From SAR92 clade bacterium H455 (GTDB lineage: Bacteria > Pseudomonadota > Gammaproteobacteria > Pseudomonadales > Porticoccaceae), in assembly GCA_024802545.1 (NCBI GenBank), contig CP103416.1, positions 1,364,001 to 1,428,000 on the forward strand: 64,000 bases of DNA, read 5' to 3'. Within the stretch, counting starts at the first letter, position 1; the number at the start of each line of letters is the position of its first letter. This document shows positions 1-64,000 of the stretch, piece after piece. The notes under the pieces are model-generated. The model saw nothing but the letters and a program-made list of their open reading frames with translations, was not told where the DNA came from and searched no databases. Position numbers and translations under genes: made by a program.

Positions 1-2
1 CT

Positions 3-128
3 GCCTGGCCCGGACCGGTCTGGGGCGCGGTGGCTGCAGCGACCTATGCACCGCAGCTGTTAACTGAGACAGCTGCACGTGTTGTCGCTGCGCTTGCACC
101 ATTGGGACTGCAAACTGAGCTGGCCTGA
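3..128 (+). CDS. C-terminal end of an unidentified protein (5' cut by window)
   Basis: An open frame runs from the window edge to a TGA at 126-128; the other two forward frames stop by about position 69. The 41 residues are rich in Ala, Leu and Thr, with an amphipathic helix-like run followed by LGLQTELA at the end. I do not recognise the family. The next gene converges on it from the minus strand, with only 22 bases between the two stop codons. Confidence 0.4.
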   Translation, partial: AWPGPVWGAVAAATYAPQLLTETAARVVAALAPLGLQTELA

Positions 129-150
129 TTGGCGCCCGACGTAGCGGCTG

Positions 151-678
151 TTACTGGGCCATATCTTTTAGGCCTTTTAAAGCATGGACTTTCACCGCGA
201 CTGACGCAGGGCGTGCTTTAAAGGTAGTCTCTTTGCCAGTGAAAGGGTTTATACCTTTATAGGCTTTCTTGGCCGGACGTTTAACTGTGTGAATTTTAAT
301 TAGGCCGGCAAGCACAAATTCACCCACTGAGCGCTTTTTAACATGGCGTTCCACCAGGGTTGCCAGTTCAGTGAGCAGAGTATTGACTTGTTTGCGAGTC
401 AAACCCGAGTTGGTGGCCAGTTCACTGATGATTTGAGTCTTGCTATAGCGTTCGCGCACAGCAGTGATTTTTTTGCTCGGTGCGATCTTGGCGGCAGTAG
501 CTTTTTTTGCCGGAGCTTTTTTTACTGCAACTTTTTTAGGGGCTTTTGTCACAGTCGATTTTTTAACGCTGGCGGTTTTTTTAGCAGCGGATAGAGTCTT
601 TTGCTTAGCCGGTTTTTTAGCCTTTTTAGCCTTTTTAGCAGTTGAGGTTGCTTTCGCAGATCCTTTCTTAACAGCCAT
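151..678 (-). CDS. HU-family DNA-binding protein with long lysine/alanine-rich N-terminal tail
   Basis: The 175-residue protein has two parts. Residues 1 to about 72 are a Lys/Ala/Pro tail of the histone-H1 kind (repeats like KKAPAKKA). Residues about 75-175 are an HU/IHF fold, recognisable from the helical SKTQIISELATNSGLTRKQV start and the GINPFTGKETTFKARPAS stretch that matches the DNA-binding arm. It should bind and compact DNA in the nucleoid; the tail probably adds non-specific affinity. The start is taken at the ATG at 676-678, which has AAGGA about 8 bases upstream; a longer reading from 753 has no support. It is divergent from the fmdB-like gene. Tailed HU proteins are known in several bacteria, but the exact role is not inferable here. 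Confidence 0.9.
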   Translation of the reverse strand: MAVKKGSAKATSTAKKAKKAKKPAKQKTLSAAKKTASVKKSTVTKAPKKVAVKKAPAKKATAAKIAPSKKITAVRERYSKTQIISELATNSGLTRKQVNTLLTELATLVERHVKKRSVGEFVLAGLIKIHTVKRPAKKAYKGINPFTGKETTFKARPASVAVKVHALKGLKDMAQ

Positions 679-869
679 CACATTTTCCTTTATAAATGTA
701 AACCTTATTTCATCCCTGCTGTATTGCGATGAACCGCCAACAGAGCCTCGCAATCATTTATAGCCGCTGTTTTCCTGATATGCCAAAAATGGCAATGTTT
801 TTCGTCTTTTTTTTAATCTCCTGCGGGCTCAGCTCATCTGCGGCCATTCTACAAGTGTTAACGCTGGGG

Positions 870-875
870 TATAAT
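870..875 (+). promoter_or_regulatory. candidate -10 box (TATAAT) for the fmdB-aspS unit
   Basis: A perfect TATAAT lies about 118 bases before the fmdB-like start. The hexamer 17 bases upstream (TTCTAC) is a poor -35, so this is only a candidate. The 314-base interval 679-992 otherwise contains the divergent HU gene's ribosome-binding site and no gene that I can support. Confidence 0.35.
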
Positions 876-992
876 GCGGCGCTTTTTCGGTCCGGCAGCG
901 CGTCATTAAGTTTGTGATTAAAAATATCTCGACCGTTTGCGGCTACTGAATAAGCTTACTTTTACCGTCTTATAGTGTTAGGAAACAAATCT

Positions 993-1241
993 ATGCCCAT
1001 ATATGACTATCGTTGCGCGGCCTGTGAGCATGAGCTCGAAGCCATACAAAAAATGAGTGATAACAGACTGGTTGATTGTCCAGCCTGTGGAAAACCCGAG
1101 CTTAAAAAACAGCTGTCCGCCGCAGGCTTTCGCCTCAGTGGAAGCGGTTGGTATGAGACCGACTTTAAAACCGGTAACAAAAAAAATCTTAGCGACAGTG
1201 GTAGCTCAAAAACAGCCGCCACTGACGCCAGCAGCTCTTAA
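993..1241 (+). CDS. FmdB/CxxC zinc-ribbon regulatory-type protein
   Basis: The 82-residue protein begins MPIYDYRC and carries two CxxC pairs (Cys8/Cys11 and Cys29/Cys32), the zinc-ribbon signature of the FmdB family. The C-terminal third is low-complexity Ser/Ala/Thr. The ATG at 993 has AGGAAA at 980-985. A longer reading from 975 is possible but loses the family N-terminus. FmdB-like genes commonly sit just before aspS in gammaproteobacteria, as here (66 bases apart, same strand). The molecular role of the family is unclear; the name comes from an amidase/formamidase regulator. Confidence 0.9.
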   Translation: MPIYDYRCAACEHELEAIQKMSDNRLVDCPACGKPELKKQLSAAGFRLSGSGWYETDFKTGNKKNLSDSGSSKTAATDASSS

Positions 1242-1307
1242 ATAAGAATCTATTAGAGAGCTGGTTTAAATCTAACCAAAGCAAATTAGAGTAGGGAAAG
1301 ACAACAG

Positions 1308-3083
1308 ATGTATCGATCTAACTATTGTGGATTATTCACCAGTGAACATATTGATCAAGAAGTTACCCTCTGTGGCTGGGTAGATCGTCGCCGTGATCAC
1401 GGTGGCGTTATCTTTGTCGATCTGCGCGATCGCGAAGGTATTGTTCAGGTGGTATTCGATCCCGATGCCGGTGAGTTCTTTGAACAGGCGGACAGTGTTC
1501 GCTCGGAATATGTACTCAAGGTCACAGGCGTAGTCCGTGCCCGCAGCGCTGCCACAGTCAATAGCAATATGGCCACCGGTGAAATTGAAGTCTATGGCAC
1601 TGCCATGGAAATTCTCAATAGCGCCGTTACACCGCCATTCCAGTTAGACGACCATGTCACTGTCGGTGAAGATGTCAGGCTTAAATATCGCTACATGGAT
1701 TTGCGCCGCAAGGAAATGCAGAACAGTCTGCGCTTCCGCTCCAAGATAAGCTCATCAATTCGCAATTACCTTGTTGATGATGGCTTTCTAGATATTGAAA
1801 CGCCGATTATGACCAGAGCCACGCCAGAGGGTGCGCGGGATTATTTGATTCCCTCGCGAACTCATCCCGGGCAGTTTTTCGCCATGCCGCAATCGCCCCA
1901 ATTGTTTAAGCAGTTGCTGATGGTTGCCGGATTTGATCGCTACTATCAGATTGCCAAGTGTTTTCGCGATGAAGATCTGCGCGCCGACCGCCAGCCAGAA
2001 TTTACCCAGATTGATATAGAGGCCTCTTTTGTTGATGAAGAGGACATTATGTCGACCACTGAAACCATGATTCGCGGTATCTTCTCTGAACATATGGGCG
2101 TTGATTTCGAAAGCTTCCCGCGCATGACCTATGCCGATGCCATGCACAGATACGGTTCGGATAAGCCTGATTTACGTATTCCCCTAGAGCTGGTGGAGAT
2201 CAAAGACCTGCTTAAAGATATTGAATTTAAAGTCTTTTCGGGTCCAGCCAATGATCCAGCCTGTCGGGTTACTGCATTAAAAGTGACTGGTGGCGCAGAA
2301 ATTTCGCGCAAGAAGATCGACGAGTACACCAAGTTTGTCAGCATCTACGGTGCCAAAGGTCTGGCTTGGATTAAGGTCAATGCCATTGAGAATGGTGTAG
2401 AAGGTTTACAGTCGCCGATTATTAAATTCCTCGGTGACGAAGTAACCATGAATATTATGCAGCGTCTGGATGCCAAGAACGGTGATATTGTCTTCTTTGG
2501 TGCCGACAAGTCTACGATTGTTTCCGAGGCGCTGGGTGCGCTGCGCTGTAAAGTAGGCGCGGATCTGGATCTCTATACCTGTGCCTGGGCACCGATGTGG
2601 GTGATTGAATTCCCCATGTTTGAAATCACTGATTCTGGCGCCCTGACACCATTGCACCATCCGTTCACTGCACCTTCATGCAGTGAGGAAGAGCTTAAAG
2701 CTAATCCGGCAGGGGCTCTGTCTCGCGCTTACGATATGGTTCTCAATGGCTGTGAGTTGGGTGGTGGATCGATTCGTATCCATGATCAGAATATGCAGCA
2801 GACAGTCTTTGAAGTGTTGGGTATTAATGCCGAAGAACAGCGTGAAAAGTTTGGCTTTCTGCTGGACGCACTGAAGCATGGTGCTCCCCCACACGGTGGC
2901 TTGGCCTTTGGTCTCGATCGTCTGATGATGTTGATGACCGGCGCCGACTCTATTCGTGACGTGATTGCTTTCCCGAAAACACAGTCTGCCGCCTGTCTGC
3001 TCACTGATGCCCCTGGCGTGGTGGACAACAACCAGCTGCGTGAACTGAGTATCAAGCTGCGTACTAAAGAGCCCAGTGCCTAG
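1308..3083 (+). CDS. aspS: aspartyl-tRNA synthetase (probably also charges tRNA-Asn)
   Basis: This 591-residue class II synthetase activates aspartate and loads it on tRNA-Asp in the cytoplasm. It has an N-terminal OB-fold anticodon-binding domain (about 1-110), the catalytic core with motif 2 at 219-234 ([14 protein letters not shown]) and motif 3 at 531-539 (GLAFGLDRL), and the bacterial GAD insertion domain between them. Length is normal. His31 sits in RRDHGGV, as recalled for the non-discriminating Pseudomonas enzyme, where E. coli has Leu. The enzyme may therefore also make Asp-tRNA-Asn for GatCAB. The second position reported to matter there (Gly83) is Ala82 here. Confidence 0.97.
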
Positions 3084-3200
3084 TGTTAAAGCCTGACTGT
3101 AAAGATTAAGACTTTTGACCTGCTATTGACTTGGATTGCCAGCTTGTAGGATATTGCAAGCTGGAAGCACATGTGATTAGAAGATACTTTGAAGATTAAA

Positions 3201-3240
3201 AAGAGGTAGAGCTGTGCCGCAGCTCTGCATCAACGCAGAG
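3201..3240 (+). other. hairpin pair in the leader of the acidic/basic repeat gene
   Basis: Two perfect hairpins share bases. AGAGCTG (3208-3214) pairs with CAGCTCT (3220-3226) over a 5-base loop. CTCTGC (3223-3228) pairs with GCAGAG (3235-3240) over a 6-base loop. They overlap at CTCT and cannot form together. An AGAGGTAG motif before the first hairpin (3202-3208) recurs at 3294-3301. The pair lies in the 269-base space between aspS and the next gene and has no run of T, so it is not a simple terminator. Confidence 0.45.
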
Positions 3241-3352
3241 ATTTCGGACTCTGTACCGGAGCAATTGCCTTAGTACCTAGATCGGATTTGAAGAAGAGGT
3301 AGGATTGAAAAATACTATAAATTCAAGCGAGTAATCAGAAGAGGAAATAGCG

Positions 3353-3865
3353 ATGAAAGTTATTAAAAAAACAAAAGAATATACAGTGTATCAAAAGGGC
3401 TCTGGTCGTTTTGCAGTTAAGAATCGCGAGCACAACTGGGTGAATGGCGACGACAAAGTCACTATTTTGCAGGCCGAAGGACTGGTTAAAAAAGCCGCAC
3501 CGACTCCAGCACCTGTTGTTGAAGACCTGGTAGAAGCTGCACCTGAAGTAGTGGAAGCGCCTGCGGCGCAAGAAGAGCCTGCGGCGCAAGAAGAGCCTGC
3601 GGCACAAGAAGAGCCCGTAGCCGAAGAAGCTCCTACGCTAGAAGAAGCGGTTGCAGAGCCAGTAGCAGAAGAGCCCGTAGCAGAAGCTGCTGCTGAAGAA
3701 GCTCCAGCTGAGAAAAAAGCACCGGCCAAAAAAGCTGCGCCTAAAGCCAAGGCGGCTCCCAAGGCTAAAGCTGCTCCAAAAGCCAAAGCTGCTCCTAAGG
3801 CGAAAGCGGCACCACAAGCCAAGGCTGCCCCTAAAGCCAAAGCCGAAAACAAAGCTGACGACTAG
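3353..3865 (+). CDS. unidentified protein with acidic then basic repeat blocks
   Basis: I do not recognise this family. The 170-residue protein has three zones. Residues 1-48 form a compact basic start (KKTKEYTVYQKGSGRFAVK). Residues 49-122 are Ala/Glu/Pro-rich and strongly acidic, with three AAQEEP repeats from 18-bp DNA repeats. Residues 123-170 are a Lys/Ala/Pro tail with six copies of KAAPKA-like units, resembling histone H1 tails. It has no signal peptide or membrane segment. GAGGAAATAGCG precedes the ATG. It is followed by its own terminator, so it is probably a separate transcript with a structured leader. A nucleoid- or RNA-associated role is a guess from composition. Confidence 0.75.
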   Translation: MKVIKKTKEYTVYQKGSGRFAVKNREHNWVNGDDKVTILQAEGLVKKAAPTPAPVVEDLVEAAPEVVEAPAAQEEPAAQEEPAAQEEPVAEEAPTLEEAVAEPVAEEPVAEAAAEEAPAEKKAPAKKAAPKAKAAPKAKAAPKAKAAPKAKAAPQAKAAPKAKAENKADD

Positions 3866-3893
3866 ACGACAGAAAGTTACCGCTATAAATCAG

Positions 3894-3927
3894 GCCTCTT
3901 GGTATTTCACCAAGGGGCTTTTTTTTT
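3894..3927 (+). terminator. intrinsic terminator
   Basis: The arms CCTCTTGG and CCAAGGGG (one G-T pair) enclose TATTTCA and are followed by nine T. It lies 29 bases after the stop codon of the acidic/basic repeat gene. Confidence 0.85.
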
Positions 3928-4104
3928 GCTTCAAATTTTTGCCCCAAATTCGCCTTTTTATGGCTTCGAATTTGCTTGGTGATTGTTCTGTGTCAGTCAA
4001 TCAGTATTCAACAGTCAAATGCTAGTCTCGCCACGCCAGTGCAATAGAAATTTCCGCTGCTCTTTACTACTTTTTATAGCATCAACACTAAATAAGGTAG
4101 GACT

Positions 4105-5241
4105 ATGAAAAGCAGATGGATTTGGATCGCGGCGCTGAGTTTGTTGGTCGCGCTTATTTACTTTCTTTCACGGCCCAAACTTCCAGAGGTGCATCTGGTG
4201 GAACTCTCTCTGGGGTTGGTGGAGAGCAGTGTCTCTAACACCAGAGCCGGAACCGTAAAAGCCTGCCAGCGCTCAAAACTGTCATTGCCAATCGGTGGTC
4301 AGATCGCAATGCTCTATGTGGATGAGGGGCAAGAGGTTAGCGAAGGGCAGTTGTTAATGTCATTGTGGAACGACGATCGCAGAGCCCAGGTGGAGCAAGC
4401 CAAGGCAACAGCCACCGCACTGGTTAAAGAGCGTCAGAGCATCTGTATAGGCTCCGCCTCGGACCGCCATGAGTCTGAGCGATTAACCGCACTGCTGGAC
4501 AAAAAACTGGTTTCCTCAGAGCGTGCCGATCTCGCTTTGGCTAAGTCCAATTCCAGCGCGGCGGCCTGTGAGGCCGCCAAGGCCAGGGTTGCGCAGGCCG
4601 AAGCCAGTGTCAAACTGGCCGAGGCGGTGTTAGCTCAGACTTATCTCTATGCTCCCTTTGCTGGGCGAGTCGCCGAAGTCACCGGCGAGCTGGGGGAGTT
4701 TTCCACGCCGTCGCCTCCTGGGGTTCAGACGCCTCCGGCCATAGACTTGCTCACTGACGGTTGCCATTACATCAGTGCACCCATAGATGAGGTGGATGCC
4801 TCTCAAGTCGCTGTAGGTATGCCAGTTCGAGTCACTATGGATGCCTTTCGCGAGCGCAATTTTCCGGCAGTGGTCAGACGTATTTCTACCTATGTCCTGG
4901 ATTTGGAAAAGCAGGCGCGCACGGTTGAGGTGGAAGCCGAGCTCGATAGTGATGAGCAGATGCCGCTTTTATTGGCTGGTTATAGCGCCGATATGGAAAT
5001 TATTTTGGATGCCAAAAGCTCAGCTTTGAGAGTCCCGACAGAAATTTTGGTGGATGAGAAGTTTGTGCTGATGGTCAATCAAGAGGGTCGTGTTGAGCGC
5101 CGCGAGCTGGTGTTAGGACTGTCTAACTGGCACTTCAGTGAAGTGATCAGTGGCGTTCTAGAGGGCGATCGAATTATTGGCAATATAGGCACTCAGGCGG
5201 TGGTTGATGGCGCTGAGGTTCGGGTTGTCGACGCGCCATGA
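4105..5241 (+). CDS. periplasmic adaptor (HlyD/MacA-like) of an ABC export system
   Basis: The 378-residue membrane-fusion protein has one N-terminal transmembrane segment (about 5-22). It is followed by a split biotinyl-lipoyl-like domain (VDEGQEVSEGQLLMSLW and LAQTYLYAPFAGRVAEV), a helical hairpin (about 85-170, Ala/Glu/Lys rich) and beta-barrel domains. Such adaptors link an inner-membrane ABC permease to an outer-membrane channel. AAGGTAGG precedes the ATG. Its stop overlaps the next start by 4 bases (ATGA), so it is co-translated with the ATPase. It is closest in plan to MacA. Substrate unknown; no outer-membrane partner gene is nearby. Confidence 0.9.
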   Translation: MKSRWIWIAALSLLVALIYFLSRPKLPEVHLVELSLGLVESSVSNTRAGTVKACQRSKLSLPIGGQIAMLYVDEGQEVSEGQLLMSLWNDDRRAQVEQAKATATALVKERQSICIGSASDRHESERLTALLDKKLVSSERADLALAKSNSSAAACEAAKARVAQAEASVKLAEAVLAQTYLYAPFAGRVAEVTGELGEFSTPSPPGVQTPPAIDLLTDGCHYISAPIDEVDASQVAVGMPVRVTMDAFRERNFPAVVRRISTYVLDLEKQARTVEVEAELDSDEQMPLLLAGYSADMEIILDAKSSALRVPTEILVDEKFVLMVNQEGRVERRELVLGLSNWHFSEVISGVLEGDRIIGNIGTQAVVDGAEVRVVDAP

Positions 5242-5969
5242 TCAAACTAGAGAAGATTAATAAGACCTACCAGGTGGGTGATTCTCCGCTGCGGGCACTG
5301 GCTGATGTGAGCTTGGACATAGAGTCTGGTGAGTACCTTAGCGTTATGGGTCCATCAGGTTCGGGCAAGTCGACATTATTGAATATGATTGGCCTGCTCG
5401 ATCGTCCCGATTCTGGGCGCTACTGGTTTGATCAGATTGCCACTGAAGAACTTAATGAAGAGCGCCGCGCCCATCTGCGAGGTGAGAATATCGGGTTTAT
5501 TTTTCAATCCTTTCATCTGATTAATCGACTCACCGCCTTCGAAAATATTGAGCTGCCGATGATGCTGGCGGGACTACCACTAAAACAGCGGCGCAGTGCA
5601 GTGACGGATGTATTGGCCATGGTGGGTCTCTCTGGCCGCGCCTCTCACAAACCCAATCAGCTATCTGGTGGCCAGTTGCAGCGTGTGGCTATAGCTAGGG
5701 CAATTGTTATGCGGCCAAGGTTGCTGTTGGCGGATGAGCCTACCGGTAATCTCGACTCTCGTTCTGGCGCTGAGGTAATTGATGTATTGGAGAAGCTTAA
5801 CCAGGACGGTATCACTCTGATTACAGTGACCCATGATCAGAAGCTCGGTGATAGAGCCAGACGTCATATTCGTATGGTCGATGGAATGATCGACAGAGAT
5901 CAGGACGGCTTTTCGCTAACGCCGGAAAATATCCATCAGCCGATAAAGAGCAATAATGAAACTAATTGA
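5238..5969 (+). CDS. ABC transporter ATP-binding protein (MacB/LolD-type)
   Basis: The 243-residue nucleotide-binding subunit powers the export system encoded here. Visible motifs in order: Walker A GPSGSGKST, Q-loop FIFQSFHL, signature LSGGQLQR, Walker B LLLADEPTGNLD, and the switch histidine in VTHD. The spacing and the NLIxR-type Q-loop are those of the MacB/LolD/FtsE group. It overlaps the adaptor gene by 4 bases and the first permease gene by 14, which fixes it in one operon. The C-terminal 20 residues are an Asn/Asp/Gln-rich tail outside the fold. Confidence 0.95.
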   Translation: MIKLEKINKTYQVGDSPLRALADVSLDIESGEYLSVMGPSGSGKSTLLNMIGLLDRPDSGRYWFDQIATEELNEERRAHLRGENIGFIFQSFHLINRLTAFENIELPMMLAGLPLKQRRSAVTDVLAMVGLSGRASHKPNQLSGGQLQRVAIARAIVMRPRLLLADEPTGNLDSRSGAEVIDVLEKLNQDGITLITVTHDQKLGDRARRHIRMVDGMIDRDQDGFSLTPENIHQPIKSNNETN

Positions 5970-7164
5970 TCAGCTGCTATTCAACCGGCAAGTCTTTTTG
6001 CGCCATCGGGTGCGCACATTATTGATGTTGCTAGCGGTGGCTATAGGGGTGGCCTCGGTGATCCTGCTGACCAGTTTGGGTGAGGGGGCTCGGGGCTACG
6101 TGGATCGTGAATTTTCAGCCCTGGGCAATCGCATCTTAATTGTTCTGCCCGGACGCAAAGAGACTACCGGTGGCGGTCCGCCGATGTATGGCGCATCGCC
6201 TCGGGATCTGACCCTCGAAGATGCCGGCGCCCTTGGGCGTATTCCTGGGGTTTTGGCAGTGGCGCCAATTGTTGCCGGCACCACCACCATTTCACATTCC
6301 AGTCTCTCCAGGGAGGTTATAACCCTGGGCAGCACTGCCAAGTTTTTTGCCGTGCGACAGTTACAGGTGGGTACAGGAAGTCTGCTTAGTGCTCGCGCCG
6401 AATCCGAACCATTGGCGGTGGCTGTACTCGGGGTTAAAGTCAAGCGAGAACTGTTTGGTAGCAGTCGCGCATTGGGTCGCTGGGTGCGGGTGGGTGACCG
6501 GCGTATGCGGGTGATTGGTGTGCTCGAGGAGCGCGGTGAATCTCTGGGGCTGGATATGCGCGATATGCTGGTGATTCCGGTGCGCACCGCTGAACAGCTA
6601 TTTGATTCGCCGAGTCTATTTCGCATTCTGCTGGATATTGCCCCCAGTGCCGACAGTGACAAAATTAAAGACAAAATCGTCAATGTGATTCGCAAGCGCC
6701 ACGACGGCGAGGAAGATGTCACCGTGATTAGTCAGGATTCCATGCTCGCAGCTTTCGATAATATTCTTGCGACGCTGACCATGGCCATCGCCGCGATTTC
6801 GTCTATCAGTCTGCTGGTGGCGGGTATTTTGATTATGAATATCAGCCTGATTTCGGTGAGTCAGCGACGCCAAGAGATTGGCCTGCTAAAAGCCATAGGA
6901 GCGAGCAGTCGCAAGATTAAACAACTCTTTATCGGCGAGTCATTGATGCTTATCTCTATGGGTTCTGCTGTGGGTATCAGTTTTGCCTTTGCACTTATTA
7001 CTCTTTTTGCAGGCCTGTGGCCAAGCTTTCCTTTGCAGCCACCGGTTTGGGCAGTGCCCGCCGCACTGCTGGTGGCTTTTGCTACCGGGCTGGTGTTTTC
7101 TATTATACCGGCTAAACGGGCCGCAGCATTGGATCCAGTATTGGCACTGCGAGGGCAGCAGTAA
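5956..7164 (+). CDS. ABC transporter permease, MacB/FtsX family (first of two)
   Basis: The 402-residue inner-membrane subunit has one N-terminal transmembrane helix (about 19-40). A large periplasmic MacB-type core domain follows (about 50-270), then three C-terminal helices (about 275-395), the FtsX fold. The cytoplasmic loop contains the SQRRQEIGLLKAIGAS coupling helix that contacts the ATPase. Unlike MacB itself, the ATPase is a separate polypeptide. It ends in TAATG, sharing one base with the next permease gene. Residues 57-80 contain a Gly/Pro-rich insertion (GGGPPMYGASP). The two permeases probably form a heterodimer. Confidence 0.93.
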   Translation: MKLIDQLLFNRQVFLRHRVRTLLMLLAVAIGVASVILLTSLGEGARGYVDREFSALGNRILIVLPGRKETTGGGPPMYGASPRDLTLEDAGALGRIPGVLAVAPIVAGTTTISHSSLSREVITLGSTAKFFAVRQLQVGTGSLLSARAESEPLAVAVLGVKVKRELFGSSRALGRWVRVGDRRMRVIGVLEERGESLGLDMRDMLVIPVRTAEQLFDSPSLFRILLDIAPSADSDKIKDKIVNVIRKRHDGEEDVTVISQDSMLAAFDNILATLTMAIAAISSISLLVAGILIMNISLISVSQRRQEIGLLKAIGASSRKIKQLFIGESLMLISMGSAVGISFAFALITLFAGLWPSFPLQPPVWAVPAALLVAFATGLVFSIIPAKRAAALDPVLALRGQQ

Positions 7165-8360
7165 TGAATTTTCGCGACAGTAACAGCTGGATTTTTAGGG
7201 CGCTGTGGATGCAGCGCACCAGGACCTTGCTGACCATTGTTGGCTTCTCTATTGGTATTGCGGCAATGGTGATACTCAGCGCTCTTGGGGAAGGCCTCAG
7301 GGTGTTTGTGCTCAATGAGTTCACCCAGTTTGGCAGCCATATTATCGCGGTGAATCCGGGCAAGACCGAAACATTTGGTCTCAGTGGCCTGCTCAATACC
7401 ACCAGACCTCTGTCACTGAGCGATGCCACCGCCATCAGCCAAATGCCTAATGTGGAAGAGGTGGTGCCCCTGGTGATGGGCAATGCCAAGGTTAAATACC
7501 ATCAGCGTGCCCGCTACACCGACGTCGCCGGAGTCGGTGGGGCAGCGGATAAAGCCTGGAAGCTGGAGATTGCACAGGGAAAGTTTTTACCCAAGGACGA
7601 TTTACAGCGCGCTCGGGCTCTGGTGGTGTTGGGCAGCAAGGTGAAAGAGGAGCTGTTCGCCGGGATCAATCCGGTGGGCAGTTTTGTGCGCATTGGCAGT
7701 GAGCGCTTTCGTGTTGTTGGAGTGGTTGCGCCCAAGGGGGAATTTCTCGGCACTGATCTCGATGATATGGTATTTATTCCTGCGGGCAAAGGTATGCAGC
7801 TATTTAATCGTCAGAGTTTGATGGAGATCGATATCTTTTTTAACCCAAGATCCACCAGTGAGGTGATGGCGGATAAGATTAGTCAGCTGTTAATTGAACG
7901 CCATGGTTTTGAGGACTTTACCCTGACCACTCAGGATCAGGTGCTGGTGACCATGGACAATATTCTCAGCATCCTCACTTTTGCCGGCGCCGGACTGGGG
8001 GCTATATCTCTGCTGGTAGGTGCCGTGGGGATCACCACTATTCTGATGATCACAGTCACCGAGCGCACCGGGGAAGTAGGGCTGTTGCGCGCCCTGGGTG
8101 GCACTACTCGGACTGTGCGCCTACTGTTTTTGGGTGAAGCGCTGGTGCTAGGCCTAATTGGCGGCGTCTGTGGGCTGTTATTGGTGGCGTTTTTGCTGCT
8201 ACTTATATATCTGTTTGTACCTGCACTGCCAGTTGCTCTGAGTCCGACCATTGTGCTTGGGGCGCTGGGGATTTCAATGTTGATTGGGTTGCTTGCCGGC
8301 AGTCAGCCTGCCGCAAGCGCGGCGAAAATGACGCCAATCGATGCTCTGCGGGCTGAATAA
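7164..8360 (+). CDS. ABC transporter permease, MacB/FtsX family (second of two)
   Basis: The 398-residue paralogue of the preceding gene has the same plan: a helix near 17-38, a periplasmic MacB-type core, and three C-terminal helices with the coupling sequence TERTGEVGLLRALGG. Its start codon overlaps the previous stop (TAATG), implying translational coupling. Having two distinct permeases beside one ATPase and one adaptor points to a heterodimeric exporter of the kind used for peptides or lipid-linked substrates; the substrate is not predictable. No terminator is visible in the 129 bases before ruvC. Confidence 0.93.
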   Translation: MNFRDSNSWIFRALWMQRTRTLLTIVGFSIGIAAMVILSALGEGLRVFVLNEFTQFGSHIIAVNPGKTETFGLSGLLNTTRPLSLSDATAISQMPNVEEVVPLVMGNAKVKYHQRARYTDVAGVGGAADKAWKLEIAQGKFLPKDDLQRARALVVLGSKVKEELFAGINPVGSFVRIGSERFRVVGVVAPKGEFLGTDLDDMVFIPAGKGMQLFNRQSLMEIDIFFNPRSTSEVMADKISQLLIERHGFEDFTLTTQDQVLVTMDNILSILTFAGAGLGAISLLVGAVGITTILMITVTERTGEVGLLRALGGTTRTVRLLFLGEALVLGLIGGVCGLLLVAFLLLLIYLFVPALPVALSPTIVLGALGISMLIGLLAGSQPAASAAKMTPIDALRAE

Positions 8361-8489
8361 CGACGCTTGCATAATAAAGCCTGAATAAGGGTGCCCCGGT
8401 ACTCGGCTATCTATAGTTGTTGACTCCCTGACAGGGGATTGCAACACTCTGCGCCATTGCTCCCAATAATAAACAAGCAACGAAATAAT

Positions 8490-9005
8490 ATGACGCGAAT
8501 AATTGGCATAGACCCAGGATCACGACGCACCGGCTACGGTATTATCGACGCCGTGGCGGGTAAGATGACCTATGTCACCAGTGGCATTATTCGCCTACCC
8601 GAAGGTTCACTTCCCGAGCGCTTAAAGATTATCTTTAACGGTGTCAGCCAGCTGGTTGAGCAATATGGGCCAGAGGAAATGGGCATCGAAGAAGTATTTT
8701 TATCCCACAATGCCAGTTCCGCGCTAAAACTGGGTCAGGCTCGTGGTGCGGCAATTGTAGGTGGGGTTAATGCCGGACTCTCTGTGGGGGAGTACTCTGC
8801 CCGGAGTATTAAATTGGCCGTGGTCGGAACCGGTGCTGCGGATAAATCCCAGGTGCAGATGATGATTGTGCAGCTGTTAAAACTCTCTAGCGCGCCGGCG
8901 GAAGATGCAGCCGACGCCTTGGCCGTTGCCCTCTGTCACGCTCAGACCTCCAGGGCGCTGGTGGCAACAGGGGCCAAAGGCTATGCCCGCGGGCGACTCA
9001 AATAA
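8490..9005 (+). CDS. ruvC: crossover junction endodeoxyribonuclease RuvC
   Basis: The 171-residue Holliday junction resolvase cuts the junction that RuvAB moves. The RNase-H-like active site is visible: Asp8 in IIGIDPGSRRTGYG, a Glu in the GIEEVFLSHN strand, and the C-terminal AEDAADALAVA acidic pair. The start at 8490 gives the usual RuvC N-terminus; the reading from 8439 adds 17 unrelated residues. The ribosome-binding site is weak. It is first in ruvC-ruvA-ruvB, 24 bases before ruvA. In many relatives yebC lies between aspS and ruvC; here the ABC operon occupies that place. Confidence 0.96.
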   Translation: MTRIIGIDPGSRRTGYGIIDAVAGKMTYVTSGIIRLPEGSLPERLKIIFNGVSQLVEQYGPEEMGIEEVFLSHNASSALKLGQARGAAIVGGVNAGLSVGEYSARSIKLAVVGTGAADKSQVQMMIVQLLKLSSAPAEDAADALAVALCHAQTSRALVATGAKGYARGRLK

Positions 9006-9029
9006 ACAAACTCAGGATTTATAGCGAAA

Positions 9030-9629
9030 ATGATTGGACGACTTCAGGGTAGGGTAATCGAAAAGCAGGCGCCGGATCTATTGATCGATGTGCAGGGTGT
9101 GGGCTATGAAGTGTTGGTGTCGCTGAACACCTTCTTTGGTGTTCCTGCGGCTGGCGAAGCAGTCACTCTGCACACTCATTTTGTGGTGCGTGAGGATGTG
9201 CAGCAGCTCTATGGTTTTGGCACCCAGTCTGAGCGTCAACTATTCCGCCATCTGATTAAGGTCAATGGGGTGGGTCCGAAAATGGCTCTGGCCATTCTGT
9301 CCGGTATGTCGGCAAATGACTTTGCCATCTGTGTGCACAATAATGATATCGCCACTCTGGTGAAGCTGCCCGGTGTGGGCAAAAAGACCGCCGAGCGCCT
9401 GCTTATCGAAATGCGTGACAAGATCGGCGACGTGGATGCTACCGCTGGCGGTTCTGCAGCTGGTTCTAATGCGGCCAAGGCAGACATTTCTCAGGAAGCT
9501 GAGAGTGCCTTGATCGCCTTGGGTTATAAACCCACGGATGCGGCGAAAATTATCAGTCGCGTGGCCAATGAATCGGTCAGCGATGCCGGTGAGTTGATTC
9601 GTTTGGCGCTCAAAAGTATGGGTTCGTAG
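9030..9629 (+). CDS. ruvA: Holliday junction DNA helicase subunit RuvA
   Basis: The 199-residue protein binds four-way junctions as a tetramer and loads RuvB. It has an N-terminal OB-fold (MIGRLQGRVIEKQAPDLLID), two helix-hairpin-helix motifs (VNGVGPKMALAI and LPGVGKKTAERL, about residues 72-125) and a C-terminal three-helix domain that contacts RuvB (about 150-199). An Ala/Gly/Ser-rich linker joins the last two parts. Length is standard. It is followed 91 bases later by ruvB. Confidence 0.96.
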   Translation: MIGRLQGRVIEKQAPDLLIDVQGVGYEVLVSLNTFFGVPAAGEAVTLHTHFVVREDVQQLYGFGTQSERQLFRHLIKVNGVGPKMALAILSGMSANDFAICVHNNDIATLVKLPGVGKKTAERLLIEMRDKIGDVDATAGGSAAGSNAAKADISQEAESALIALGYKPTDAAKIISRVANESVSDAGELIRLALKSMGS

Positions 9630-9720
9630 GGGCGGGTTTATTCACAATAAACCTCCGGCTCACTAGTGAAAAACTCTAACCATCAATGTATGCTACGGGG
9701 CAAAACCACCATGGTGTCAG

Positions 9721-10818
9721 ATGATAGAGCCCGACCGCATAATATCCCCCGAGATGTCTGTTGCCGAAGAGCGTTTTGATCGCGCACTGCGTCCGGTAAG
9801 CCTAATAGATTATGTCGGTCAGCCAGTTGTGGTTGAACAGCTGGGCATCTTTATCGAAGCCGCGCGCAAGCGCAGCGAACCCTTAGATCACACTCTGGTG
9901 TTTGGTCCTCCCGGGCTGGGTAAAACCACTCTCGCCCATATTATCGCCAATGAGATGCAGGTGGCGCTTAAAACCACCTCCGGTCCAGTGCTTGAAAAAG
10001 CCGGCGATCTCGCTGCACTGTTGACCAATCTCGAACCTGGCGATGTGCTGTTTATCGATGAGATACACCGCCTCAGTCCAGTGGTGGAAGAGATTCTCTA
10101 TCCGGCCATGGAAGATTACCAGCTGGATATAGTCATCGGCGAAGGCCCAGCTGCACGTTCAATCAAGCTGGATCTGCCGCCTTTTACATTGGTAGGGGCG
10201 ACCACCAGAGCCGGTCTTCTTACGGCACCATTGCGAGATCGCTTTGGCATTGTTCAGCGTTTGGAATTTTATTCAGAAGCCGACCTCACTAGCATTGTTG
10301 TTCGTGCCGGCGCGATTTTAAATGTCTCAATAGATGCCAAGGGCGCCGGTGAAATTGCCCGTCGTTCTCGGGGTACACCGCGAATTGCCAATCGCCTATT
10401 ACGCCGTGTTCGTGATTATGCCGAAGTCAAAGGTGATGGCTCGGTTAGCGCAGAAATTGCTGATGCGGCATTGAATATGCTGGCCGTAGATCAACGAGGC
10501 TTTGATCATCAGGATCGGCGCTTGCTGCTTACCTTGATGGAAAAATTTGAAGGGGGCCCGGTGGGGGTCGACAGTCTCGCCGCAGCAATGAGCGAGGAGC
10601 GGGGCACCATCGAAGATGTATTGGAACCCTATCTAATTCAGCAGGGCTATCTCATGCGTACCTCTCGTGGTCGCATGGCAACACGCATGGCCTACGAGTA
10701 TTTTGGTTTGCAGACGCCGCGGAAGATGGAGAGTCTGCAACCATTAGAGAGCTCTCAGCCGTTGGAAAGCCCTCAGCCAGTGGACCAAAGCCCTGATCAG
10801 GGCGCGCGCGATGCCTGA
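9721..10818 (+). CDS. ruvB: Holliday junction branch migration ATPase RuvB
   Basis: The 365-residue AAA+ motor drives branch migration with RuvA. Motifs: Walker [13 protein letters not shown], Walker [10 protein letters not shown], sensor 1 GATTRAG, arginine finger in LRDRFGI, and the winged-helix C-terminal domain ending near YFGL. About 30 extra residues follow the normal end, made of imperfect LQPLESSQ-like repeats from short DNA repeats at about 10730-10790. They lie outside the fold and are probably disordered. Its end overlaps ybgC by 8 bases. Confidence 0.96.
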
Positions 10819-11233
10819 TTCACTGGCACAATTTCGTCTGCCCATCCGCGTCTACGTTGAAGACACCGATGCCGGCGGCATAGTCTTCTATGCCAACTAT
10901 CTAAAATATATGGAACGGGCGCGCACCGAACTGATGCGCAGTCTAGGCTTTGATAAACCGGCGCTATTTGATGATATGCAGTTTGTGGTTAGCCAGGTGT
11001 CCCTGAAATACCATAGCCCAGCGCTACTCGATGACCAGATAAGCGTTACCGCAGTATTAAGCAAAGCCAGTCGCGTCACCTTTGAAATGACTCAGCAAGT
11101 TTTTCGCGGCGATGAACTGTTGGTCGAGGGGTGGGTCAAAGTGGCTTGCATTAATTCCACCAGCAAGCGGCCTCAGGGTATGCCCAAACCTATGTTTAAT
11201 GCTTTAACTGAAAATTTTAAGCAACAATCTTAA
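10811..11233 (+). CDS. ybgC: acyl-CoA thioesterase YbgC (Tol-Pal associated)
   Basis: The 140-residue hotdog-fold thioesterase has the YbgC/4-hydroxybenzoyl-CoA thioesterase signature [26 protein letters not shown] near residues 14-39, where the Asp in DTDAGG is the expected catalytic residue. The family hydrolyses short acyl-CoA in the cytoplasm and is usually the first gene of the tol-pal cluster, as here. It overlaps ruvB by 8 bases, so transcription probably continues from the ruv genes. Confidence 0.94.
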
Positions 11234-11261
11234 TCTAGAGCGTTAACCAAAAGTTTTAATA

Positions 11262-11282
11262 AACTCTTGTAATAAAAGAGTT
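11262..11282 (+). other. hairpin between ybgC and tolQ
   Basis: AACTCTT (11262-11268) and AAGAGTT (11276-11282) form a 7-bp stem with a 7-base loop. There is no T-run after it, so it is more likely an mRNA-processing or attenuation element than a terminator. Confidence 0.35.
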
Positions 11283-11318
11283 CAAAAACCCAATTTAGCT
11301 AAACAGGGAGTTATACAG

Positions 11319-12008
11319 TTGATAGAAGAAAACATGTCCATTTGGCACCTCATCTCTAACGCCAGCGTACTAGTGCAAATTGTGATGGGGATTTTGTTTG
11401 TCGCCTCAATTATGTCGTGGGTGATGATTGTGCAGCGGGGGATTTTTCTCAACGCCGCCCAGCGTGGATTCCGTCAGTTTGAAGATGCCTTCTGGTCTGG
11501 CGTAGATCTCAACAAACTTTATGGCGAGCTCACTCAGGAAGCCAAAGAGCACGGCGGTCGCGACGGTGTAGAAAATGTTTTTCGTGCCGGCTTTCGTGAG
11601 TTTAACCGCCTAGCCCAAACCGACAAATCCGATCCCGACGCGATCATGGAAGGCGCTGATCGCGCCATGCGCGTGGCTCTATCCAGGGAAGATGAAAAGC
11701 TCAATATCAGCCTGCCATTTCTCGCCAGTGTCGCCTCAGTAAGTCCTTATATAGGTCTATTTGGCACAGTCTGGGGAATTATGAACTCTTTCCGTGGCCT
11801 TGCCATGGTGCAACAGGCAACCCTGGCTACAGTGGCCCCCGGAATATCTGAAGCACTGATCGCCACCGCCATGGGCCTGTTTGCCGCGATTCCCGCACTC
11901 ATAGCCTACAACCGCTATGCCGCCATAGTGGAGACCATGAACAGCAGCTACGAAACCTTCGCCGAGGAGTTTTCGAGTATTTTGCACCGCCAGATTCGCG
12001 CCAACTAA
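11319..12008 (+). CDS. tolQ: Tol-Pal system proton-channel subunit TolQ
   Basis: The 229-residue inner-membrane protein is homologous to ExbB/MotA. It has three transmembrane helices: about 13-37, 137-160 and 170-195. The second contains SPYIGLFGTVWGIMNSF, the conserved channel motif. With TolR it uses the proton gradient to energise TolA during outer-membrane constriction. The TTG at 11319 has AGGGAG 8 bases upstream and gives MIEENMSIWHL; an ATG at 11334 (MSIWHL) is the alternative and has a weaker site. Confidence 0.95.
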   Translation: MIEENMSIWHLISNASVLVQIVMGILFVASIMSWVMIVQRGIFLNAAQRGFRQFEDAFWSGVDLNKLYGELTQEAKEHGGRDGVENVFRAGFREFNRLAQTDKSDPDAIMEGADRAMRVALSREDEKLNISLPFLASVASVSPYIGLFGTVWGIMNSFRGLAMVQQATLATVAPGISEALIATAMGLFAAIPALIAYNRYAAIVETMNSSYETFAEEFSSILHRQIRAN

Positions 12009-12056
12009 TTGGCTCAAGCGCAGTTAGCAAATGGATAAGCTTTTGAGGCTCGATAA

Positions 12057-12479
12057 GTGAAGACAAAACGAACAAAACGAAAACTGGTTGCCGAGATAAA
12101 CGTCGTACCCTACATAGACGTGACGCTGGTATTGCTGGTGGTATTTATGATCACTGCGCCGCTGCTGATGCAGGGTGTCAAGGTGGACCTGCCCGAGGCC
12201 AATTCAGCGCCTATGGATGCCAAGGACCAAGAACCCTTTATTGTTTCGATTAAAGCTGATGGTAGTTACTGGATCGATGTCAAAGGCGAGAACCAGGTTC
12301 AGAGTCTCGAGGTGATCAAAGGCCGAGTTGCAAAAATTCTTCGTCAGACGCCGAAAACTCCAGTATTGGTATGGGGTGACAGCAAGGTCGATTATGGCGT
12401 AGTGGTTAATTTGATGAGCGAGCTACAGGCCGCCGGAGCCCCCTCTGTTGGTTTGGTCACGGAGCCACCAGCAAATTAA
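12057..12479 (+). CDS. tolR: Tol-Pal system protein TolR
   Basis: The 140-residue protein of the ExbD/TolR family has a short basic cytoplasmic start, one transmembrane helix (about 16-37) and a periplasmic domain. Asp21 in the PYIDVTLVLLVVFMIT stretch is the proton-path residue equivalent to E. coli Asp23. The GTG start at 12057 is preceded by GAGG. It lies 48 bases after tolQ and one base before tolA. Confidence 0.95.
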   Translation: MKTKRTKRKLVAEINVVPYIDVTLVLLVVFMITAPLLMQGVKVDLPEANSAPMDAKDQEPFIVSIKADGSYWIDVKGENQVQSLEVIKGRVAKILRQTPKTPVLVWGDSKVDYGVVVNLMSELQAAGAPSVGLVTEPPAN

Positions 12480-12480
12480 T

Positions 12481-13245
12481 ATGGGCAGTTTTTTCAGTTA
12501 CTCAGTCGCCGTTCTGATCAGTCTCGCACTGCACCTGGGGTTGGTTGCGGTACTCTTTGTCGGCTGGCAGCCTGAAACTGCCAGAGTAATGATTCAGCCT
12601 CAGTATATTGAAGCGAAGCTAGTGGAATTGGCGCCGAAGAAAGTCGCTCAAGCAAAGGCCAAGCCGAAGAAATCGAAGGCGGATATTGCCAGGCAGAAGC
12701 GCGAGGCGAAGAAACGCAAAGATAAGCTCGCAGCGCAGAAAAAAGCCCAAGATAAAAAGCGTGAGCAAGAACGTATTGCAGCGCTCAGTGAAAAAAAACG
12801 TCTAGAGGCTTTGCGCCTGGCTGAAGAGCAGCGTCTCAGAGATGAGCAAGAAGCTGCCGAAGAAGCCGAGCGCAAACGTATAGAGACAGAGTTTGCCGAG
12901 GCTTTAGCAGCAGAGCAGGCCGAGATTAATGCTCAGGAAGATGAGCGCGTCGCCAACAGTTATCGCCAGCTTATTCAGCAGCGCCTGTCGGAGAACTGGA
13001 GCCGTCCCCCCAGCGCACGACTGGGTATGGAGACATTGATCCGCATCCGTCTGGTGCCCACTGGGCGGATAGTAGGAGTGACCATACTTACATCCAGCGG
13101 TGACACAGCCTTTGATCGCTCGGTGGAGCAGGCAGCATTAAAAGTAGAACAGTTTGTTGAATTGCAGGGCATGAAGCCGGATCTATTTGAACGCAAATTT
13201 CGCCAGGTGGATGTCGCATTTAGTCCCGAAGATCTCAGATTATAA
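12481..13245 (+). CDS. tolA: Tol-Pal system protein TolA
   Basis: The 254-residue protein spans the periplasm between TolQR and TolB/Pal. It has an N-terminal membrane anchor with the SxxxH-type sequence SVAVLISLALHLGL (about 6-27). A long charged helix follows (about 55-160, Lys/Ala/Arg/Glu-rich coiled coil), then a C-terminal TolA/TonB-like domain with LIRIRLVPTGRIVGVTILTSSGD. It is shorter than E. coli TolA because the helical part is short. The ATG at 12481 follows the tolR stop by one base; a longer reading from 12448 overlaps tolR and is less likely. Confidence 0.93.
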   Translation: MGSFFSYSVAVLISLALHLGLVAVLFVGWQPETARVMIQPQYIEAKLVELAPKKVAQAKAKPKKSKADIARQKREAKKRKDKLAAQKKAQDKKREQERIAALSEKKRLEALRLAEEQRLRDEQEAAEEAERKRIETEFAEALAAEQAEINAQEDERVANSYRQLIQQRLSENWSRPPSARLGMETLIRIRLVPTGRIVGVTILTSSGDTAFDRSVEQAALKVEQFVELQGMKPDLFERKFRQVDVAFSPEDLRL

Positions 13246-13257
13246 GGTAGAGACGCC

Positions 13258-14568
13258 ATGACAGTTAGAATAGCCAAATCGTTAATCGTTCGCAGGTTGC
13301 TGGTCGCACTGCTGTTAGCGGTTGCCTCTTCAAGCTACAGTGAACTGGTTATCCGAGTGACCCAAGGCAATGACCAGCCGACCAAAATTGCCATAGCGCC
13401 CATCGCCATGGCTGCTACCCAGTCCTCTGAGGATATCAGCGCTATTGTCGAAGCCGACCTGGCCCGCAGCGGTCTGTTCGCCCCCATGGGACGCCGCGAT
13501 ATGCTCGCCTTTCCGAGTTCGGCTTCCGAGGTCTACTACCGCGACTGGCGTCTTTTAGGCGCTGAGTACCTGGTTGCTGGAAATATGCGCGCCATAGCCG
13601 AAGGTCGCTACCAAATAGAATTTAGCCTGTTAAATGTCAGCGGCCAAAAAACAGTATTTACCCACAAGGTTAGCGGCTCCATCAACCAGATGCGCGATCT
13701 AGCGCACCTGATCAGTGACAAAGTCTATGAAGAAATTACCGGCATCCGCGGTGCCTTTTCCACGCGACTAGCTTATGTTACCGCCACACGCAGCAATGAC
13801 GTGTACACCTACAGATTAAATGTTGCCGATGCCGACGGCGCCCGGGAGAAGCTAGTCTTGGAGTCCGGCGAACCGATTATGTCTCCAGCCTGGTCCGCCA
13901 ATGGCAAAGAGCTCGCCTATGTGTCTTTTGAAACCGGTCGCCCGGCGATCTTTCGTCAGAACCTCGTCAGTGCTCAACGGGAGCAGTTAACTAATTTCAC
14001 TGGTCTTAACGGTGCACCCTCATGGTCTCCCGATGGCACCCAGATGGCTCTAGTGCTGTCCAAAGACGGCAACCCAGAGCTCTATCTGCTGGATCTACAG
14101 AGCAAGAAATTTTCCCGTCTAACCCGGCACTTTGCTATTGATACAGAACCCACCTGGATGCCCGATGGCAAACATCTATTGTTCACCTCAGATCGTGGCG
14201 GCACCCCACAGATATATAAATTAAACATTGCCAGCAAGGCCACTGAGCGCCTAACATTTCGCGGCAATTACAACGCTCGTCCAAGTCTGGCACCAGACGG
14301 CCGCACTATGGCTATGGTGCATCGTCAGCGAGACACTTTTCATATAGCCTCGTTCGATCTTAAGACAGGCAGAATGATTGAACTGACCGAAACCAGACTA
14401 GATGAATCTCCGACGGTTGCGCCCAATGGGGCTATGCTAATGTATGCCACTAAACAGGGTGACCGCGGGGTTCTAGCTGCTGTATCATTGGACGCCGGAG
14501 TGCGCTATGTATTGCCGTCCAGTCGCGGAGACGTTAGAGAGCCAGCATGGTCGCCATTTTTGCGCTAA
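13258..14568 (+). CDS. tolB: Tol-Pal system beta-propeller protein TolB
   Basis: The 436-residue periplasmic protein has a basic hydrophobic signal peptide (about 1-28). An N-terminal alpha/beta domain follows (about 30-160), then a six-bladed propeller made of repeated [14 protein letters not shown]-like and [13 protein letters not shown]-like WD40/TolB units. It links TolA to Pal. AAGGTAGAG precedes the ATG. The gene starts 12 bases after tolA, in one operon. Confidence 0.96.
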
Positions 14569-14579
14569 GCTTTTTGGCT

Positions 14580-14598
14580 AACCTGTTAGTTGCAGGTT
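14580..14598 (+). other. hairpin between tolB and pal
   Basis: AACCTG (14580-14585) pairs with CAGGTT (14593-14598) over a 7-base loop, 11 bases after the tolB stop. No T-run follows. It may stabilise or attenuate the mRNA before the highly expressed pal gene. Confidence 0.35.
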
Positions 14599-14716
14599 TC
14601 AGCGAGTTGCTTACAGTGCGTGGCTTATTTAAAGCCATACATAGTCAAAGGACTTATAGAAATACAAACAGTACAACCTTACGATTATTAACATCTTTGC
14701 AAATCAGGAGTTTCAA

Positions 14717-15217
14717 ATGAAAACATCTTTTATCAAATCGGGCCTTAGTACGCTGCTTCTAGCTGCAGTTTTGACCGGTTGTAGTAGCAATCCAGTAGTA
14801 GAAGAGCAGCAGACTTCAACGGACATTGAAGATACATCCGTACAAACTGGCCAGGTTGATACCTCGGCAATTGACGACGCCACCGTTGAAGTGATGACCG
14901 CCGACACGGTATTCTATTTTGACTTCGACAAAGCCTTGCTCAAGCCTGAGTCTCGCGCAGCGCTGCTCGAGCACTCTGCATCACTGCAGAACAGCCCACG
15001 CAATGTGCGTCTCGAAGGTCATGCCGATGAGCGCGGCACTCGCGAGTACAATATGGCACTGGGCGAGCGACGCGCCAATGCAGTTAAGGAATTCCTCGTT
15101 CTGCAAGGTGTTTCTCCTGGTTTGATCGAAGTTATCAGCTACGGCGAAGAGCGCGCAGCGGCCTATGGCAGCAACGATGATGCCTGGGGCCTCAACCGTC
15201 GAGTTGAACTGAAGTAA
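14717..15217 (+). CDS. pal: peptidoglycan-associated lipoprotein Pal
   Basis: The 166-residue outer-membrane lipoprotein has a signal peptide ending in the lipobox LTGC with Cys22 as the lipidated residue. Ser at +2 and +3 predicts outer-membrane sorting. A Thr/Glu/Asp-rich linker leads to an OmpA-type peptidoglycan-binding domain (about 65-166) with FDFDKALLKPES and GHADERGTREYNMALGERRA. AGGAG precedes the ATG. It follows tolB by 148 bases, enough room for its own promoter. Confidence 0.97.
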   Translation: MKTSFIKSGLSTLLLAAVLTGCSSNPVVEEQQTSTDIEDTSVQTGQVDTSAIDDATVEVMTADTVFYFDFDKALLKPESRAALLEHSASLQNSPRNVRLEGHADERGTREYNMALGERRANAVKEFLVLQGVSPGLIEVISYGEERAAAYGSNDDAWGLNRRVELK

Positions 15218-15329
15218 AAAATCCTTTGGCTGGTTAACATAAGTCAAAAGATTTAAGCGTGCGGCCGGGGTTGTGACATACTCTGGCCGTTTCTCTATTG
15301 GTTATAAACAGGATTATTCTCTACTCGCC

Positions 15330-16157
15330 ATGAAATCTTCTATTGCATCGGTCATTGTTCTTGCCACCTCTCTGCTATTGCCAGTCTTAGCCAGCAATGC
15401 GGTAGCCCAGACCGCACCCGTAGTGGATCTGACCTACGGCGTCTCAAAATCATCGGCTCAGCCAGTAGTTCAGCCAGCTGATGGACGCTACAACCAGTCA
15501 CAGATGATACAAAATGAAGTGCGCGAACTGCGCGGCTTGGTAGAGCAGCTCAGCTATGAGTTACAGCGCGTTAAGCAACGACAGATGGACGATTACCTAG
15601 ATCTAGATCGACGGCTCAGTGCACTGCTATCTGGCGCCACGCCGGATGAGTTTGCGGTCGATGCCGATAACCAGACGCCAGCAGTGGTAGCCGGATCGCC
15701 TGATGAGGTTATTCAAGAGCAGCCTTTAGATCAGGCTCTTGATACAGAGCCCCAGCCTCCATCAATTGCACCGCTCATCAACAATGAAGAGATCGCACAA
15801 AACTATGCGCAGGCATCCAACCTGCTGCTCAAAGAACGTGATATCAACGCTGCGGCCCTGGCTTTTAAACAGCATGTTATTGACTATCCAACGAGCCCGT
15901 ACACAGCCAACGCCTATTATTGGCTCGGAGAGATCTACTTACTTCAAGGACAGGATGAAATGGCTCGCCAGGCCTTCACTCTAGTAGTTGAGCAACACCA
16001 AAATCATGGCAAGGCGATGGATGCGACCTTTAAACTCGGCAAAATATACCACCAGCTGGGAGAGACAGATCGTGCCCTTGACCTACTGGAGAAAGCCTCG
16101 AGAGGTACGGGTGGTGCTGCCAGTAAAGCTCAGAGTTATCTAAAAAATAATTTTTAA
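15330..16157 (+). CDS. cpoB: cell division coordinator CpoB (YbgF)
   Basis: The 275-residue periplasmic protein has a signal peptide ending near AVAQ, an N-terminal coiled coil (about 55-100, VRELRGLVEQLSYELQRVKQ) for trimerisation, a Pro/Gln/Asp linker, and C-terminal tetratricopeptide repeats (about 155-275, including YWLGEIYLLQGQDEMARQAF). The family coordinates peptidoglycan synthesis with Tol-mediated constriction. The ATG at 15330 gives a normal signal peptide; the longer reading from 15273 adds a polar segment that would block it. Confidence 0.93.
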   Translation: MKSSIASVIVLATSLLLPVLASNAVAQTAPVVDLTYGVSKSSAQPVVQPADGRYNQSQMIQNEVRELRGLVEQLSYELQRVKQRQMDDYLDLDRRLSALLSGATPDEFAVDADNQTPAVVAGSPDEVIQEQPLDQALDTEPQPPSIAPLINNEEIAQNYAQASNLLLKERDINAAALAFKQHVIDYPTSPYTANAYYWLGEIYLLQGQDEMARQAFTLVVEQHQNHGKAMDATFKLGKIYHQLGETDRALDLLEKASRGTGGAASKAQSYLKNNF

Positions 16158-16211
16158 TAACTCGCAATCCGCCATTTAACGCCTCGCGTTAGCCAACCAG
16201 AAAATAATCAC

Positions 16212-16862
16212 ATGCCCGAAACCGAACTTCGTATAACCGAAATATTCCATTCACTGCAGGGTGAGACCAGCACCGTGGGCCTGCCCACCGTCTTTGTGCG
16301 ACTCACCGGCTGTCCACTGCGCTGTGGCTACTGCGACACCGCATACGCCTTCGAAGGCGGCAGCAAATGGACCCTCAGCACCATTCTCAGCACCGTAGCC
16401 GACTATGGCGCCAAATATGTCACCGTTACCGGTGGCGAGCCCTTAGCCCAGCCTCAGTGCATAGAGCTGTTGGAAAGACTCTGCGATCTGGGTTATCGCG
16501 TATCCCTAGAAACCAGCGGCGCACTGCCAATAGATGACGTAGATCCACGGGTATTTAAAATTGTCGATCTAAAAACACCGGGCTCGGGGGAAGTATCTAA
16601 AAACCTCTACGGCAATATCGAATATCTTTTGCCCCATGACGAAGTTAAGTTTGTTATCTGTGATCGCCAGGATTATGACTGGAGCTGCATGAAAATCGAC
16701 GAGCTAGGCCTACGGGGCAGAGTAGCTGAAATACTCTTCTCACCCAGCCAAGGGGTCTTGCCACCGGCGGAACTGGCCAAATGGATGCTCCATGACAAGC
16801 TCAATCTGCGCATGCAGATTCAGACCCATAAATATATTTTTGGCGACCAACCCGGCCACTAG
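16212..16862 (+). CDS. queE: 7-carboxy-7-deazaguanine synthase QueE
   Basis: The 216-residue radical-SAM enzyme converts 6-carboxytetrahydropterin to 7-carboxy-7-deazaguanine in queuosine synthesis. The iron-sulfur cluster motif is CPLRCGYC with Cys34, Cys38 and Cys41; VTVTGGEPL is the SAM-binding GGE motif. Length fits the longer QueE type. It is separated from cpoB by 54 bases that hold a small AACGC/GCGTT hairpin, and from queC by 41 bases. The queE-queC pairing supports both calls. Confidence 0.95.
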   Translation: MPETELRITEIFHSLQGETSTVGLPTVFVRLTGCPLRCGYCDTAYAFEGGSKWTLSTILSTVADYGAKYVTVTGGEPLAQPQCIELLERLCDLGYRVSLETSGALPIDDVDPRVFKIVDLKTPGSGEVSKNLYGNIEYLLPHDEVKFVICDRQDYDWSCMKIDELGLRGRVAEILFSPSQGVLPPAELAKWMLHDKLNLRMQIQTHKYIFGDQPGH

Positions 16863-16903
16863 CGCTAAGTAAAAAGTACTTAACAGAGGACAATCTATAA
16901 AGC

Positions 16904-17584
16904 ATGTCAAAGAAAGCTGTAATTCTCGTATCCGGCGGACTTGATTCCACCACTGTAGTCGCAATGGCCAAAAGCCAAGGCTACGACTGCTACACCCTCA
17001 GTTTCGATTATGGCCAGCGTCATCGCTCAGAACTGGTTGCCGCTCAAAAAATCTCTGAGTTAATGACAGTTCACGCTCACAAAGTAGTGAAACTGGATCT
17101 CGGTAGTATTGGCGGCTCAGCCCTAACCGACAGCAGTATCAAAATACCCGAATCCGAAACCACAGGTATACCTGTTACCTATGTACCAGCGCGCAACACA
17201 GTATTTCTCTCCATCGCCCTAGGCTGGGCCGAAGTGCTCGGCGCCAACGATATCTTCCTCGGCGTTAACGCCGTTGACTACTCTGGCTACCCAGACTGTC
17301 GCCCCGAGTTTATAAAAGCCTTTGAAACCATGGCCAACCTAGCCACCAAGGCCGCGGTTGAAGGGCAGAAGCTAACTATTCACGCCCCGCTTATATCTAT
17401 GACCAAGGGGCAAATCGTACAGTCTGGAATGGCTCTAGGGGTTGATTACAGCACCACAGTTTCCTGTTATCAGGCCGATTTAGAAGGCCAAGCCTGCGGC
17501 AAATGTGAAAGCTGCCGACTGCGCCGACAAGGCTTCGAGCAGGCTGGGATAAATGACCCCACCAGATATCAAAAAAACGCTTGA
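16904..17584 (+). CDS. queC: 7-cyano-7-deazaguanine synthase QueC
   Basis: The 226-residue ATP-dependent enzyme converts 7-carboxy-7-deazaguanine to preQ0. It has the PP-loop ATP motif VSGGLDSTT near residue 9 and a C-terminal zinc site made of Cys188, Cys198, Cys201 and Cys204 (CGKCESC). Length is standard. The stop codon overlaps the apparent -35 box of the tRNA-Lys promoter. Confidence 0.96.
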
Positions 17585-17608
17585 ATTCTCTCAGCTGGTC
17601 AGTATGAT
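17581..17608 (+). promoter_or_regulatory. promoter of tRNA-Lys
   Basis: TTGAAT (17581-17586) and TATGAT (17603-17608) are separated by 16 bases and end 15 bases before the mature tRNA. The -35 overlaps the queC stop codon. A GC-containing segment (ACGCACC) follows the -10, as in stringently controlled stable-RNA promoters. Confidence 0.65.
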
Positions 17609-17623
17609 ACGCACCTCTTCAAA

Positions 17624-17698
17624 GGGCCGTTAGCTCAGCGGTAGAGCAGTTGGCTTTTAACCAATTGGTCGATGGTTCGAATCCATCACGGCCCACCA
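17624..17698 (+). tRNA. tRNA-Lys (anticodon UUU)
   Basis: The cloverleaf folds with acceptor stem GGGCCGT/ACGGCCC, D arm AGCTCAGCGGTAGAGC, anticodon stem TTGG/CCAA around the loop CTTTTAA (anticodon TTT), and T arm with GGTTCGAATCC. The 3' CCA is encoded (17696-17698), with discriminator A. It lies 39 bases after queC and is followed at once by a strong terminator. Confidence 0.97.
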
Positions 17699-17701
17699 AA
17701 C

Positions 17702-17738
17702 AAATAAAAAAGCCACCCAATGGGTGGCTTTTTTATTT
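17702..17738 (+). terminator. terminator of tRNA-Lys (works in both directions)
   Basis: AAATAAAAAAGCCACCC pairs perfectly with GGGTGGCTTTTTTATTT around a 3-base loop, three bases after the CCA end. The 3' arm is repeated at 17894-17910 as the start of the second tail unit. Confidence 0.93.
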
Positions 17739-18046
17739 GTCCGGCGGGTTCGTCTGGAAAGAACCACCGTTCGACAAAATGCGCACGCATTTTGGACGCC
17801 AAAGGCGCCCCGAAGGGGTGGGAAATAGCCCAAGGGCTATCTCCCATCAATCCATCACCCACTCTTCCAGCATCCACACATCTGCCACCCATAGGGTGGC
17901 TTTTTTATTTGTCCGGCGGGTTCGTCTGGAAAGAACCACCGTTCGACAAAATGCGAATGCATTGCCGACCCCGCAAGCGCCCAGAAGGGGTAAACAACAG
18001 CCAGAAAGTTATCTCCCATTCCCTCGCACTTAGCCGCTTTCTCTTA
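17722..18046 (+). repeat. two diverged ~172-bp tail units after tRNA-Lys
   Basis: Unit 1 runs 17722-17893 and unit 2 from 17894 to about 18046. The first 62 bases are identical (17722-17783 and 17894-17955) and hold the 3' arm of the terminator plus the GGTTC...GAACC hairpin. The rest of unit 2 is a diverged copy. Unit 1 is a chain of hairpins: AAAATGC/GCATTTT, CGCC-AAA-GGCG, CCCC-GAA-GGGG and ATAGCCC-AA-GGGCTAT. A second terminator-like hairpin, GCCACCC-ATA-GGGTGGC plus T-run, closes unit 1 (17884-17910). The short open frames across this region start inside or beside the tRNA and are not credible genes. Confidence 0.85.
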
Positions 18047-19062
18047 CCCATAAGCCATTTCAATATGCCATACCCCTAATCAAGGGTAGATTGCCGGCTA
18101 CTCTCATCATTTAGACTAAGTATTTAAGAGTGTATTGGTTGTAATCTGCTGATGCTCTGGTCGAGGCTATGGTTGCCAATCTCTCGCCTTATTTTCGCCT
18201 AGCTTGGCGATGAGTTTTCTGTTTGGACAGGCAGGTGATTAGATAAAGTCGGATTAGATTTAAAATTTTTGCTGACGACTTTGCTCACTGAAACCCCTCG
18301 CCGAGGTGGGGTTTTTAGCGGCTAGGGAGTCTTACTAGGAAGGGTTTGGTGAGTATGCCTGAGCGTGCTTTATTTAAGTGCGATTGATAACTCAGTTCGG
18401 TGCCGTCATTAAGAGTTTCCCATGTTTGACGGTTTCAGTACTGGGCCACTGATTACGTTGTCAAAGCAATTTTTGCAGTCTAGATAACTGTGTATTTAGC
18501 ACCATTTGATGCGCAGCAATGAGAAATTTAACCGGTTTATACCCCAAGCCAACCTCAGGAACGTCGGCTTGTTGTTTTGACGTTTTTTAATAATGAAAAT
18601 ATTTATAAGCTGCCCTCATAGCTTGCCAGGCCTATTTTCGGTAAAGATCCAGTGGATATTGAAGCGGGGATAGAATTAATTCAGTTGCTGGGTGCTCTGT
18701 CAGCTCAGCCGTTGATATGGCGCTATAGGAATTACCTGCCAATGTTACGAGATCAATTTTTCCTTGCTGCGTTGAGAGAGAGTCATAATGACCGATATTC
18801 AATCCATGGCGCAACCGGATTGTCCGTCAGGGTTTAAGTCATCGCCTAGGGGTGGATATAGATAATCGGGGCGGTGTTAGTAGTTCAAATGCTGGTATTG
18901 GCCATCTCCCTGGTCTGCGGTATTGGTGTGACAGATGGAAAAATATGCGGCTTATTTACAACAGCTTTTAGTGAGAAGTTTCCTATACTAAAGTCAGTGC
19001 CGTTAGATGAAAGGCGATTTTTTGAAACAATAAGTAAGCTAATAAGCATAAGGTAGACTGCC
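18047..19062. other. stretch without a convincing gene
   Basis: About 1 kb with only short open frames (under 65 codons), none with a recognisable family or a good ribosome-binding site. It holds an apparently orphan terminator at 18291-18316 and a weaker hairpin with a T-run at 18545-18590. It may be a decayed gene region or contain unrecognised small RNA; nothing in the sequence decides between these. Confidence 0.5.
18291..18316 (+). terminator. intrinsic terminator with no obvious gene before it
   Basis: AAACCCC and GGGGTTT arms enclose a second small stem (CTCGCCGAG), followed by TTTTT. The nearest upstream gene on this strand is tRNA-Lys, about 600 bases away, so an unrecognised transcript may end here. 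Confidence 0.6.
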
Positions 19063-19521
19063 ATGAATGGAGCAAGTGAGAGGGTATATGACATTGCTGA
19101 TGAAGTAATGCCGCATGAGGCTGAGGTGGCTATGGGAAACACAATTTATGAAACGGTGTACGAGCTTTTTAAAAAGCAGGTAGCCGAGCAGGCACCGAAA
19201 AAAATCAGCCTGCTAAACGCCGAGACGCCATTTGATGATGTTGGCATGGACTCTTTGGAGAAGCTGTCGGTAGCAATGGATTTAGAAGATCACTTTGATC
19301 TGTTTATTCCAGATGAAGATGTTGCGATATTTACCAATATCCAGGACGTAGTGAATTATTTGGAACTGGCGATCGCCAAAAAGGCGATGCATCCGGTGGT
19401 TGGGAATCTGCCCGGTGAAGCGCAATCTGATCAGGATCTGTCTGATAACGTGCTTTCTGATGAGGTGCTCTCGGATAAAAGTCAGGCTGATAGGATTGGT
19501 AGCGCTGACAGCGAAAAATAA
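19063..19521 (+). CDS. acyl-carrier-protein-like protein with acidic repeat tail
   Basis: The 152-residue protein holds an acyl carrier domain at about 24-105. GMDSLEKLSVAMDLEDHF contains the D-S-L motif whose Ser would carry the phosphopantetheine arm. Residues about 115-152 are a hydrophilic tail with LSDNVLSDEVLSDK repeats. The ATG at 19063 has AAGGTAG before it; a second ATG at 19132 (MGNTIYETVYELF) also has GAGG upstream and would give the more usual ACP start. No ketosynthase or acyl-activating gene is adjacent, so it is not the housekeeping fatty-acid ACP, which normally lies in a fab cluster. Partner enzymes are unknown. Confidence 0.8.
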   Translation: MNGASERVYDIADEVMPHEAEVAMGNTIYETVYELFKKQVAEQAPKKISLLNAETPFDDVGMDSLEKLSVAMDLEDHFDLFIPDEDVAIFTNIQDVVNYLELAIAKKAMHPVVGNLPGEAQSDQDLSDNVLSDEVLSDKSQADRIGSADSEK

Positions 19522-19585
19522 CAAAAGACCATTTCTAGGACTCACCAGTAATAGATCAAACTATAGCGTTTAGAGGGATTTAATT

Positions 19586-19780
19586 ATGTCATCGAGGAAT
19601 GGAAAAAAGACCCTAAACAAAACTGCAGATAGTCCAGCTCTTAGCTCAACCAGTAAAAGCCAAGATAGGAGTTTAGAGTCTGCCGAGGACCAAAGCCAAG
19701 CCCCTGGTGAAAATGCTCAGGAGTCTTTTGTGCTTGAGGATGGCGTAGAAAAAACCTGTTATATCAAAGGCTATAACTGA
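19586..19780 (+). CDS. small hydrophilic protein of unknown function
   Basis: The 64-codon frame has a good ribosome-binding site (GAGGG about 10 bases before the ATG) and lies in line between the ACP-like gene and pepA. The product is Ser/Gln/Glu-rich and probably disordered up to residue 45, ending in SFVLEDGVEKTCYIKGYN. I know no family. Position and ribosome-binding site favour a real gene; composition alone would not. Confidence 0.5.
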   Translation: MSSRNGKKTLNKTADSPALSSTSKSQDRSLESAEDQSQAPGENAQESFVLEDGVEKTCYIKGYN

Positions 19781-19804
19781 AACTGAATTAACTAAAGGAA
19801 TAGG

Positions 19805-21295
19805 ATGATCATGAAACTCAAATTTGCCGCTAAAGCCAGTGACCTGATCGGTGAAAAAACCGACTGCCTAGTTGTCTTTGCCAATAGTAATAAGAGATTG
19901 CCCACAGCTGCTGCCAGTGTGAATAAAGCCACAGGTGGCGCCATCACTGACCTGATCAAAGGAGGTGATCTGGGCACTGAATTGGGCAGTCATGTGCTGT
20001 TACATAACCCTAAGGGTATTGCCGCCAAGCGTCTACTGATTGTCTTTGCCGATAAGCCTAAGCTGGGTGATCGTGCTTTTATGGGGTTGGCTAAGGACGC
20101 TGTAGCCTGCTGTCTAACTGCCGGGGTGAACAGTTATAGTTTATGTCTGGAGGATATTTCGGTAGAAGATCGCTGCATTCAATGGCAGGTACGGATCTTC
20201 ACAGAAACGTTCATTAAAGCCACTTATCGTTTTGATACTTATAAAAGCAAAAAGCCACCGGTGCCACCAGCGGTTAAATTGACCTATATGGTGGCGCATA
20301 AAGCCTCAGTGACCGCTGTCAAAAGGGGACTGGCTATAGGGGAGGCGATTGGTTATGGCTCGTCTTTAGCGCGGGACCTGGGCAATACTCCACCGAATAT
20401 TTGTAATCCTAGTTATCTGTCGAAGCAGGCTAAGGCAATGGCTCGCGGTGAGCAGAGTTTAAGCGTTAAAGTATTAGGTGAAAAAGAGATGGACGCTCTC
20501 GGCATGCACTCATTGCTGTCTGTAGGTCGCGGCTCTGTGCAGCCCTCACAATTAATTGTCATGGACTACAGGGGCGGTAAAAAGGGCGACGCACCTCACG
20601 CTATTGTGGGTAAAGGTATTACCTTTGACTCAGGCGGTATTTCCCTGAAGCCCGGTGCCTCAATGGATGAGATGAAATACGATATGTGTGGTGCCGCTGC
20701 GGTTTTTGGTGCACTACAATCAGTCATGGCCCTTAATTTGCCGATTAACTTGGTCTGTGTCGTGGCCGCTGCAGAAAATATGCCTAGCGCCGACGCCAGC
20801 CGTCCCGGTGATATTGTTACCAGCATGTCGGGTAAAACGATTGAGATTCTCAACACTGATGCCGAGGGTCGTTTGGTGCTCTGTGATGCTTTGACCTATG
20901 TGCAAAAATTCAAACCAAAAACCATTATTGATTTGGCGACTCTTACCGGTGCAGTTATTGGTGCGCTGGGTAATGAGGCTTCGGGGCTATTTAGTAATGA
21001 TGATGGCTTTGCGAAAACCTTGATTAATGCCGGACAGCTGTCAGGGGATCGTGTTTGGCAGCTGCCGTTATGGGATGACTATGCCAAACAGCTGAAGAGT
21101 CCATTTGCTGATATAGCTAATTTGGGTGGGCCTGGTGCCGGCACTATTACGGCGGCTTGTTTTTTGGCGGAGTTTGTTAAGGATCAAACTTGGGCGCATT
21201 TAGATATTGCTGGTACCGCTTGGATTAAAGGTGCGAACAAAGGTGCTACGGGCACGCCAGTGGGTTTGTTGACTGAGTATTTAATGGGGCTTTGA
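19805..21295 (+). CDS. pepA: leucyl aminopeptidase (PepA family, M17)
   Basis: The 496-residue cytosolic metallopeptidase removes N-terminal residues from peptides. The M17 signature NTDAEGRL is at 350-357, and the metal and catalytic region VGKGITFDSGGISLKP at 268-283. The N-terminal macro-like domain occupies about 1-165. AAAGGA lies 5 bases before the ATG at 19805; an ATG at 19811 is equally possible. In many gammaproteobacteria pepA neighbours lptF and holC; neither is here, so this may be a second, unlinked copy. Confidence 0.93.
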   Translation: MIMKLKFAAKASDLIGEKTDCLVVFANSNKRLPTAAASVNKATGGAITDLIKGGDLGTELGSHVLLHNPKGIAAKRLLIVFADKPKLGDRAFMGLAKDAVACCLTAGVNSYSLCLEDISVEDRCIQWQVRIFTETFIKATYRFDTYKSKKPPVPPAVKLTYMVAHKASVTAVKRGLAIGEAIGYGSSLARDLGNTPPNICNPSYLSKQAKAMARGEQSLSVKVLGEKEMDALGMHSLLSVGRGSVQPSQLIVMDYRGGKKGDAPHAIVGKGITFDSGGISLKPGASMDEMKYDMCGAAAVFGALQSVMALNLPINLVCVVAAAENMPSADASRPGDIVTSMSGKTIEILNTDAEGRLVLCDALTYVQKFKPKTIIDLATLTGAVIGALGNEASGLFSNDDGFAKTLINAGQLSGDRVWQLPLWDDYAKQLKSPFADIANLGGPGAGTITAACFLAEFVKDQTWAHLDIAGTAWIKGANKGATGTPVGLLTEYLMGL

Positions 21296-21636
21296 TGCTT
21301 TTTGTTTGGAGTGCGGTGGCGGGGTTCGTTTAGATTCCTCGTCGCTGCGCTCTGCTGAGATGACAGTATCAGTTGATGCAGAGACATTATTGCCAGTCTC
21401 ACTTCGATGCACTGCATAAAGACTCATTATCACCAACTTCACTGTCACCCTGAGGGAAGCCAAAGGGCCTGTTTGCCGGCTGGCTGAGATCTTTCGGTTG
21501 CGCTCAGGACAACTTGTATGAGTTTAGATCGATACAGGGTAACTGGGTGACCTAATACTCAACCGACTCTAGATTTCACCACTACAAGTCGCTATTGTCC
21601 TGCCTATAAAGAGTAAATCACTCCCAAGAGGCGGCT
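21296..21636. repeat. intergenic space with TGTCA-CTGAG type elements
   Basis: No gene is seen in these 341 bases. Three degraded copies of a widespread intergenic motif of the form TGTCA(T/C)CCTGAG...AGCG..GAAGG are present: minus at about 21330-21364, plus at about 21442-21471, and minus at about 21484-21513. The same motif is better preserved at 30284-30313. Such elements often form hairpins at transcript ends. Confidence 0.5.
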
Positions 21637-22413
21637 ATGAAAATCCATCAGGTCTATACCGAAAGCGAACTTCGCAACTTTACCTATCTAATCGAGTTGG
21701 ACGATGGCTCTGCGCTGGTAATCGACCCCTGGGATGCGGCTGTGGTTAACAGCCTGTTGCGGAACAAGCAACTGCGGCTTAAGGCGATTATCAACACCCA
21801 CGAACACTGGGACCATATTCAAGGGAATCCTGAGCTGGTGGCCGAACACGGCTGCGAGGTTTGGGCGCACAGCAATGGTCAGGAGAAGGTTCCCGGCTTG
21901 AGCCGTATGCTGACTGCTGGCGAGCTGATTGACCTAGATTCTGGCGCTCAGTTGCGTGTATTGGACACGCCGGGCCATACCTATGCTCACCTGTGTTTTC
22001 TGGTGCTTGAGCAAGGCACTGAGGTGGCCATATTTACTGGTGACACATTATTTAATGCTGGAGTGGGGCACTGCCGCGGTGGCGATGTTGATTCGCTATA
22101 TCAGACTATTTCTGAGCAATTTCACAGTCTCGATAATAATGTTCTGGTCTATCCCGGCCACGACTATCTGGAGAATAATTTGCGCTTTACCCTCAGTGTC
22201 GAACCGGACAATCAGCAGGCTCAGGCCTGGCTGCCTCGAGTTATGGCTGCGGACCCTACTGTGACTCCTGTGGTTACCTGCATAGGTGATGAGCGGGAAT
22301 TTAATAGCTTCTTCCGGTTAGCCAATGCACAGATTCGCGAGGGTTTGAACTCTGTGAATGCAACCGATAAAGAGGTGTTTATTAAGCTGCGCTCGCTGCG
22401 CGATAATTGGTAA
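21637..22413 (+). CDS. gloB: hydroxyacylglutathione hydrolase (glyoxalase II)
   Basis: The 258-residue metallo-beta-lactamase-fold enzyme hydrolyses S-D-lactoylglutathione to lactate and glutathione, the second step of methylglyoxal detoxification. The dinuclear metal motif is THEHWDH (about residues 54-60). Further metal ligands are in DTPGHTYAHLCF, FTGDTLFNAGVGHCRGG and YPGHDY. The C-terminal substrate-binding helices are present and length is normal. AAGAGGCGGCT precedes the ATG. It converges on the APC permease gene. Confidence 0.93.
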   Translation: MKIHQVYTESELRNFTYLIELDDGSALVIDPWDAAVVNSLLRNKQLRLKAIINTHEHWDHIQGNPELVAEHGCEVWAHSNGQEKVPGLSRMLTAGELIDLDSGAQLRVLDTPGHTYAHLCFLVLEQGTEVAIFTGDTLFNAGVGHCRGGDVDSLYQTISEQFHSLDNNVLVYPGHDYLENNLRFTLSVEPDNQQAQAWLPRVMAADPTVTPVVTCIGDEREFNSFFRLANAQIREGLNSVNATDKEVFIKLRSLRDNW

Positions 22414-22473
22414 AATAGCAAGGAATTAATCTTGAATTTACCTTATATAATAGCTACAAATTATTGATTTAAT

Positions 22474-23724
22474 TTACTTTATTAGATCAAATGTAATCAT
22501 TACGGCAAAGCCAAAGCTGATTGTTAGTCCAATAATGGGCACAGCTATGGGCACTCGAATGCCCTTTATCTCTGACAGTTCTCCAGCCTTCAATTTGATC
22601 CGAACCAGCGCCGTATTGACTAGCACTGCTATGATCAAAATCATTAGCGAAGTGGTTTCGGCAAGGCTTTCAATGGCGTAACTCAGGGCCAAAACCGACA
22701 CCAGCAACATAACCAAAAGCGTGGCTTTGATCGGCGTTTGGGTGCGTGGATTGATATCCGCCATAAAGTTTAATTGGGCGGGAATCAGTGATTGACGGCT
22801 CATGCCATACAAAACCCGGGAGGCCATAATCATCTGTATCAGACCGCCATTAACAATAGCTAAAAGACTGATCAGGCTAATCACCGTTGCATCGGATCCG
22901 GTTTTAGAGGCATAGATATAGGTCAGCGGTGCGCTCTGGTGGCCGAGCTGTTCTGGGGCCACGCTCAACACCGCGGCGAGTGTCACCAAGCAGTAAATCA
23001 ATGTGGTCAGCGCCAGAGTGACAATGATCGCTCGAGGCAAATTTTTCTCCACGTCGACAACCTCCTCAGCAACATTCACCATATCCTCAAAGCCGATAAA
23101 GGCATAAAAGGCGAGAAAGGATCCACTGAGAATTCCCAGCCACATTGTGCTGTTGAGTCCCGGATTGAATTCATTAAGGCGCAGAGGAAAGGTGACTAGG
23201 TCACTGCGCGTTACCCAAACGATCAGTATCAAGCCGGCTATTTCGATTACTGTGATCACTGCTGCGGTTATGACTGACTGGCCAATGCCCCAAATCGCTA
23301 GCAGTCCAAGGGCTGCGGTAACAGTGATAATGGCGATCCAGTCTGGGACCGGTACAAATACTTGAAGGTAGCCAACAAAGCCATTGGCCAGTGCGGCGGC
23401 TGAAATACAGCCATTGAACACCACAAGAATTCCAATAATGACTGTTAGACTCTTTTTGTTAAAGGCCTGTTGCACATAGACCGCTTCGCCAGCGCTCTTG
23501 GGATAGCGGCTCGAGAGCTCTGCGAAGGCCAAGGCAGTGAAGGCTGAGAGTAGTGCTGCGGCGACAAACGACAGTGGCGCGAGCATGCCGGCCCGGCCCG
23601 CAACCTTACCCACTAGGGCGTAGATGCCGCCGCCAATGGTTGTGCCCAAGCCGTAGAGAATCAACATTGGCAAGGTTAACGAGCGTCTGAGTTGGTTTTC
23701 TGGGTTGGGCACAAGGATCTCCAT
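22474..23724 (-). CDS. APC-family amino acid permease
   Basis: The 416-residue integral membrane protein has about 11-12 hydrophobic helices. The amino acid/polyamine/organocation family start is clear: the first helix contains GLGTTIGGGIYALVGKVAG, the substrate-binding Gly-rich break. FYAFIGFEDMVNVAEEV is the typical helix 6 motif. Substrate cannot be told. It is monocistronic on the minus strand. Confidence 0.9.
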   Translation of the reverse strand: MEILVPNPENQLRRSLTLPMLILYGLGTTIGGGIYALVGKVAGRAGMLAPLSFVAAALLSAFTALAFAELSSRYPKSAGEAVYVQQAFNKKSLTVIIGILVVFNGCISAAALANGFVGYLQVFVPVPDWIAIITVTAALGLLAIWGIGQSVITAAVITVIEIAGLILIVWVTRSDLVTFPLRLNEFNPGLNSTMWLGILSGSFLAFYAFIGFEDMVNVAEEVVDVEKNLPRAIIVTLALTTLIYCLVTLAAVLSVAPEQLGHQSAPLTYIYASKTGSDATVISLISLLAIVNGGLIQMIMASRVLYGMSRQSLIPAQLNFMADINPRTQTPIKATLLVMLLVSVLALSYAIESLAETTSLMILIIAVLVNTALVRIKLKAGELSEIKGIRVPIAVPIIGLTISFGFAVMITFDLIK

Positions 23725-24080
23725 GTGGTCTGAAATCTGAGACTAGTTTGGTTTTATAGTAGACCAGATTCGATCCTGTTCGAGCGCTTTCAACTGTGAT
23801 TGCAACCCACATGGTCAACAAAAAGTTTTTCAATAAGGTGGGGGATAAGCCTGTTTTGGAGTCTTATAGGGTATGCCCGTTAGCACTTTGCGCACTAACT
23901 GACGAACAGGGCAAACCATAATAAGGATTATTTGGTAAATGCTAGCCTCAGGATTTAGGTTAGAAAACGGATGTATAGGTGACAAGGTGAGTCGTAACCA
24001 GCAAGAGAGAGCAGTTTGACCTGGTAGCAGATAAACAGATTCTGCTGGATCGGGATAGGCTCGAAATAGAGGGACTTATT
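23725..24080. other. 356-base intergenic space, no gene seen
   Basis: This separates the divergent permease and sigma-factor genes and must hold both promoters. No clear -35/-10 pair, operator palindrome or terminator stands out. Confidence 0.4.
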
Positions 24081-24623
24081 TTGAATATGACAGCTGCAGG
24101 TGCTGGTATTACCCAGACCGAAATTGATCAGCTATACAAAGACACTTCCAATGAGTTGCGTCGCCTTCTAGTGCGCAAGCTGGGTGATAAAGAGGGCGCC
24201 GAGGCGCTGGCTCAGGATGCCTATCTAAAGCTGCTGCGTATCAAACACAATCAGGATGTTGGCGATCTGCGCCACTATCTGTTTAGCATGGCCGTGAGGC
24301 TGGCGTTAAATGTGTTGCGCAAGCGCAAGATGGATAGTCAGTACTACGGGCACAAAGAAAAGTCGGCGCGACTGTTAACTCAAGATAGCTGTGCCTACCG
24401 GGTGCTTCTCGATGAACTCAAGCGTGAGACATTAAAAGAGAGTATTGCCCAGTTACCGGAAAAGACTCGCTATATCTATCTGCTCCATGAATTTAAACGC
24501 TTGCCCGCGGATGAAATCGCGCGGCAGCTGGATGCTTCGGAGGCAGTTATCGCAACCCATATTGATTGCGCCAGGGGACAGGCAGAAAAGGCCCTAACTG
24601 AATTTGTCTTAATGGATGTCTGA
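24081..24623 (+). CDS. ECF-type RNA polymerase sigma factor (FecI-like)
   Basis: The 180-residue sigma-70 family protein has region 2 at about 15-85 (AEALAQDAYLKLLRI, then RHYLFSMAVRLALNVLRKR) and region 4 at about 120-175 (LPEKTRYIYLLHEFKRLPADEIARQLDASEAVIATHI). It lacks region 3, as group 4 sigma factors do. The sequence is closest in style to FecI-type factors. TTG at 24081 has GAGGG 7 bases before it; ATG at 24087 is the alternative. It overlaps the next gene by 8 bases. No FecR or TonB-receptor gene follows, unlike a classical iron-uptake set. Confidence 0.88.
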   Translation: MNMTAAGAGITQTEIDQLYKDTSNELRRLLVRKLGDKEGAEALAQDAYLKLLRIKHNQDVGDLRHYLFSMAVRLALNVLRKRKMDSQYYGHKEKSARLLTQDSCAYRVLLDELKRETLKESIAQLPEKTRYIYLLHEFKRLPADEIARQLDASEAVIATHIDCARGQAEKALTEFVLMDV

Positions 24624-24876
24624 TCAACACTGCACTGATAAAACTCGAGCGGCATTGAAAAATCTCGAGTCTTGGGCCGATGATGAGATCAGCCGTCTCG
24701 AGAAGACCTTTGCCGCTCAGAGCCGTTCGGATGATATAGCGGCCGGCACCTCTAGATTGCCGGGCTCCATTGTTGGGCGTGCCTTGGGGGCTTTAAAAAG
24801 GGGCAATTTTATTGCTGGATTTCTCTTGGGGCTGGTCTCTAGTTTGGCGCTATGGGCGCTAATTATTCTGCTATAG
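24616..24876 (+). CDS. small single-span membrane protein coupled to the sigma factor
   Basis: The 86-residue product starts inside the sigma-factor gene (8-base overlap), so it is translationally coupled. The N-terminal two-thirds is charged and probably helical (KTRAALKNLESWADDEISRLEKTF). One hydrophobic helix forms the C-terminus (about 66-86), giving an N-in tail-anchored topology. It has no anti-sigma zinc motif (HxxxCxxC), but its position is that of an anti-sigma factor. The family is unknown to me; the role is inferred from position. Confidence 0.75.
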   Translation: MSDQHCTDKTRAALKNLESWADDEISRLEKTFAAQSRSDDIAAGTSRLPGSIVGRALGALKRGNFIAGFLLGLVSSLALWALIILL

Positions 24877-24975
24877 ATGCTTACCTCTAACCACAACTAG
24901 CATCTGATTGACGTATTTTAAGTACGCTTAAGGCTTGTAGCCGCTGGTGCTCGCTGCACTGCTGTGGGTAAAGGG

Positions 24976-25022
24976 CTCTAAGCCACAATTCTAAGACACA
25001 ATTCTAAGTCAAAAATTCTATG
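24976..25022 (+). repeat. 13-bp tandem repeat before the MFS gene
   Basis: Three to four imperfect copies of CTAAGxCACAATT-like units run right up to the ATG at 25020. They replace the usual ribosome-binding region, which has no clear Shine-Dalgarno sequence. Confidence 0.6.
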
Positions 25023-26369
25023 TTAAAAATCTTTAAAGATCGCAATTTCTTCATCTTTTGGTTTGGAGAAATGACCTCAGTGGTTGGCGATCATATCAGT
25101 CTTCTGGCTTTCCCCTGGCTGGTGCTACAGATGACCGGTAGCGCGCTAATGACTGGCTTGGTGTTTGCTGTGCAGGGTGTTCCGCGGGCGGTTTTGATGC
25201 TTGCTGGCGGTGTACTGGTCGATCGCAGCAGTCCGCGTCTGGTTATGATGCTGAGTAACGGGGCCCGTCTAATAATGGTGTTGGGGCTTGCCTATATGAT
25301 TGCCTACGACTTGGTGAATGTGACCAATGTGTTTGTGATTGCGTTTTTGTTTGGTATAGCGGACGCTTTTTTCTATCCAGCCAGTACCTCCATATTACCG
25401 AGTATTGTGCCCCGAAGCATGCTCCGAGAAGGCAATGCAGTACTGCAAATTACCCTGCACCTAGGCATGACCGCAGGCCCGGTATTGGCCGGTTTAATTA
25501 TTGCCGGTGAGCTCAATAGCTTATCCCATGAGCCTATTGGGCATTCTATCGATTCTCTTGACTCTGTTGGCAATTCTCTTGGTAACGGTCTTGGAGACGC
25601 CTATGAAAAAGATCGGGAGGGTTTGGCGCGGGCATTTTTTGTCGATGCTATAACCTTTGCTCTGTCGCTGATCTCACTGTTTTTTGTCAAAGCACGACAG
25701 CTTGGTGGCGATCAAAGGGCCGATCGCGAGCAGTCGCTGTATGCTGAAATCACCATGGCTGTACAGTGGGTGGTTTCGATTCCGGCTGTGCGTTTAGGCT
25801 TTATTGGTATGGCGATTATCCACTTTTTGTTTATGCCGGTTATTTATGTGGGTCTGCCGGTCCTGGCTAAGGCGCGTTTTGCCGAGGGCGCCTATGTCTA
25901 CGGTCTCGAGCTTGCCGCCTACGGCCTCGGGGCATTACTGGGTGCGACCTTAAGCGGCCTGCTCCGGAGCCCCAGTTATGCTAATTTGATTCCACTGATG
26001 TTTGGCGCGTTTATCTACAGCGGGGCGAGTCTAGGCCTTATAGTGTGGTATGAACCCTATTGGTGGGCGATGCTACTGTTCTTTTTTGCCGGTGTTTTTG
26101 ATAGCTATATGTATGTTCACTTTAATACCTGGATACAGCGAATTTGCCCGGAACAGCTGCTTGGTCGAGTGATGAGTATTCTAATGTTTATGTCGTTGGG
26201 CTTAGTACCGGTGGGGAATGCGGTGATTGGTTTTGCACTGGATTGGAATCTGCTGGCAACCCTGGTTGGTGTCTCAGCCATTATAGTGCTGCTCTGTGCC
26301 CTGATCGCAATTGATCCGCGGGCGCGCCAGGTGGAGCCGATTAAAGCCGCCAGTCCTGAAACGGGCTGA
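25020..26369 (+). CDS. MFS transporter
   Basis: The 449-residue membrane protein has about 10-12 helices and begins FKDRNFFIFWFGEMTSVVGDHISLLAFPWLVL, the N-terminal pattern of the enterobactin-exporter-like (MFS_3) group. A cytoplasmic loop of about 60 residues (about 165-225) between the halves is rich in Ser/Gly/Asp (SLDSVGNSLGNGLGD) and looks repeat-derived. It probably exports a small molecule. It lies 143 bases after the sigma-factor pair and may be under its control; this is not shown. Confidence 0.88.
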   Translation: MLKIFKDRNFFIFWFGEMTSVVGDHISLLAFPWLVLQMTGSALMTGLVFAVQGVPRAVLMLAGGVLVDRSSPRLVMMLSNGARLIMVLGLAYMIAYDLVNVTNVFVIAFLFGIADAFFYPASTSILPSIVPRSMLREGNAVLQITLHLGMTAGPVLAGLIIAGELNSLSHEPIGHSIDSLDSVGNSLGNGLGDAYEKDREGLARAFFVDAITFALSLISLFFVKARQLGGDQRADREQSLYAEITMAVQWVVSIPAVRLGFIGMAIIHFLFMPVIYVGLPVLAKARFAEGAYVYGLELAAYGLGALLGATLSGLLRSPSYANLIPLMFGAFIYSGASLGLIVWYEPYWWAMLLFFFAGVFDSYMYVHFNTWIQRICPEQLLGRVMSILMFMSLGLVPVGNAVIGFALDWNLLATLVGVSAIIVLLCALIAIDPRARQVEPIKAASPETG

Positions 26370-26420
26370 CGGCTTTGATTTATACCGGTTGTTAACGAGT
26401 TAGTATTTGTCCACTAGTGC

Positions 26421-27254
26421 TTAGCTCTGGTACTCGGTATTGACCACAACCACATCTACATCCAGTCCTGAAATAACCCGCTCAGCCGTATTACCTCTGC
26501 GTGTGTCAGTCTGCCCAGTCTGTCCCAAGGTACCCATAATCACTAGATCCGCATTAATTTCGTTGGCGGTCTTGGCGACGGCTTCATCTGTATAACCGGG
26601 CACCACATGAATATTCTTTGATGGCAGACCAGTCTCTTTGGCTAACTTGCCGCGGTCGGGATAATTCATCGAATCTTTCCAGGCATTGACCACATGCAGC
26701 TCAGCGCCATAGTGCTCTGCAAGCCATTTTCCGCGAGTGAGAATATTGGCATTCAAGAGCCTCTGCTGGTCGGCAATACCTTGAAAATTAACCGCGGCCA
26801 AAATGACTTTGCGCTGCGCTGCAGCGCCTGGGCGCACCAGAATAACTGGGCAGGTGGCTTTTTTGAGGACTTTCCACTTCGACTCGGTGAAGGTCAGGCG
26901 CAGGGTATGTTTCTTCTTCTTTTGAATCGGCAGCAAGATCACATCGGCGCCAAAACGGTTGGCGGATTTAAGTATCGAGCGCTGCCATTCACTGGACCAA
27001 GAAATTTCGATCTGATAATCCAGTCCTTCTTTCTTTAGGGGCGCATGGATCTCATCTTCAAACCACTGGCTGTTTTTAAACAGAGAGTCATTGCTGGCTC
27101 TAGTGTCGATGCTCTCGCTATCTACAGCAACAAACACATAGAGTATAGGAGCAGTGGTGCGGAAGCGTGCTGTAATAATGGCGCGCTGCAGGGCTATGTG
27201 CTCACTGGCGGTAGGATCGACGACGACAAAGACTCTTTCTTGGTCTGACTTCAT
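26421..27254 (-). CDS. tandem-domain universal stress protein (UspE-like)
   Basis: The 277-residue protein has two Usp domains (about 5-148 and 150-275). The second ends in the ATP-binding signature GTLGQTGQTDTRRGNTAERV (G-x2-G-x9-G-N/S), while the first is degenerate. This arrangement matches UspE-type proteins, which support stress survival and motility by unknown biochemistry. AAGGAGCAATAC before the ATG is a strong ribosome-binding site. It is a single gene converging on the MFS gene. Confidence 0.92.
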   Translation of the reverse strand: MKSDQERVFVVVDPTASEHIALQRAIITARFRTTAPILYVFVAVDSESIDTRASNDSLFKNSQWFEDEIHAPLKKEGLDYQIEISWSSEWQRSILKSANRFGADVILLPIQKKKKHTLRLTFTESKWKVLKKATCPVILVRPGAAAQRKVILAAVNFQGIADQQRLLNANILTRGKWLAEHYGAELHVVNAWKDSMNYPDRGKLAKETGLPSKNIHVVPGYTDEAVAKTANEINADLVIMGTLGQTGQTDTRRGNTAERVISGLDVDVVVVNTEYQS

Positions 27255-27552
27255 GTATTGCTCCTTGGGGTACGGCCTAAGTTGGATAAAACAGGCTTGG
27301 GTAAAAAACGAGCCTTAACAAAACTAAATCTTCTTACAGGAAAATTATAGAACAGCATTAGTGGTAACGTTGGCTATAAATAATTAGATCACTTCACCCG
27401 CCAGCTCAAGGATAAAGTTGCGGTTGCTCTGCCGGCTCACTTACACTTAAGCGCTACGGAAAGCTCACTGCATCCATTGTGGCACTCTGTCTACGCTGCA
27501 ATAAATAATAATAAAAGTGCCATAGCGCACTAATAAAAGGATATTCAACACT

Positions 27553-29340
27553 GTGCACAACCCAGCCTTGCAGATTACTTCCCCACTGGCGGCAGCGGTG
27601 ATTAGCGTCGACGTTAAGCTCGGAGACCAAGTAGCCAAAGGCCAACCGCTGGCCAATCTCGAATCCATGAAGATGCAGACCCTGATAACCGCACCTGAAG
27701 ACTCGGTGATTTTAGCTGTTCTGATCGCGGCTGGCGATACCATTCAGGCGGGACAGTTACTATTTGAAATTGAGGCTGCCAGTGCCATTTCTGAGGTCAC
27801 TGAACAAATGATTCCAGAGCAGTTAGGCCCAGGCAATTTAGTTGAAGAGTTACAGGCTCAACTGGCCTATTCATCTGATGCTATGCGCCCCGATGCGCTG
27901 CAACGTCGACATAAAAAGGGTTATCGCAGTGCCCGAGAAAATCTCGTCGACCTCTGTGATCAGAACTCTTTTATCGAATTCGGTCAGCTTGCCGTTGCTG
28001 CTCAGCGTGAGCGCAAAGACACGGAGGCTTTAAGAGTTGAGACCCCCGGGGATGCGGTGATAACCGGGCTTGCAACTATCAACAGTGCTGAGTTTGGCGT
28101 TCAGGCCAGTCAGGTGGCGGTGATCGTTAACGATTACTCGGTGCTCGCTGGAACTCAGGGTTATTTTCACCACAAAAAAATTGATCGCATACTGGACCAG
28201 GCCGGCAAGGCCAATCTTCCCGTCGTGATGTACACCGAGGGCGGCGGTGGTCGTCCTGGTGATACTGATGTGAAAACTCAGATTGCCGGCCTCGATGTTC
28301 CGACCTTTGCTCGTTGGGCAAGTCTCAGTGGCCAAGTGCCGTTAATTGCGGTGAACAATGGTTACTGCTTTGCCGGTAATGCCGCACTATTTGGCTGTGC
28401 TGATATCCGTATTGCCACAAAAACCTCATGGATCGGCATGGCTGGCCCAGCAATGATTGAGGGCGGCGGTCTGGGTAGCTTTGCGGCCACAGAGATTGGA
28501 CCAATTGATATTCAAAGGGATAATGGTGTAGTTGATTTGGTAGCGGATAATGAGTCTCACGCCACGCAACTGGCGCAGCAATGCCTGAGCTATTTTCAAG
28601 GGGATAAACAATCCTGGGACTGCGCCGATCAAGCTGAACTGCGCAAAATGATGCCCTTGGATCGGCGCTTTGTTTACGATATACGCTCTATTATTGAGGG
28701 CCTTGTGGACACTGATAGCTTTACTGAATTATCTCAGCCCTATGGCTCTGGCATTGTCACCGGCTTTATTCGCATTGAAGGTGTGGCCATGGGCCTAATA
28801 GCCAATGACTGTCGTGTATTGGGAGGTGCTATTGATGCGGAGGCCGCAGACAAGGCCGCAGGTTTTATCAGTCTCTGCGATCAATTTTCGATCCCGCTGT
28901 TATCACTCTGCGATACACCGGGCTTTATGGTTGGCCCCGCCAGTGAAGAGCAGGCAGCTGTGCGGCGCATGGCGAAACTGTTTATCGCCGGCGCCAACAT
29001 CAGTGTGCCACTGGTAACGATTTTCTTGCGTAAAGGCTATGGCTTGGGCGCCATGGCAATGGCCGGTGGCAGCTTTCATCATCCGCGCTACAGCGCTGCA
29101 TGGCCCGCCGGTGAATTTGGCGCTATGGGGCTTGAGGGGGCAGTGCGCTTGGGCTTTAAAAAGGAGTTGGCAGCAGAGGCCGATGTGGCTGCTCGGGAAG
29201 CGTTGTTCAATAAATTGGTCGATAGTATGTATCAGAAGGGTAAAGCCACCGAAGCGGCCGCTCATTTGGAGATTGATGCGGTGATCGACCCGGCTGATAC
29301 CCGTGCGGTGGTTGTCAGGGCGCTTGGACTTTGTGGCTAA
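27553..29340 (+). CDS. biotin carrier-carboxyltransferase fusion (acyl-CoA carboxylase type)
   Basis: The 595-residue protein joins two parts of a biotin-dependent carboxylase. Residues 1-75 are a biotinyl domain with LESMKMQ, where Lys40 would carry biotin. Residues about 100-595 are both halves of a carboxyltransferase of the propionyl/acetyl-CoA carboxylase beta type (TEGGGGRPGDTDV, GGGLGSFAATEIGP, LCDTPGFMVG, RKGYGLGAMAMAGG). The order is carrier first, and the biotin carboxylase domain is missing with no such gene in the window. The GTG start has AAAGG 12 bases upstream. It may be the 3' two-thirds of the long single-chain carboxylase plan, working with a carboxylase encoded elsewhere. 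Confidence 0.88.
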   Translation: MHNPALQITSPLAAAVISVDVKLGDQVAKGQPLANLESMKMQTLITAPEDSVILAVLIAAGDTIQAGQLLFEIEAASAISEVTEQMIPEQLGPGNLVEELQAQLAYSSDAMRPDALQRRHKKGYRSARENLVDLCDQNSFIEFGQLAVAAQRERKDTEALRVETPGDAVITGLATINSAEFGVQASQVAVIVNDYSVLAGTQGYFHHKKIDRILDQAGKANLPVVMYTEGGGGRPGDTDVKTQIAGLDVPTFARWASLSGQVPLIAVNNGYCFAGNAALFGCADIRIATKTSWIGMAGPAMIEGGGLGSFAATEIGPIDIQRDNGVVDLVADNESHATQLAQQCLSYFQGDKQSWDCADQAELRKMMPLDRRFVYDIRSIIEGLVDTDSFTELSQPYGSGIVTGFIRIEGVAMGLIANDCRVLGGAIDAEAADKAAGFISLCDQFSIPLLSLCDTPGFMVGPASEEQAAVRRMAKLFIAGANISVPLVTIFLRKGYGLGAMAMAGGSFHHPRYSAAWPAGEFGAMGLEGAVRLGFKKELAAEADVAAREALFNKLVDSMYQKGKATEAAAHLEIDAVIDPADTRAVVVRALGLCG

Positions 29341-29365
29341 CTGAGCTGCTCACTTAGAGTGCTCA

Positions 29366-29388
29366 CTCGCCGCGGGGAAGGCGGCGAG
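29366..29388 (+). terminator. GC-rich hairpin between converging genes
   Basis: CTCGCCGC (29366-29373) and GCGGCGAG (29381-29388) form a perfect 8-bp stem with a 7-base loop between the converging carboxylase-fusion and YebC-family genes. The T-run on the plus strand is short (GGTTTAAAA), so termination may be weak. Confidence 0.55.
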
Positions 29389-29404
29389 GGTTTAAAAAAA
29401 TGGT

Positions 29405-30124
29405 TTAGCTAGGCTCGACGTTGTGATAAATATCCTGCACATCATCGAGGTCGTTAAGCATAAACATAAAGCGCTCAAACATCTCCACGTCATCGCCAGT
29501 TACAGATACAGTGTTCTGGGCGATGAACTGAATCTCGTCCACTTCATAATCGATCTCGCCAAAGGCTTCACTAAGGGCCTGCTTGGCTTTAAAGGATTCC
29601 GTATGGGGAGCAAACACGGTCAACACGCCTTCTTCATTTTCTAAGTCTATAACGTCCACATCGCTCATCAGCAGGGCATCCAGCACAGCCTCTTCATCCT
29701 GACCGGAAAACATCAGAATGCTCAGATGATCAAACATATGGCTTACTGAGCCCTGTGTGCCAATCTTGGTTTTAGTCTTGGTAAAGCACTGGCGGACATC
29801 GCCGAAGGTACGGTTGGGGTTGTCGGTTAAGCACTCGATAATCACCATGCAGTTGCCCGGGCCATAGCCTTCATAGCGGGCCAGTTCGAAATTCTCGCCA
29901 GCGCCGCCCTTGGCTTTTTCGATGGCTTTGTCGATTACATGGGTTGGCACCTGGTCCTTTTTTGCCCGCTCTATGAGGCTACGCAGCGCAAGATTACCTG
30001 TTGGGTCGAGACCGCCGGCCTTGGCGCAGACATAGATCTCGCGACCATATTTGCTGTACACCTTGGCTTTGGCATCTGAAGTCTTTGCCATTGAGTCTTT
30101 ACGGTTTTGGTACGCTCTGCCCAT
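29405..30124 (-). CDS. YebC/PmpR-family protein (YeeN type)
   Basis: The 239-residue product starts [21 protein letters not shown], the YeeN variant of the YebC family, rather than the AGHSKWANIKHRK start of YebC itself. The family core [25 protein letters not shown] is present. Members have been described as DNA-binding regulators and, more recently, as ribosome-associated factors that relieve stalling. The reading can start 4 codons earlier (30136), but MGRAYQ is the family start. The usual yebC position between aspS and ruvC is empty in this genome. Confidence 0.92.
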
Positions 30125-30283
30125 GTCTAATTCCAATCCATCGAGTTTGAGCCGGCAATTCTACAACAGCCTGATGCTGAGAGCATTCAAAAATCCCCAG
30201 CTCGCACAAGATTTGTCATGTTTAGGCAGTGAGTTTAGTTGAAGTGGTTAGCTGATGATTTCAGAGGCCGGCGCAATACGGCG

Positions 30284-30313
30284 CTGAGACCCTTCGGCTG
30301 CGCTCAGGGTGAC
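30284..30313 (-). repeat. TGTCACCCTGAG-type intergenic element
   Basis: Read on the minus strand this is CTGTCACCCTGAGCGCAGCC followed by GAAGGGTCTC, the best-preserved copy in the window of the motif also seen three times at 21330-21513. It lies in the 301-base space 30125-30425, which otherwise shows no gene. Confidence 0.55.
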
Positions 30314-30425
30314 AGGTTGGCGAATTTTGTGATGCTGACAGCTTAGGTGGCTTTGTTGGCACAACGGCAGGAGAGCCTAATAGGGGCCATCTGGCAAATT
30401 TTTTATGTCGATAGGGTGCAGCTGG

Positions 30426-31415
30426 TTAAGGCGCAGATTGTCGATAAAACCAGCCCCGTTTATTTGTCGGCAGCCAGTCCAATAATCGCGATAGAGCTAA
30501 AATTGCCAGCAGACTAAAAAGCAGTCGAGCGAAGACAATGGTGCTGAAATCGGCGCCCAATAACATCATCAATAACGTATCTTCGATGAGGCTATGACAG
30601 AGGCCTAAAAAGGCCATCGACAAAAAGATATCCCTGCCAGCTATGTGCCCTCGGCGTGCCTCACTGATTAGCAGGCCACCACCAAATGAAAGTCCCAGAG
30701 TGAGTCCAACGATAATAATATTGCTCGCCACCTTGGCTATGCCTAGCAATCGCAACACCGGGGCCAATAAAAAGTGAATCAGGCGCTCGACGCCGAGCAC
30801 TCGCAGAATACGCAAAAATAAGGTTAGTGCGGCAATAACGACGAAGGCCACAGCGATGGTTTGCCCCTGGGTTAAGAGCCAGGCTACCCAGGAGGTGTCG
30901 GCAGTTTCTGGCTGCCATAATTGTGGTGCAGGTAATTGCAGCAGTGCCAGGTTACTGTGCGCTTGATAGGTGATAAAGCCAAATAAAAATGCTCCGCCAA
31001 TACGCAGAAATAGGGTAAACCAAAGACTTATACCAATTGCTCTAGCTATGGCTACTTCTACTGGCAGAGAGTGGGCGATAAGCATCATCGAACTGATCAC
31101 ACTGACCTGAGCTATGCTGAGCTGCTCTGCTAGGCCTAGCTGATAAAACACTACCATGGCGGTATAGATATTGCCCATCATGGCGGCCATCCATACCAGT
31201 CCAGTTTCACCTGGCAGGCCGACTAATAGCATCAGTGGCTGGATCATTGTGCCCAGTGCTTCAACCCAGCCGAGCAGTTCGATACAGCGCACGACTAATA
31301 GGGCAGGGATCATGATTTTCATCAGGCTGGAGAAAATCATCCAAACTTCGGTTAGCCAGTCTTGGGTGGAGTTTTTAAGGGCCGATCGCCATTTACTGTT
31401 GAGCCGGTTACTCAT
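30426..31415 (-). CDS. nucleoside-recognition (GATE) domain membrane protein
   Basis: The 329-residue integral membrane protein has about eight helices and two GATE-type halves (about 40-150 and 215-320). Repeated motifs include MGNIYTAMVVFYQLG and GLCHSLIEDTLLMMLLGAD. The GATE fold occurs in nucleoside transporters, FeoB and spore-maturation proteins; the substrate is unknown. The minus-strand gene stands alone after the tandem-repeat locus. Confidence 0.85.
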   Translation of the reverse strand: MSNRLNSKWRSALKNSTQDWLTEVWMIFSSLMKIMIPALLVVRCIELLGWVEALGTMIQPLMLLVGLPGETGLVWMAAMMGNIYTAMVVFYQLGLAEQLSIAQVSVISSMMLIAHSLPVEVAIARAIGISLWFTLFLRIGGAFLFGFITYQAHSNLALLQLPAPQLWQPETADTSWVAWLLTQGQTIAVAFVVIAALTLFLRILRVLGVERLIHFLLAPVLRLLGIAKVASNIIIVGLTLGLSFGGGLLISEARRGHIAGRDIFLSMAFLGLCHSLIEDTLLMMLLGADFSTIVFARLLFSLLAILALSRLLDWLPTNKRGWFYRQSAP

Positions 31416-31539
31416 TATGTTGTTCTCGAATATTATTTTATTATTGACACAGGCTTTTGAGTCTTTTGCCTAATGTGAGAAAAGGCTAATAGCTGGCGAG
31501 ATCGCATTGTATCTTATAGTCTGTGGCGGCGGATTAATT

Positions 31540-32199
31540 GCGGGATGATTCGGCCTCTGGCCTCACCCCTTCGGGGCCGCCCTAAAGTGCGTTCTGCGTC
31601 GCTTTGCTCCTTGTGAACCGGAGCGTTAAACTCAACCCCGCAAGGATCCGGCAAATAAAAAACCCCCGCACTTGCGTGAGTAGCATTGAATGCGTTTTGG
31701 CAGTGCTTCACCGCGGGATGATTCGGCCTCTGGCCTCACCCCTTCGGGGCCGCCCTAAAGTGCGTTCTGCGTCGCTTTGCTCCTTGTGAACCGGAGCGTT
31801 AAACTCAACCCCGCAAGGATCCGGCAAATAAAAAACCCCCGCACTGGCGTGAGTAGCATTGAATGCGTTTTGGCAGTGCTTCACCGCGGGATGATTCGGC
31901 CTCTGGCCTCACCCCTTCGGGGCCGCCCTAAAGTGCGTTCTGCGTCGCTTTGCTCCTTGTGAACCGGAGCGTTAAACTCAACCCCGCAAGGATCCGGCAA
32001 ATAAAAACCCCCCGCACTGGCGTGAGTAGCATTGAATGCGTTTTGGCAGTGCTTCACCGCGGGATGATTCGGCCTCTGGCCTCACCCCTTCGGGGCCGCC
32101 CTAAAGTGCGTTCTGCGTCGCTTTGCTCCTTGTGAACCGGAGCGTTAAACTCAACCCCGCAAGGATCCGGCAAATAAAAAACCCCCGCACTTGCGTGCG
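31540..32199 (-). repeat. 173-bp tandem repeat array (~3.8 copies) attached to tRNA-Ala
   Basis: Units begin at 31540, 31713, 31886 and 32059 on the plus strand, exactly 173 bases apart. They are almost identical; the visible differences are CTTGCG/CTGGCG and one A-to-C shift in the A/C tract of the third. In the sense of the tRNA, each unit starts with the 3' arm of the tRNA terminator (GTGCGGGGGTTTTTTATTTG), then CCGGATCC. Hairpins follow: CTCC/GGAG, CCCC-GAA-GGGG, GGCC-AGA-GGCC and GCATT-C-AATGC. The 61-codon frames that recur every 173 bases on the opposite strand are products of the repeat. The farthest copy has no neighbouring gene for over 120 bases. Confidence 0.95.
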
Positions 32200-32212
32200 A
32201 GGGTTTTTTATT
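32171..32212 (-). terminator. terminator of tRNA-Ala
   Basis: Directly after the tRNA 3' end, AAATAAAAAACCCTCGCAC pairs with GTGCGGGGGTTTTTTATTT around GCAA (one mismatch-type pair). The 3' arm is also the first part of each 173-bp unit. Confidence 0.92.
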
Positions 32213-32288
32213 TGGTGGAGCCTAGCGGGATCGAACCGCTGACCTCAACACTGCCAGTGTTGCGCTCTCCCAGCTGAGCTAAGGCCCC
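32213..32288 (-). tRNA. tRNA-Ala (anticodon GGC)
   Basis: The 76-base cloverleaf has acceptor arms GGGGCCT and AGGCTCC with the G3-U70 pair that marks alanine tRNA, and an encoded ACCA end. The D arm is AGCTCAGCTGGGAGAGC, the anticodon stem CAACA/TGTTG surrounds CTGGCAG (anticodon GGC), and the T arm carries GGTTCGATCCC. It lies downstream of gltX on the same strand but has its own promoter. Confidence 0.97.
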
Positions 32289-32302
32289 AGAAAGGAAGCC
32301 GC

Positions 32303-32331
32303 ATAATAGGGATGACCTTGGGCCAAGTCAA
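32303..32331 (-). promoter_or_regulatory. promoter of tRNA-Ala
   Basis: On the minus strand TTGACT (32331-32326) and TATTAT (32308-32303) are spaced by exactly 17 bases and end 14 bases before the tRNA. It is the best sigma-70 match found in the window. It lies in the 69 bases between gltX and the tRNA. Confidence 0.85.
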
Positions 32332-32357
32332 GCCTGTTTTCGCGCTGTAAAAGGCTT

Positions 32358-33839
32358 TCAGCTAAGTTGCTGATATTCCTTTTCCAGCTTCTTGAGTTTC
32401 TTTTTGCCTATGCCACCCAGTAGCTCTATGGCGTGACGCAGTCGGGCTCTGGACATGTCGGCGCCGAGTAGGTTCATGGAGTCCATTACTGAGATCGATG
32501 CGCTGCTGCCGGCGATGGCGATAAACAGTGGGGCCAAGAAGGGTTTGAGTTTAATCTCCATGCTGTCGGCCACTGCTTTGAGGGCATTGAAGATATTGTC
32601 CCGGTTCCATTGCTGGACTGACTCTAAGCGCCAGAGGGCGTATTGCAGCACTTCTACAAGGCGGTCGTCCTCTATACCTGCAGCGCGCAGATCATCTGCG
32701 CTGATCGGTAGCATGCCGGAGATCAGGTAGCTGCCTAGGGGGGCTATATCGGAGAGGGTTTCCATGCGCTGTTTGGCGAAGGGCAGGAAGGCTTTTAATG
32801 TGTCGCGGTTTAAAGCCCATTCCTGCAGCCGGTCTGCGAGTTGGTCGTCGCTGAGCTCTTCGCGAATCCACATGCCGTTTAACCAGCTGAGTTTTTCCAC
32901 ATCGAATACGGGTCCTCCCAATGAAACACGCTGAATATCAAAGACTTCGAGCATTTCGGCAAGGGTGAATTTCTCGCGTTCGTCGGGCATTGACCAACCC
33001 ATGCGCCCAAGATAATTAATCAGTGCCTCGGGCAAATAGCCCATGCGCTGATAGAAGAGGATACTGGTAGGGTTTTTACGCTTCGACAGTTTGCTTTTGT
33101 CGATATTGCGCAGCAGGGGCAGGTGACAGAACACCGGTGTTTCCCAGCCAAAGTATTGATAGAGCAAAATATGTTTGGGGGCTGAGTTAATCCACTCTTC
33201 ACCGCGAATCACATGGCTGATTTTCATCAGGTGATCATCCACTACATTGGCTAGATGATAGGTAGGCATACCATCAGCTTTAAGCAATACCTGCAGGTCG
33301 ATCTGGGTCCAGTCGATGCTGATCTCGCCGCGCAGCATATCGTTAAAGACACATTGGCCTTCACGGGGCACATTCATGCGCACTACATGGGATTCATTAT
33401 TAGCCAGTCGCTGGCTCACGTCATCTTGCTCAAGGTGCTGGCAGTGCCCGTCATAGCCAATTGACTGCTTCTCTTCGATTTGTGTTTTGCGCAGCTGGTC
33501 TAGACGCTCGGTGGTGCAGAAGCAGCGAAACGCATGGCCGCTATTCAATAGCTGGTCGGCATGCTGGCGATAAATGTCGGAGCGTTCGCTCTGTCGGTAA
33601 GGGCCATGGGGGCCGCCATTATCTGGACCCTCATCCCATTCGAGACCCAACCAGTGCAGGGCATCGAGTATGGATTTTTCCGATTCTGGGGTTGAACGCA
33701 CCTGGTCTGTATCTTCAATACGGAGTAAAAACTGACCGCCCTGACTGTGGGCAAAGGCCATATTAAATAGGGCTACATAGGCGGTTCCAACGTGGGGATC
33801 GCCGGTGGGCGAGGGGGCAATGCGGGTGCGAACGGTCAT
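32358..33839 (-). CDS. gltX: glutamyl-tRNA synthetase
   Basis: The 493-residue class I enzyme charges tRNA-Glu. The HIGH-type motif is in [16 protein letters not shown] (about 6-21), and the KMSKS-type motif is KLSKR at 250-254. A C-terminal all-helical anticodon-binding domain follows (about 330-493). Length is normal for the bacterial enzyme. The gene is upstream of tRNA-Ala on the same strand, an order seen in other gammaproteobacteria. Confidence 0.97.
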
Positions 33840-33941
33840 TTAGCAATCCAAGTAAAAGTCGATGGCGCATTATACGTTTTACAGGGGGGGCTCTGTCACT
33901 AGCTGTGGGTCCTAAGGACTAAATAAACCTGCTGGCGGGTC

Positions 33942-33961
33942 AGGCTCTTTTCCAAGAGCCT
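33942..33961. other. perfect hairpin between the CoA-transferase gene and gltX
   Basis: AGGCTCTT and AAGAGCCT form an 8-bp stem with a TTCC loop. There is no T-run on either side. It lies between two minus-strand genes. Confidence 0.4.
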
Positions 33962-34031
33962 TCTGCAACGACCTGCATTTCTCGCTATACACTCCTATTC
34001 TTCGATTGTTAGCTGTCTGCTCTTAGCAGTC

Positions 34032-35210
34032 TTAGGCCACTGCACCGCTACTTTGCAGTGCAGCAATGGTATCTGTATCCAAGCCCAACTCAGCTAATAT
34101 TTCAGCGGAGTGCTGGCCAATAGCGCCGCCGGCTATACCGTACTCAGGTGCTGACTTGGATAGCTTTAGCGCACTGCCAACCTGACGTTGAGAACCGCCA
34201 TTGGGTGTTTTCACATCGACGATCATCTCTCTCTGGGCAGCATCCTGAAATTCACAGGCTTCGGCAAAGGTTAGTACCGGCTCGACACAGGCTTCTTTAT
34301 GTTTAAATATCTCCTGCCACTGGGCCAGGGTTTTGGTCGCAATAATAGTATCCAACTTTGCTCTCAGGGCCTGCTGCGCTGCGCTGTCTTGCTGATTGCC
34401 CAGTGTAATCAACTCGGTATCTCCCAGAGTCTCGCAGAGCACTTGAAAAAACTGTGGCTCTAAACTGCCGATGGACAGATAGCGATTGTCTGAAGTCTGA
34501 TAATAATCGTAAAAACTGCCGCCATTTAATGACATGGATCCGGAAGTGGGTTCCACCCCAGCGCTGAGATAGGCAGAGCCAAATAGAGCGTTAAGAGAGA
34601 ACATGGCGTCGGTCATACTGATGTCGATCTGCTGGCCCTCACCACTGATGTGGCGCTGATTCACTGCCGCTAGAATGCCAATTACTGCATGCAGGGATCC
34701 ACCGGCTATATCCGCCACTGGCATACCCATAATCGGCGTGCGATCCGCCTTGCGGCCAGAGTAGCCATTGAGGCCAGAGATTGAGAGATAATTGTTGTCG
34801 TGACCGGCGCGATCGCGATAGGGCCCGGTTTGGCCGTAGCCTGTAACCGAGCAGTAAATCAGTTTGGGGTTGATCTCACGGAGCTGCTCATAGCCGAGAC
34901 CTAGGCGCTGCATTACACCAGGACGGAACTGTTCAATCACAATGTCGTAGTCCTGCACTAGGCGTTTGGCAATCTCTAGGGCCTCGGGATTTTTTAGGTC
35001 GAGGGCGAGGGAGCGCTTATTGCGGTTGAGTGTGCCGTGAGCAGTTGATTGGCCGTCAGCAAAGGGCGGCATGCTGCGCAGCATGTCCGGTCGAGTTGGC
35101 GATTCAACACGCAGTACGTCCGCTCCCATATCAGCCAGCATCATGGTGGCAAAAGGGCCGGGCACCAGGGTGGTGAAGTCGAGAATTTTAAGGTTTTCGA
35201 GGGCGCGCAT
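34032..35210 (-). CDS. CaiB/BaiF-family CoA transferase
   Basis: The 392-residue class III CoA transferase moves CoA between acyl groups. It begins with LKILDFTTLVPGPFATMMLADMGADV, the nucleotide/CoA-binding start of the family. The expected catalytic Asp lies in GMPVADIAGGSLHAV (about residue 168), and GQQIDISMTDAMFSL follows. It resembles alpha-methylacyl-CoA racemase and L-carnitine-type members; the acyl substrate is unknown. No regulator or acyl-CoA gene is next to it on this strand. Confidence 0.9.
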   Translation of the reverse strand: MRALENLKILDFTTLVPGPFATMMLADMGADVLRVESPTRPDMLRSMPPFADGQSTAHGTLNRNKRSLALDLKNPEALEIAKRLVQDYDIVIEQFRPGVMQRLGLGYEQLREINPKLIYCSVTGYGQTGPYRDRAGHDNNYLSISGLNGYSGRKADRTPIMGMPVADIAGGSLHAVIGILAAVNQRHISGEGQQIDISMTDAMFSLNALFGSAYLSAGVEPTSGSMSLNGGSFYDYYQTSDNRYLSIGSLEPQFFQVLCETLGDTELITLGNQQDSAAQQALRAKLDTIIATKTLAQWQEIFKHKEACVEPVLTFAEACEFQDAAQREMIVDVKTPNGGSQRQVGSALKLSKSAPEYGIAGGAIGQHSAEILAELGLDTDTIAALQSSGAVA

Positions 35211-35356
35211 AGTTTGAGTCCACTGATCGATTATTATTAGAATTATGTAGTGCTGCAGCTGGGGACTATTATTGTCGATACCTGATGCTTAGCGCCAGTC
35301 CTCGACTAAATTATCCACAGACTAGGCTCGGCTGGGCGTGTCTCGTTACACCACAC

Positions 35357-36238
35357 TTAATCGGTGCGGTTACACTCCTCTATCCACCAGTCAGTGGCCA
35401 CGGTTTTATGGCGATGTTTTGGCAGAACAAAATAGAAGGTTCGGGTCATATCCCGCTTGGGTAAAATCAGTGGCACCAGTTCACCGCTCTTAAAATTATT
35501 TTGCAGCACAATCTCAGATAGACAGCCAATGCCCAATCCCGCTTCCACGGCTTTTTTAATCGCCTCGTTGTGCTTGAACTGTAAATAGATATGCAGCTTG
35601 GGCATCAGTCCTGCCAGGACGTTGTTAAAGGTGTGGCGAGCCCCAGACTCCGGTTCCCGCAAAATCCATCTGGCGGCCACTATATCGGCATCGGAGAGGC
35701 GTTGTTTTTTTGCGAGGGGGTGAGAGGGACTGCAGAACACCACCAAATTATCTTCCCGCCAGGGAATCAATTCCAGATCCTTGTGCTGTATGGCGCCTTC
35801 GATCATGCCGATATCTACCTCGTAGTTAGCCACCTGTGCAGCCACATCGGAGCTATTGGCGACATTGATATCCACTTGGGCTTCTGGGTGGCGGGCCAGA
35901 TAACCGGCGAGATAGCTCACTGCCAAATGGTTGCCAATGGTAAAGCTGGCGCCCACTTTAAGGTGGCCTATATCACTGTGGCCCTGAAGTGCCTGCTCAA
36001 ACTCCTCGGCCTGGGCAAGTAAAACCTGAGCCTTGTTGCGCAGGGTCTTTCCCACCTCATTGAGTTCGAGTTTTTTCCCGGTGCGATTAAATAGACTGAG
36101 ATTAAAGGCCTGCTCTAGAGTTTGCAGGGCAGAGCTCGCCGCAGACTGGGACATATGCAGTTGGTCGGCGGCTTTGGATATATTTTCATAGCGGGCAATG
36201 CTGAGGAATATCTGTAGTTGCCGGAGGCTGTATTTCAT
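35357..36238 (-). CDS. LysR-family regulator, YeiE-like, divergent from cysC-sat
   Basis: The 293-residue regulator has an N-terminal winged helix-turn-helix (about 1-60, ISKAADQLHMSQSAASSALQTLE) and a periplasmic-binding-like effector domain. Several stretches follow the YeiE pattern recalled from E. coli (ASFTIGNHLAVSYLAGYL, NSSDVAAQVANYEVDIGMIEGA, RWILREPESGARHTF). YeiE-type regulators have been linked to sulfite sensing. The gene is divergent from sulfate activation genes, which fits control of sulfur assimilation. That link is inference from neighbourhood and resemblance. Confidence 0.9.
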   Translation of the reverse strand: MKYSLRQLQIFLSIARYENISKAADQLHMSQSAASSALQTLEQAFNLSLFNRTGKKLELNEVGKTLRNKAQVLLAQAEEFEQALQGHSDIGHLKVGASFTIGNHLAVSYLAGYLARHPEAQVDINVANSSDVAAQVANYEVDIGMIEGAIQHKDLELIPWREDNLVVFCSPSHPLAKKQRLSDADIVAARWILREPESGARHTFNNVLAGLMPKLHIYLQFKHNEAIKKAVEAGLGIGCLSEIVLQNNFKSGELVPLILPKRDMTRTFYFVLPKHRHKTVATDWWIEECNRTD

Positions 36239-36284
36239 AGCCTATACCTGTAGTTAAATGGCAATATCGTTATCGGTTAAATCG

Positions 36285-36301
36285 ATTATGGAAAACATAA
36301 T
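36285..36301. promoter_or_regulatory. candidate LysR-type operator between the regulator and cysC
   Basis: ATTATG-GAAAA-CATAAT is a perfect 6+6 inverted repeat with a 5-base centre and contains the T-N11-A pattern of LysR sites. It lies 47 bases before the regulator start and 69 before cysC. A second imperfect ATCG...CGAT repeat lies just to its left (about 36265-36285). Confidence 0.55.
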
Positions 36302-36369
36302 ATCCTGTTTTACTTGTACAGTGAAAGGCTCTAAGCTTCAGCATTAATTTCCACATAGAGCAACTATTG

Positions 36370-36984
<615 letters not shown>

Positions 36985-37044
36985 TCATAACCAATTGAAC
37001 CCTACTGAAACGATTTTACTTGTATAAAAATGGAGAACCACCTT

Positions 37045-38229
37045 TTGATTAAACCGCACGGATCAGACAGCTTAAACCCTCTTTTAGTTGACGCTGCCCA
37101 GCGTCAGGCGCTGTTACAAGAAGCAGAGTCTCTGCCTTCACTGCTACTCAATTCAGCCGCGGCAGCCAATGCGGTTATGCTTGGTGCAGGATATTTTAAT
37201 CCCCTAACCGGTTATATGAATCTCGCCGATGCCCTCAGTGTTTCCGCATCTCTGCACACTACTAAAGGCCTGTTTTGGCCCGTACCAGTAATTAATCTGA
37301 CTAAGGATATTTCCGCGATTAGCGGCGCTAGCCGGATTGCCTTGAGAGATCCCAACACCGAAGGTCACCCGGTTATTGCGCTGATGGATGTGGCTGCGAT
37401 TGAAGAGGTCAGTGCTGAGCAGATTCAGTCTATGGCGGCAGATATCTTTGGTACCCAGGATCCTGAGCACCCAGGTGTCGCCACCTTTAATAATTTGGGT
37501 AATCAGCTGATCTCAGGTGATATCCAGGTATTGAACTTGAGCTACTTCCAGGCAGATTTCCCCGATACTTTCCGCACCGCAACTGAAATTCGCGATGAGA
37601 TCGCTCAGCGCGGCTGGAACAAGGTTGTGGCTTTCCAAACTCGCAACCCTATGCACCGCGCTCACGAAGAACTCTGCCATATGGCGATGGAGCGTTTAGG
37701 CGCTGATGGCATTGTTGTACATATGTTGCTAGGCAAGCTCAAGCAAGGTGATATTCCGGCCTCTGTGCGCGATGACTGTATCCGTAAAATGGTTGAGCTG
37801 TACTTCCCTGAGAATACTGTGATGGTGACGGGTTACGGCTTCGATATGCTCTATGCTGGACCCCGTGAGGCAGTGCTGCACGCCGTTTTCCGTCAGAATA
37901 TGGGCTGTACGCACCTGATTGTCGGTCGCGATCACGCTGGTGTTGGTGACTATTACGGCGCGTTTGATGCCCAGACTATTTTTGCTGAAAAAGTGCCTGC
38001 TGGATCATTAGAAATTGAAATCTTTAATGCGGATCACACTGCGTTTTCTAAGAAGCTCGAGCGCGTGGTGATGATGAACGAAGCAGAAGATCACACTAAA
38101 GACGATTTTATTCTGTTGTCTGGCACCAAGGTTCGTCAGATGTTGGGTGATGGCATAGCGCCACCGCCTGAGTTCTCTCGCCCTGAAGTGGCTAAGATTT
38201 TGATGGATTATTATCAGCTTGAAGGCTAG
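37045..38229 (+). CDS. sat: sulfate adenylyltransferase (monomeric Sat type)
   Basis: The 394-residue ATP sulfurylase makes APS from sulfate and ATP. It has an N-terminal PUA-like domain and the nucleotidyltransferase domain with QTRNPMHRAHE (HxxH-type) and GRDHAGVGDYYG. This is the homomeric Sat, not the CysD/CysN pair usual in enteric bacteria. GGAG lies 9 bases before a TTG at 37045, giving MIKPHGSDSLNP, the typical family start. The ATG at 37030 adds five residues and has no ribosome-binding site. It probably feeds CysC directly. Confidence 0.94.
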   Translation: MIKPHGSDSLNPLLVDAAQRQALLQEAESLPSLLLNSAAAANAVMLGAGYFNPLTGYMNLADALSVSASLHTTKGLFWPVPVINLTKDISAISGASRIALRDPNTEGHPVIALMDVAAIEEVSAEQIQSMAADIFGTQDPEHPGVATFNNLGNQLISGDIQVLNLSYFQADFPDTFRTATEIRDEIAQRGWNKVVAFQTRNPMHRAHEELCHMAMERLGADGIVVHMLLGKLKQGDIPASVRDDCIRKMVELYFPENTVMVTGYGFDMLYAGPREAVLHAVFRQNMGCTHLIVGRDHAGVGDYYGAFDAQTIFAEKVPAGSLEIEIFNADHTAFSKKLERVVMMNEAEDHTKDDFILLSGTKVRQMLGDGIAPPPEFSRPEVAKILMDYYQLEG

Positions 38230-38266
38230 TTATTGAAGCGTTAAAACTACCAAAACAGCTAAAAAA

Positions 38267-38299
38267 GCCCCGCTAGGATTCAACTAGTGGGGTTTTTTT
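38267..38299 (+). terminator. terminator after sat
   Basis: CCCCGCTAG pairs with CTAGTGGGG (one G-T pair) around GATTCAA, followed by seven T. It closes the cysC-sat unit. Confidence 0.92.
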
Positions 38300-38338
38300 A
38301 TAGGCTGTTATTAGTGATGTTCTCAAAAGACTAACAGC

Positions 38339-39082
38339 TTAATTTCTGCTGTTAGAGAGGCAGGGGATTTCAAGCTGCTGCTCGTTAATTAGCTGAAAAT
38401 ACTCATAGTATTTTTTCTGCACACAGTAATTATAGGCAAGCGCCTCCACGCCAGCCGCAAAGTCTTCGCTATCTTTGCCCAACACTTCCTGGGCAAGGCG
38501 AATCACCATAATCAACGCAGCTTCCTCCGCAGGCCAATTTTCGGTCAATCCCTCCAAAGCATAGAGCTGTTTGTAACGCTCCATCAACTGGTAGTCGTCG
38601 TTGCTGCGACTTTTTTCCAGGTTGATAATTTCCATTAGCAGAGGAATGGCCTCGGCATAGCGTTCATTAAAAATTAAGTATTTGTAATAGTAATCCCGAG
38701 CGCTAATTGAGGTGGCATGGGATGCGCCCAATATGTTTGAGGACAGTCTATAGGCGCTTTCAATTTGCTCGGCCTGTGGATTGAATGTGCGAATTTTCTC
38801 ATAGCTCTGATTAATATTTTTCAGCACCAGAATGCAGGTTGGAGACTGTGCGGAGTAGAGGGCGATACATTGTCGCAGAGCTTTTTGACTGCGTTCTATG
38901 ACGGAATTCCAGCGCTTGCGCATGATATCTTTCTCAATGTTGAGAATGGCTCTATCAAACTTTCTCTCAGACCATTGTTTGGTTTCAGATTGAGCTGGAA
39001 TACTCAGGACAAGCAGTAGCAATAGGGTGGCAGATACTGTTAATTTAAAAGATGGATGGTTACAAGGTAAGGAAAAGTTCAT
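38339..39082 (-). CDS. secreted protein with helical repeats, unknown function
   Basis: The 247-residue product has a signal peptide (hydrophobic 13-28, cut near AQSE). The mature part is all-helical by composition, with weak tetratricopeptide-like segments (YYKYLIFNERYAEAIPLLMEIINLE at about 127-151 and again near 215-235). No catalytic motif is seen. It is likely a periplasmic or surface scaffold protein; I do not recognise the family. Confidence 0.75.
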   Translation of the reverse strand: MNFSLPCNHPSFKLTVSATLLLLLVLSIPAQSETKQWSERKFDRAILNIEKDIMRKRWNSVIERSQKALRQCIALYSAQSPTCILVLKNINQSYEKIRTFNPQAEQIESAYRLSSNILGASHATSISARDYYYKYLIFNERYAEAIPLLMEIINLEKSRSNDDYQLMERYKQLYALEGLTENWPAEEAALIMVIRLAQEVLGKDSEDFAAGVEALAYNYCVQKKYYEYFQLINEQQLEIPCLSNSRN

Positions 39083-39199
39083 GGTTTAGCCCCCCAACTA
39101 AAGTACACCACTATCTAGTAGTATAGATGATGATTTAAGTCTTGCAGGGGAATTTTAAGGGCTAAACCTGAATCTCAGAAAAACATAATCATTGGCCGC

Positions 39200-39964
39200 C
39201 TAGAGCGTCATGCCGCCGTCTACAACAATGCATTCACCATTGGTATAGCTGGATGCATCTGAGACTAAATAGAGCACGGTGCCAGCCATTTCACTGGGCT
39301 CTGCATGGCGTTTCATAGGGATCTGTGCGATGGCTGACTGATAGATCGTATCATCCGTAAACAGTGCGCCGGCAAACTGGGTTTTGGTAAAACCCGGGAG
39401 TAGAGCATTGACGCGAATACCCAGACCGCCACATTCTTTGGCGAATGATTTGGTCATATTCACTACCGCAGCTTTGCTGATCGAATAAATACCCTGCATC
39501 GCACCGGGCTGCAGTGCATTAATCGAGGCAGTATTAACAATCGAACCGCCGCCACTGTTGCGCATCAGCTTACCCGCTTCGATAGACATAAAGAAATAGC
39601 CGCGAATATTCACATCAACGGTCTTGGTATAAGCGCCGAGATCAGTGTCGAGAATATGCCCAAAATAGGGGTTGGTCGCCGCATTATTCACCAGAATATC
39701 GAGCTTGCCAAACTGACTTTTGATTGTCGCGAAGGCCTCTTCAATCTGTTCCATACTGCCCACATGACAGGCCAATGCTTCGGCACTGCCGCCGTCAGCA
39801 ATAATCTGGTCAGCCACCGTTTGGCAGCCGTCCAGCTTGCGACTGGAGACGATTACATGAGCACCTTGTTCGGCCAGGAGTTTGGCAATTGCTTCACCAA
39901 TACCGCGGCTGGCACCGGTGACTAGTGCGACTTTGCCACTTAGATCAAATAGATTTGTAGCCAT
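39200..39964 (-). CDS. short-chain dehydrogenase/reductase
   Basis: The 254-residue classical SDR has the NAD(P)-binding TGASRGIGEA near residue 17, the NNAATNP motif, the catalytic Ser in STGS-like NTASIN and YSISK (Tyr-x3-Lys). The C-terminal DGGMTL is typical of FabG-like enzymes. The substrate is unknown. The neighbour on the same strand is a flavin-dependent enzyme 110 bases downstream of the shared upstream region. Confidence 0.92.
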   Translation of the reverse strand: MATNLFDLSGKVALVTGASRGIGEAIAKLLAEQGAHVIVSSRKLDGCQTVADQIIADGGSAEALACHVGSMEQIEEAFATIKSQFGKLDILVNNAATNPYFGHILDTDLGAYTKTVDVNIRGYFFMSIEAGKLMRNSGGGSIVNTASINALQPGAMQGIYSISKAAVVNMTKSFAKECGGLGIRVNALLPGFTKTQFAGALFTDDTIYQSAIAQIPMKRHAEPSEMAGTVLYLVSDASSYTNGECIVVDGGMTL

Positions 39965-40016
39965 TTTTAATTCCTAAAATAGTTATTGTAAAAAGATTTT
40001 TTGGTACAAAATATAC

Positions 40017-40072
40017 TTATAAAAAGTGCAGTTATAAAAAGCACTTAATAGAAGGCGCTTAATAAAAAGCAC
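40017..40072. repeat. ~14-bp tandem repeat between SDR and flavin enzyme genes
   Basis: Four imperfect units of the form TTATAAAAAGCAC / TTAATAGAAGGCGC fill most of the space just downstream of the flavin enzyme stop codon and upstream of the SDR. Confidence 0.55.
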
Positions 40073-40074
40073 CT

Positions 40075-41046
40075 TTACAAAAAATTCCTTAGACGCTCAG
40101 AGATCAGGCTATCTGCTTCTGCCATGATGCGATCGATCAATTCCTGAACTGTCGGCTTGTCGCAGATTAAGCCGGCGACCATACCGCAAGACCAAGCGCC
40201 CACATCCATATCACCGTTCTGCATAACTTTTGGATAAACACCGGCAACCTCTGGCGCTATATCGGCAAATTTAATATCACTGCCAAGAGCGGCTTCTTTT
40301 TCCAGTAGACGTTCAACGCCTGGGTTATTCAACACTCGTTCAGTATTGCGCAAGGGTCGCATAACCAGGCGCGTGTCCAATTCACTGGCCGCCAAAATAG
40401 CCTGCTTAACATTTTCGTGTACCGGAGCTTCTTCAGTGACAATAAAGCGCGTGCCCATATTAATGCCTTCTGCACCCATGGCCAGCGCAGCAACCAGACT
40501 GCGACCATCGGCCATACCGCCGGAGGCGACGAAGGGGATTGTCAGTTCATCAGCAGCACGGGGCAGCAGAATAAAGTTCGGTATATCGTCTTCTCCGGGG
40601 TGCCCACCGCACTCGAAACCATCCACAGAGACTGCATCGCAACCGATCGCCTGCGCTTTAAGGGCGTGGCGCACGGAGGTGCATTTGTGGATTACTTTGA
40701 TATGGTTTTCTTTGAGGATTGGCAGCCACTGGGCAGGATTGTTACCGGCAGTTTCTACAACCTTGACGCCGCCTTCAATAATAGCTTGAATCAAACCCGG
40801 GTAATCCGGAGGGGTCACCGAAGGCAAAAAAGTCAGATTGACGCCAAATGGCTTGTCGGTCATAGCGCGACAGCGCGCAATCTCATTGGCGAGCTTTTCC
40901 GGCGTACCCAGGGTCAGGCCTGTGATAATACCGAGACCACCGGCATTGGAGACAGCTGCGGCCAGTTCAGCTAAACCCACATGATGCATGCCGCCCTGAA
41001 TAATCGGATGTTCGATGCCGAGCATCTCGGTGATTTTTGTTTTCAT
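40075..41046 (-). CDS. nitronate monooxygenase / enoyl-reductase-like flavoprotein
   Basis: The 323-residue TIM-barrel flavoprotein is of the NPD/2-nitropropane dioxygenase family. It has IEHPIIQGGMHHVGLAELAAAVSNAGGLGII at the start, FVASGGMADGRSLVAALAMGAEGINMGTRF for FMN phosphate binding, and ECGGHPGEDD as the catalytic region. A second member of the family is at 59192-60130. It may oxidise alkyl nitronates or act as an enoyl reductase; the sequence does not decide. Confidence 0.9.
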   Translation of the reverse strand: MKTKITEMLGIEHPIIQGGMHHVGLAELAAAVSNAGGLGIITGLTLGTPEKLANEIARCRAMTDKPFGVNLTFLPSVTPPDYPGLIQAIIEGGVKVVETAGNNPAQWLPILKENHIKVIHKCTSVRHALKAQAIGCDAVSVDGFECGGHPGEDDIPNFILLPRAADELTIPFVASGGMADGRSLVAALAMGAEGINMGTRFIVTEEAPVHENVKQAILAASELDTRLVMRPLRNTERVLNNPGVERLLEKEAALGSDIKFADIAPEVAGVYPKVMQNGDMDVGAWSCGMVAGLICDKPTVQELIDRIMAEADSLISERLRNFL

Positions 41047-41219
41047 GGTACTTTGCCTTTATGGATTGTTGAGATAGCTCAAATGCCCGCTGATGGACAA
41101 AGATGGCTAGCGTTCTTGACTAGTCATGATCCTAATCGAATCCACTATATTAATTGGCATAATGTCGGTCAATACTGCCGCCACTATATCGGTTATAGCG
41201 CGATAGGCCTTTCGATTGT

Positions 41220-43043
41220 TTAAGTAGGTCCTTGTCGGCGTCGGCGAATACCTTGAATGACTAGTAAAAATAAGATCGAGATAGCCGCCGCGCTCAGAGC
41301 CAATGATCGCCAATTATTGCGCAGAAGTTTTTTAATTGAATTACTTCTGGCTTGGATCATATAGTCAAAACCTGGGGCCGGAGGAATTATGCCAAACTCC
41401 CGTTCATAGTTGCTGTAGTCTTCCATCAGCAGGTTAAATTGCTCTGGTTGAAGCGCGCGTAAATCCTTGCTCTCGCCGGGATCCGCCGCTAAATTATAGA
41501 GCCGCCAGATATTGTCGCCGTGGGGTGGTGTATTGCGGCTGAGTTTGTAATCGCCTTTGATCAGTGCAGAGTTTCCAGATACTTCCATTCCTATGGCTTC
41601 ATCGTCGGCATAAATCGCACTGCCGGAGCCTTCAAGCAGAGGCATCATGCTGCGCCCGGTAATGGCAACGCCCTGTTGCTGGTCTCTGACGTCGAGATAG
41701 TCCAATATAGTAGGTGCTATATCGGTCACCACCGTTATTGCCGGTTGCCAGTTTTGGCTCACTATATTAGGTCCAGCGATAATCAGGGGCACCCGAATAC
41801 CCCCTTCAGCTGCATAAAACTTAAACATATTAAGTGGTGAGGCACTGGCATTGGCCCATTCTGGCCCTATGGCCACCATGCTGCCTTTCTCTCCGAGATT
41901 ATCCAGTCGATGATTGTAGCCGTTAAAACTCATCCAAGTTTTCATGCCGCTGACTTCGAGTGGATAACTGGGTTCAGGGCCATTGTCTGAGGTGACAATA
42001 AACAGCGTGTTGTCGAGTTCGCCACGGGCATCTAAGTAGTCGACAAAGCGCCCAATATGGCTATCCATAGACTCTAGCATAGCGGCCTGTACCTGCATGG
42101 CGCGGGCTGCCAGCGCGCGGTTCTCTGGGGATAAATTTGCCCAGTCTTTGCTCTTCGAGGGCATCTCGGCCAGCGCAGTGTCGGCGGCTATCAAGCCCAG
42201 CTTGATAGCCCGTTGATGACGTGTTTGACGCAGCCTATGCCAGCCCTGATCGTAAACCCCGTTGTAGCTGTCGGTTATCTCTCGCGGTGCCTGGACAGGT
42301 ATATGAATCGCCTGAAACGCGAGGTAGGAAAAAAATGGCTGACGTCGATGAGGCTGATTATTGCCGTCCAGATAGCGGATCATTCGGTCGACAATAAATT
42401 TAGATGAGTAAAAATCTTCAGGCAGATCCGCCAGTTTGCCATCTTCATACCAGGGGGCGAAGTCGTAATAGCCCATATAGGGTTTTTGCTCCCAGTTATC
42501 GGCACCTGAAGCATCGAGAGCAAAGGATCGATCAAAGCCATGGCTGTTGGGCAGGTCTTTTTCACCGCCACCTAGATGCCATTTGCCGGTCATATAGGTG
42601 CCGTAGCCAGCGATTTTAAGTCGTTCTGCCAGTGTCCTCACACCGGGTTCCAAGAACATCGAATAGCCTGGCTGGTCAACTTGGTTATTCGTCAGCACCT
42701 CGGGAATTGTTGCAATGCCAGTGCGGTGATTATCGATGCCTGTGAGCAGCATGGCTCGAGAGGGCGCGCAGAGCGGAGAGGTATGGTAGTTGCTAAATTT
42801 GATGCCGCGATCGGCCAGGGTCTGAATGGCCGGCATTCTAGCTTCGCCGCCAAAGGGGGCAAAATCCGTTAGGCCGGCGTCGTCCACCAGAATCACCACC
42901 ACATTGGGGCGCATGTCGTTGCTAGTGCCACTGAACTGATCATTTGAACTAACAGGCATTGCTAGCGCGACTGCGAGAAAAGCCACAGAGGCCACTATGC
43001 GCTGACCCGACCTGAGCGAGAACGACTTGAATGATAAGAACAT
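41220..43043 (-). CDS. sulfatase, secreted and C-terminally anchored
   Basis: The 607-residue type I sulfatase has a signal peptide (about 1-33). Asp54/Asp55 in VVILVDDAG are metal ligands, and SPLCAPSRAMLLTG holds Cys92, the residue converted to formylglycine. GKWHLGG and TSDNGPEP complete the active site. Unusually, a C-terminal hydrophobic helix (about 580-600) followed by RRRRQGPT should anchor it in the inner membrane with the enzyme in the periplasm. It would remove sulfate from an organic ester, a fit with the sulfur genes nearby. No sulfatase-maturing gene is in the window. Confidence 0.93.
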   Translation of the reverse strand: MFLSFKSFSLRSGQRIVASVAFLAVALAMPVSSNDQFSGTSNDMRPNVVVILVDDAGLTDFAPFGGEARMPAIQTLADRGIKFSNYHTSPLCAPSRAMLLTGIDNHRTGIATIPEVLTNNQVDQPGYSMFLEPGVRTLAERLKIAGYGTYMTGKWHLGGGEKDLPNSHGFDRSFALDASGADNWEQKPYMGYYDFAPWYEDGKLADLPEDFYSSKFIVDRMIRYLDGNNQPHRRQPFFSYLAFQAIHIPVQAPREITDSYNGVYDQGWHRLRQTRHQRAIKLGLIAADTALAEMPSKSKDWANLSPENRALAARAMQVQAAMLESMDSHIGRFVDYLDARGELDNTLFIVTSDNGPEPSYPLEVSGMKTWMSFNGYNHRLDNLGEKGSMVAIGPEWANASASPLNMFKFYAAEGGIRVPLIIAGPNIVSQNWQPAITVVTDIAPTILDYLDVRDQQQGVAITGRSMMPLLEGSGSAIYADDEAIGMEVSGNSALIKGDYKLSRNTPPHGDNIWRLYNLAADPGESKDLRALQPEQFNLLMEDYSNYEREFGIIPPAPGFDYMIQARSNSIKKLLRNNWRSLALSAAAISILFLLVIQGIRRRRQGPT

Positions 43044-43209
43044 AGATCGCTATTTTCCGATTATTGTTTTCATTATATTTCGCTCTTTTCAGGCTATTTG
43101 AAAAAGCCGCACATGTCTAATGCAGTAGATTTATTTAATGCTCTTGGTCTAGGGGGATGCATTGGCATATGATATGTCAATAATAAAAAATCTGTTAAGG
43201 AAAAGTTCA

Positions 43210-43866
43210 GTGATTGATTTAAGCAAAGCGGGAACAACCTATACGATCACCATGGATAATGGTGAAAATATGATCTGCTTAGACTGGCAACAGAGAATGC
43301 TGAAGATTCTTGATCAGTTGGAAGGCAACCCTGTTGCCGGGACCGCAATGGTCTTGACCGGTGTGGGGAAATTTTTCAGTAATGGCCTCAATCTCGACGA
43401 GTTAAACAAGCTTGATGGCGCGGGTTGGACTTTATTCGCCACGCAGATGAATGAAATTCACCGCCGCATGCTGATGTTACCCTTTCCCACTGTCGCGGCA
43501 GTTAATGGCCATGCCTTTGCCGGCGGAGCCTTTTTGGCGCTGTCCTGTGACTACCGAATTATGCGCGAAGACCGCGGTTGGATCTGTATCTCCGAAGTTG
43601 ATGCAGCGGTGCCTCTGCCCCAGGGAATGATGGAATTTCTGCGTCTTAGATTGCCCGCAGCCACAGTCCGAGACGCGGTACTGACAGGCAAGCGTTACGA
43701 TGCCGAGGATGCCATAGCTGCAGGATTTTCCGATGGTAAGGCTCCGGCAGAATTATTGCTGGGCATGGCGACGGAGTTAGCTCGGGATCTCGCCTGCAAG
43801 GAACCGAGTATTTTTAAAGCCATAAAGCAGGCCTATTATGCGCCTATAGTCGAAGGCTTAAAGTAG
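43210..43866 (+). CDS. enoyl-CoA hydratase/isomerase family protein
   Basis: The 218-residue crotonase-fold protein has both oxyanion-hole segments: FFSNGLNLDEL and NGHAFAGGAFLALSCDYR. The end is that of small peroxisomal isomerase-like members (EC1/ECI group) rather than a full hydratase. The GTG at 43210 has AAGGA 7 bases upstream. Longer readings from 43162 add a segment with no ribosome-binding site. Substrate unknown. Confidence 0.88.
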   Translation: MIDLSKAGTTYTITMDNGENMICLDWQQRMLKILDQLEGNPVAGTAMVLTGVGKFFSNGLNLDELNKLDGAGWTLFATQMNEIHRRMLMLPFPTVAAVNGHAFAGGAFLALSCDYRIMREDRGWICISEVDAAVPLPQGMMEFLRLRLPAATVRDAVLTGKRYDAEDAIAAGFSDGKAPAELLLGMATELARDLACKEPSIFKAIKQAYYAPIVEGLK

Positions 43867-43902
43867 GCCGAGATAAGTGCAAATAGTCTGCTATAAGAAT
43901 GT

Positions 43903-43964
43903 GATAGACAGTTTGATAGAGAGACAGTTTGATAGAGAGTTTGATGCAGAGTCTGATAGTACTT
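43903..43964 (+). repeat. short tandem repeat (CAGTTTGATAGAGA type)
   Basis: Two adjacent copies of GACAGTTTGATAGAGA, with further partial units (GTTTGATGCAGAGTCTGATAG), lie between the crotonase and monooxygenase genes. Confidence 0.55.
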
Positions 43965-44020
43965 CGCGATAGGGTCGCACCAAAAATAACGACAACTAAA
44001 AATAATAAAAGGTATTGATC

Positions 44021-44311
44021 ATGGCAATAGGTGTTATAGCAACGATTACGATTCGCAAAGGTAAAAATGCAGAGTTTGAGCAGCTTTTTACTGGCCTCAC
44101 AGAGCAGGTGCTGGCCAACGAACCCGGTGCGATTTTTTATGCGTTGCACAGAACCAAGTCTGATTCACAGGTATACAAAGTTCTCGAGCAGTACGCCAGC
44201 CAAGACGCTCTCAAGGCCCACGGTCAGACTGCGTATTTTTTAGCGGCGAGTAAAAAGATGGGAGCACTGGTCACAGCTGCGCCTGATATCGAAGTCCTAG
44301 AGGCGGTTTGA
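44021..44311 (+). CDS. antibiotic-biosynthesis-monooxygenase (ABM) domain protein
   Basis: The 96-residue ABM-fold protein is a small dimeric ferredoxin-like barrel. It has VIATITIRKGKNAEFEQLF and the ALHRTKSDSQVYKVLEQYASQDALKAH core. Members act as quinol oxygenases or in heme/aromatic chemistry. AAGG lies about 9 bases before the ATG at 44021. Confidence 0.85.
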   Translation: MAIGVIATITIRKGKNAEFEQLFTGLTEQVLANEPGAIFYALHRTKSDSQVYKVLEQYASQDALKAHGQTAYFLAASKKMGALVTAAPDIEVLEAV

Positions 44312-44474
44312 GTTTTTTTGCCTAGGTGAAATGAGGTGTTCATGTCGGCAGAGGGTAGTGGCGATAGAGCTCTCTGCCGCTTGCTGAGATCTCTCACATG
44401 GGGTCAAGGTAACAAGGTTGGATTTTCATGAACTACTTTACAGACAGATGACACTTAAATAGACGGACTGGCAC

Positions 44475-45611
44475 TTGAAAAAATCGAGTATCTACAGCCT
44501 CTACGGCATAACCCACTCGCTCTATACCGGTCGCGCACGCTCTTATTTGATTAAAAGCGGCGTTCCCTTTCGCGAGTTATCCAGCGGCCATAAAAGCTTC
44601 AAAGCTGAAGTATTGCCGGAGAGTAAACTAGCGACCATTCCCGTCTTGGTGACCCCAGAGGGAGAGGTTATTCGCGATGGCGGGGCGATTATTGAGCATC
44701 TTGAAAGTATCAGTTCCAGACCATTTCAGCCCCAGAGTTCCAAACAGCAAATTGTCAGTACACTATTCGACCTAATCGGCACTAGTGGCCTATTGCGTCC
44801 GGCAATGCACTACCGCTGGAACTATCCCGAGGAAAACAGCGAGTTTCTTCACTACCATTTTTTGCATTCCCAGCCTGAGCATCCGCAGCGAGAGGCAAAG
44901 TCTCAATATATGATGTCGAAAATGCAGCACGCAGGGCGGTTGTTTGGTGTCACAGCAGAGACCGCGCATCTGGTGGAGACTCTATACCTGGAGTTTCTCG
45001 AAGCGCTCAATCTGCATCTCAGTGAATATCCTTACCTGCTAGGCTGGAAGCCGAGTATCGGTGACTTTGGTTTAATCGCACCACTCTATGCCCATCTCGG
45101 CAGAGACCCTGCGCCGCTGCGACTTATGCAGCAGCGTGCGGTGCGCGTAGCGCGTTGGGTCGAGCGTATGAATCGTGCCGATCAGGATGCACCAGAATTT
45201 TTTAATCCAGGCAGTGATTACCTTCCTGACGACAGTATTCCCGACACTCTAGTGGCTGTGCTCAGCGTACTGGCAGAGGACCTTGTTCCAGAGACTCATG
45301 CTGCAGCCGCTGTGATTAATCAGTGGCTGGTTGATAATCAACCTGAGCCCGGAACCTCTGCTCAGGGATCACTGGCCCATCGAATGTTTGGTATGGCGGA
45401 GTTTAACCTGCGTGGCCAGTCTATTAGCGCCCTCGCTCAGTCTTACCGTTTTGTTATTTTACAGAAGCTACAACAACAGTATGCTCAGTTGCAGCCAGCG
45501 CAGCAGCAAGGCGTGACGGATTTGCTACAGCGCTGTGGTCTAGAATCTCTGCTTGATATAAAGTTAGATCGAGAATTGGGATGGTCAGAGAATCAGGATG
45601 TCTGGCTCTGA
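44475..45611 (+). CDS. glutathione S-transferase-like protein with extra C-terminal region
   Basis: The 378-residue protein has a thioredoxin-like GST N-domain (about 1-80, YSLYGITHSLYTGRARSYL and ATIPVLVTPEGEVIRDGGAIIEHL), a helical C-domain (to about 230), and about 150 further residues not normal for a GST. The last 60 residues (LQKLQQQYAQLQPAQQQ onward) resemble the 60-residue product at 49282. The start codon is TTG at 44475; no ATG is near. It is followed by a 16-bp tandem repeat. Confidence 0.85.
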   Translation: MKKSSIYSLYGITHSLYTGRARSYLIKSGVPFRELSSGHKSFKAEVLPESKLATIPVLVTPEGEVIRDGGAIIEHLESISSRPFQPQSSKQQIVSTLFDLIGTSGLLRPAMHYRWNYPEENSEFLHYHFLHSQPEHPQREAKSQYMMSKMQHAGRLFGVTAETAHLVETLYLEFLEALNLHLSEYPYLLGWKPSIGDFGLIAPLYAHLGRDPAPLRLMQQRAVRVARWVERMNRADQDAPEFFNPGSDYLPDDSIPDTLVAVLSVLAEDLVPETHAAAAVINQWLVDNQPEPGTSAQGSLAHRMFGMAEFNLRGQSISALAQSYRFVILQKLQQQYAQLQPAQQQGVTDLLQRCGLESLLDIKLDRELGWSENQDVWL

Positions 45612-45674
45612 ATCTGTAGAGCTCTTAATCTGTAGAGCTCTTAATCTGTAAAGCTCTTAATCTGTAAAGCTCTG
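45611..45674 (+). repeat. four 16-bp tandem repeats
   Basis: Four units of AATCTGTAGAGCTCTT (two with A in place of G) begin at the last base of the GST stop codon and fill the space before the converging GST gene. A similar AGCTCTTAATCT repeat lies at 61706-61752, also between converging genes. Confidence 0.85.
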
Positions 45675-45693
45675 AAGCCTCGAAGCTATAAGC

Positions 45694-46590
45694 TTATTTT
45701 TTTCCCATTTTGCGCGCCATAACCTGTTGCAGAATCTCCATCGGGTCTTTGTCAAAATCGCTGGCATCGTGGCGCTCCGCAAGCTGGTGATGTTCCGCCC
45801 CCCAAACTCGATTGACTCGCTGGCCGCGTTTTACTGCTGGGCGCTGTTGGATATCCTCAGTCCAGCGGATCACATTTTTATAGGTTGTGACATCGAGAAA
45901 CTCGGCCGCTTCGTAGAGCTTGCCCATCACTAGGGCGCCATACCAAGCCATATTGGCCATGTCGGCAATGCTGTACTGGTCACCACAGAGATAGCGGTTG
46001 TCAGTTAGATGTTGATTGAGCAGGTCGAGCTGGCGCTTCACTTCCATGGTGTAGCGGTCGATAGGGTACTCGAGCTTTTCTGGCGCATAGGCATAGAAGT
46101 GACCAAAGCCACCACCAAGAAAGGGCACACTGCCGATATTCCAAAATAACCAGTTGAGACATTGAGTGCGCTGAGCTGGTGATTTGGGAATAAACGCAGC
46201 AAATTTTTCTGCCAGGTAGAGCATGATCGCACCAGACTCAAACACTCTAGTCGGCTCGGTAGTGCTGTAATCCATCAACACCGGAATTTTAGAGTTGGGG
46301 TTGGCCTCGACAAAGCCGCTGCTAAATTGCTCGCCCTCTTGAATATTGATTAACCAGGCATCGTATTCGGCCTCTTTAATGCCGAGTTCAAGAAGCTCCT
46401 CTAATAACACCGTGACTTTTACGCCATTGGGTGTTCCCAGGGAGTAGAGTTGCAATGGATGCTTGCCCACAGGTAGCGCTTGCTTATGGGTGGCGCCTGC
46501 TATGGGTCGGTTGATGGCGGCAAACTTGCCACCAACATCTTTGTCCCAGGCCCAGACTTTCGCGGGTACATAAACTGTGGTTTCGCTCAT
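45694..46590 (-). CDS. yghU: glutathione S-transferase family disulfide-bond oxidoreductase
   Basis: The 298-residue protein follows E. coli YghU closely by recall: PAKVWAWDKDVGGKFAAINRP, LPVGKHPLQLYSLGTPNGVKVTVLLEELLELG, NWLFWNIGSVPFLGGGFGHFYAYAP and RPAVKRGQRVNR. YghU uses two glutathione molecules and has disulfide reductase activity. It has a thioredoxin-like domain (about 45-130) and a helical domain (about 140-280). It is monocistronic and converges on the other GST-like gene. Confidence 0.92.
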   Translation of the reverse strand: MSETTVYVPAKVWAWDKDVGGKFAAINRPIAGATHKQALPVGKHPLQLYSLGTPNGVKVTVLLEELLELGIKEAEYDAWLINIQEGEQFSSGFVEANPNSKIPVLMDYSTTEPTRVFESGAIMLYLAEKFAAFIPKSPAQRTQCLNWLFWNIGSVPFLGGGFGHFYAYAPEKLEYPIDRYTMEVKRQLDLLNQHLTDNRYLCGDQYSIADMANMAWYGALVMGKLYEAAEFLDVTTYKNVIRWTEDIQQRPAVKRGQRVNRVWGAEHHQLAERHDASDFDKDPMEILQQVMARKMGKK

Positions 46591-47041
46591 AGTGATTCTC
46601 TTGTGTTTTTTTATGCTGGCATTTGAGCTGAGATTAAAAGCTCAGTGATTTTGACTCTTGATCCGACAGACCCCATTTAGCCTTTTATATTGGCACGGTT
46701 TACGTCATTATCAAACTCAAATATTTTAGCCTTTGTATTAAAAACAGATCCTTACTTGGAGCGAAAAAGATGTTGTGGCATTATAAGTGCCATAATTATG
46801 GGCTGGGATGATAACCTCAGAGATCCGCGCCGCTGTCATCTCGGAGCAATGTCAGCGATCTGAGAAACTCGGAGAGAGATCCCGGGTCGCCGAGCGCCCT
46901 GGTGATAAGATAAATACATTGTGGTGATGTCGAGATAGCGTTGAATCGGCTTAAAAGCGCCGTGTAAAATATTAAAAAACTGTCGTTTTTATCCTTATAC
47001 GACAAATAATAAGAATCATATTTACTCTGGAATACAGGTTT
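46591..47041. other. 451-base intergenic space, no gene seen
   Basis: This separates the divergent yghU-like gene and the phosphotransferase cluster. It holds the imperfect palindrome TGGCATTATAAGTGCCATAATTATG (about 46776-46800), a possible regulator site, and a GC-richer segment (46806-46915) flanked by AT-rich DNA. The 62-codon minus-strand frame inside has no support. Confidence 0.45.
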
Positions 47042-48073
47042 ATGTCGCAGGTTAATTCGTTAAACGAAAGCAAATTGCTCGCCTATCTGGAAGCTAATGT
47101 CGACGGCTTTTTAGGTCCCATTAGGCTGACCAAATTTGCTGGCGGTCAGTCCAATCCGACCTTTAAGATCGATGCCGCTTCCGGCAGCTACGTGCTGCGT
47201 CGTCAGCCCGCGGGTGAGTTGCTTAAGTCAGCCCATGCTGTAGATCGTGAATACCTTGTTGTAAAAGCCTTAGCGGATACCGATGTGCCGGTGGCCAAGG
47301 CCTATCACCTCTGTGAGGATCGCGAGGTTATCGGCTCGATGTTTTATATTATGGAGTTCTGCGACGGAAATATTCACTGGCGTCCTGAGCTCAATGAAGC
47401 CGAAAGTCCCGCGCAGCGCGGACAGATGTACGACGAAATGGTCAAGGTACTGGCCGCTATTCACTCGGTGGATATAGAGCAGGCAGGTCTGAGTGATTAC
47501 GGTCGCCCAGGCAACTATTTTCAACGTCAGCTTGATCGCTGGAGCGCCCAATACCGCGCCTCGGAGCTAGAAACTATCGATGAGATGGAGCGTTTGATTG
47601 TCTGGCTTAGTGACAATATGCCCGCGGACGATGGCAAGGTGTCTCTAGTTCATGGGGATTACCGCCTGGATAACCTGATGTATGCCAAGGACAATTCCCA
47701 TGTTATCGCTGTACTCGACTGGGAGCTCTCAACATTGGGCCATCCCTATGCGGATCTCGCCTATCTAATTATGGGGATGAAACTGCCGGCATCGCAAAAT
47801 AAAGATATGGTTGGTGGGCTCGGTGCGATTGACTGGGCAAGTCAGGGCATACCCAGCGAAGAAGAAATCGTTGCCCGTTACTGCGAGCTGACCAATATAG
47901 ACAAAATTGAAAACTGGAATTTTTGTATGGCCTTTAGCTTTTTCCGCTTAGCCGCTATCTGTCAGGGTGTGGCGAAGCGGGCAGTGGATGGCAATGCCTC
48001 CAATGCCACAGCCAATAACGTTGGTGCACTGGTACGACCACTGGCTCAGTTGGCCATAGGCTATCTCGACTAG
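47042..48073 (+). CDS. phosphotransferase (APH/ACAD10-like kinase)
   Basis: The 343-residue protein-kinase-like enzyme has LVHGDYRLDNLMY (HxDxxxxN catalytic loop) and AVLDWELSTLGHPYADLAYL (metal-binding Asp). GGQSNPTFKIDAASGSYVLRRQP is the nucleotide loop region. This group is related to the kinase domain of ACAD10/11 and sits with acyl-CoA degradation genes, as here, where it is thought to phosphorylate 4-hydroxyacyl-CoA. It heads the cluster 47.0-53.9 kb. Confidence 0.9.
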   Translation: MSQVNSLNESKLLAYLEANVDGFLGPIRLTKFAGGQSNPTFKIDAASGSYVLRRQPAGELLKSAHAVDREYLVVKALADTDVPVAKAYHLCEDREVIGSMFYIMEFCDGNIHWRPELNEAESPAQRGQMYDEMVKVLAAIHSVDIEQAGLSDYGRPGNYFQRQLDRWSAQYRASELETIDEMERLIVWLSDNMPADDGKVSLVHGDYRLDNLMYAKDNSHVIAVLDWELSTLGHPYADLAYLIMGMKLPASQNKDMVGGLGAIDWASQGIPSEEEIVARYCELTNIDKIENWNFCMAFSFFRLAAICQGVAKRAVDGNASNATANNVGALVRPLAQLAIGYLD

Positions 48074-48139
48074 CCATCGATTGAGAGCCTCAGCGAGACT
48101 CTATAAATGCATCAGCGAAACCCTACAAAAGGCCTAAAA

Positions 48140-49243
48140 GTGAACAATCGTATTCCAGTCACAACCTTCGAAGTGCGTAAAGATAACTGGGCTGAGACGC
48201 GTATTTTCAGCCACTCCATGGCCACCGAATTAGCGCCAAACCAAGTCTTATTTAAAGTTGCTCGACAAGCGCTGACAGCGAATAATATTTCTTACGCCAG
48301 CTCTGGCGACAGCCTCAAGTACTGGGAGTTTTTTCCAGCGGAAGCCGGTTGGGGCAGAATCCCCGGAATGGGCTGGAGTGAGGTGATCGCTTCGGCTCAC
48401 CCAGATATCGCAGTGGGCGAGCGAGTCTGGGGCTTTACCCCTTACTCAACCCATCACAAAATTCTCGCTGGCAAGGTGAATAAATTCTCTTTTAGTGATG
48501 TATCCGACCATCGCGGTGGTCATGCGCCGGTCTATTGCCAGTTTGATCGCGCTGCGACTAATCCTATCTATGAGCCCCAGCGCGAAGACCAAGACAGCCT
48601 GCTTCGCGGTCTGTTTATGACCTCCTGGCTGGTGGAAGATTTTATCGTGACTAATAATTTTTTTGATGCACAGGTCTGCCTGATTACCAGTGCTTCGAGC
48701 AAGACCAGTATTGCTTTGGGTCACTCGGTCAAACGACGTGGCAAGCTGCGCAGTATCGCTATCACCTCAGCGTCCAATATCGCTTTCTGCCAGAGTTTAG
48801 GCTGTTATGACAGCGTGATTGGTTATCAGGATATTGCTGATCTAAATGCTGCAGAGGCTGCTGTAGTAGTGGATATGGCGGGTAATGCAAAGATTATCAG
48901 TGAGCTGCACCAGCACTACGCCGATAATATAAAGCACTCCTGTCGCATTGGCGCCACGCACTACAGTGAGTTGGGTTCGGTCGACGGCTTGCCCGGCGCA
49001 CTACCGCAGTTCTTTTTCGCTCCCAGCCATGTGCGAGCGCGCAGTGCTGAACTTGGCGCCGAGCAATTGATGCAATTGCTGAGTACCGACTATGCAGGCT
49101 TTCGCCGTTTCTGCGATAGCTGGATGAAGGTGGTGCCGAGCTATGGTGCTCAGTCTATGGATGATATTTATCAAGCAGTCTTGGCGGGCAGGGCGGATCC
49201 TGTTGCCGGGCAGGTAGTGTCGCTTTCTGCTGAGGGCGAGTAA
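48140..49243 (+). CDS. DUF2855-family protein
   Basis: The 367-residue protein is of the DUF2855 type, distantly like zinc-free alcohol dehydrogenase/quinone oxidoreductases (GMGWSEVIASAHPDIAVGERVWGF near the start). The second half contains TSASSKTSIALGHSVKRRG, a Rossmann-like stretch. Activity is unknown. GTG at 48140 has AAAAGG 7 bases upstream and gives MNNRIPVTTFEVRKDNWA. An ATG at 48107 has no ribosome-binding site. Confidence 0.85.
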   Translation: MNNRIPVTTFEVRKDNWAETRIFSHSMATELAPNQVLFKVARQALTANNISYASSGDSLKYWEFFPAEAGWGRIPGMGWSEVIASAHPDIAVGERVWGFTPYSTHHKILAGKVNKFSFSDVSDHRGGHAPVYCQFDRAATNPIYEPQREDQDSLLRGLFMTSWLVEDFIVTNNFFDAQVCLITSASSKTSIALGHSVKRRGKLRSIAITSASNIAFCQSLGCYDSVIGYQDIADLNAAEAAVVVDMAGNAKIISELHQHYADNIKHSCRIGATHYSELGSVDGLPGALPQFFFAPSHVRARSAELGAEQLMQLLSTDYAGFRRFCDSWMKVVPSYGAQSMDDIYQAVLAGRADPVAGQVVSLSAEGE

Positions 49244-49281
49244 GCTGCCCTCGCGAAGCTAACATTAAAAGGCCAGATAGC

Positions 49282-49464
49282 ATGAGGTCGTCAAAACCTA
49301 TTGGCCTAATCGGAGCAACCTGGAACCAGCAAAAATTCTCCTATCAGGGCAAGTGCTTGCAGTGGATTAATCAGCGCTATGCAGAGCTGGACGAGGACCA
49401 ACGTCGGCCTGTTGATGCTGTGCTTGCTGGCAGCGGCTGCGAGGGGCTCTTTTCCGCGATTTAA
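49282..49464 (+). CDS. 60-residue protein resembling the end of the GST-like protein
   Basis: Residues about 20-58 align with the C-terminus of the protein at 44475 (for example SYQGKCLQWINQRYAEL against SYRFVILQKLQQQYAQL, then Q, V, L, G, E and L in register). AAAGG precedes the ATG at a workable distance. It is either a small stand-alone helical protein or the 3' remnant of a lost paralogue; no upstream domain is visible. Confidence 0.55.
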   Translation: MRSSKPIGLIGATWNQQKFSYQGKCLQWINQRYAELDEDQRRPVDAVLAGSGCEGLFSAI

Positions 49465-49659
49465 GTGTTTTGACTTGAGTGCTGAATAAGTCGATTGGCC
49501 CTTAGTATTCGGCATGGTGATTCAGTTTCAATTGGATAATGGCATATACTGTTGACCTGACTGAGGCAGGCTGCATTGATGACGTTAGCTGGTGCGTTCG
49601 AACAGGAGCCGTCTAAAAAGTCTTATTGAGTAAAAAGCGAAGCAAGTAAGGGCAATATT

Positions 49660-50250
49660 ATGACTACCCCATCGATAGATACCGCCCCTGACGGGCGGCG
49701 TCAGCGCAGTGAGCGCAGCAAGCAGGCGATTATTGAAGCCATGCTTGACATGATTGGCGAGGGCACTCTGATTCCTACGGCACAGCAGGTGTCTGAGCGG
49801 GCTGGTGTGGGTATCCGCAGCGTCTTTCGTCATTTTGAAGATATGGAAAGCATATTTGTTATGGCGGACGAGGCGCGTCGCAGTCGCTATGAAGATATAT
49901 TCTTGGGCGGTGATCGAAAGGGAACACTGGAGCAGCGCATTTTGCATGCGGTGGAGCAGCGCGCTAAAGGCTATGAGATCTATGGCAATGTAATGCTCAC
50001 AACTCTGGCTCAGCGCTGGCGTTTTACCACTTTGCGAAAAAACTATGAGCGCTATCAGCGCGGTTTGCGCAAAGATCTTCACGACTGGCTGCCAGAGTTA
50101 GAGAAGCTTGATGACAGCGCCTGTGAAGCAGTGCATGGCATTGCTTCTTTTGAATTTTGGAATCGTCTTCGCGATCATCAGGGCTTGAGTAAAAAGACAG
50201 CCATAGGCGTTGTCGTCAATATGTTAAATGGGTTGCTTGGGCTCAAGTAA
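49660..50250 (+). CDS. TetR-family transcriptional regulator
   Basis: The 196-residue regulator has a helix-turn-helix in the first 60 residues (RSKQAIIEAMLDMIGEGTLIPTAQQVSERAGVGIRSVFRHFEDMESIFV) and an all-helical ligand domain. It lies between the DUF2855 part and the SDR/acyl-CoA genes and probably represses the cluster in the absence of an acyl-CoA or alcohol ligand. A second reading on the opposite strand is a shadow. Confidence 0.9.
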   Translation: MTTPSIDTAPDGRRQRSERSKQAIIEAMLDMIGEGTLIPTAQQVSERAGVGIRSVFRHFEDMESIFVMADEARRSRYEDIFLGGDRKGTLEQRILHAVEQRAKGYEIYGNVMLTTLAQRWRFTTLRKNYERYQRGLRKDLHDWLPELEKLDDSACEAVHGIASFEFWNRLRDHQGLSKKTAIGVVVNMLNGLLGLK

Positions 50251-50367
50251 ATCGTGCAGTAAAGAATTTAATAAAGAGCCCGATAGAAAACAGTTAAACG
50301 AAAATATAAAAAAATAAAACTAATCTAGTCTGGCCTAGTTCATTGGCCGCCTACAGAGGGGAGTAAC

Positions 50368-51144
50368 GTGGAGTTAACAGGCAAAATTATTGTTGTCACT
50401 GGCGCCGCCAGCGGTATCGGTCGAGCCATGGCCATTCGCTTTAAAGCCGAGGGCGCCAAGCAGATTGTTGCTGTGGATATCAATATTGAAGGCGCTCAGG
50501 CCACAGCCGAGATGATCGGCGGCATTGCCATGAGTGCAGATGTCTCCAAAGAAGAAGATATTCAGCGGGTCATCGAAGAGACTGAAAGCAACGTGGGGCC
50601 GATTGACCTATTTTGCTCCAATGCCGGTGTGGGTATGGGAGAAAGTATCCACTCACCGAATAAAGAATGGCAGATGAGCTGGGATATCAATGTCATGTCT
50701 CACGTCTATGCCGCCCGTCATCTGCTGCCATTGATGATTGCACGGGGTGGCGGTTATTTCCTCAACACCTCTTCTGCAGCCGGACTCTTAAATCAAATTG
50801 GTGGTGCCGCTTACGGTGTTACCAAGCACGCTGCTGTCGGCTTCGGCGAGTGGTTGGCGATTCACCACAAACATGAGGGCATCAAAGTTTCCATGCTCTG
50901 TCCCCAGGCTGTGCGCACACCTATGACTGAGACCGATAACGATGCTACGGCGGCCGCTGCCAGCAACGGCATGATCGAGCCAGAAGAACTCTGCGAAACA
51001 GTGGTCGAGGGTCTGCGCGACGAGAGCTTTATGATCTTGCCCCATCCCATTGTGCTCGACTTTATGCGCAATAAGACCAGTAACTATGATCGCTGGATTG
51101 GCGGTATGAATAAGCTTATGAGAAAAATTATCGGCTTAAATTAA
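50368..51144 (+). CDS. short-chain dehydrogenase/reductase
   Basis: The 258-residue SDR has VTGAASGIGRAMA at the start, the NAG-type motif CSNAGVGMG, NTSSAAGLLNQIGGAAYGVTKHA (Ser and Tyr-x3-Lys) and a variable C-terminus with a hydrophobic end. The GTG start has GAGGGGAG upstream. It is likely co-transcribed with the acyl-CoA synthetase 77 bases downstream, oxidising or reducing a hydroxyacyl or alcohol intermediate. Confidence 0.92.
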   Translation: MELTGKIIVVTGAASGIGRAMAIRFKAEGAKQIVAVDINIEGAQATAEMIGGIAMSADVSKEEDIQRVIEETESNVGPIDLFCSNAGVGMGESIHSPNKEWQMSWDINVMSHVYAARHLLPLMIARGGGYFLNTSSAAGLLNQIGGAAYGVTKHAAVGFGEWLAIHHKHEGIKVSMLCPQAVRTPMTETDNDATAAAASNGMIEPEELCETVVEGLRDESFMILPHPIVLDFMRNKTSNYDRWIGGMNKLMRKIIGLN

Positions 51145-51221
51145 CTGCGAGCCGTTAGTTTAAACGCGCTGTATAAAACATAAAAAACTATTAGTTAAAA
51201 GTAATATAAAACGAGCAATCT

Positions 51222-53024
51222 ATGTTTGATATCAAAGAATTTTTTCGCGTTACCAAAGAGTTTCTGCAGTTGGTTCCAGTGTTGTCGGTCAAGCCGACGA
51301 GCAACGAAGACGCCGTCTCCATGGCCAGCGTGTTAGAGGGAACTGTAGCCAAGTACGCTGACCGCAGTATGATTATATTTGAGGGCAGGGAGCTGACCTG
51401 GGGCGAGTTTAATGCTCTTACCAATCAGTTTGCTCACGCTCTGATGGCCCGTGGTGTTAAGCGTGGCGACTCTGTTTCGGTGATGATGGAAAACCGAATC
51501 GAAATGCTCGCCTGTACCTTTGCTCTGCAAAAAATAGGCGCCATTTCGAGTCTGATTAACTATGCCTTAACCGGAGCCCAATTAGCTCATTGCGTCACCA
51601 TTTCGGGCTCTACCAAGTGTCTGGTAGGTGAAGAAATCTATGGCAGTCTAGATGCTGTGCGCGCTCAGTTATCACTAGGTGATGAAGATATTCTTTGGGT
51701 CGCAGATCAACGCAGTAATTCAGTGCCGGAAAATGCCGAAGATATTGTCAGCAGTCTCGAGCAGTATCCGGATACTAATTTAGAGGATACCAACAGTATC
51801 TTGGCTGGCGCTACAGCCATGTATATTTTCACCTCAGGCACTACCGGAATGCCCAAGGCCGCGAAGATTCCTCATCGCCGCTGGTTGTCTGCAGCCCACG
51901 CCTTTGGCTTAGCCGGTTGTCGGGCTCAACCCAGCGATCGCTTTTATCTCTGCCTGCCACTGTTTCACGGCACTGGCTTGATGTGCGGTATAGGTAGTTC
52001 TTTTTATACCGGCGCATCTATCTTCTTGCGTCGTCGGTTTTCTGCGTCCGAGTTTTGGTCTGATGTGTATAAGTATAAGACCACTAACTTTATTTATGTG
52101 GGTGAGCTGTGTCGTTATCTATTGGCTCAGCCGGTGTCGCCCTTTGAACAAAATAATACCCTCACAAGAGTGTTTGGCAACGGTCTGCGACCGGATATTT
52201 GGGATGAGTTTAAGCAGCGCTTTGGCATTGAACGGGTCTGTGAGTTCTACGGTTCAAGTGAGGGTAATGTGACCTTTTTTAATGCTTTAAATAAAGACCG
52301 CACCATGGGTCTTACCCCAGCCAATATCATGCTGGTTAAATATGATGTTGATGCCGATGAAATGGTCCGCGACGCCGATGGCGAACTGATCCAAGTGCCG
52401 GTAGGGGAGGCTGGATTATTGCTCGGTGAAATCGATGAGCGTTACAAATTCGATGGTTACACCAACAATGATGCCACCGAATCGAAAATACTTCGCGATG
52501 TGGTTAAGCCTGGAGATGCTTGGTTTAATACGGGGGACCTGATTAATGAAGTGGATGTGGGTTTTGCGGTTGGCAAAAAGCACTACCAGTTTGTCGACCG
52601 AGTCGGTGATACCTTCCGCTGGCGCTCTGAGAATGTCTCGACCAATGAGGTGGGTGAGATCCTCAATGGCTGCGACCAGGTGGAAATGGCCAATGTCTAC
52701 GGTGTGGATATACCGGCTACAGAGGGTAAAGCGGGCATGGTGTCATTGACTCTAAAGCCGGGGCAGCAATTTGATGCCAGTGCTTTCTCTGATTTTGTGA
52801 ATGCTAATCTGACCAGTTTTTCACAGCCTGTATTTGTTCGTGTGCAGCCTGAGGCAACCACCACTGGCACCTTTAAATTGCTTAAAGGGGATTTGCGCAA
52901 GCAGGGTTTCCACTTGGATCAGGTCGCAGATGAACTCTATGTAATGCCTCCTCGGGGCAAACAATATCAAAAACTTGATCGCGATCTCTATGAGAAAATT
53001 GTAGAGGGTACTGCAGGTTATTAA
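51222..53024 (+). CDS. long-chain acyl-CoA synthetase (FATP-like)
   Basis: The 600-residue AMP-forming enzyme activates fatty acids to acyl-CoA. The AMP motif is YIFTSGTTGMPKAAKIPH (about 202-219). FYGSSEGNVTFFN and WFNTGDL are the adenylation motifs, and the C-terminal half has the lid residues VDRVGDTFRWRSENVSTNEV. The GSSEGN pattern and length fit the FATP/very-long-chain group. It is followed 76 bases later by a dienoyl-CoA isomerase gene. Confidence 0.93.
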   Translation: MFDIKEFFRVTKEFLQLVPVLSVKPTSNEDAVSMASVLEGTVAKYADRSMIIFEGRELTWGEFNALTNQFAHALMARGVKRGDSVSVMMENRIEMLACTFALQKIGAISSLINYALTGAQLAHCVTISGSTKCLVGEEIYGSLDAVRAQLSLGDEDILWVADQRSNSVPENAEDIVSSLEQYPDTNLEDTNSILAGATAMYIFTSGTTGMPKAAKIPHRRWLSAAHAFGLAGCRAQPSDRFYLCLPLFHGTGLMCGIGSSFYTGASIFLRRRFSASEFWSDVYKYKTTNFIYVGELCRYLLAQPVSPFEQNNTLTRVFGNGLRPDIWDEFKQRFGIERVCEFYGSSEGNVTFFNALNKDRTMGLTPANIMLVKYDVDADEMVRDADGELIQVPVGEAGLLLGEIDERYKFDGYTNNDATESKILRDVVKPGDAWFNTGDLINEVDVGFAVGKKHYQFVDRVGDTFRWRSENVSTNEVGEILNGCDQVEMANVYGVDIPATEGKAGMVSLTLKPGQQFDASAFSDFVNANLTSFSQPVFVRVQPEATTTGTFKLLKGDLRKQGFHLDQVADELYVMPPRGKQYQKLDRDLYEKIVEGTAGY

Positions 53025-53100
53025 GTATGGGCTCGTAACAAAACAATAGAATTTAAAAAGCAATAAAAATTAAATATACAAGATACCGGAGTGCCTAAAA

Positions 53101-53928
53101 ATGGCTTTTTCTTCAGATGTGGTTTCAATTGAAAAAAACGGTGCTATCGGCACCCTATGGCTGGATCGTCCAGAGAAGTTTAATGCCTTGACTCCAGAAT
53201 TGTGGGCAGCCATTCCAGTAGCGCTCAATGAGCTTGCTGCGGATGCCGACATTAGAGCCATTATCTTTGCCGGACGTGGCAGGCACTTCTGTGCAGGTAT
53301 AGATCTGATGGCCGGCGGTTTAGATGCTGAACATGCCAAGCAGGCGCCCTCTGAGGCAGTGGCTAATTTAAACCAACTTGGCTTTACCACAGCGTTTCAG
53401 GAAGCGATCTCGTCGCTGGCTAAATGCCAACTGCCAGTTATTGCAGTGGTCCACGGCTACTGCCTGGGTGCAGGTATTGATCTGATCACTGCCTGTGACG
53501 TACGTATCAGCGCCGCAGACGGTCAGTTTGGTGTGCGTGAGACGCGTATAGGCCTGGTTGCGGATGTGGGAACATTGCAGCGCCTACCGAAAATCATCAG
53601 TGCAGGACATATGGCTGAATTGGCTTACACAGGCAAAGATATCAATGCTGCCAGGGCGGAAAAAATCGGTTTGGTCAATGATGTCTATGAGGATTTTGAT
53701 AGCACCTATGCGGCGGCCATGGAAATGGCTCATACCATTGCTGCCAATCCACCCCTGGCAGTGCGTGGTACTAAGTTTATATTGCAGCAGAGTGAAGATC
53801 TGACCACTGAACAGAGCCTGTTGTTAAATGGTCTGTTCACTCTGATGACGAGTTTGAAGTCCAATGATATGCATGAAACGATGCAGGCATTTGGTGAGAA
53901 ACGCCCGCCGCTTTACACAGGTAGTTAA
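53101..53928 (+). CDS. delta(3,5)-delta(2,4)-dienoyl-CoA isomerase-like crotonase
   Basis: The 275-residue crotonase-fold enzyme keeps the three catalytic acids known for ECH1: Asp127 (in GAGIDLI), Glu147 (in GVRETRIG) and Asp155 (in LVADVGTLQRLPK), spaced 20 and 8 residues as in the rat enzyme. It would shift double bonds of 3,5-dienoyl-CoA made from unsaturated fatty acids with odd-numbered double bonds. GGAG lies about 10 bases before the ATG. It is last in the cluster; a bidirectional terminator follows. Confidence 0.93.
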   Translation: MAFSSDVVSIEKNGAIGTLWLDRPEKFNALTPELWAAIPVALNELAADADIRAIIFAGRGRHFCAGIDLMAGGLDAEHAKQAPSEAVANLNQLGFTTAFQEAISSLAKCQLPVIAVVHGYCLGAGIDLITACDVRISAADGQFGVRETRIGLVADVGTLQRLPKIISAGHMAELAYTGKDINAARAEKIGLVNDVYEDFDSTYAAAMEMAHTIAANPPLAVRGTKFILQQSEDLTTEQSLLLNGLFTLMTSLKSNDMHETMQAFGEKRPPLYTGS

Positions 53929-54012
53929 GAATTTTTTAAGAAGTGTTTTAAGAAGTGTTGTATCAGGTTTTTAAAATTGTACTAGATACTTTTTAAGCAA
54001 GTTAAGAACAAT

Positions 54013-54054
54013 AAAAAGCTGCATCCCAGCGCTCGCTGAGATGCAGCTTTTTTT
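54013..54054. terminator. bidirectional terminator
   Basis: AAAAAGCTGCATC pairs with GATGCAGCTTTTT over a CAGCGCTCGCTG inner stem, with A- and T-runs outside. It can end both the dienoyl-CoA isomerase transcript and the converging PQQ dehydrogenase gene. Confidence 0.93.
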
Positions 54055-54057
54055 GTG

Positions 54058-56286
54058 TTACATCATCATACCGCGTGTCGAATTTAATAGATCTGGATAA
54101 CGCTCACCAATCTTGGCAAGTCCGTAGTTGACCCAGTATTCAATCTTCTGCAGGAAGGTCATCTCGACCATTTCTGGCAGACGCTGTTGCTGGCGATCCA
54201 AGAAAGCATGGACCGCATCCACATCTGCAGATGTCAGGCTGGAGTAGAAGCCGGCCATACCTTTGTGGGCATAGGCGCCACCTAAGACAATCGCGGTGAA
54301 GTCGATATGGGTCTGCTCACTCATATGGCGCAAGTCAGGCAGTACATAGTTGGTCTTAGCACTGATGCCGTGACATGAGCCACAGTTGCGACTGTAGATC
54401 TCTTCGCCGCGAGTAATTACCTGCTCATCATTGTTAGCTTCATGGCCCAGGGCCATAATCACTGACTCGCCATTGTCTTGAATCGGCTGAGTTAGATTAA
54501 AATCGCCTTTCTTAAACACCAGCAGCTTGTTTTGATTGACGAAGTTACGCTTTACTTCATCGCCACCGGCAAGCATCAGAGCGCCACCGCTACCCTGAGC
54601 TACAGCTATATATTGTTCACCATCTAACTCATAGGTTATGGGCCCAGCTAGCACTGCGCTATCGGACTGGTACTGCCACAGAATGTCGCCGTTGGTGGCG
54701 TCATAGGCAGCAAATTTTCCGCCCCAGGTACCCTGAAAGACCAGGTCGCCGGCGGTGCTAAGAATGCCACCGTTTGAGGGCTTAGGGTGCTTAACCGACC
54801 AGGCACGTTGCTGTTTTATCGGGTCATAGGCGACCAACTCACCGTAGATCAGTGCATCCACTGCGGCGCGACCGGCAACCCAACTTTTTGGATCGCGAAC
54901 TTCATTGAGGTCAATACCGGTGTTCCAGCGATCAAGCTGATAGCTGACGGCATCCATTCCTTTAAAGTAGGTTGGGACATTTTGCACTGGAATGTACATC
55001 AGGCCGGTTTTAGGGCTGTAGGTCATTGGCTGCCAGTTGTGGGCACCGAAAGGGGCGGGCCAAATATAACTGCCGCCATTGGATTGATAGTCGGCGTACT
55101 TGGTCTCTACAGGGCGACCGGTGTCCATGTCTACATGACTAGCCCAGGTCACTTTGGCGAATTTGTCTGCTGAAAGCAGTTCACCAGTAACCCGATCCAA
55201 GACATAGAAGAAGCCATTCTTAGGTGCCTGCATAATCACTTTGCGGGTTTCGCCTTCAAGTTCAAGCTCGGCAAGTACCAGCTGCTGAGTGGCGGTGTAG
55301 TCCCAGTTATCTCTCGGTGTTACCTGATAGTGCCAAGCATATTCGCCGGTATCAGGCTTAAGGGCCACGATGGAGCTGAGGTAGAGATTGTCGCCGCCAC
55401 CGGGGCTGCGCAGATCACGATTCCATGGGGAGCCATTGCCTGTCCCTATATAGAGTAAGTCTAATTCGGGATCATAAACCAGAGAATCCCAAGCGGTGCC
55501 GCCACCGCCGCCGCCAACTGTGTACCACTCGTCACCCTTCCAGGTCTCCAGAGCAGCTTCTAGGGCAGGGCTTTCCTGGGGCTTGTTGCGATCTCCAGGA
55601 ACAGTATAAAAGCGCCATTTTTGTTCGCCAGTGTTGACGTCGAAGGCACTGACATAACCGCGCACACCGAGCTCGGCGCCACCGTTGCCAATCACAACCA
55701 TGCCTTTAACCACTCGTGGTGCACCGGTAATGCTGTAGTTGCTGTTGGGTGGGGTAGTTTGTACCGACCAGTTCTGTTCGCCAGTCAGAGCATTCAGGGC
55801 GATTAAACGACCGTCTAGAGCACCGAGAAACACTTGCAGAGGGGAGTTTTCATCCTCCTGCCAGATTGCCAGGCCGCGGTTAACTGGGCCGCAGCAGGTT
55901 TTAATTAGGTGGGATTTGGGCACCTTGGCATCAAAGTGCCAGAGCTCTTCACCAGTGCGCGCATCTAGAGCATAAGCATGACTCCAGCCAGTGCTGACAT
56001 AGATCACACCGTTGTGTACCAGAGGAGTAGCTTCCATACCGCGAGCGGTTTCAAACTTAAACGACCAGGCCAGGTCCAATTCATCGACATTGTCGCGATT
56101 AACCTTGTCCAGTGGACTGAAACGCTGCTCCTGATAATCGCGGCCATAACTTAGCCACTCAGCATCGGGATTGGAGATCGACTCTTCGTTGACCACAGTG
56201 ACTTGAGCCGCAGGCTGGGCAATGGTCAGGCTTGATAGCCCGAGCAGTGCAGCGGTGGTAAGGCTGGTGAGCGTGCGTAAAAGCAT
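54058..56286 (-). CDS. PQQ-dependent alcohol dehydrogenase with C-terminal heme c
   Basis: The 742-residue periplasmic quinohemoprotein oxidises alcohols and passes electrons to its own cytochrome domain. It has a signal peptide (1-23), an eight-bladed propeller with GAELGVRG (Glu205) and GTGNGSPWN (Asn284) as metal ligands, the adjacent pair Cys131-Cys132, and the catalytic Asp329 in NWDYTAT. The residue two after Asp329 is Thr331, as in calcium-type enzymes; the lanthanide type has Asp there. CGSCHG at 635-640 binds heme c, with Met677 a likely axial ligand. About 65 residues follow the heme ligand, ending in Met-Met-Met. The gene for PQQ synthesis is not here. Confidence 0.95.
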   Translation of the reverse strand: MLLRTLTSLTTAALLGLSSLTIAQPAAQVTVVNEESISNPDAEWLSYGRDYQEQRFSPLDKVNRDNVDELDLAWSFKFETARGMEATPLVHNGVIYVSTGWSHAYALDARTGEELWHFDAKVPKSHLIKTCCGPVNRGLAIWQEDENSPLQVFLGALDGRLIALNALTGEQNWSVQTTPPNSNYSITGAPRVVKGMVVIGNGGAELGVRGYVSAFDVNTGEQKWRFYTVPGDRNKPQESPALEAALETWKGDEWYTVGGGGGGTAWDSLVYDPELDLLYIGTGNGSPWNRDLRSPGGGDNLYLSSIVALKPDTGEYAWHYQVTPRDNWDYTATQQLVLAELELEGETRKVIMQAPKNGFFYVLDRVTGELLSADKFAKVTWASHVDMDTGRPVETKYADYQSNGGSYIWPAPFGAHNWQPMTYSPKTGLMYIPVQNVPTYFKGMDAVSYQLDRWNTGIDLNEVRDPKSWVAGRAAVDALIYGELVAYDPIKQQRAWSVKHPKPSNGGILSTAGDLVFQGTWGGKFAAYDATNGDILWQYQSDSAVLAGPITYELDGEQYIAVAQGSGGALMLAGGDEVKRNFVNQNKLLVFKKGDFNLTQPIQDNGESVIMALGHEANNDEQVITRGEEIYSRNCGSCHGISAKTNYVLPDLRHMSEQTHIDFTAIVLGGAYAHKGMAGFYSSLTSADVDAVHAFLDRQQQRLPEMVEMTFLQKIEYWVNYGLAKIGERYPDLLNSTRGMMM

Positions 56287-56534
56287 AGTGTTCCCCTCTG
56301 TGCGAACCGGTTAATGGCGTTAAACGGCGCGCTAATTTTCTTTTTATAGTGTGTTTATGCAAACTTATTATGTGACTGGATTGTAGGCTGTAAACAATCC
56401 CTTAGCTAAGGCTTTTAGTATCTGCCTGGGGCGCTGTTATGTAAATGGCAACTGATGACTGATTAGTCCCGCTGCTGTCTGCGGTTCTGAGCTAAATGGA
56501 CTAGGTTAAATAGCTCGGCTAAACAGTCAGGATT

Positions 56535-57608
56535 CTAAAGCATCGAAGACTGATGAATTATCTCCCTCGAATTAGCTGGCAGGGAAATACTTGTGCCATC
56601 CTGTCCTAAGGTTATATCAGAGAATACCTCTACTACTCCTTCAAGCCAGATCGCTTCCATACCAGGTGCCATAAGCGGTGGCACAATATGGTAGTAGAGC
56701 AGGTGACCTACGCGTGCATCCCGCGCGATTTCGGCAGCCTCCACCGGAGTGGTGTGGTAGTCGTGAATATCATTGAAAAGCTTTTCCCGCAGTGGATTGC
56801 CGATTCGCGCCGCAGACTCGGCCATTAGTACCACCAGCTTGGTCGACAGTGCCTCATGGACGAGTAGATCAACTCCCGCGGAATGTTTCTCTATGGTGGG
56901 AGACTTAACCGTATCTCCAGAAATAAGTAGGCTGCGGCCTTTATAGGTAAATTTGTAGGCCACTGCAGGCGTGACCGGGAAGTGATCGGCGCTGATCATT
57001 TCTATCTTAAGATTTTCATTGCCATAGACCGTTACTGACTCACCGATTTTGGGTAAGGCAAAACCCTTTGGACTCATGCCAGCACCACTGGGTGGTGCGA
57101 CCGCAACCCCGTGATGATCTGTGCGATGCACTGCATCCTGAGCATAGGCTCGATTAAAACCGCTGATAATTTCCGCGACACCTGCGGGACCATAAACCGG
57201 CAGTGGGCCGCTGTTATTGTCTGCCACCCAGCGCAACATGGCCATTTCACCTAGACCATCTATATGGTCGGAGTGAAAATGGGTCAAAAATAGCGCCTCG
57301 ATTTTGCCCTGATTAAATCCCATGCGACCAAGATTGCGCGCGCCATTGGTACCGGCATCGACAACAAATAACTGCTCACCAGCCATCACTGCAACACAGG
57401 GGCCGGAGCGATTGTCACTGGGCATCGGGCCTCCGGCACCGCAGAGGCTGATATGTAAACCGTCGGGCAGTTCTGCCAGTGGTTGCTGAGACATTATTTT
57501 ATCCAGGGCGCCCGGGAGTATTTTCAGCATGATAGCGCCGCGCTCACTGTAGGCCGTGAGGGCCAGAGCCAGCAATACGATGGTGCCCGCTACATAGGAT
57601 TTTTTCAT
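56535..57608 (-). CDS. metallo-beta-lactamase-fold hydrolase, membrane-anchored
   Basis: The 357-residue protein has an N-terminal hydrophobic segment (about 4-22) that anchors or exports it, then a metallo-beta-lactamase fold with THFHSDHIDGLG (about 110-121), a second metal region ISGDTVKSP and later His residues. It resembles arylsulfatase/ribonuclease Z-like hydrolases. The start at 57608 gives MKKSYVAGTIVLLALAL; a longer reading from 57668 is less signal-like. It is next to the PQQ dehydrogenase on the same strand, 248 bases apart. Confidence 0.88.
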   Translation of the reverse strand: MKKSYVAGTIVLLALALTAYSERGAIMLKILPGALDKIMSQQPLAELPDGLHISLCGAGGPMPSDNRSGPCVAVMAGEQLFVVDAGTNGARNLGRMGFNQGKIEALFLTHFHSDHIDGLGEMAMLRWVADNNSGPLPVYGPAGVAEIISGFNRAYAQDAVHRTDHHGVAVAPPSGAGMSPKGFALPKIGESVTVYGNENLKIEMISADHFPVTPAVAYKFTYKGRSLLISGDTVKSPTIEKHSAGVDLLVHEALSTKLVVLMAESAARIGNPLREKLFNDIHDYHTTPVEAAEIARDARVGHLLYYHIVPPLMAPGMEAIWLEGVVEVFSDITLGQDGTSISLPANSREIIHQSSML

Positions 57609-57815
57609 GGGTCTTATATCTCGTCTAAAAAGGTGTTTGGAGCTCAGAGTTGGGCTGAATAGTTGCATCTGTCGGTATGTGCGTCAATATAATTGGCGCT
57701 ATCTGTGGCTTGATCAGAATTGCGCTGCCATGGCTACTGAATATGGGCTGCTGCATAAATACCTTAATTACGTTTTAATAACCGCCTAAAATAATAATAA
57801 GAGCGCTTAGCTACC

Positions 57816-59162
57816 ATGATCCACTTTATTAAACCGCGTCTCATTCAACTGTTTACCAGCCAATGGCTGCGCAATCTGCGTCGCCGTCGAGTGGAGAAAC
57901 GCCGCCTGGCCAATAGCCAAGCGCATCAGGTAACCGTTTATCTTCGTCTCAATGACGCCCACAGTTATCTTTTATTGCAAGTGTTACAGCAGTTTGCTCA
58001 GCGCTATCCGGTGAGCTTTGACTTTCGCACTGTGCTCAATCTTCAACAAGATATGTATCCGGCACCGGCCCTTTGGCAGAGCAATGCCTTTGCCGATGGC
58101 GCACATCTGGCGCAGCTTTATAATCTGCGTTTCCCGACTCAGCCGCCTCAGGCGTCAGCGAGCAGGACTAGGCAGCTAACGGCCCAGTTGCTGCACTGGG
58201 AGTTGCAGCCCGGTTATCTCGAAAATGCCTTGCAGTTGTTTGATGCCTATTGGCAAGGTCAAGGGCAGGGCCAGAATGATATTTTGGACAAGATTGTCGA
58301 TACTAGGATTAGCGAGCATGCTGAATGTTACAGCCATCACTTGCAGGCTAATGAGGCACTGCTTAAACAGCAGGGACATTATCTCAGCGCTATGCTGCAC
58401 TACGGCGGTGAATGGTACTGGGGCATTAATCGACTGGAGTATCTGGAGCAGCGATTAAATGAGATGGATTTGCAGCAAAACCAGAGCAGTGCCGTTGTCT
58501 TTGACAAAAGCCACAGGGATTTCTGTGGTCAGAGTTTGAACACTAGGCGCAGCGATGAAGGAACAGGGCAGGTCAACGCCATTGTTATGTACTGGTCCAT
58601 GCGCAGCCCCTATTCCTATCTTGCCTTGGTGCGGGCTCGGCAACTGGCCGACCACTATCAGGTACCCTTGGAGGTGAAGCCGGTATTGCCGATGGTGATG
58701 CGGCGCATGCAGGTGCCGAAAACCAAGAGTGGTTATATCACTGCAGATGTAAAACGCGAGGCGGACAAATATGGCATTCCCTTTGGTCGTATTGCCGATC
58801 CTCTGGGTGCAGGAGTCGAGCGCTGCTATGCGCTATTTGCCTATGCTCAGTCTCGTGGACTGGGTTTGAGTTTTTTACAGAGCTGCGCCGAGGGTGTTTG
58901 GTCCGAAGGGATTCTCTCAGAGTCAGATAGTGGATTGCAGCAGTTGGTGGAGCGTGCGGGGCTCGACTGGAGTCAAGCGCGGCCGCTACTTAAAGATGAT
59001 TCCTGGAGGTTTTGGGCCCAGGATAATTTGGCCGAGCTCTATGGCCAGGATCTCTGGGGTGTGCCGAGTTTGGTGTATGGCGAAACGAAAGTATTTGGTC
59101 AGGATCGCCTCGACCGTATCGAACAGGGGATTATTAAAGACCTTGCTGAGCGCACTCAATAA
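57816..59162 (+). CDS. tandem DsbA-like (2-hydroxychromene-2-carboxylate isomerase type) protein
   Basis: The 448-residue protein has two thioredoxin-superfamily DsbA-like domains (about 38-215 and 245-440). The second is the better preserved: YWSMRSPYSYLALVRARQLADHY at its start and DLWGVPSLVYGETKVFGQDRLD at the end, with Ser in the active-site place instead of the CxxC. That is the glutathione-dependent isomerase type, not disulfide chemistry. The basic N-terminus (LRNLRRRRVEKRR) is not a signal peptide. Role unknown. Confidence 0.85.
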   Translation: MIHFIKPRLIQLFTSQWLRNLRRRRVEKRRLANSQAHQVTVYLRLNDAHSYLLLQVLQQFAQRYPVSFDFRTVLNLQQDMYPAPALWQSNAFADGAHLAQLYNLRFPTQPPQASASRTRQLTAQLLHWELQPGYLENALQLFDAYWQGQGQGQNDILDKIVDTRISEHAECYSHHLQANEALLKQQGHYLSAMLHYGGEWYWGINRLEYLEQRLNEMDLQQNQSSAVVFDKSHRDFCGQSLNTRRSDEGTGQVNAIVMYWSMRSPYSYLALVRARQLADHYQVPLEVKPVLPMVMRRMQVPKTKSGYITADVKREADKYGIPFGRIADPLGAGVERCYALFAYAQSRGLGLSFLQSCAEGVWSEGILSESDSGLQQLVERAGLDWSQARPLLKDDSWRFWAQDNLAELYGQDLWGVPSLVYGETKVFGQDRLDRIEQGIIKDLAERTQ

Positions 59163-59191
59163 TAAAATTAAAAATAATAAAGAGTATGTAA

Positions 59192-60130
59192 ATGACCTTT
59201 TCTAATCGCATTACCCAATTAACCGGTGCGCAGTACCCGATTATTCAGGCCCCTATGGGCTGGATTGCCCGTTCACAGCTGGCCGCTGCGGTGAGCAATG
59301 CTGGCGGCTTGGGTGTAATTGAAACCAGCTCTGGTGAGCTGGACAATATCAAACTGGAAGTGGCGAAGATGCGCGAACTCACCGACAAGCCATTTGGTAT
59401 GAATGTGGCGCTGTCCTATGTGCGGGACAGCAACATTATCGATTTTGTGGTCGAGCAGGGAATCAAATTTGTCACCACCTCCTCGGGCAGTCCCAGTGTC
59501 TGCACCAAGGACTTTCAAGCAGCGGGGATCACGGTGTTTCATGTGGTACCGACTCTGGAGATGGCGCTTAAAGCGCTGCATGCAGGTGTTGATGGCCTGG
59601 TGGTAGAAGGAGGCGAAGGCGGTGGTTTTAAAAATCCTAGCCCGGTCTCCTCTATGGTGTTGTTGCCGTTGATCCGCGCCCAGTGCGATGTGCCCATTAT
59701 CGCTGCTGGCGGTATTGCCGATGGCCCCTCCATGGCCGCCGCGTTTGCTCTAGGTGCTGAGGGTGTGCAGATGGGCACAAGGATGCTTTCCTGCGCCGAG
59801 TCGCCGGTGCACAATAACTGGAAAGAGGCGATCGTGAACTGCCGTGAAACCGATACAGTATTTTTGAATCAGCAGGGGCGACCGGCACTGCGGGCACTGA
59901 AGACGGAATTGACTGCGGGTCTCGAACCTCTGGGCAAGTTTAATATCATGGAGCATATGGCTAATTTACAGGCGCTCTATTTCGGTGGTGATATGGAAGC
60001 TGCGATTCCACTGCAGGGTCAGGTGGGTGGTCGTATAGACAGGGTGCTGAGTGCCGAGGAAATAATTGATGAAACCATGGCGGGTTTTAATGCCGCAATT
60101 GATAATCTTCATCGTCAATACGGCCAATAG
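59192..60130 (+). CDS. nitronate monooxygenase-family flavoprotein
   Basis: The 312-residue TIM-barrel flavoprotein is a paralogue of the protein at 40075, with QYPIIQAPMGWIARSQLAAAVSNAGGLGVIE, VVEGGEGGGFKNPSP and IIAAGGIADGPSMAAAFALGAEGVQMGTRM. It binds FMN and may oxidise nitronates or reduce enoyl groups. It lies 29 bases after the DsbA-like gene in the same direction. Confidence 0.9.
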   Translation: MTFSNRITQLTGAQYPIIQAPMGWIARSQLAAAVSNAGGLGVIETSSGELDNIKLEVAKMRELTDKPFGMNVALSYVRDSNIIDFVVEQGIKFVTTSSGSPSVCTKDFQAAGITVFHVVPTLEMALKALHAGVDGLVVEGGEGGGFKNPSPVSSMVLLPLIRAQCDVPIIAAGGIADGPSMAAAFALGAEGVQMGTRMLSCAESPVHNNWKEAIVNCRETDTVFLNQQGRPALRALKTELTAGLEPLGKFNIMEHMANLQALYFGGDMEAAIPLQGQVGGRIDRVLSAEEIIDETMAGFNAAIDNLHRQYGQ

Positions 60131-60185
60131 GTTGGATTAACGGTTATAATCGAAAGCATAATTTAACTAGTATAAAGAGAGATAG

Positions 60186-61148
60186 ATGGCCGACTACGAT
60201 GTCTTTAATGGTGATGCAGATGGTATCTGCGCACTGCTGCAGCTGCGCTTTGCCGAGCCTCGTGACGCTCAACTAGTCACTGGCGTAAAGCGAGAAATTG
60301 ACCTTTTAAATCGAGTTTATCCCGCGGCCGACGATCGTATTACGGTACTGGATATCTCTCTGGATAAAAATCGCGAAGGCTTAAACCGGGCACTGCATGT
60401 GGGCGCTCAGGTATTTTATGTGGATCACCATTTTGCCGGCACTGTTCCGGCTTCTGCATCACTTAAATCATTGATCAATGAAGCGCCGGATGTCTGTACA
60501 TCTGTACTGATCAATCATTACCTCCGTGGTGCTTACCGCGAGTGGGCAGTGGTGGGTACCTATGGTGACAATCTCAAGCATACGGCTGAGGGGCTGATTA
60601 AGAATCTGCACTTCTCGGCTGAGCAGGCTGAGGCACTGGAAAATCTCGGCATATATATTAACTACAATGGCTATGGGGCAAATGTTGAAGAGCTGCACTT
60701 CGCCCCGGATGAACTCTATCGTTTACTCCGTCAGTATCGCAGCCCATTCGACTTTGTTACCGATAATAAAGCGGATTTCCAAAAACTTGAGCAGGGCTAT
60801 CATCAGGATCTCGAAGCGGCACAGTCGACTGTTGCCCTGGTGGCCAGTGATACAGTTGCTGCCTTTGTACTGCCGGATCAGCCCTGGGCCCGTCGCGTCA
60901 GTGGGGTCTACAGTAATCAGCTGGCGAACGATAATCCTGATCGCGGTCATGCGGTGCTGACGGTTAAGTCCAACGGTAACTATTTGGTTAGCGTGCGCGC
61001 GCCACTTAACAATAAGAAGGGTGCTGCGGCACTCTGTATGCAATTTGCTACAGGTGGTGGTCGTGAGGCTGCTGCGGGAATCAATGATTTGCCGGCAGAT
61101 ATGCTGGCGTCATTTTTGGATGCTTTTAAGAAAGCGTTTGGCGCTTAA
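60186..61148 (+). CDS. DHH-family phosphoesterase
   Basis: The 320-residue protein has the DHH superfamily motifs: NGDADGICA (residues 8-16), VLDIS, the DHH triplet Asp80-His81-His82 in YVDHHFAGT, and the C-terminal DHHA1-type GGGREAAAGIN. The family cleaves nanoRNA or cyclic dinucleotides with manganese; RecJ is a larger relative. No extra domain is present, so it resembles small RNA/pAp phosphatases. Substrate not decided by sequence. Confidence 0.9.
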   Translation: MADYDVFNGDADGICALLQLRFAEPRDAQLVTGVKREIDLLNRVYPAADDRITVLDISLDKNREGLNRALHVGAQVFYVDHHFAGTVPASASLKSLINEAPDVCTSVLINHYLRGAYREWAVVGTYGDNLKHTAEGLIKNLHFSAEQAEALENLGIYINYNGYGANVEELHFAPDELYRLLRQYRSPFDFVTDNKADFQKLEQGYHQDLEAAQSTVALVASDTVAAFVLPDQPWARRVSGVYSNQLANDNPDRGHAVLTVKSNGNYLVSVRAPLNNKKGAAALCMQFATGGGREAAAGINDLPADMLASFLDAFKKAFGA

Positions 61149-61203
61149 TTTATAGCGCGTAATATACGATTTTTAGTAACCAGTAATATAAGGAGAGAAA
61201 ATT

Positions 61204-61689
61204 TTGTCCAAGGCACGCCCATTTTCCATTTTAGGTATTCAGCAGATCGCCGTCGGTGGCGCCAGCAAAGCTAAGTTGCGCGGTTTCTGGGTCGACTTGT
61301 TGGGGTTAAAATATCGCGATACCTTTGTCAGTGAATCTGAAAATGTCGATGAAGATATCTGTGAGATGGGTGCCGGTGCCTTTGCCGTGGAAGTGGATTT
61401 GATGCAGCCTCTGGATGCTGAGCGACGACCGCGGGTGGATAAACCGGCACTGAATCATGTGGGACTCTGGGTTGATGATTTGGCGTCGGCCGTGGATTGG
61501 CTCACTGAACAGGGTCTGCGCTTTACCCCCGGTGGTATTCGCAAAGGTGCGGCAGGGCACGACGTGTGTTTTGTTCATCCCGTGGCCAATGAAGAATTCC
61601 CCCTCTCGGCCGAAGGTGTCTTGGTTGAGTTGGTGCAGGCACCAGAGACGGTTATTGCAGCTTATAAGGTTTTGGCTGAGGCTTCTTAG
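61204..61689 (+). CDS. VOC-family (glyoxalase/bleomycin-resistance) protein
   Basis: The 161-residue protein has two beta-alpha-beta-beta-beta modules (about 8-85 and 88-158), with [15 protein letters not shown] and [25 protein letters not shown] in typical places and [10 protein letters not shown] at the end. The TTG start at 61204 has AAGGAG 9 bases upstream. It may be a lactoylglutathione lyase-like or dioxygenase-like protein; the first metal ligand is a Gln (IQQIAVGG), so activity is uncertain. Confidence 0.88.
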
Positions 61690-61705
61690 TCTAGGTTTTT
61701 TATTA

Positions 61706-61752
61706 AAAGCTCTTAATCTAGAGCTTTTAATCTAGGGCTTTTAATCTAGAGG
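61706..61752 (+). repeat. three 14-bp tandem repeats between converging genes
   Basis: AGCTCTTAATCTAG, AGCTTTTAATCTAG and GGCTTTTAATCTAG lie in a row after the VOC gene and reach into the last codons of dnaE2. They share AGCTCTTAATCT with the 16-bp repeats at 45611-45674. Confidence 0.75.
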
Positions 61753-64000
61753 TCTGCCATAAGAGAGCTGCAATCAGTCAGCTCCTGAGCAATCACATGG
61801 ACCACATTGCCATCTGTCTCCACCACGCCTTTAACCATTAGCAGACTGCCTTTCAATAAGGCTTCGCGACAGCGCTCCTGAACTGTTGTCCAGACTACTA
61901 TATTGCTATTCCCGGTTTCATCCTCAAGGGTTAAAAAAATCACTCCCGACGCCGTACCCGGTCGCTGGCGTCCGGTGACCAACCCGGCTATGCGCACAAA
62001 GCGGCGATTACCCATGGTCGGTAGATCAATGGTTTGCTTGCAGCGCTGCAGGGTTTTGGACTGCTCCCGCAGTATTGCCATGGGGTGACGGCCGAGGCTG
62101 ACACCGGTACTGCTGTAATCGGCATTTAGCTCTTCCACCTCTGAGGGCGTGGATAGGATAGCCGGGAGGGATTCACTGTCTTGTACTGACTCCAGCAGCG
62201 GTCGATAGTCTTCAATAGCCAGTGCATCCCAGTGTGCTTGACGACGATTGCTAGTGAGGGAGCGCAATGCACCGGCACTGCTCAGCAGGGCCAGATCCGC
62301 TTGGGATAATCCTGCCGCTCGACTCAGATCTTGGAGACTGTTAAATCTCTGGGGACTATTTCTGCCGGCATAGACAATCTTCTCTGCGGCTCGATGTGAG
62401 AAGCCTTTAATTAAACAGAGCCCCAAGCGTATTGCCGGTTCAGCGCTGCTGCCAGTTTCCAAGCTACCCGTTTCCAAGCTACTGGTTTCCAAGCTACTGG
62501 TTTCCAAGCTGTGCTCCCAGCCGCTGTGGCACACATCTATGGGACGGATCTCTATCCGATGCCGCTGAGCGTCCTGTAATAGCTGTGATGGGGTATAAAA
62601 ACCCATGGGCTGGCTGTTGAGCAGGGCACAGCAGAAGGCCGCAGGATGGTGGCATTTAAGCCAGGCGGAGACGTAGGCGAGCAGGGCAAAGCTGGCGGAG
62701 TGAGATTCGGGGAAGCCATAGACCCCAAAGCCTTGGATCTGTTTGTATAGGCGCTCGGCAAAATCCAGAGAATAGCCTCGCGCCATCATGCCGTCGGTTA
62801 GTTTCTGTTCAAACTGGACCAGAGTCGGGTTGTTGCCCGAGCTGGATCCGCTTTTCCCAGAACTGGCCATGGCGCGACGTAACTGGTCTGCCTGACCGCC
62901 ACTAAATCCCGCCGCAACCATAGCCAGACGAATGACCTGCTCCTGAAATACTGGGATACCCAGAGTCCGTTCCAGCACCGATTTAATTTCCTGGCTGGGA
63001 TAGTCCACGGCTTCCAAGCCCTGTCGACGGCGCAAGTAAGGATGCACCATACCGCCTTGAATGGGGCCGGGACGAACAATGGCAATTTCGATAACCAGAT
63101 CGTAAAAACAGCGTGGCTTTAGACGCGGCAACATGGCCATCTGGGCTCGTGATTCAATCTGAAACACACCGACACTGTCGGCGGCGCAGAGCATATCGTA
63201 GGTCTCGGGATCGTCTTTGGGGATGGACTGCATGGTTAAATCGATCTGCTGATGGTCGCTGATCAGCTCAAAACAGCGGTGCACTGCACTGAGCATACCC
63301 AGAGCCAGGACATCAATTTTAAGTAGACCCAGGGCTTCGATATCGTATTTATCCCACTGAATCACGGTGCGATCTACCATGCTGGCGTTCTCCACTGGCA
63401 CCAGAGTGCTAATGGGACTTTTGGTAATAATAAAACCGCCCACATGCTGTGAGAGATGGCGGGGAAAGCCAAGGATCTCATTGAGCAATTTAAAAAAGTG
63501 CTCGGCGATCTGCCCCTGGCTATCACCGCCTTGCTGTTGAAACAGCGTCTGAAGATCTGCCTGCCGGTCCCACCAAGACATGGATTGGCTGAGTTGCTCA
63601 ATAAACAATGCATCCAGCCCCAGGGCTTTGCCCACATCGCGCACCGCGCTGCGGGGTCGGTAGCTGATCACCGTGGCAGCCAGAGCGGCCCGTTCGCGGC
63701 TGTATTTTTTGTAGATATATTGAATTACCTCTTCCCGGCGCTGATGCTCAAAGTCCACATCTATATCCGGTGGCTCGTTGCGTTCTCTGGAGATAAAGCG
63801 TTCGAACAATAATGAAATCTGGTCCGGTGAGACCTCGGTGATAAACAGGCAGTAGCAAACCACCGAGTTAGCTGCCGAACCGCGTCCCTGGCAGAGAATA
63901 TTACGGCTGCGGGCAAAGGCCACTATATCGTGGACGGTTAAAAAATAGCTTTCATAGTTAAGCTCAGCGACCACCTGCAACTCATATTCAATCTGCTTGC
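61746..64000 (-). CDS. dnaE2: error-prone DNA polymerase DnaE2 (5' part outside the window)
   Basis: The 751 codons in the window encode the C-terminal two-thirds of an alternative DNA polymerase III alpha subunit. The frame is open to the window edge (residues KQIEYELQVV before the first Met). Visible parts: the palm with DIDVDFEHQRREEVIQYIYKKYSRERAALAAT (catalytic acids), fingers, the helix-hairpin-helix region and the OB-fold end. DnaE2 makes mutagenic lesion-bypass synthesis with ImuA/ImuB, usually just upstream. Four SLETS/SLETG repeats (DNA 62455-62515) are inserted before a conserved part. Confidence 0.94.
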   Translation of the reverse strand, partial: KQIEYELQVVAELNYESYFLTVHDIVAFARSRNILCQGRGSAANSVVCYCLFITEVSPDQISLLFERFISRERNEPPDIDVDFEHQRREEVIQYIYKKYSRERAALAATVISYRPRSAVRDVGKALGLDALFIEQLSQSMSWWDRQADLQTLFQQQGGDSQGQIAEHFFKLLNEILGFPRHLSQHVGGFIITKSPISTLVPVENASMVDRTVIQWDKYDIEALGLLKIDVLALGMLSAVHRCFELISDHQQIDLTMQSIPKDDPETYDMLCAADSVGVFQIESRAQMAMLPRLKPRCFYDLVIEIAIVRPGPIQGGMVHPYLRRRQGLEAVDYPSQEIKSVLERTLGIPVFQEQVIRLAMVAAGFSGGQADQLRRAMASSGKSGSSSGNNPTLVQFEQKLTDGMMARGYSLDFAERLYKQIQGFGVYGFPESHSASFALLAYVSAWLKCHHPAAFCCALLNSQPMGFYTPSQLLQDAQRHRIEIRPIDVCHSGWEHSLETSSLETSSLETGSLETGSSAEPAIRLGLCLIKGFSHRAAEKIVYAGRNSPQRFNSLQDLSRAAGLSQADLALLSSAGALRSLTSNRRQAHWDALAIEDYRPLLESVQDSESLPAILSTPSEVEELNADYSSTGVSLGRHPMAILREQSKTLQRCKQTIDLPTMGNRRFVRIAGLVTGRQRPGTASGVIFLTLEDETGNSNIVVWTTVQERCREALLKGSLLMVKGVVETDGNVVHVIAQELTDCSSLMADL
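62455..62515 (-). repeat. 15-bp tandem repeat inside dnaE2
   Basis: Four copies of TTTCCAAGCTACxxG (plus strand) encode SLETS or SLETG units. The reading frame is kept because the unit is a multiple of three. Confidence 0.85.

Follow-up and report, generated by a model that had tools for sequence, protein, structure and literature searches.

A tandem repeat behind tRNA-Ala(GGC) in SAR92 clade bacterium H455 that looks like a worn-tail relative of the tRNA-linked repeats of Escherichia coli

tRNA-linked repeats (TLRs) are a known class of elements in E. coli, largely without known function (PMC8144298). They were first described in 1978, and a paper of 2021 states that they had 'no known function' before its own work on copies linked to 5S rRNA; older studies cited there are Egan and Landy 1978, Bosl and Kersten 1991 and 1994, and Rudd 1999 (PMC8144298). 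By definition, the last 18-19 bp of a TLR unit repeat exactly the 3' end of the tRNA or rRNA before it; TLRs occur as one to five units per locus, directly downstream of the tRNA or rRNA gene and on the same strand (PMC8144298). RrA, RrB and RrF, which follow 5S rRNA, arise when transcription runs past a first terminator, and they are transcribed and processed with the operon; they bind CsrA, whereas the other 19 E. coli TLRs are predicted not to (PMC8144298). Homologues of RtT in Actinobacillus pleuropneumoniae adjoin tRNA genes and give Northern signals (PMC4986893), and some rtT-like elements have been linked with BIMEs (PMC2965389).

In the window (the whole 64-kb stretch of H455 DNA analysed here), we identified a tandem array at 31540-32197 with a period of 173, 3.8 copies and 99% matches (TRF score 1295). 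All other arrays listed by TRF in the window have periods of 54 or less. An earlier note on this DNA had reported a 173-bp unit in about 3.8 near-identical copies behind tRNA-Ala(GGC), with which TRF agrees. Its start at 31540 stands, but the end given at 32288 takes in the tRNA. The tRNA ends at 32213 and the array begins at 32197, directly downstream and on the same strand, and the array copies differ from one another at a few positions. The distance to the next gene, put at about 125 bases, is 124 bases from the array to the start codon of a minus-strand ORF (30426-31415). The consensus promoter claimed upstream of the tRNA was recovered as a sigma-70-like element (Table 1). The two-armed terminator is, as claimed, unique to the copy next to the tRNA, where folding gives a 20-pair hairpin; the other copies have the 3' arm and T-run. 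A terminator scan gives no minus-strand site because the T-run sits inside the stem.

Table 1. Features of the window and repeats in other tRNA tails of the H455 genome
Feature	Position in window	Strand	Unit	Basis
Sigma-70-like promoter of tRNA-Ala (TTGACT, 17 nt, TATTAT)	32303..32331	-		consensus scan, 10/12
tRNA-Ala(GGC), CCA encoded	32213..32288	-		ARAGORN; Rfam tRNA 61.8 bits
Terminator hairpin, 20 pairs, GCAA loop, T-run within 3' arm; sole two-armed copy	32171..32214	-		sequence, fold
Anti-tail next to tRNA, can lengthen terminator hairpin	32150..32171	-		duplex energy
Further anti-tail copies (four in all)	31977-31998, 31804-31825, 31631-31652	-		sequence
Repeat copy 1, closest to tRNA	32059..32197	-	139 nt	TRF, BLAST; RtT match 32048-32176, 23.5 bits
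Worn tRNA-tail copy ATCCCGC in copy 1; same 7 nt in other copies	32059..32065	-	7 nt	sequence
Repeat copy 2	31886..32058	-	173 nt	TRF, BLAST; RtT match 31875-32003, 23.5 bits
Repeat copy 3	31713..31885	-	173 nt	TRF, BLAST; RtT match 31702-31830, 23.5 bits
Repeat copy 4, most distant from tRNA	31540..31712	-	173 nt	TRF, BLAST; RtT match 31529-31657, 27.1 bits
tRNA-Lys(TTT), the window's other tRNA	17624..17698	+		ARAGORN
TLR-like unit 1 behind tRNA-Lys	17737..17857	+		model R1, 83.4 bits
TLR-like unit 2 behind tRNA-Lys	17909..18026	+		model R1, 39.2 bits
Ala(GGC) tail repeat			173 bp x 3.8	inspection/TRF
Pro(GGG) tail repeat			234 bp x 3.2	
Phe(GAA) tail repeat			160 bp, six units	
Leu(CAA) tail repeat			197 bp	
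Ser(GCT) tail repeat			163 bp	
Ser(GGA) tail repeat or tail copy, behind tRNA				
Lys(TTT) tail repeat, in same window			172 bp	
Met(CAT) tail repeat, simpler type			104 bp	
Leu(CAG) tail repeat or tail copy, behind tRNA				
Arg(TCG) tail				added by model hits

Each unit is ordered as terminator 3' arm and T-run, a segment that we call the anti-tail, GGTTC, a chain of small hairpins and the T-stem remnant ATCCCGC. The earlier description of the unit as a terminator 3' arm followed by small hairpins holds for these parts; as a whole, the 173-nt unit folds no better than shuffled sequence (z -1.0; 36 of 200 shuffles equally good). The anti-tail is complementary, G-U pairs included, to the 3' half of tRNA-Ala, with a duplex energy of -27.0 kcal/mol against -16.7 kcal/mol for pairing with the unit's own tail remnant. 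When folded, the end of tRNA-Ala, the terminator and the anti-tail form one long hairpin. In the minimum-energy fold of the tRNA with the first unit, anti-tail pairing replaces the 3' pairings of the tRNA itself. This is a weak verdict on the winning structure, since the program fails to give the cloverleaf even when it folds only the tRNA. The sequence suggests that RNA running past the tRNA-Ala terminator could pair with the tRNA's own end.

The array units contain no copy of the tRNA-Ala tail at word length 11. They fall outside the strict TLR definition because their tail copy is worn to seven nucleotides, although they lie directly behind a tRNA on the same strand and number 3.8, within the TLR range. 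At the Rfam gathering cut-off, nothing beyond the two tRNAs was found in the 64-kb window. The RtT model (RF00391) gives five hits at E <= 1 in the whole genome, of which the best four are the array copies at full length, with scores (E 0.005 and 0.04) under the 45-bit cut-off. Matches to eukaryotic miRNA families stayed below threshold and coincide with the long terminator hairpin; we disregarded them. Among 17 tRNAs examined in E. coli K-12, the tails of Tyr, Lys and Arg are copied with the same junction, and alaX, glyY, leuV, metV, proM and proL have no 12-nt tail copy within 620 nt. The likeness to E. coli tyrT/rtT, drawn earlier as a comparison, goes deeper than analogy: the array comprises the best RtT matches of the genome, and the junction is shared with K-12 tails.

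In relatives of the same genus, the Ala locus has four copies in G018, two each in G017 and G019, one in G013, one (at a contig end) in G002, one decayed copy in G011 and none in G033. Separate assemblies of relatives have diverged tandem copies here, two or four in number. The worn tail is common to the Ala units of six same-genus relatives, reading ATCTCGC in one. One further comparison, of 12 distinct Ala units, left out that of G011. A CTGCC motif that follows the worn tail (window 31540-31712) recurs in the Ala units of several relatives, where its surroundings vary. The proposal that the array was recently amplified or homogenised fits its 99% identity together with the differing copy number in same-genus relatives.

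BLAST of the 173-nt unit against the 2.96-Mb, one-contig genome gave 10 matches: the four array copies, the tRNA-Ala terminator, and five in the tails of tRNA-Pro, tRNA-Arg and a displaced tmRNA tail. ARAGORN found 35 tRNA genes and the tmRNA in fetched stretches of the genome. We inspected the 1000 bp downstream of every one of them and found related tails for about 12 of the 36 (Table 1), counting two, those of tmRNA and Arg(ACG), that look displaced. Direct repeats behind tRNA-Leu(GAG) and tRNA-Cys seemed to lie in or beside coding sequence, and were not counted. Tail copies of at least 18 nt, the strict length, are present for tmRNA and Ser(GGA), and near-strict copies for Phe (17 nt) and Pro (16 nt, without the CCA end). 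At E <= 1, model R1 does not list the Ala array of the window; it does list Ala units of the relative G018 (L051), at up to 30.6 bits.

Behind tRNA-Phe in this genome, six near-identical 160-bp units each carry a 17-nt copy of the tRNA-Phe tail, with the core inverted (L031 1501-2560). Four copies of the tmRNA 3' end occur in TLR-like units 27 kb from tmRNA (L013 1300-1900), and the gene next to tmRNA on its downstream side encodes a phage-type integrase (L277 502-1916); in the relative G019, two units directly follow tmRNA. In H455, tmRNA and its tail units are apart as if an island had moved in between. A partial Arg(ACG)-like 3' end, together with a terminator and a TLR core, is found some 7 kb away from its tRNA gene (L279 965-1215), as if displaced by another island.

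Read in the tRNA sense, a complete unit of the family consists of the anti-tail, often GAACC-loop-GGTTC, about four small hairpins and a tRNA tail copy, often with the terminator again. Where present, the tail copy starts at the T-loop (about position 58 in tRNA numbering) and runs towards CCA. At 46 tRNA loci with a core hairpin within 120 nt, the region behind the hairpin has a mean score of 12.0 against its own tail versus 6.5 against the tails of other tRNAs. The own-tail match beats more than 95% of other tails at 30 of these loci, and a few of the 46 (e.g., L146, L154, L168, L170) have no tail copy.

Searching 370 genomes of the class for the pattern GTTCRACAAAA..TTTTGGACGCC gave 14 exact matches, in 7 genomes, and none for the reversed control. 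The pattern was found in 113 stretches of named genomes, 80 of which were examined. These hold 100 matches: 61 lie within 800 nt downstream of a tRNA on the same strand and 3 lie near a tRNA in another arrangement, while the remainder include several with a tRNA-like tail uncalled by ARAGORN and a few that are chance-like. At E <= 0.01, a covariance model built on 26 units has matches in 130 of the 370 class genomes, which represent 111 of 273 genera. A second draw, from the whole phylum with the class included, gave matches in 50 of 199 genomes. Both draws were strictly filtered, and no more than 9 or 18 candidates were scored for any genome. In the first draw, a tRNA end lies no more than 900 nt upstream in 25 of the best 30 loci. 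Of 18 further matches fetched from the second draw, 8 directly follow a tRNA or tmRNA and others do not; thus, the model also picks up hairpin chains outside tRNA tails. The chain in genome G431 belongs to a dispersed element, perhaps an insertion sequence, and at least three of the four fetched copies share more than 900 bp upstream of the chain (L259-L262).

Relative to the exact complement of the tRNA tail, anti-tail changes that keep G-U pairing (C to T at 40/226 positions, A to G at 11/199) outnumber those that break pairing (G to A at 7/339, T to C at 4/118) in 45 of 59 alignments that passed filtering by length and identity. When each of 19 tRNA types is represented by a single locus, the counts are 17/107 and 6/85 against 1/146 and 0/57. 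The loci are related, and locus counts are not independent events. Same-strand tail copies show no excess of C to T (1/265; G to A 3/104). The anti-tail changes, being mostly G-U-compatible, point to RNA. At 38 loci with a clear tail copy, the mean energy of the duplex between anti-tail and own tail is -14.2 kcal/mol, versus -11.9 kcal/mol when permuted; none of 5000 permutations is as low, and 10 of the 38 loci are individually below the 5% level. The pairing energy has no general strand asymmetry at these loci (sense stronger in 20, weaker in 18; p 0.19). Counting exact complementarity alone, the anti-tail matches its own tail better than other tails at the 5% level in just 8 of 45 loci (L105, where the tail is too close, was skipped from the 46). 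This weakened the idea that the anti-tail is an exact antisense copy, and we replaced it by G-U pairing.

In the first hairpin of the core, three of eight stem pairs vary, with compensated changes and almost without G-U, and the other five are partly fixed by the search pattern. The near absence of G-U suits DNA palindromes as well. GTTCRACAAAA and TTTTGGACGCC are invariant in alignment A1 (26 of 38 units) because the pattern fixes them. First hairpins behind different tRNAs of one genome have a mean likeness of 0.91 (15 pairs, some with a locus whose tRNA is not named and which may have broken off the same array; about 0.94 when restricted to the 6 pairs of two named, different tRNAs), versus 0.58 for the same isoacceptor in different genomes (65 pairs). 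Something homogenises or moves the core. The core behind tRNA-Phe aligns with the Lys core at a score of 37 inverted and 20 forward (shuffled maximum 25), and its tail has six minus-strand model hits of 24-25 bits; against the Ser core the scores are 22 inverted and 19 forward (shuffled maximum 22), and inversion is not clear. In L151 (~2750), the T-loop of a tRNA-Ser(GCT) that otherwise looks complete holds the hairpin core, and an intact copy lies beside this tRNA. Between csrA and tRNA-Ser(GCT) there is a 5' fragment of tRNA-Ser whose D-loop is interrupted by the same core (L280, reverse strand, 513-740). A core that is inverted behind tRNA-Phe and present inside tRNA loops behaves partly like a DNA cassette.

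CsrA recognises GGA in hairpin loops, the consensus of CsrB/CsrC-type RNAs. In a set of 71 units (three chance-like loci included, and the first hairpin misassigned in several long-loop units), GGA occurs in the loop of the first hairpin in 25 and of the last in 20, and in 3 of 92 middle hairpins. In a set of 70 units, from which L108, L114, L144 and L150 were dropped and for which slightly different definitions shift the margins, GGA is in both loops in 20 units, in the first only in 12, in the last only in 6 and in neither in 32. This co-occurrence is above expectation, and the median spacing from first to last loop GGA is 54 nt. Many GGA units come from one genus, Microbulbifer. AnGGA is present in the last hairpin of 24 of the best-ranked 30 loci, as ranked by a model trained partly on such sequences. 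We identified csrA in 29 of 33 genomes checked. GGA loops are present in three (G161, G099, G501) of the four genomes with no csrA match, which argues against CsrA as the only target unless csrA is absent from those draft assemblies. In H455, tRNA-Ser(GCT) and the TLR array behind it have csrA upstream, and the Pro(GGG) units carry GGA in two loops. The Ala unit of the window has two GGA, neither in a predicted hairpin loop, and so lacks the CsrB/CsrC-type arrangement. A role as CsrA sponge is suggested for related tails elsewhere and not for the window array, whose loops are without the motif.

We give about an even chance to the reading that the array is a TLR-type tail with an eroded tRNA-tail copy, made tandem by recombination, whose read-through transcripts would undergo anti-tail pairing and release a small RNA. 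Its position, tandem copies, RtT matches and the kindred anatomy here and in E. coli count in its favour, as do the own-tail matches, the better-than-permuted pairing and G-U bias of the anti-tails, the long hairpin of the window and the precedent of read-through in RrA, RrB and RrF. Such a tail would lose most of its tRNA-tail copy and expand by recombination between copies. In transcripts that pass the tRNA-Ala terminator, the anti-tail would pair with the 3' half of the tRNA and continue the terminator stem. These transcripts would probably fold and be cut unlike normally terminated pre-tRNA, and the tail may be released as a small structured RNA. Where the tail copy of a unit is intact, it could take the tRNA's place as partner of the anti-tail, which is the pairing of the RtT model. 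Recombination between identical units may set the copy number, which would scale the amount of tail RNA. A bolder version is speculative and rather unlikely: TLR tails would be read-through RNAs, forming one family across the class, and would tie the transcription of stable RNA to other controls, the anti-tail switching between the tRNA and a tail copy interrupted at the T-loop, with paired loop GGA about 54 nt apart serving one CsrA dimer in many lineages, and tandem arrays titrating CsrA in proportion to tRNA synthesis. The window array would then be a branch that keeps the switch and is without CsrA sites.

Alternatively, the core may be a small palindromic DNA cassette, REP-like or site-specific, that enters tRNA loops and fragments, with arrays as recombination by-products and RNA incidental. 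The cores in the tRNA-Ser T-loop and the D-loop fragment, the inversion behind tRNA-Phe, the likeness of first hairpins within a genome, the hairpin chains without a tRNA in some genomes, and an integrase gene next to a tmRNA whose tail units are 27 kb off all speak for it. We nevertheless regard it as unlikely, with some real chance, given the strand-specific G-U signature of the anti-tail and the tie of pattern hits to tRNA tails in one orientation (61 of 100 versus 3 otherwise arranged). The array could also be a functionless satellite that arose when a tail was duplicated and then multiplied through slippage or unequal crossing-over. The 99% identity of the copies and their varying number, decay or absence in same-genus relatives would be expected of a satellite, and two strains of Salmonella Paratyphi A are one copy apart in a 175-bp rtT repeat (PMC2658671). 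The compensated hairpin-stem changes across tRNAs and genera, the recurrence of tail copies and anti-tails, and matches in 130 of 370 class genomes make this origin improbable. That the near-identical copies are an assembly artefact of a truly single copy is very improbable, as the separately assembled relatives have two or four diverged copies and those in the window differ at a few positions. It is harder still to believe that the repeat codes for a recurring peptide in the manner of the protamine-like tpr of E. coli, which is annotated inside rttR: there is no ORF of at least 80 codons inside the array, and a period of 173 nt, not a multiple of three, shifts the reading frame at each copy.

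Matches in about one third of the sampled genomes of the class provide comparative material for the open question of TLR function and lead to definite predictions: the anti-tail should pair, the T-loop junction should be fixed, and CsrA should bind in lineages whose loops carry GGA and not in others. Genomic islands commonly land at tRNA tails, and the structured, fast-changing element that these tails carry can be split from its tRNA by an island. Judging from the open-access literature, TLRs are known in E. coli, and the T-loop start of the tail copy, the G-U signature of the anti-tail and the class-wide spread are apparently new; we found no prior report of these three there, and subscription papers on TLRs might hold them.

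REP and BIME elements resemble the array in being chains of small palindromes. They are dispersed between protein genes, in contrast to the Ala unit, all 10 of whose genome matches are in tRNA or tmRNA tails. The A. pleuropneumoniae homologues of RtT differ in lying, or starting, upstream of tRNA genes, and the parts of the text covered describe no tandem array (PMC4986893). RrA, RrB and RrF likewise lie behind the first terminator of a stable-RNA operon; the window array differs in that it follows a tRNA, has no GGA in predicted loops and lacks a full terminator in its farther copies. The E. coli TLRs that include rtT/RttR behind tyrV share with the array a tandem arrangement behind a tRNA on the same strand, a similar unit length (178 bp at tyrV), the T-loop junction and a hairpin chain with CCCGAAGGG, and an anti-tail is seen in tyrV and lysQ. 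Unlike the array, they have a tail of 18-19 nt rather than 7 nt and different core hairpins, and the RtT score of the array is below cut-off. Position, hairpin chain, T-loop junction and weak full-length RtT matches are thus shared with TLRs. From its sequence, the array looks like an eroded-tail relative of the E. coli TLRs, within a widespread and little-studied family for which we infer the function proposed here.
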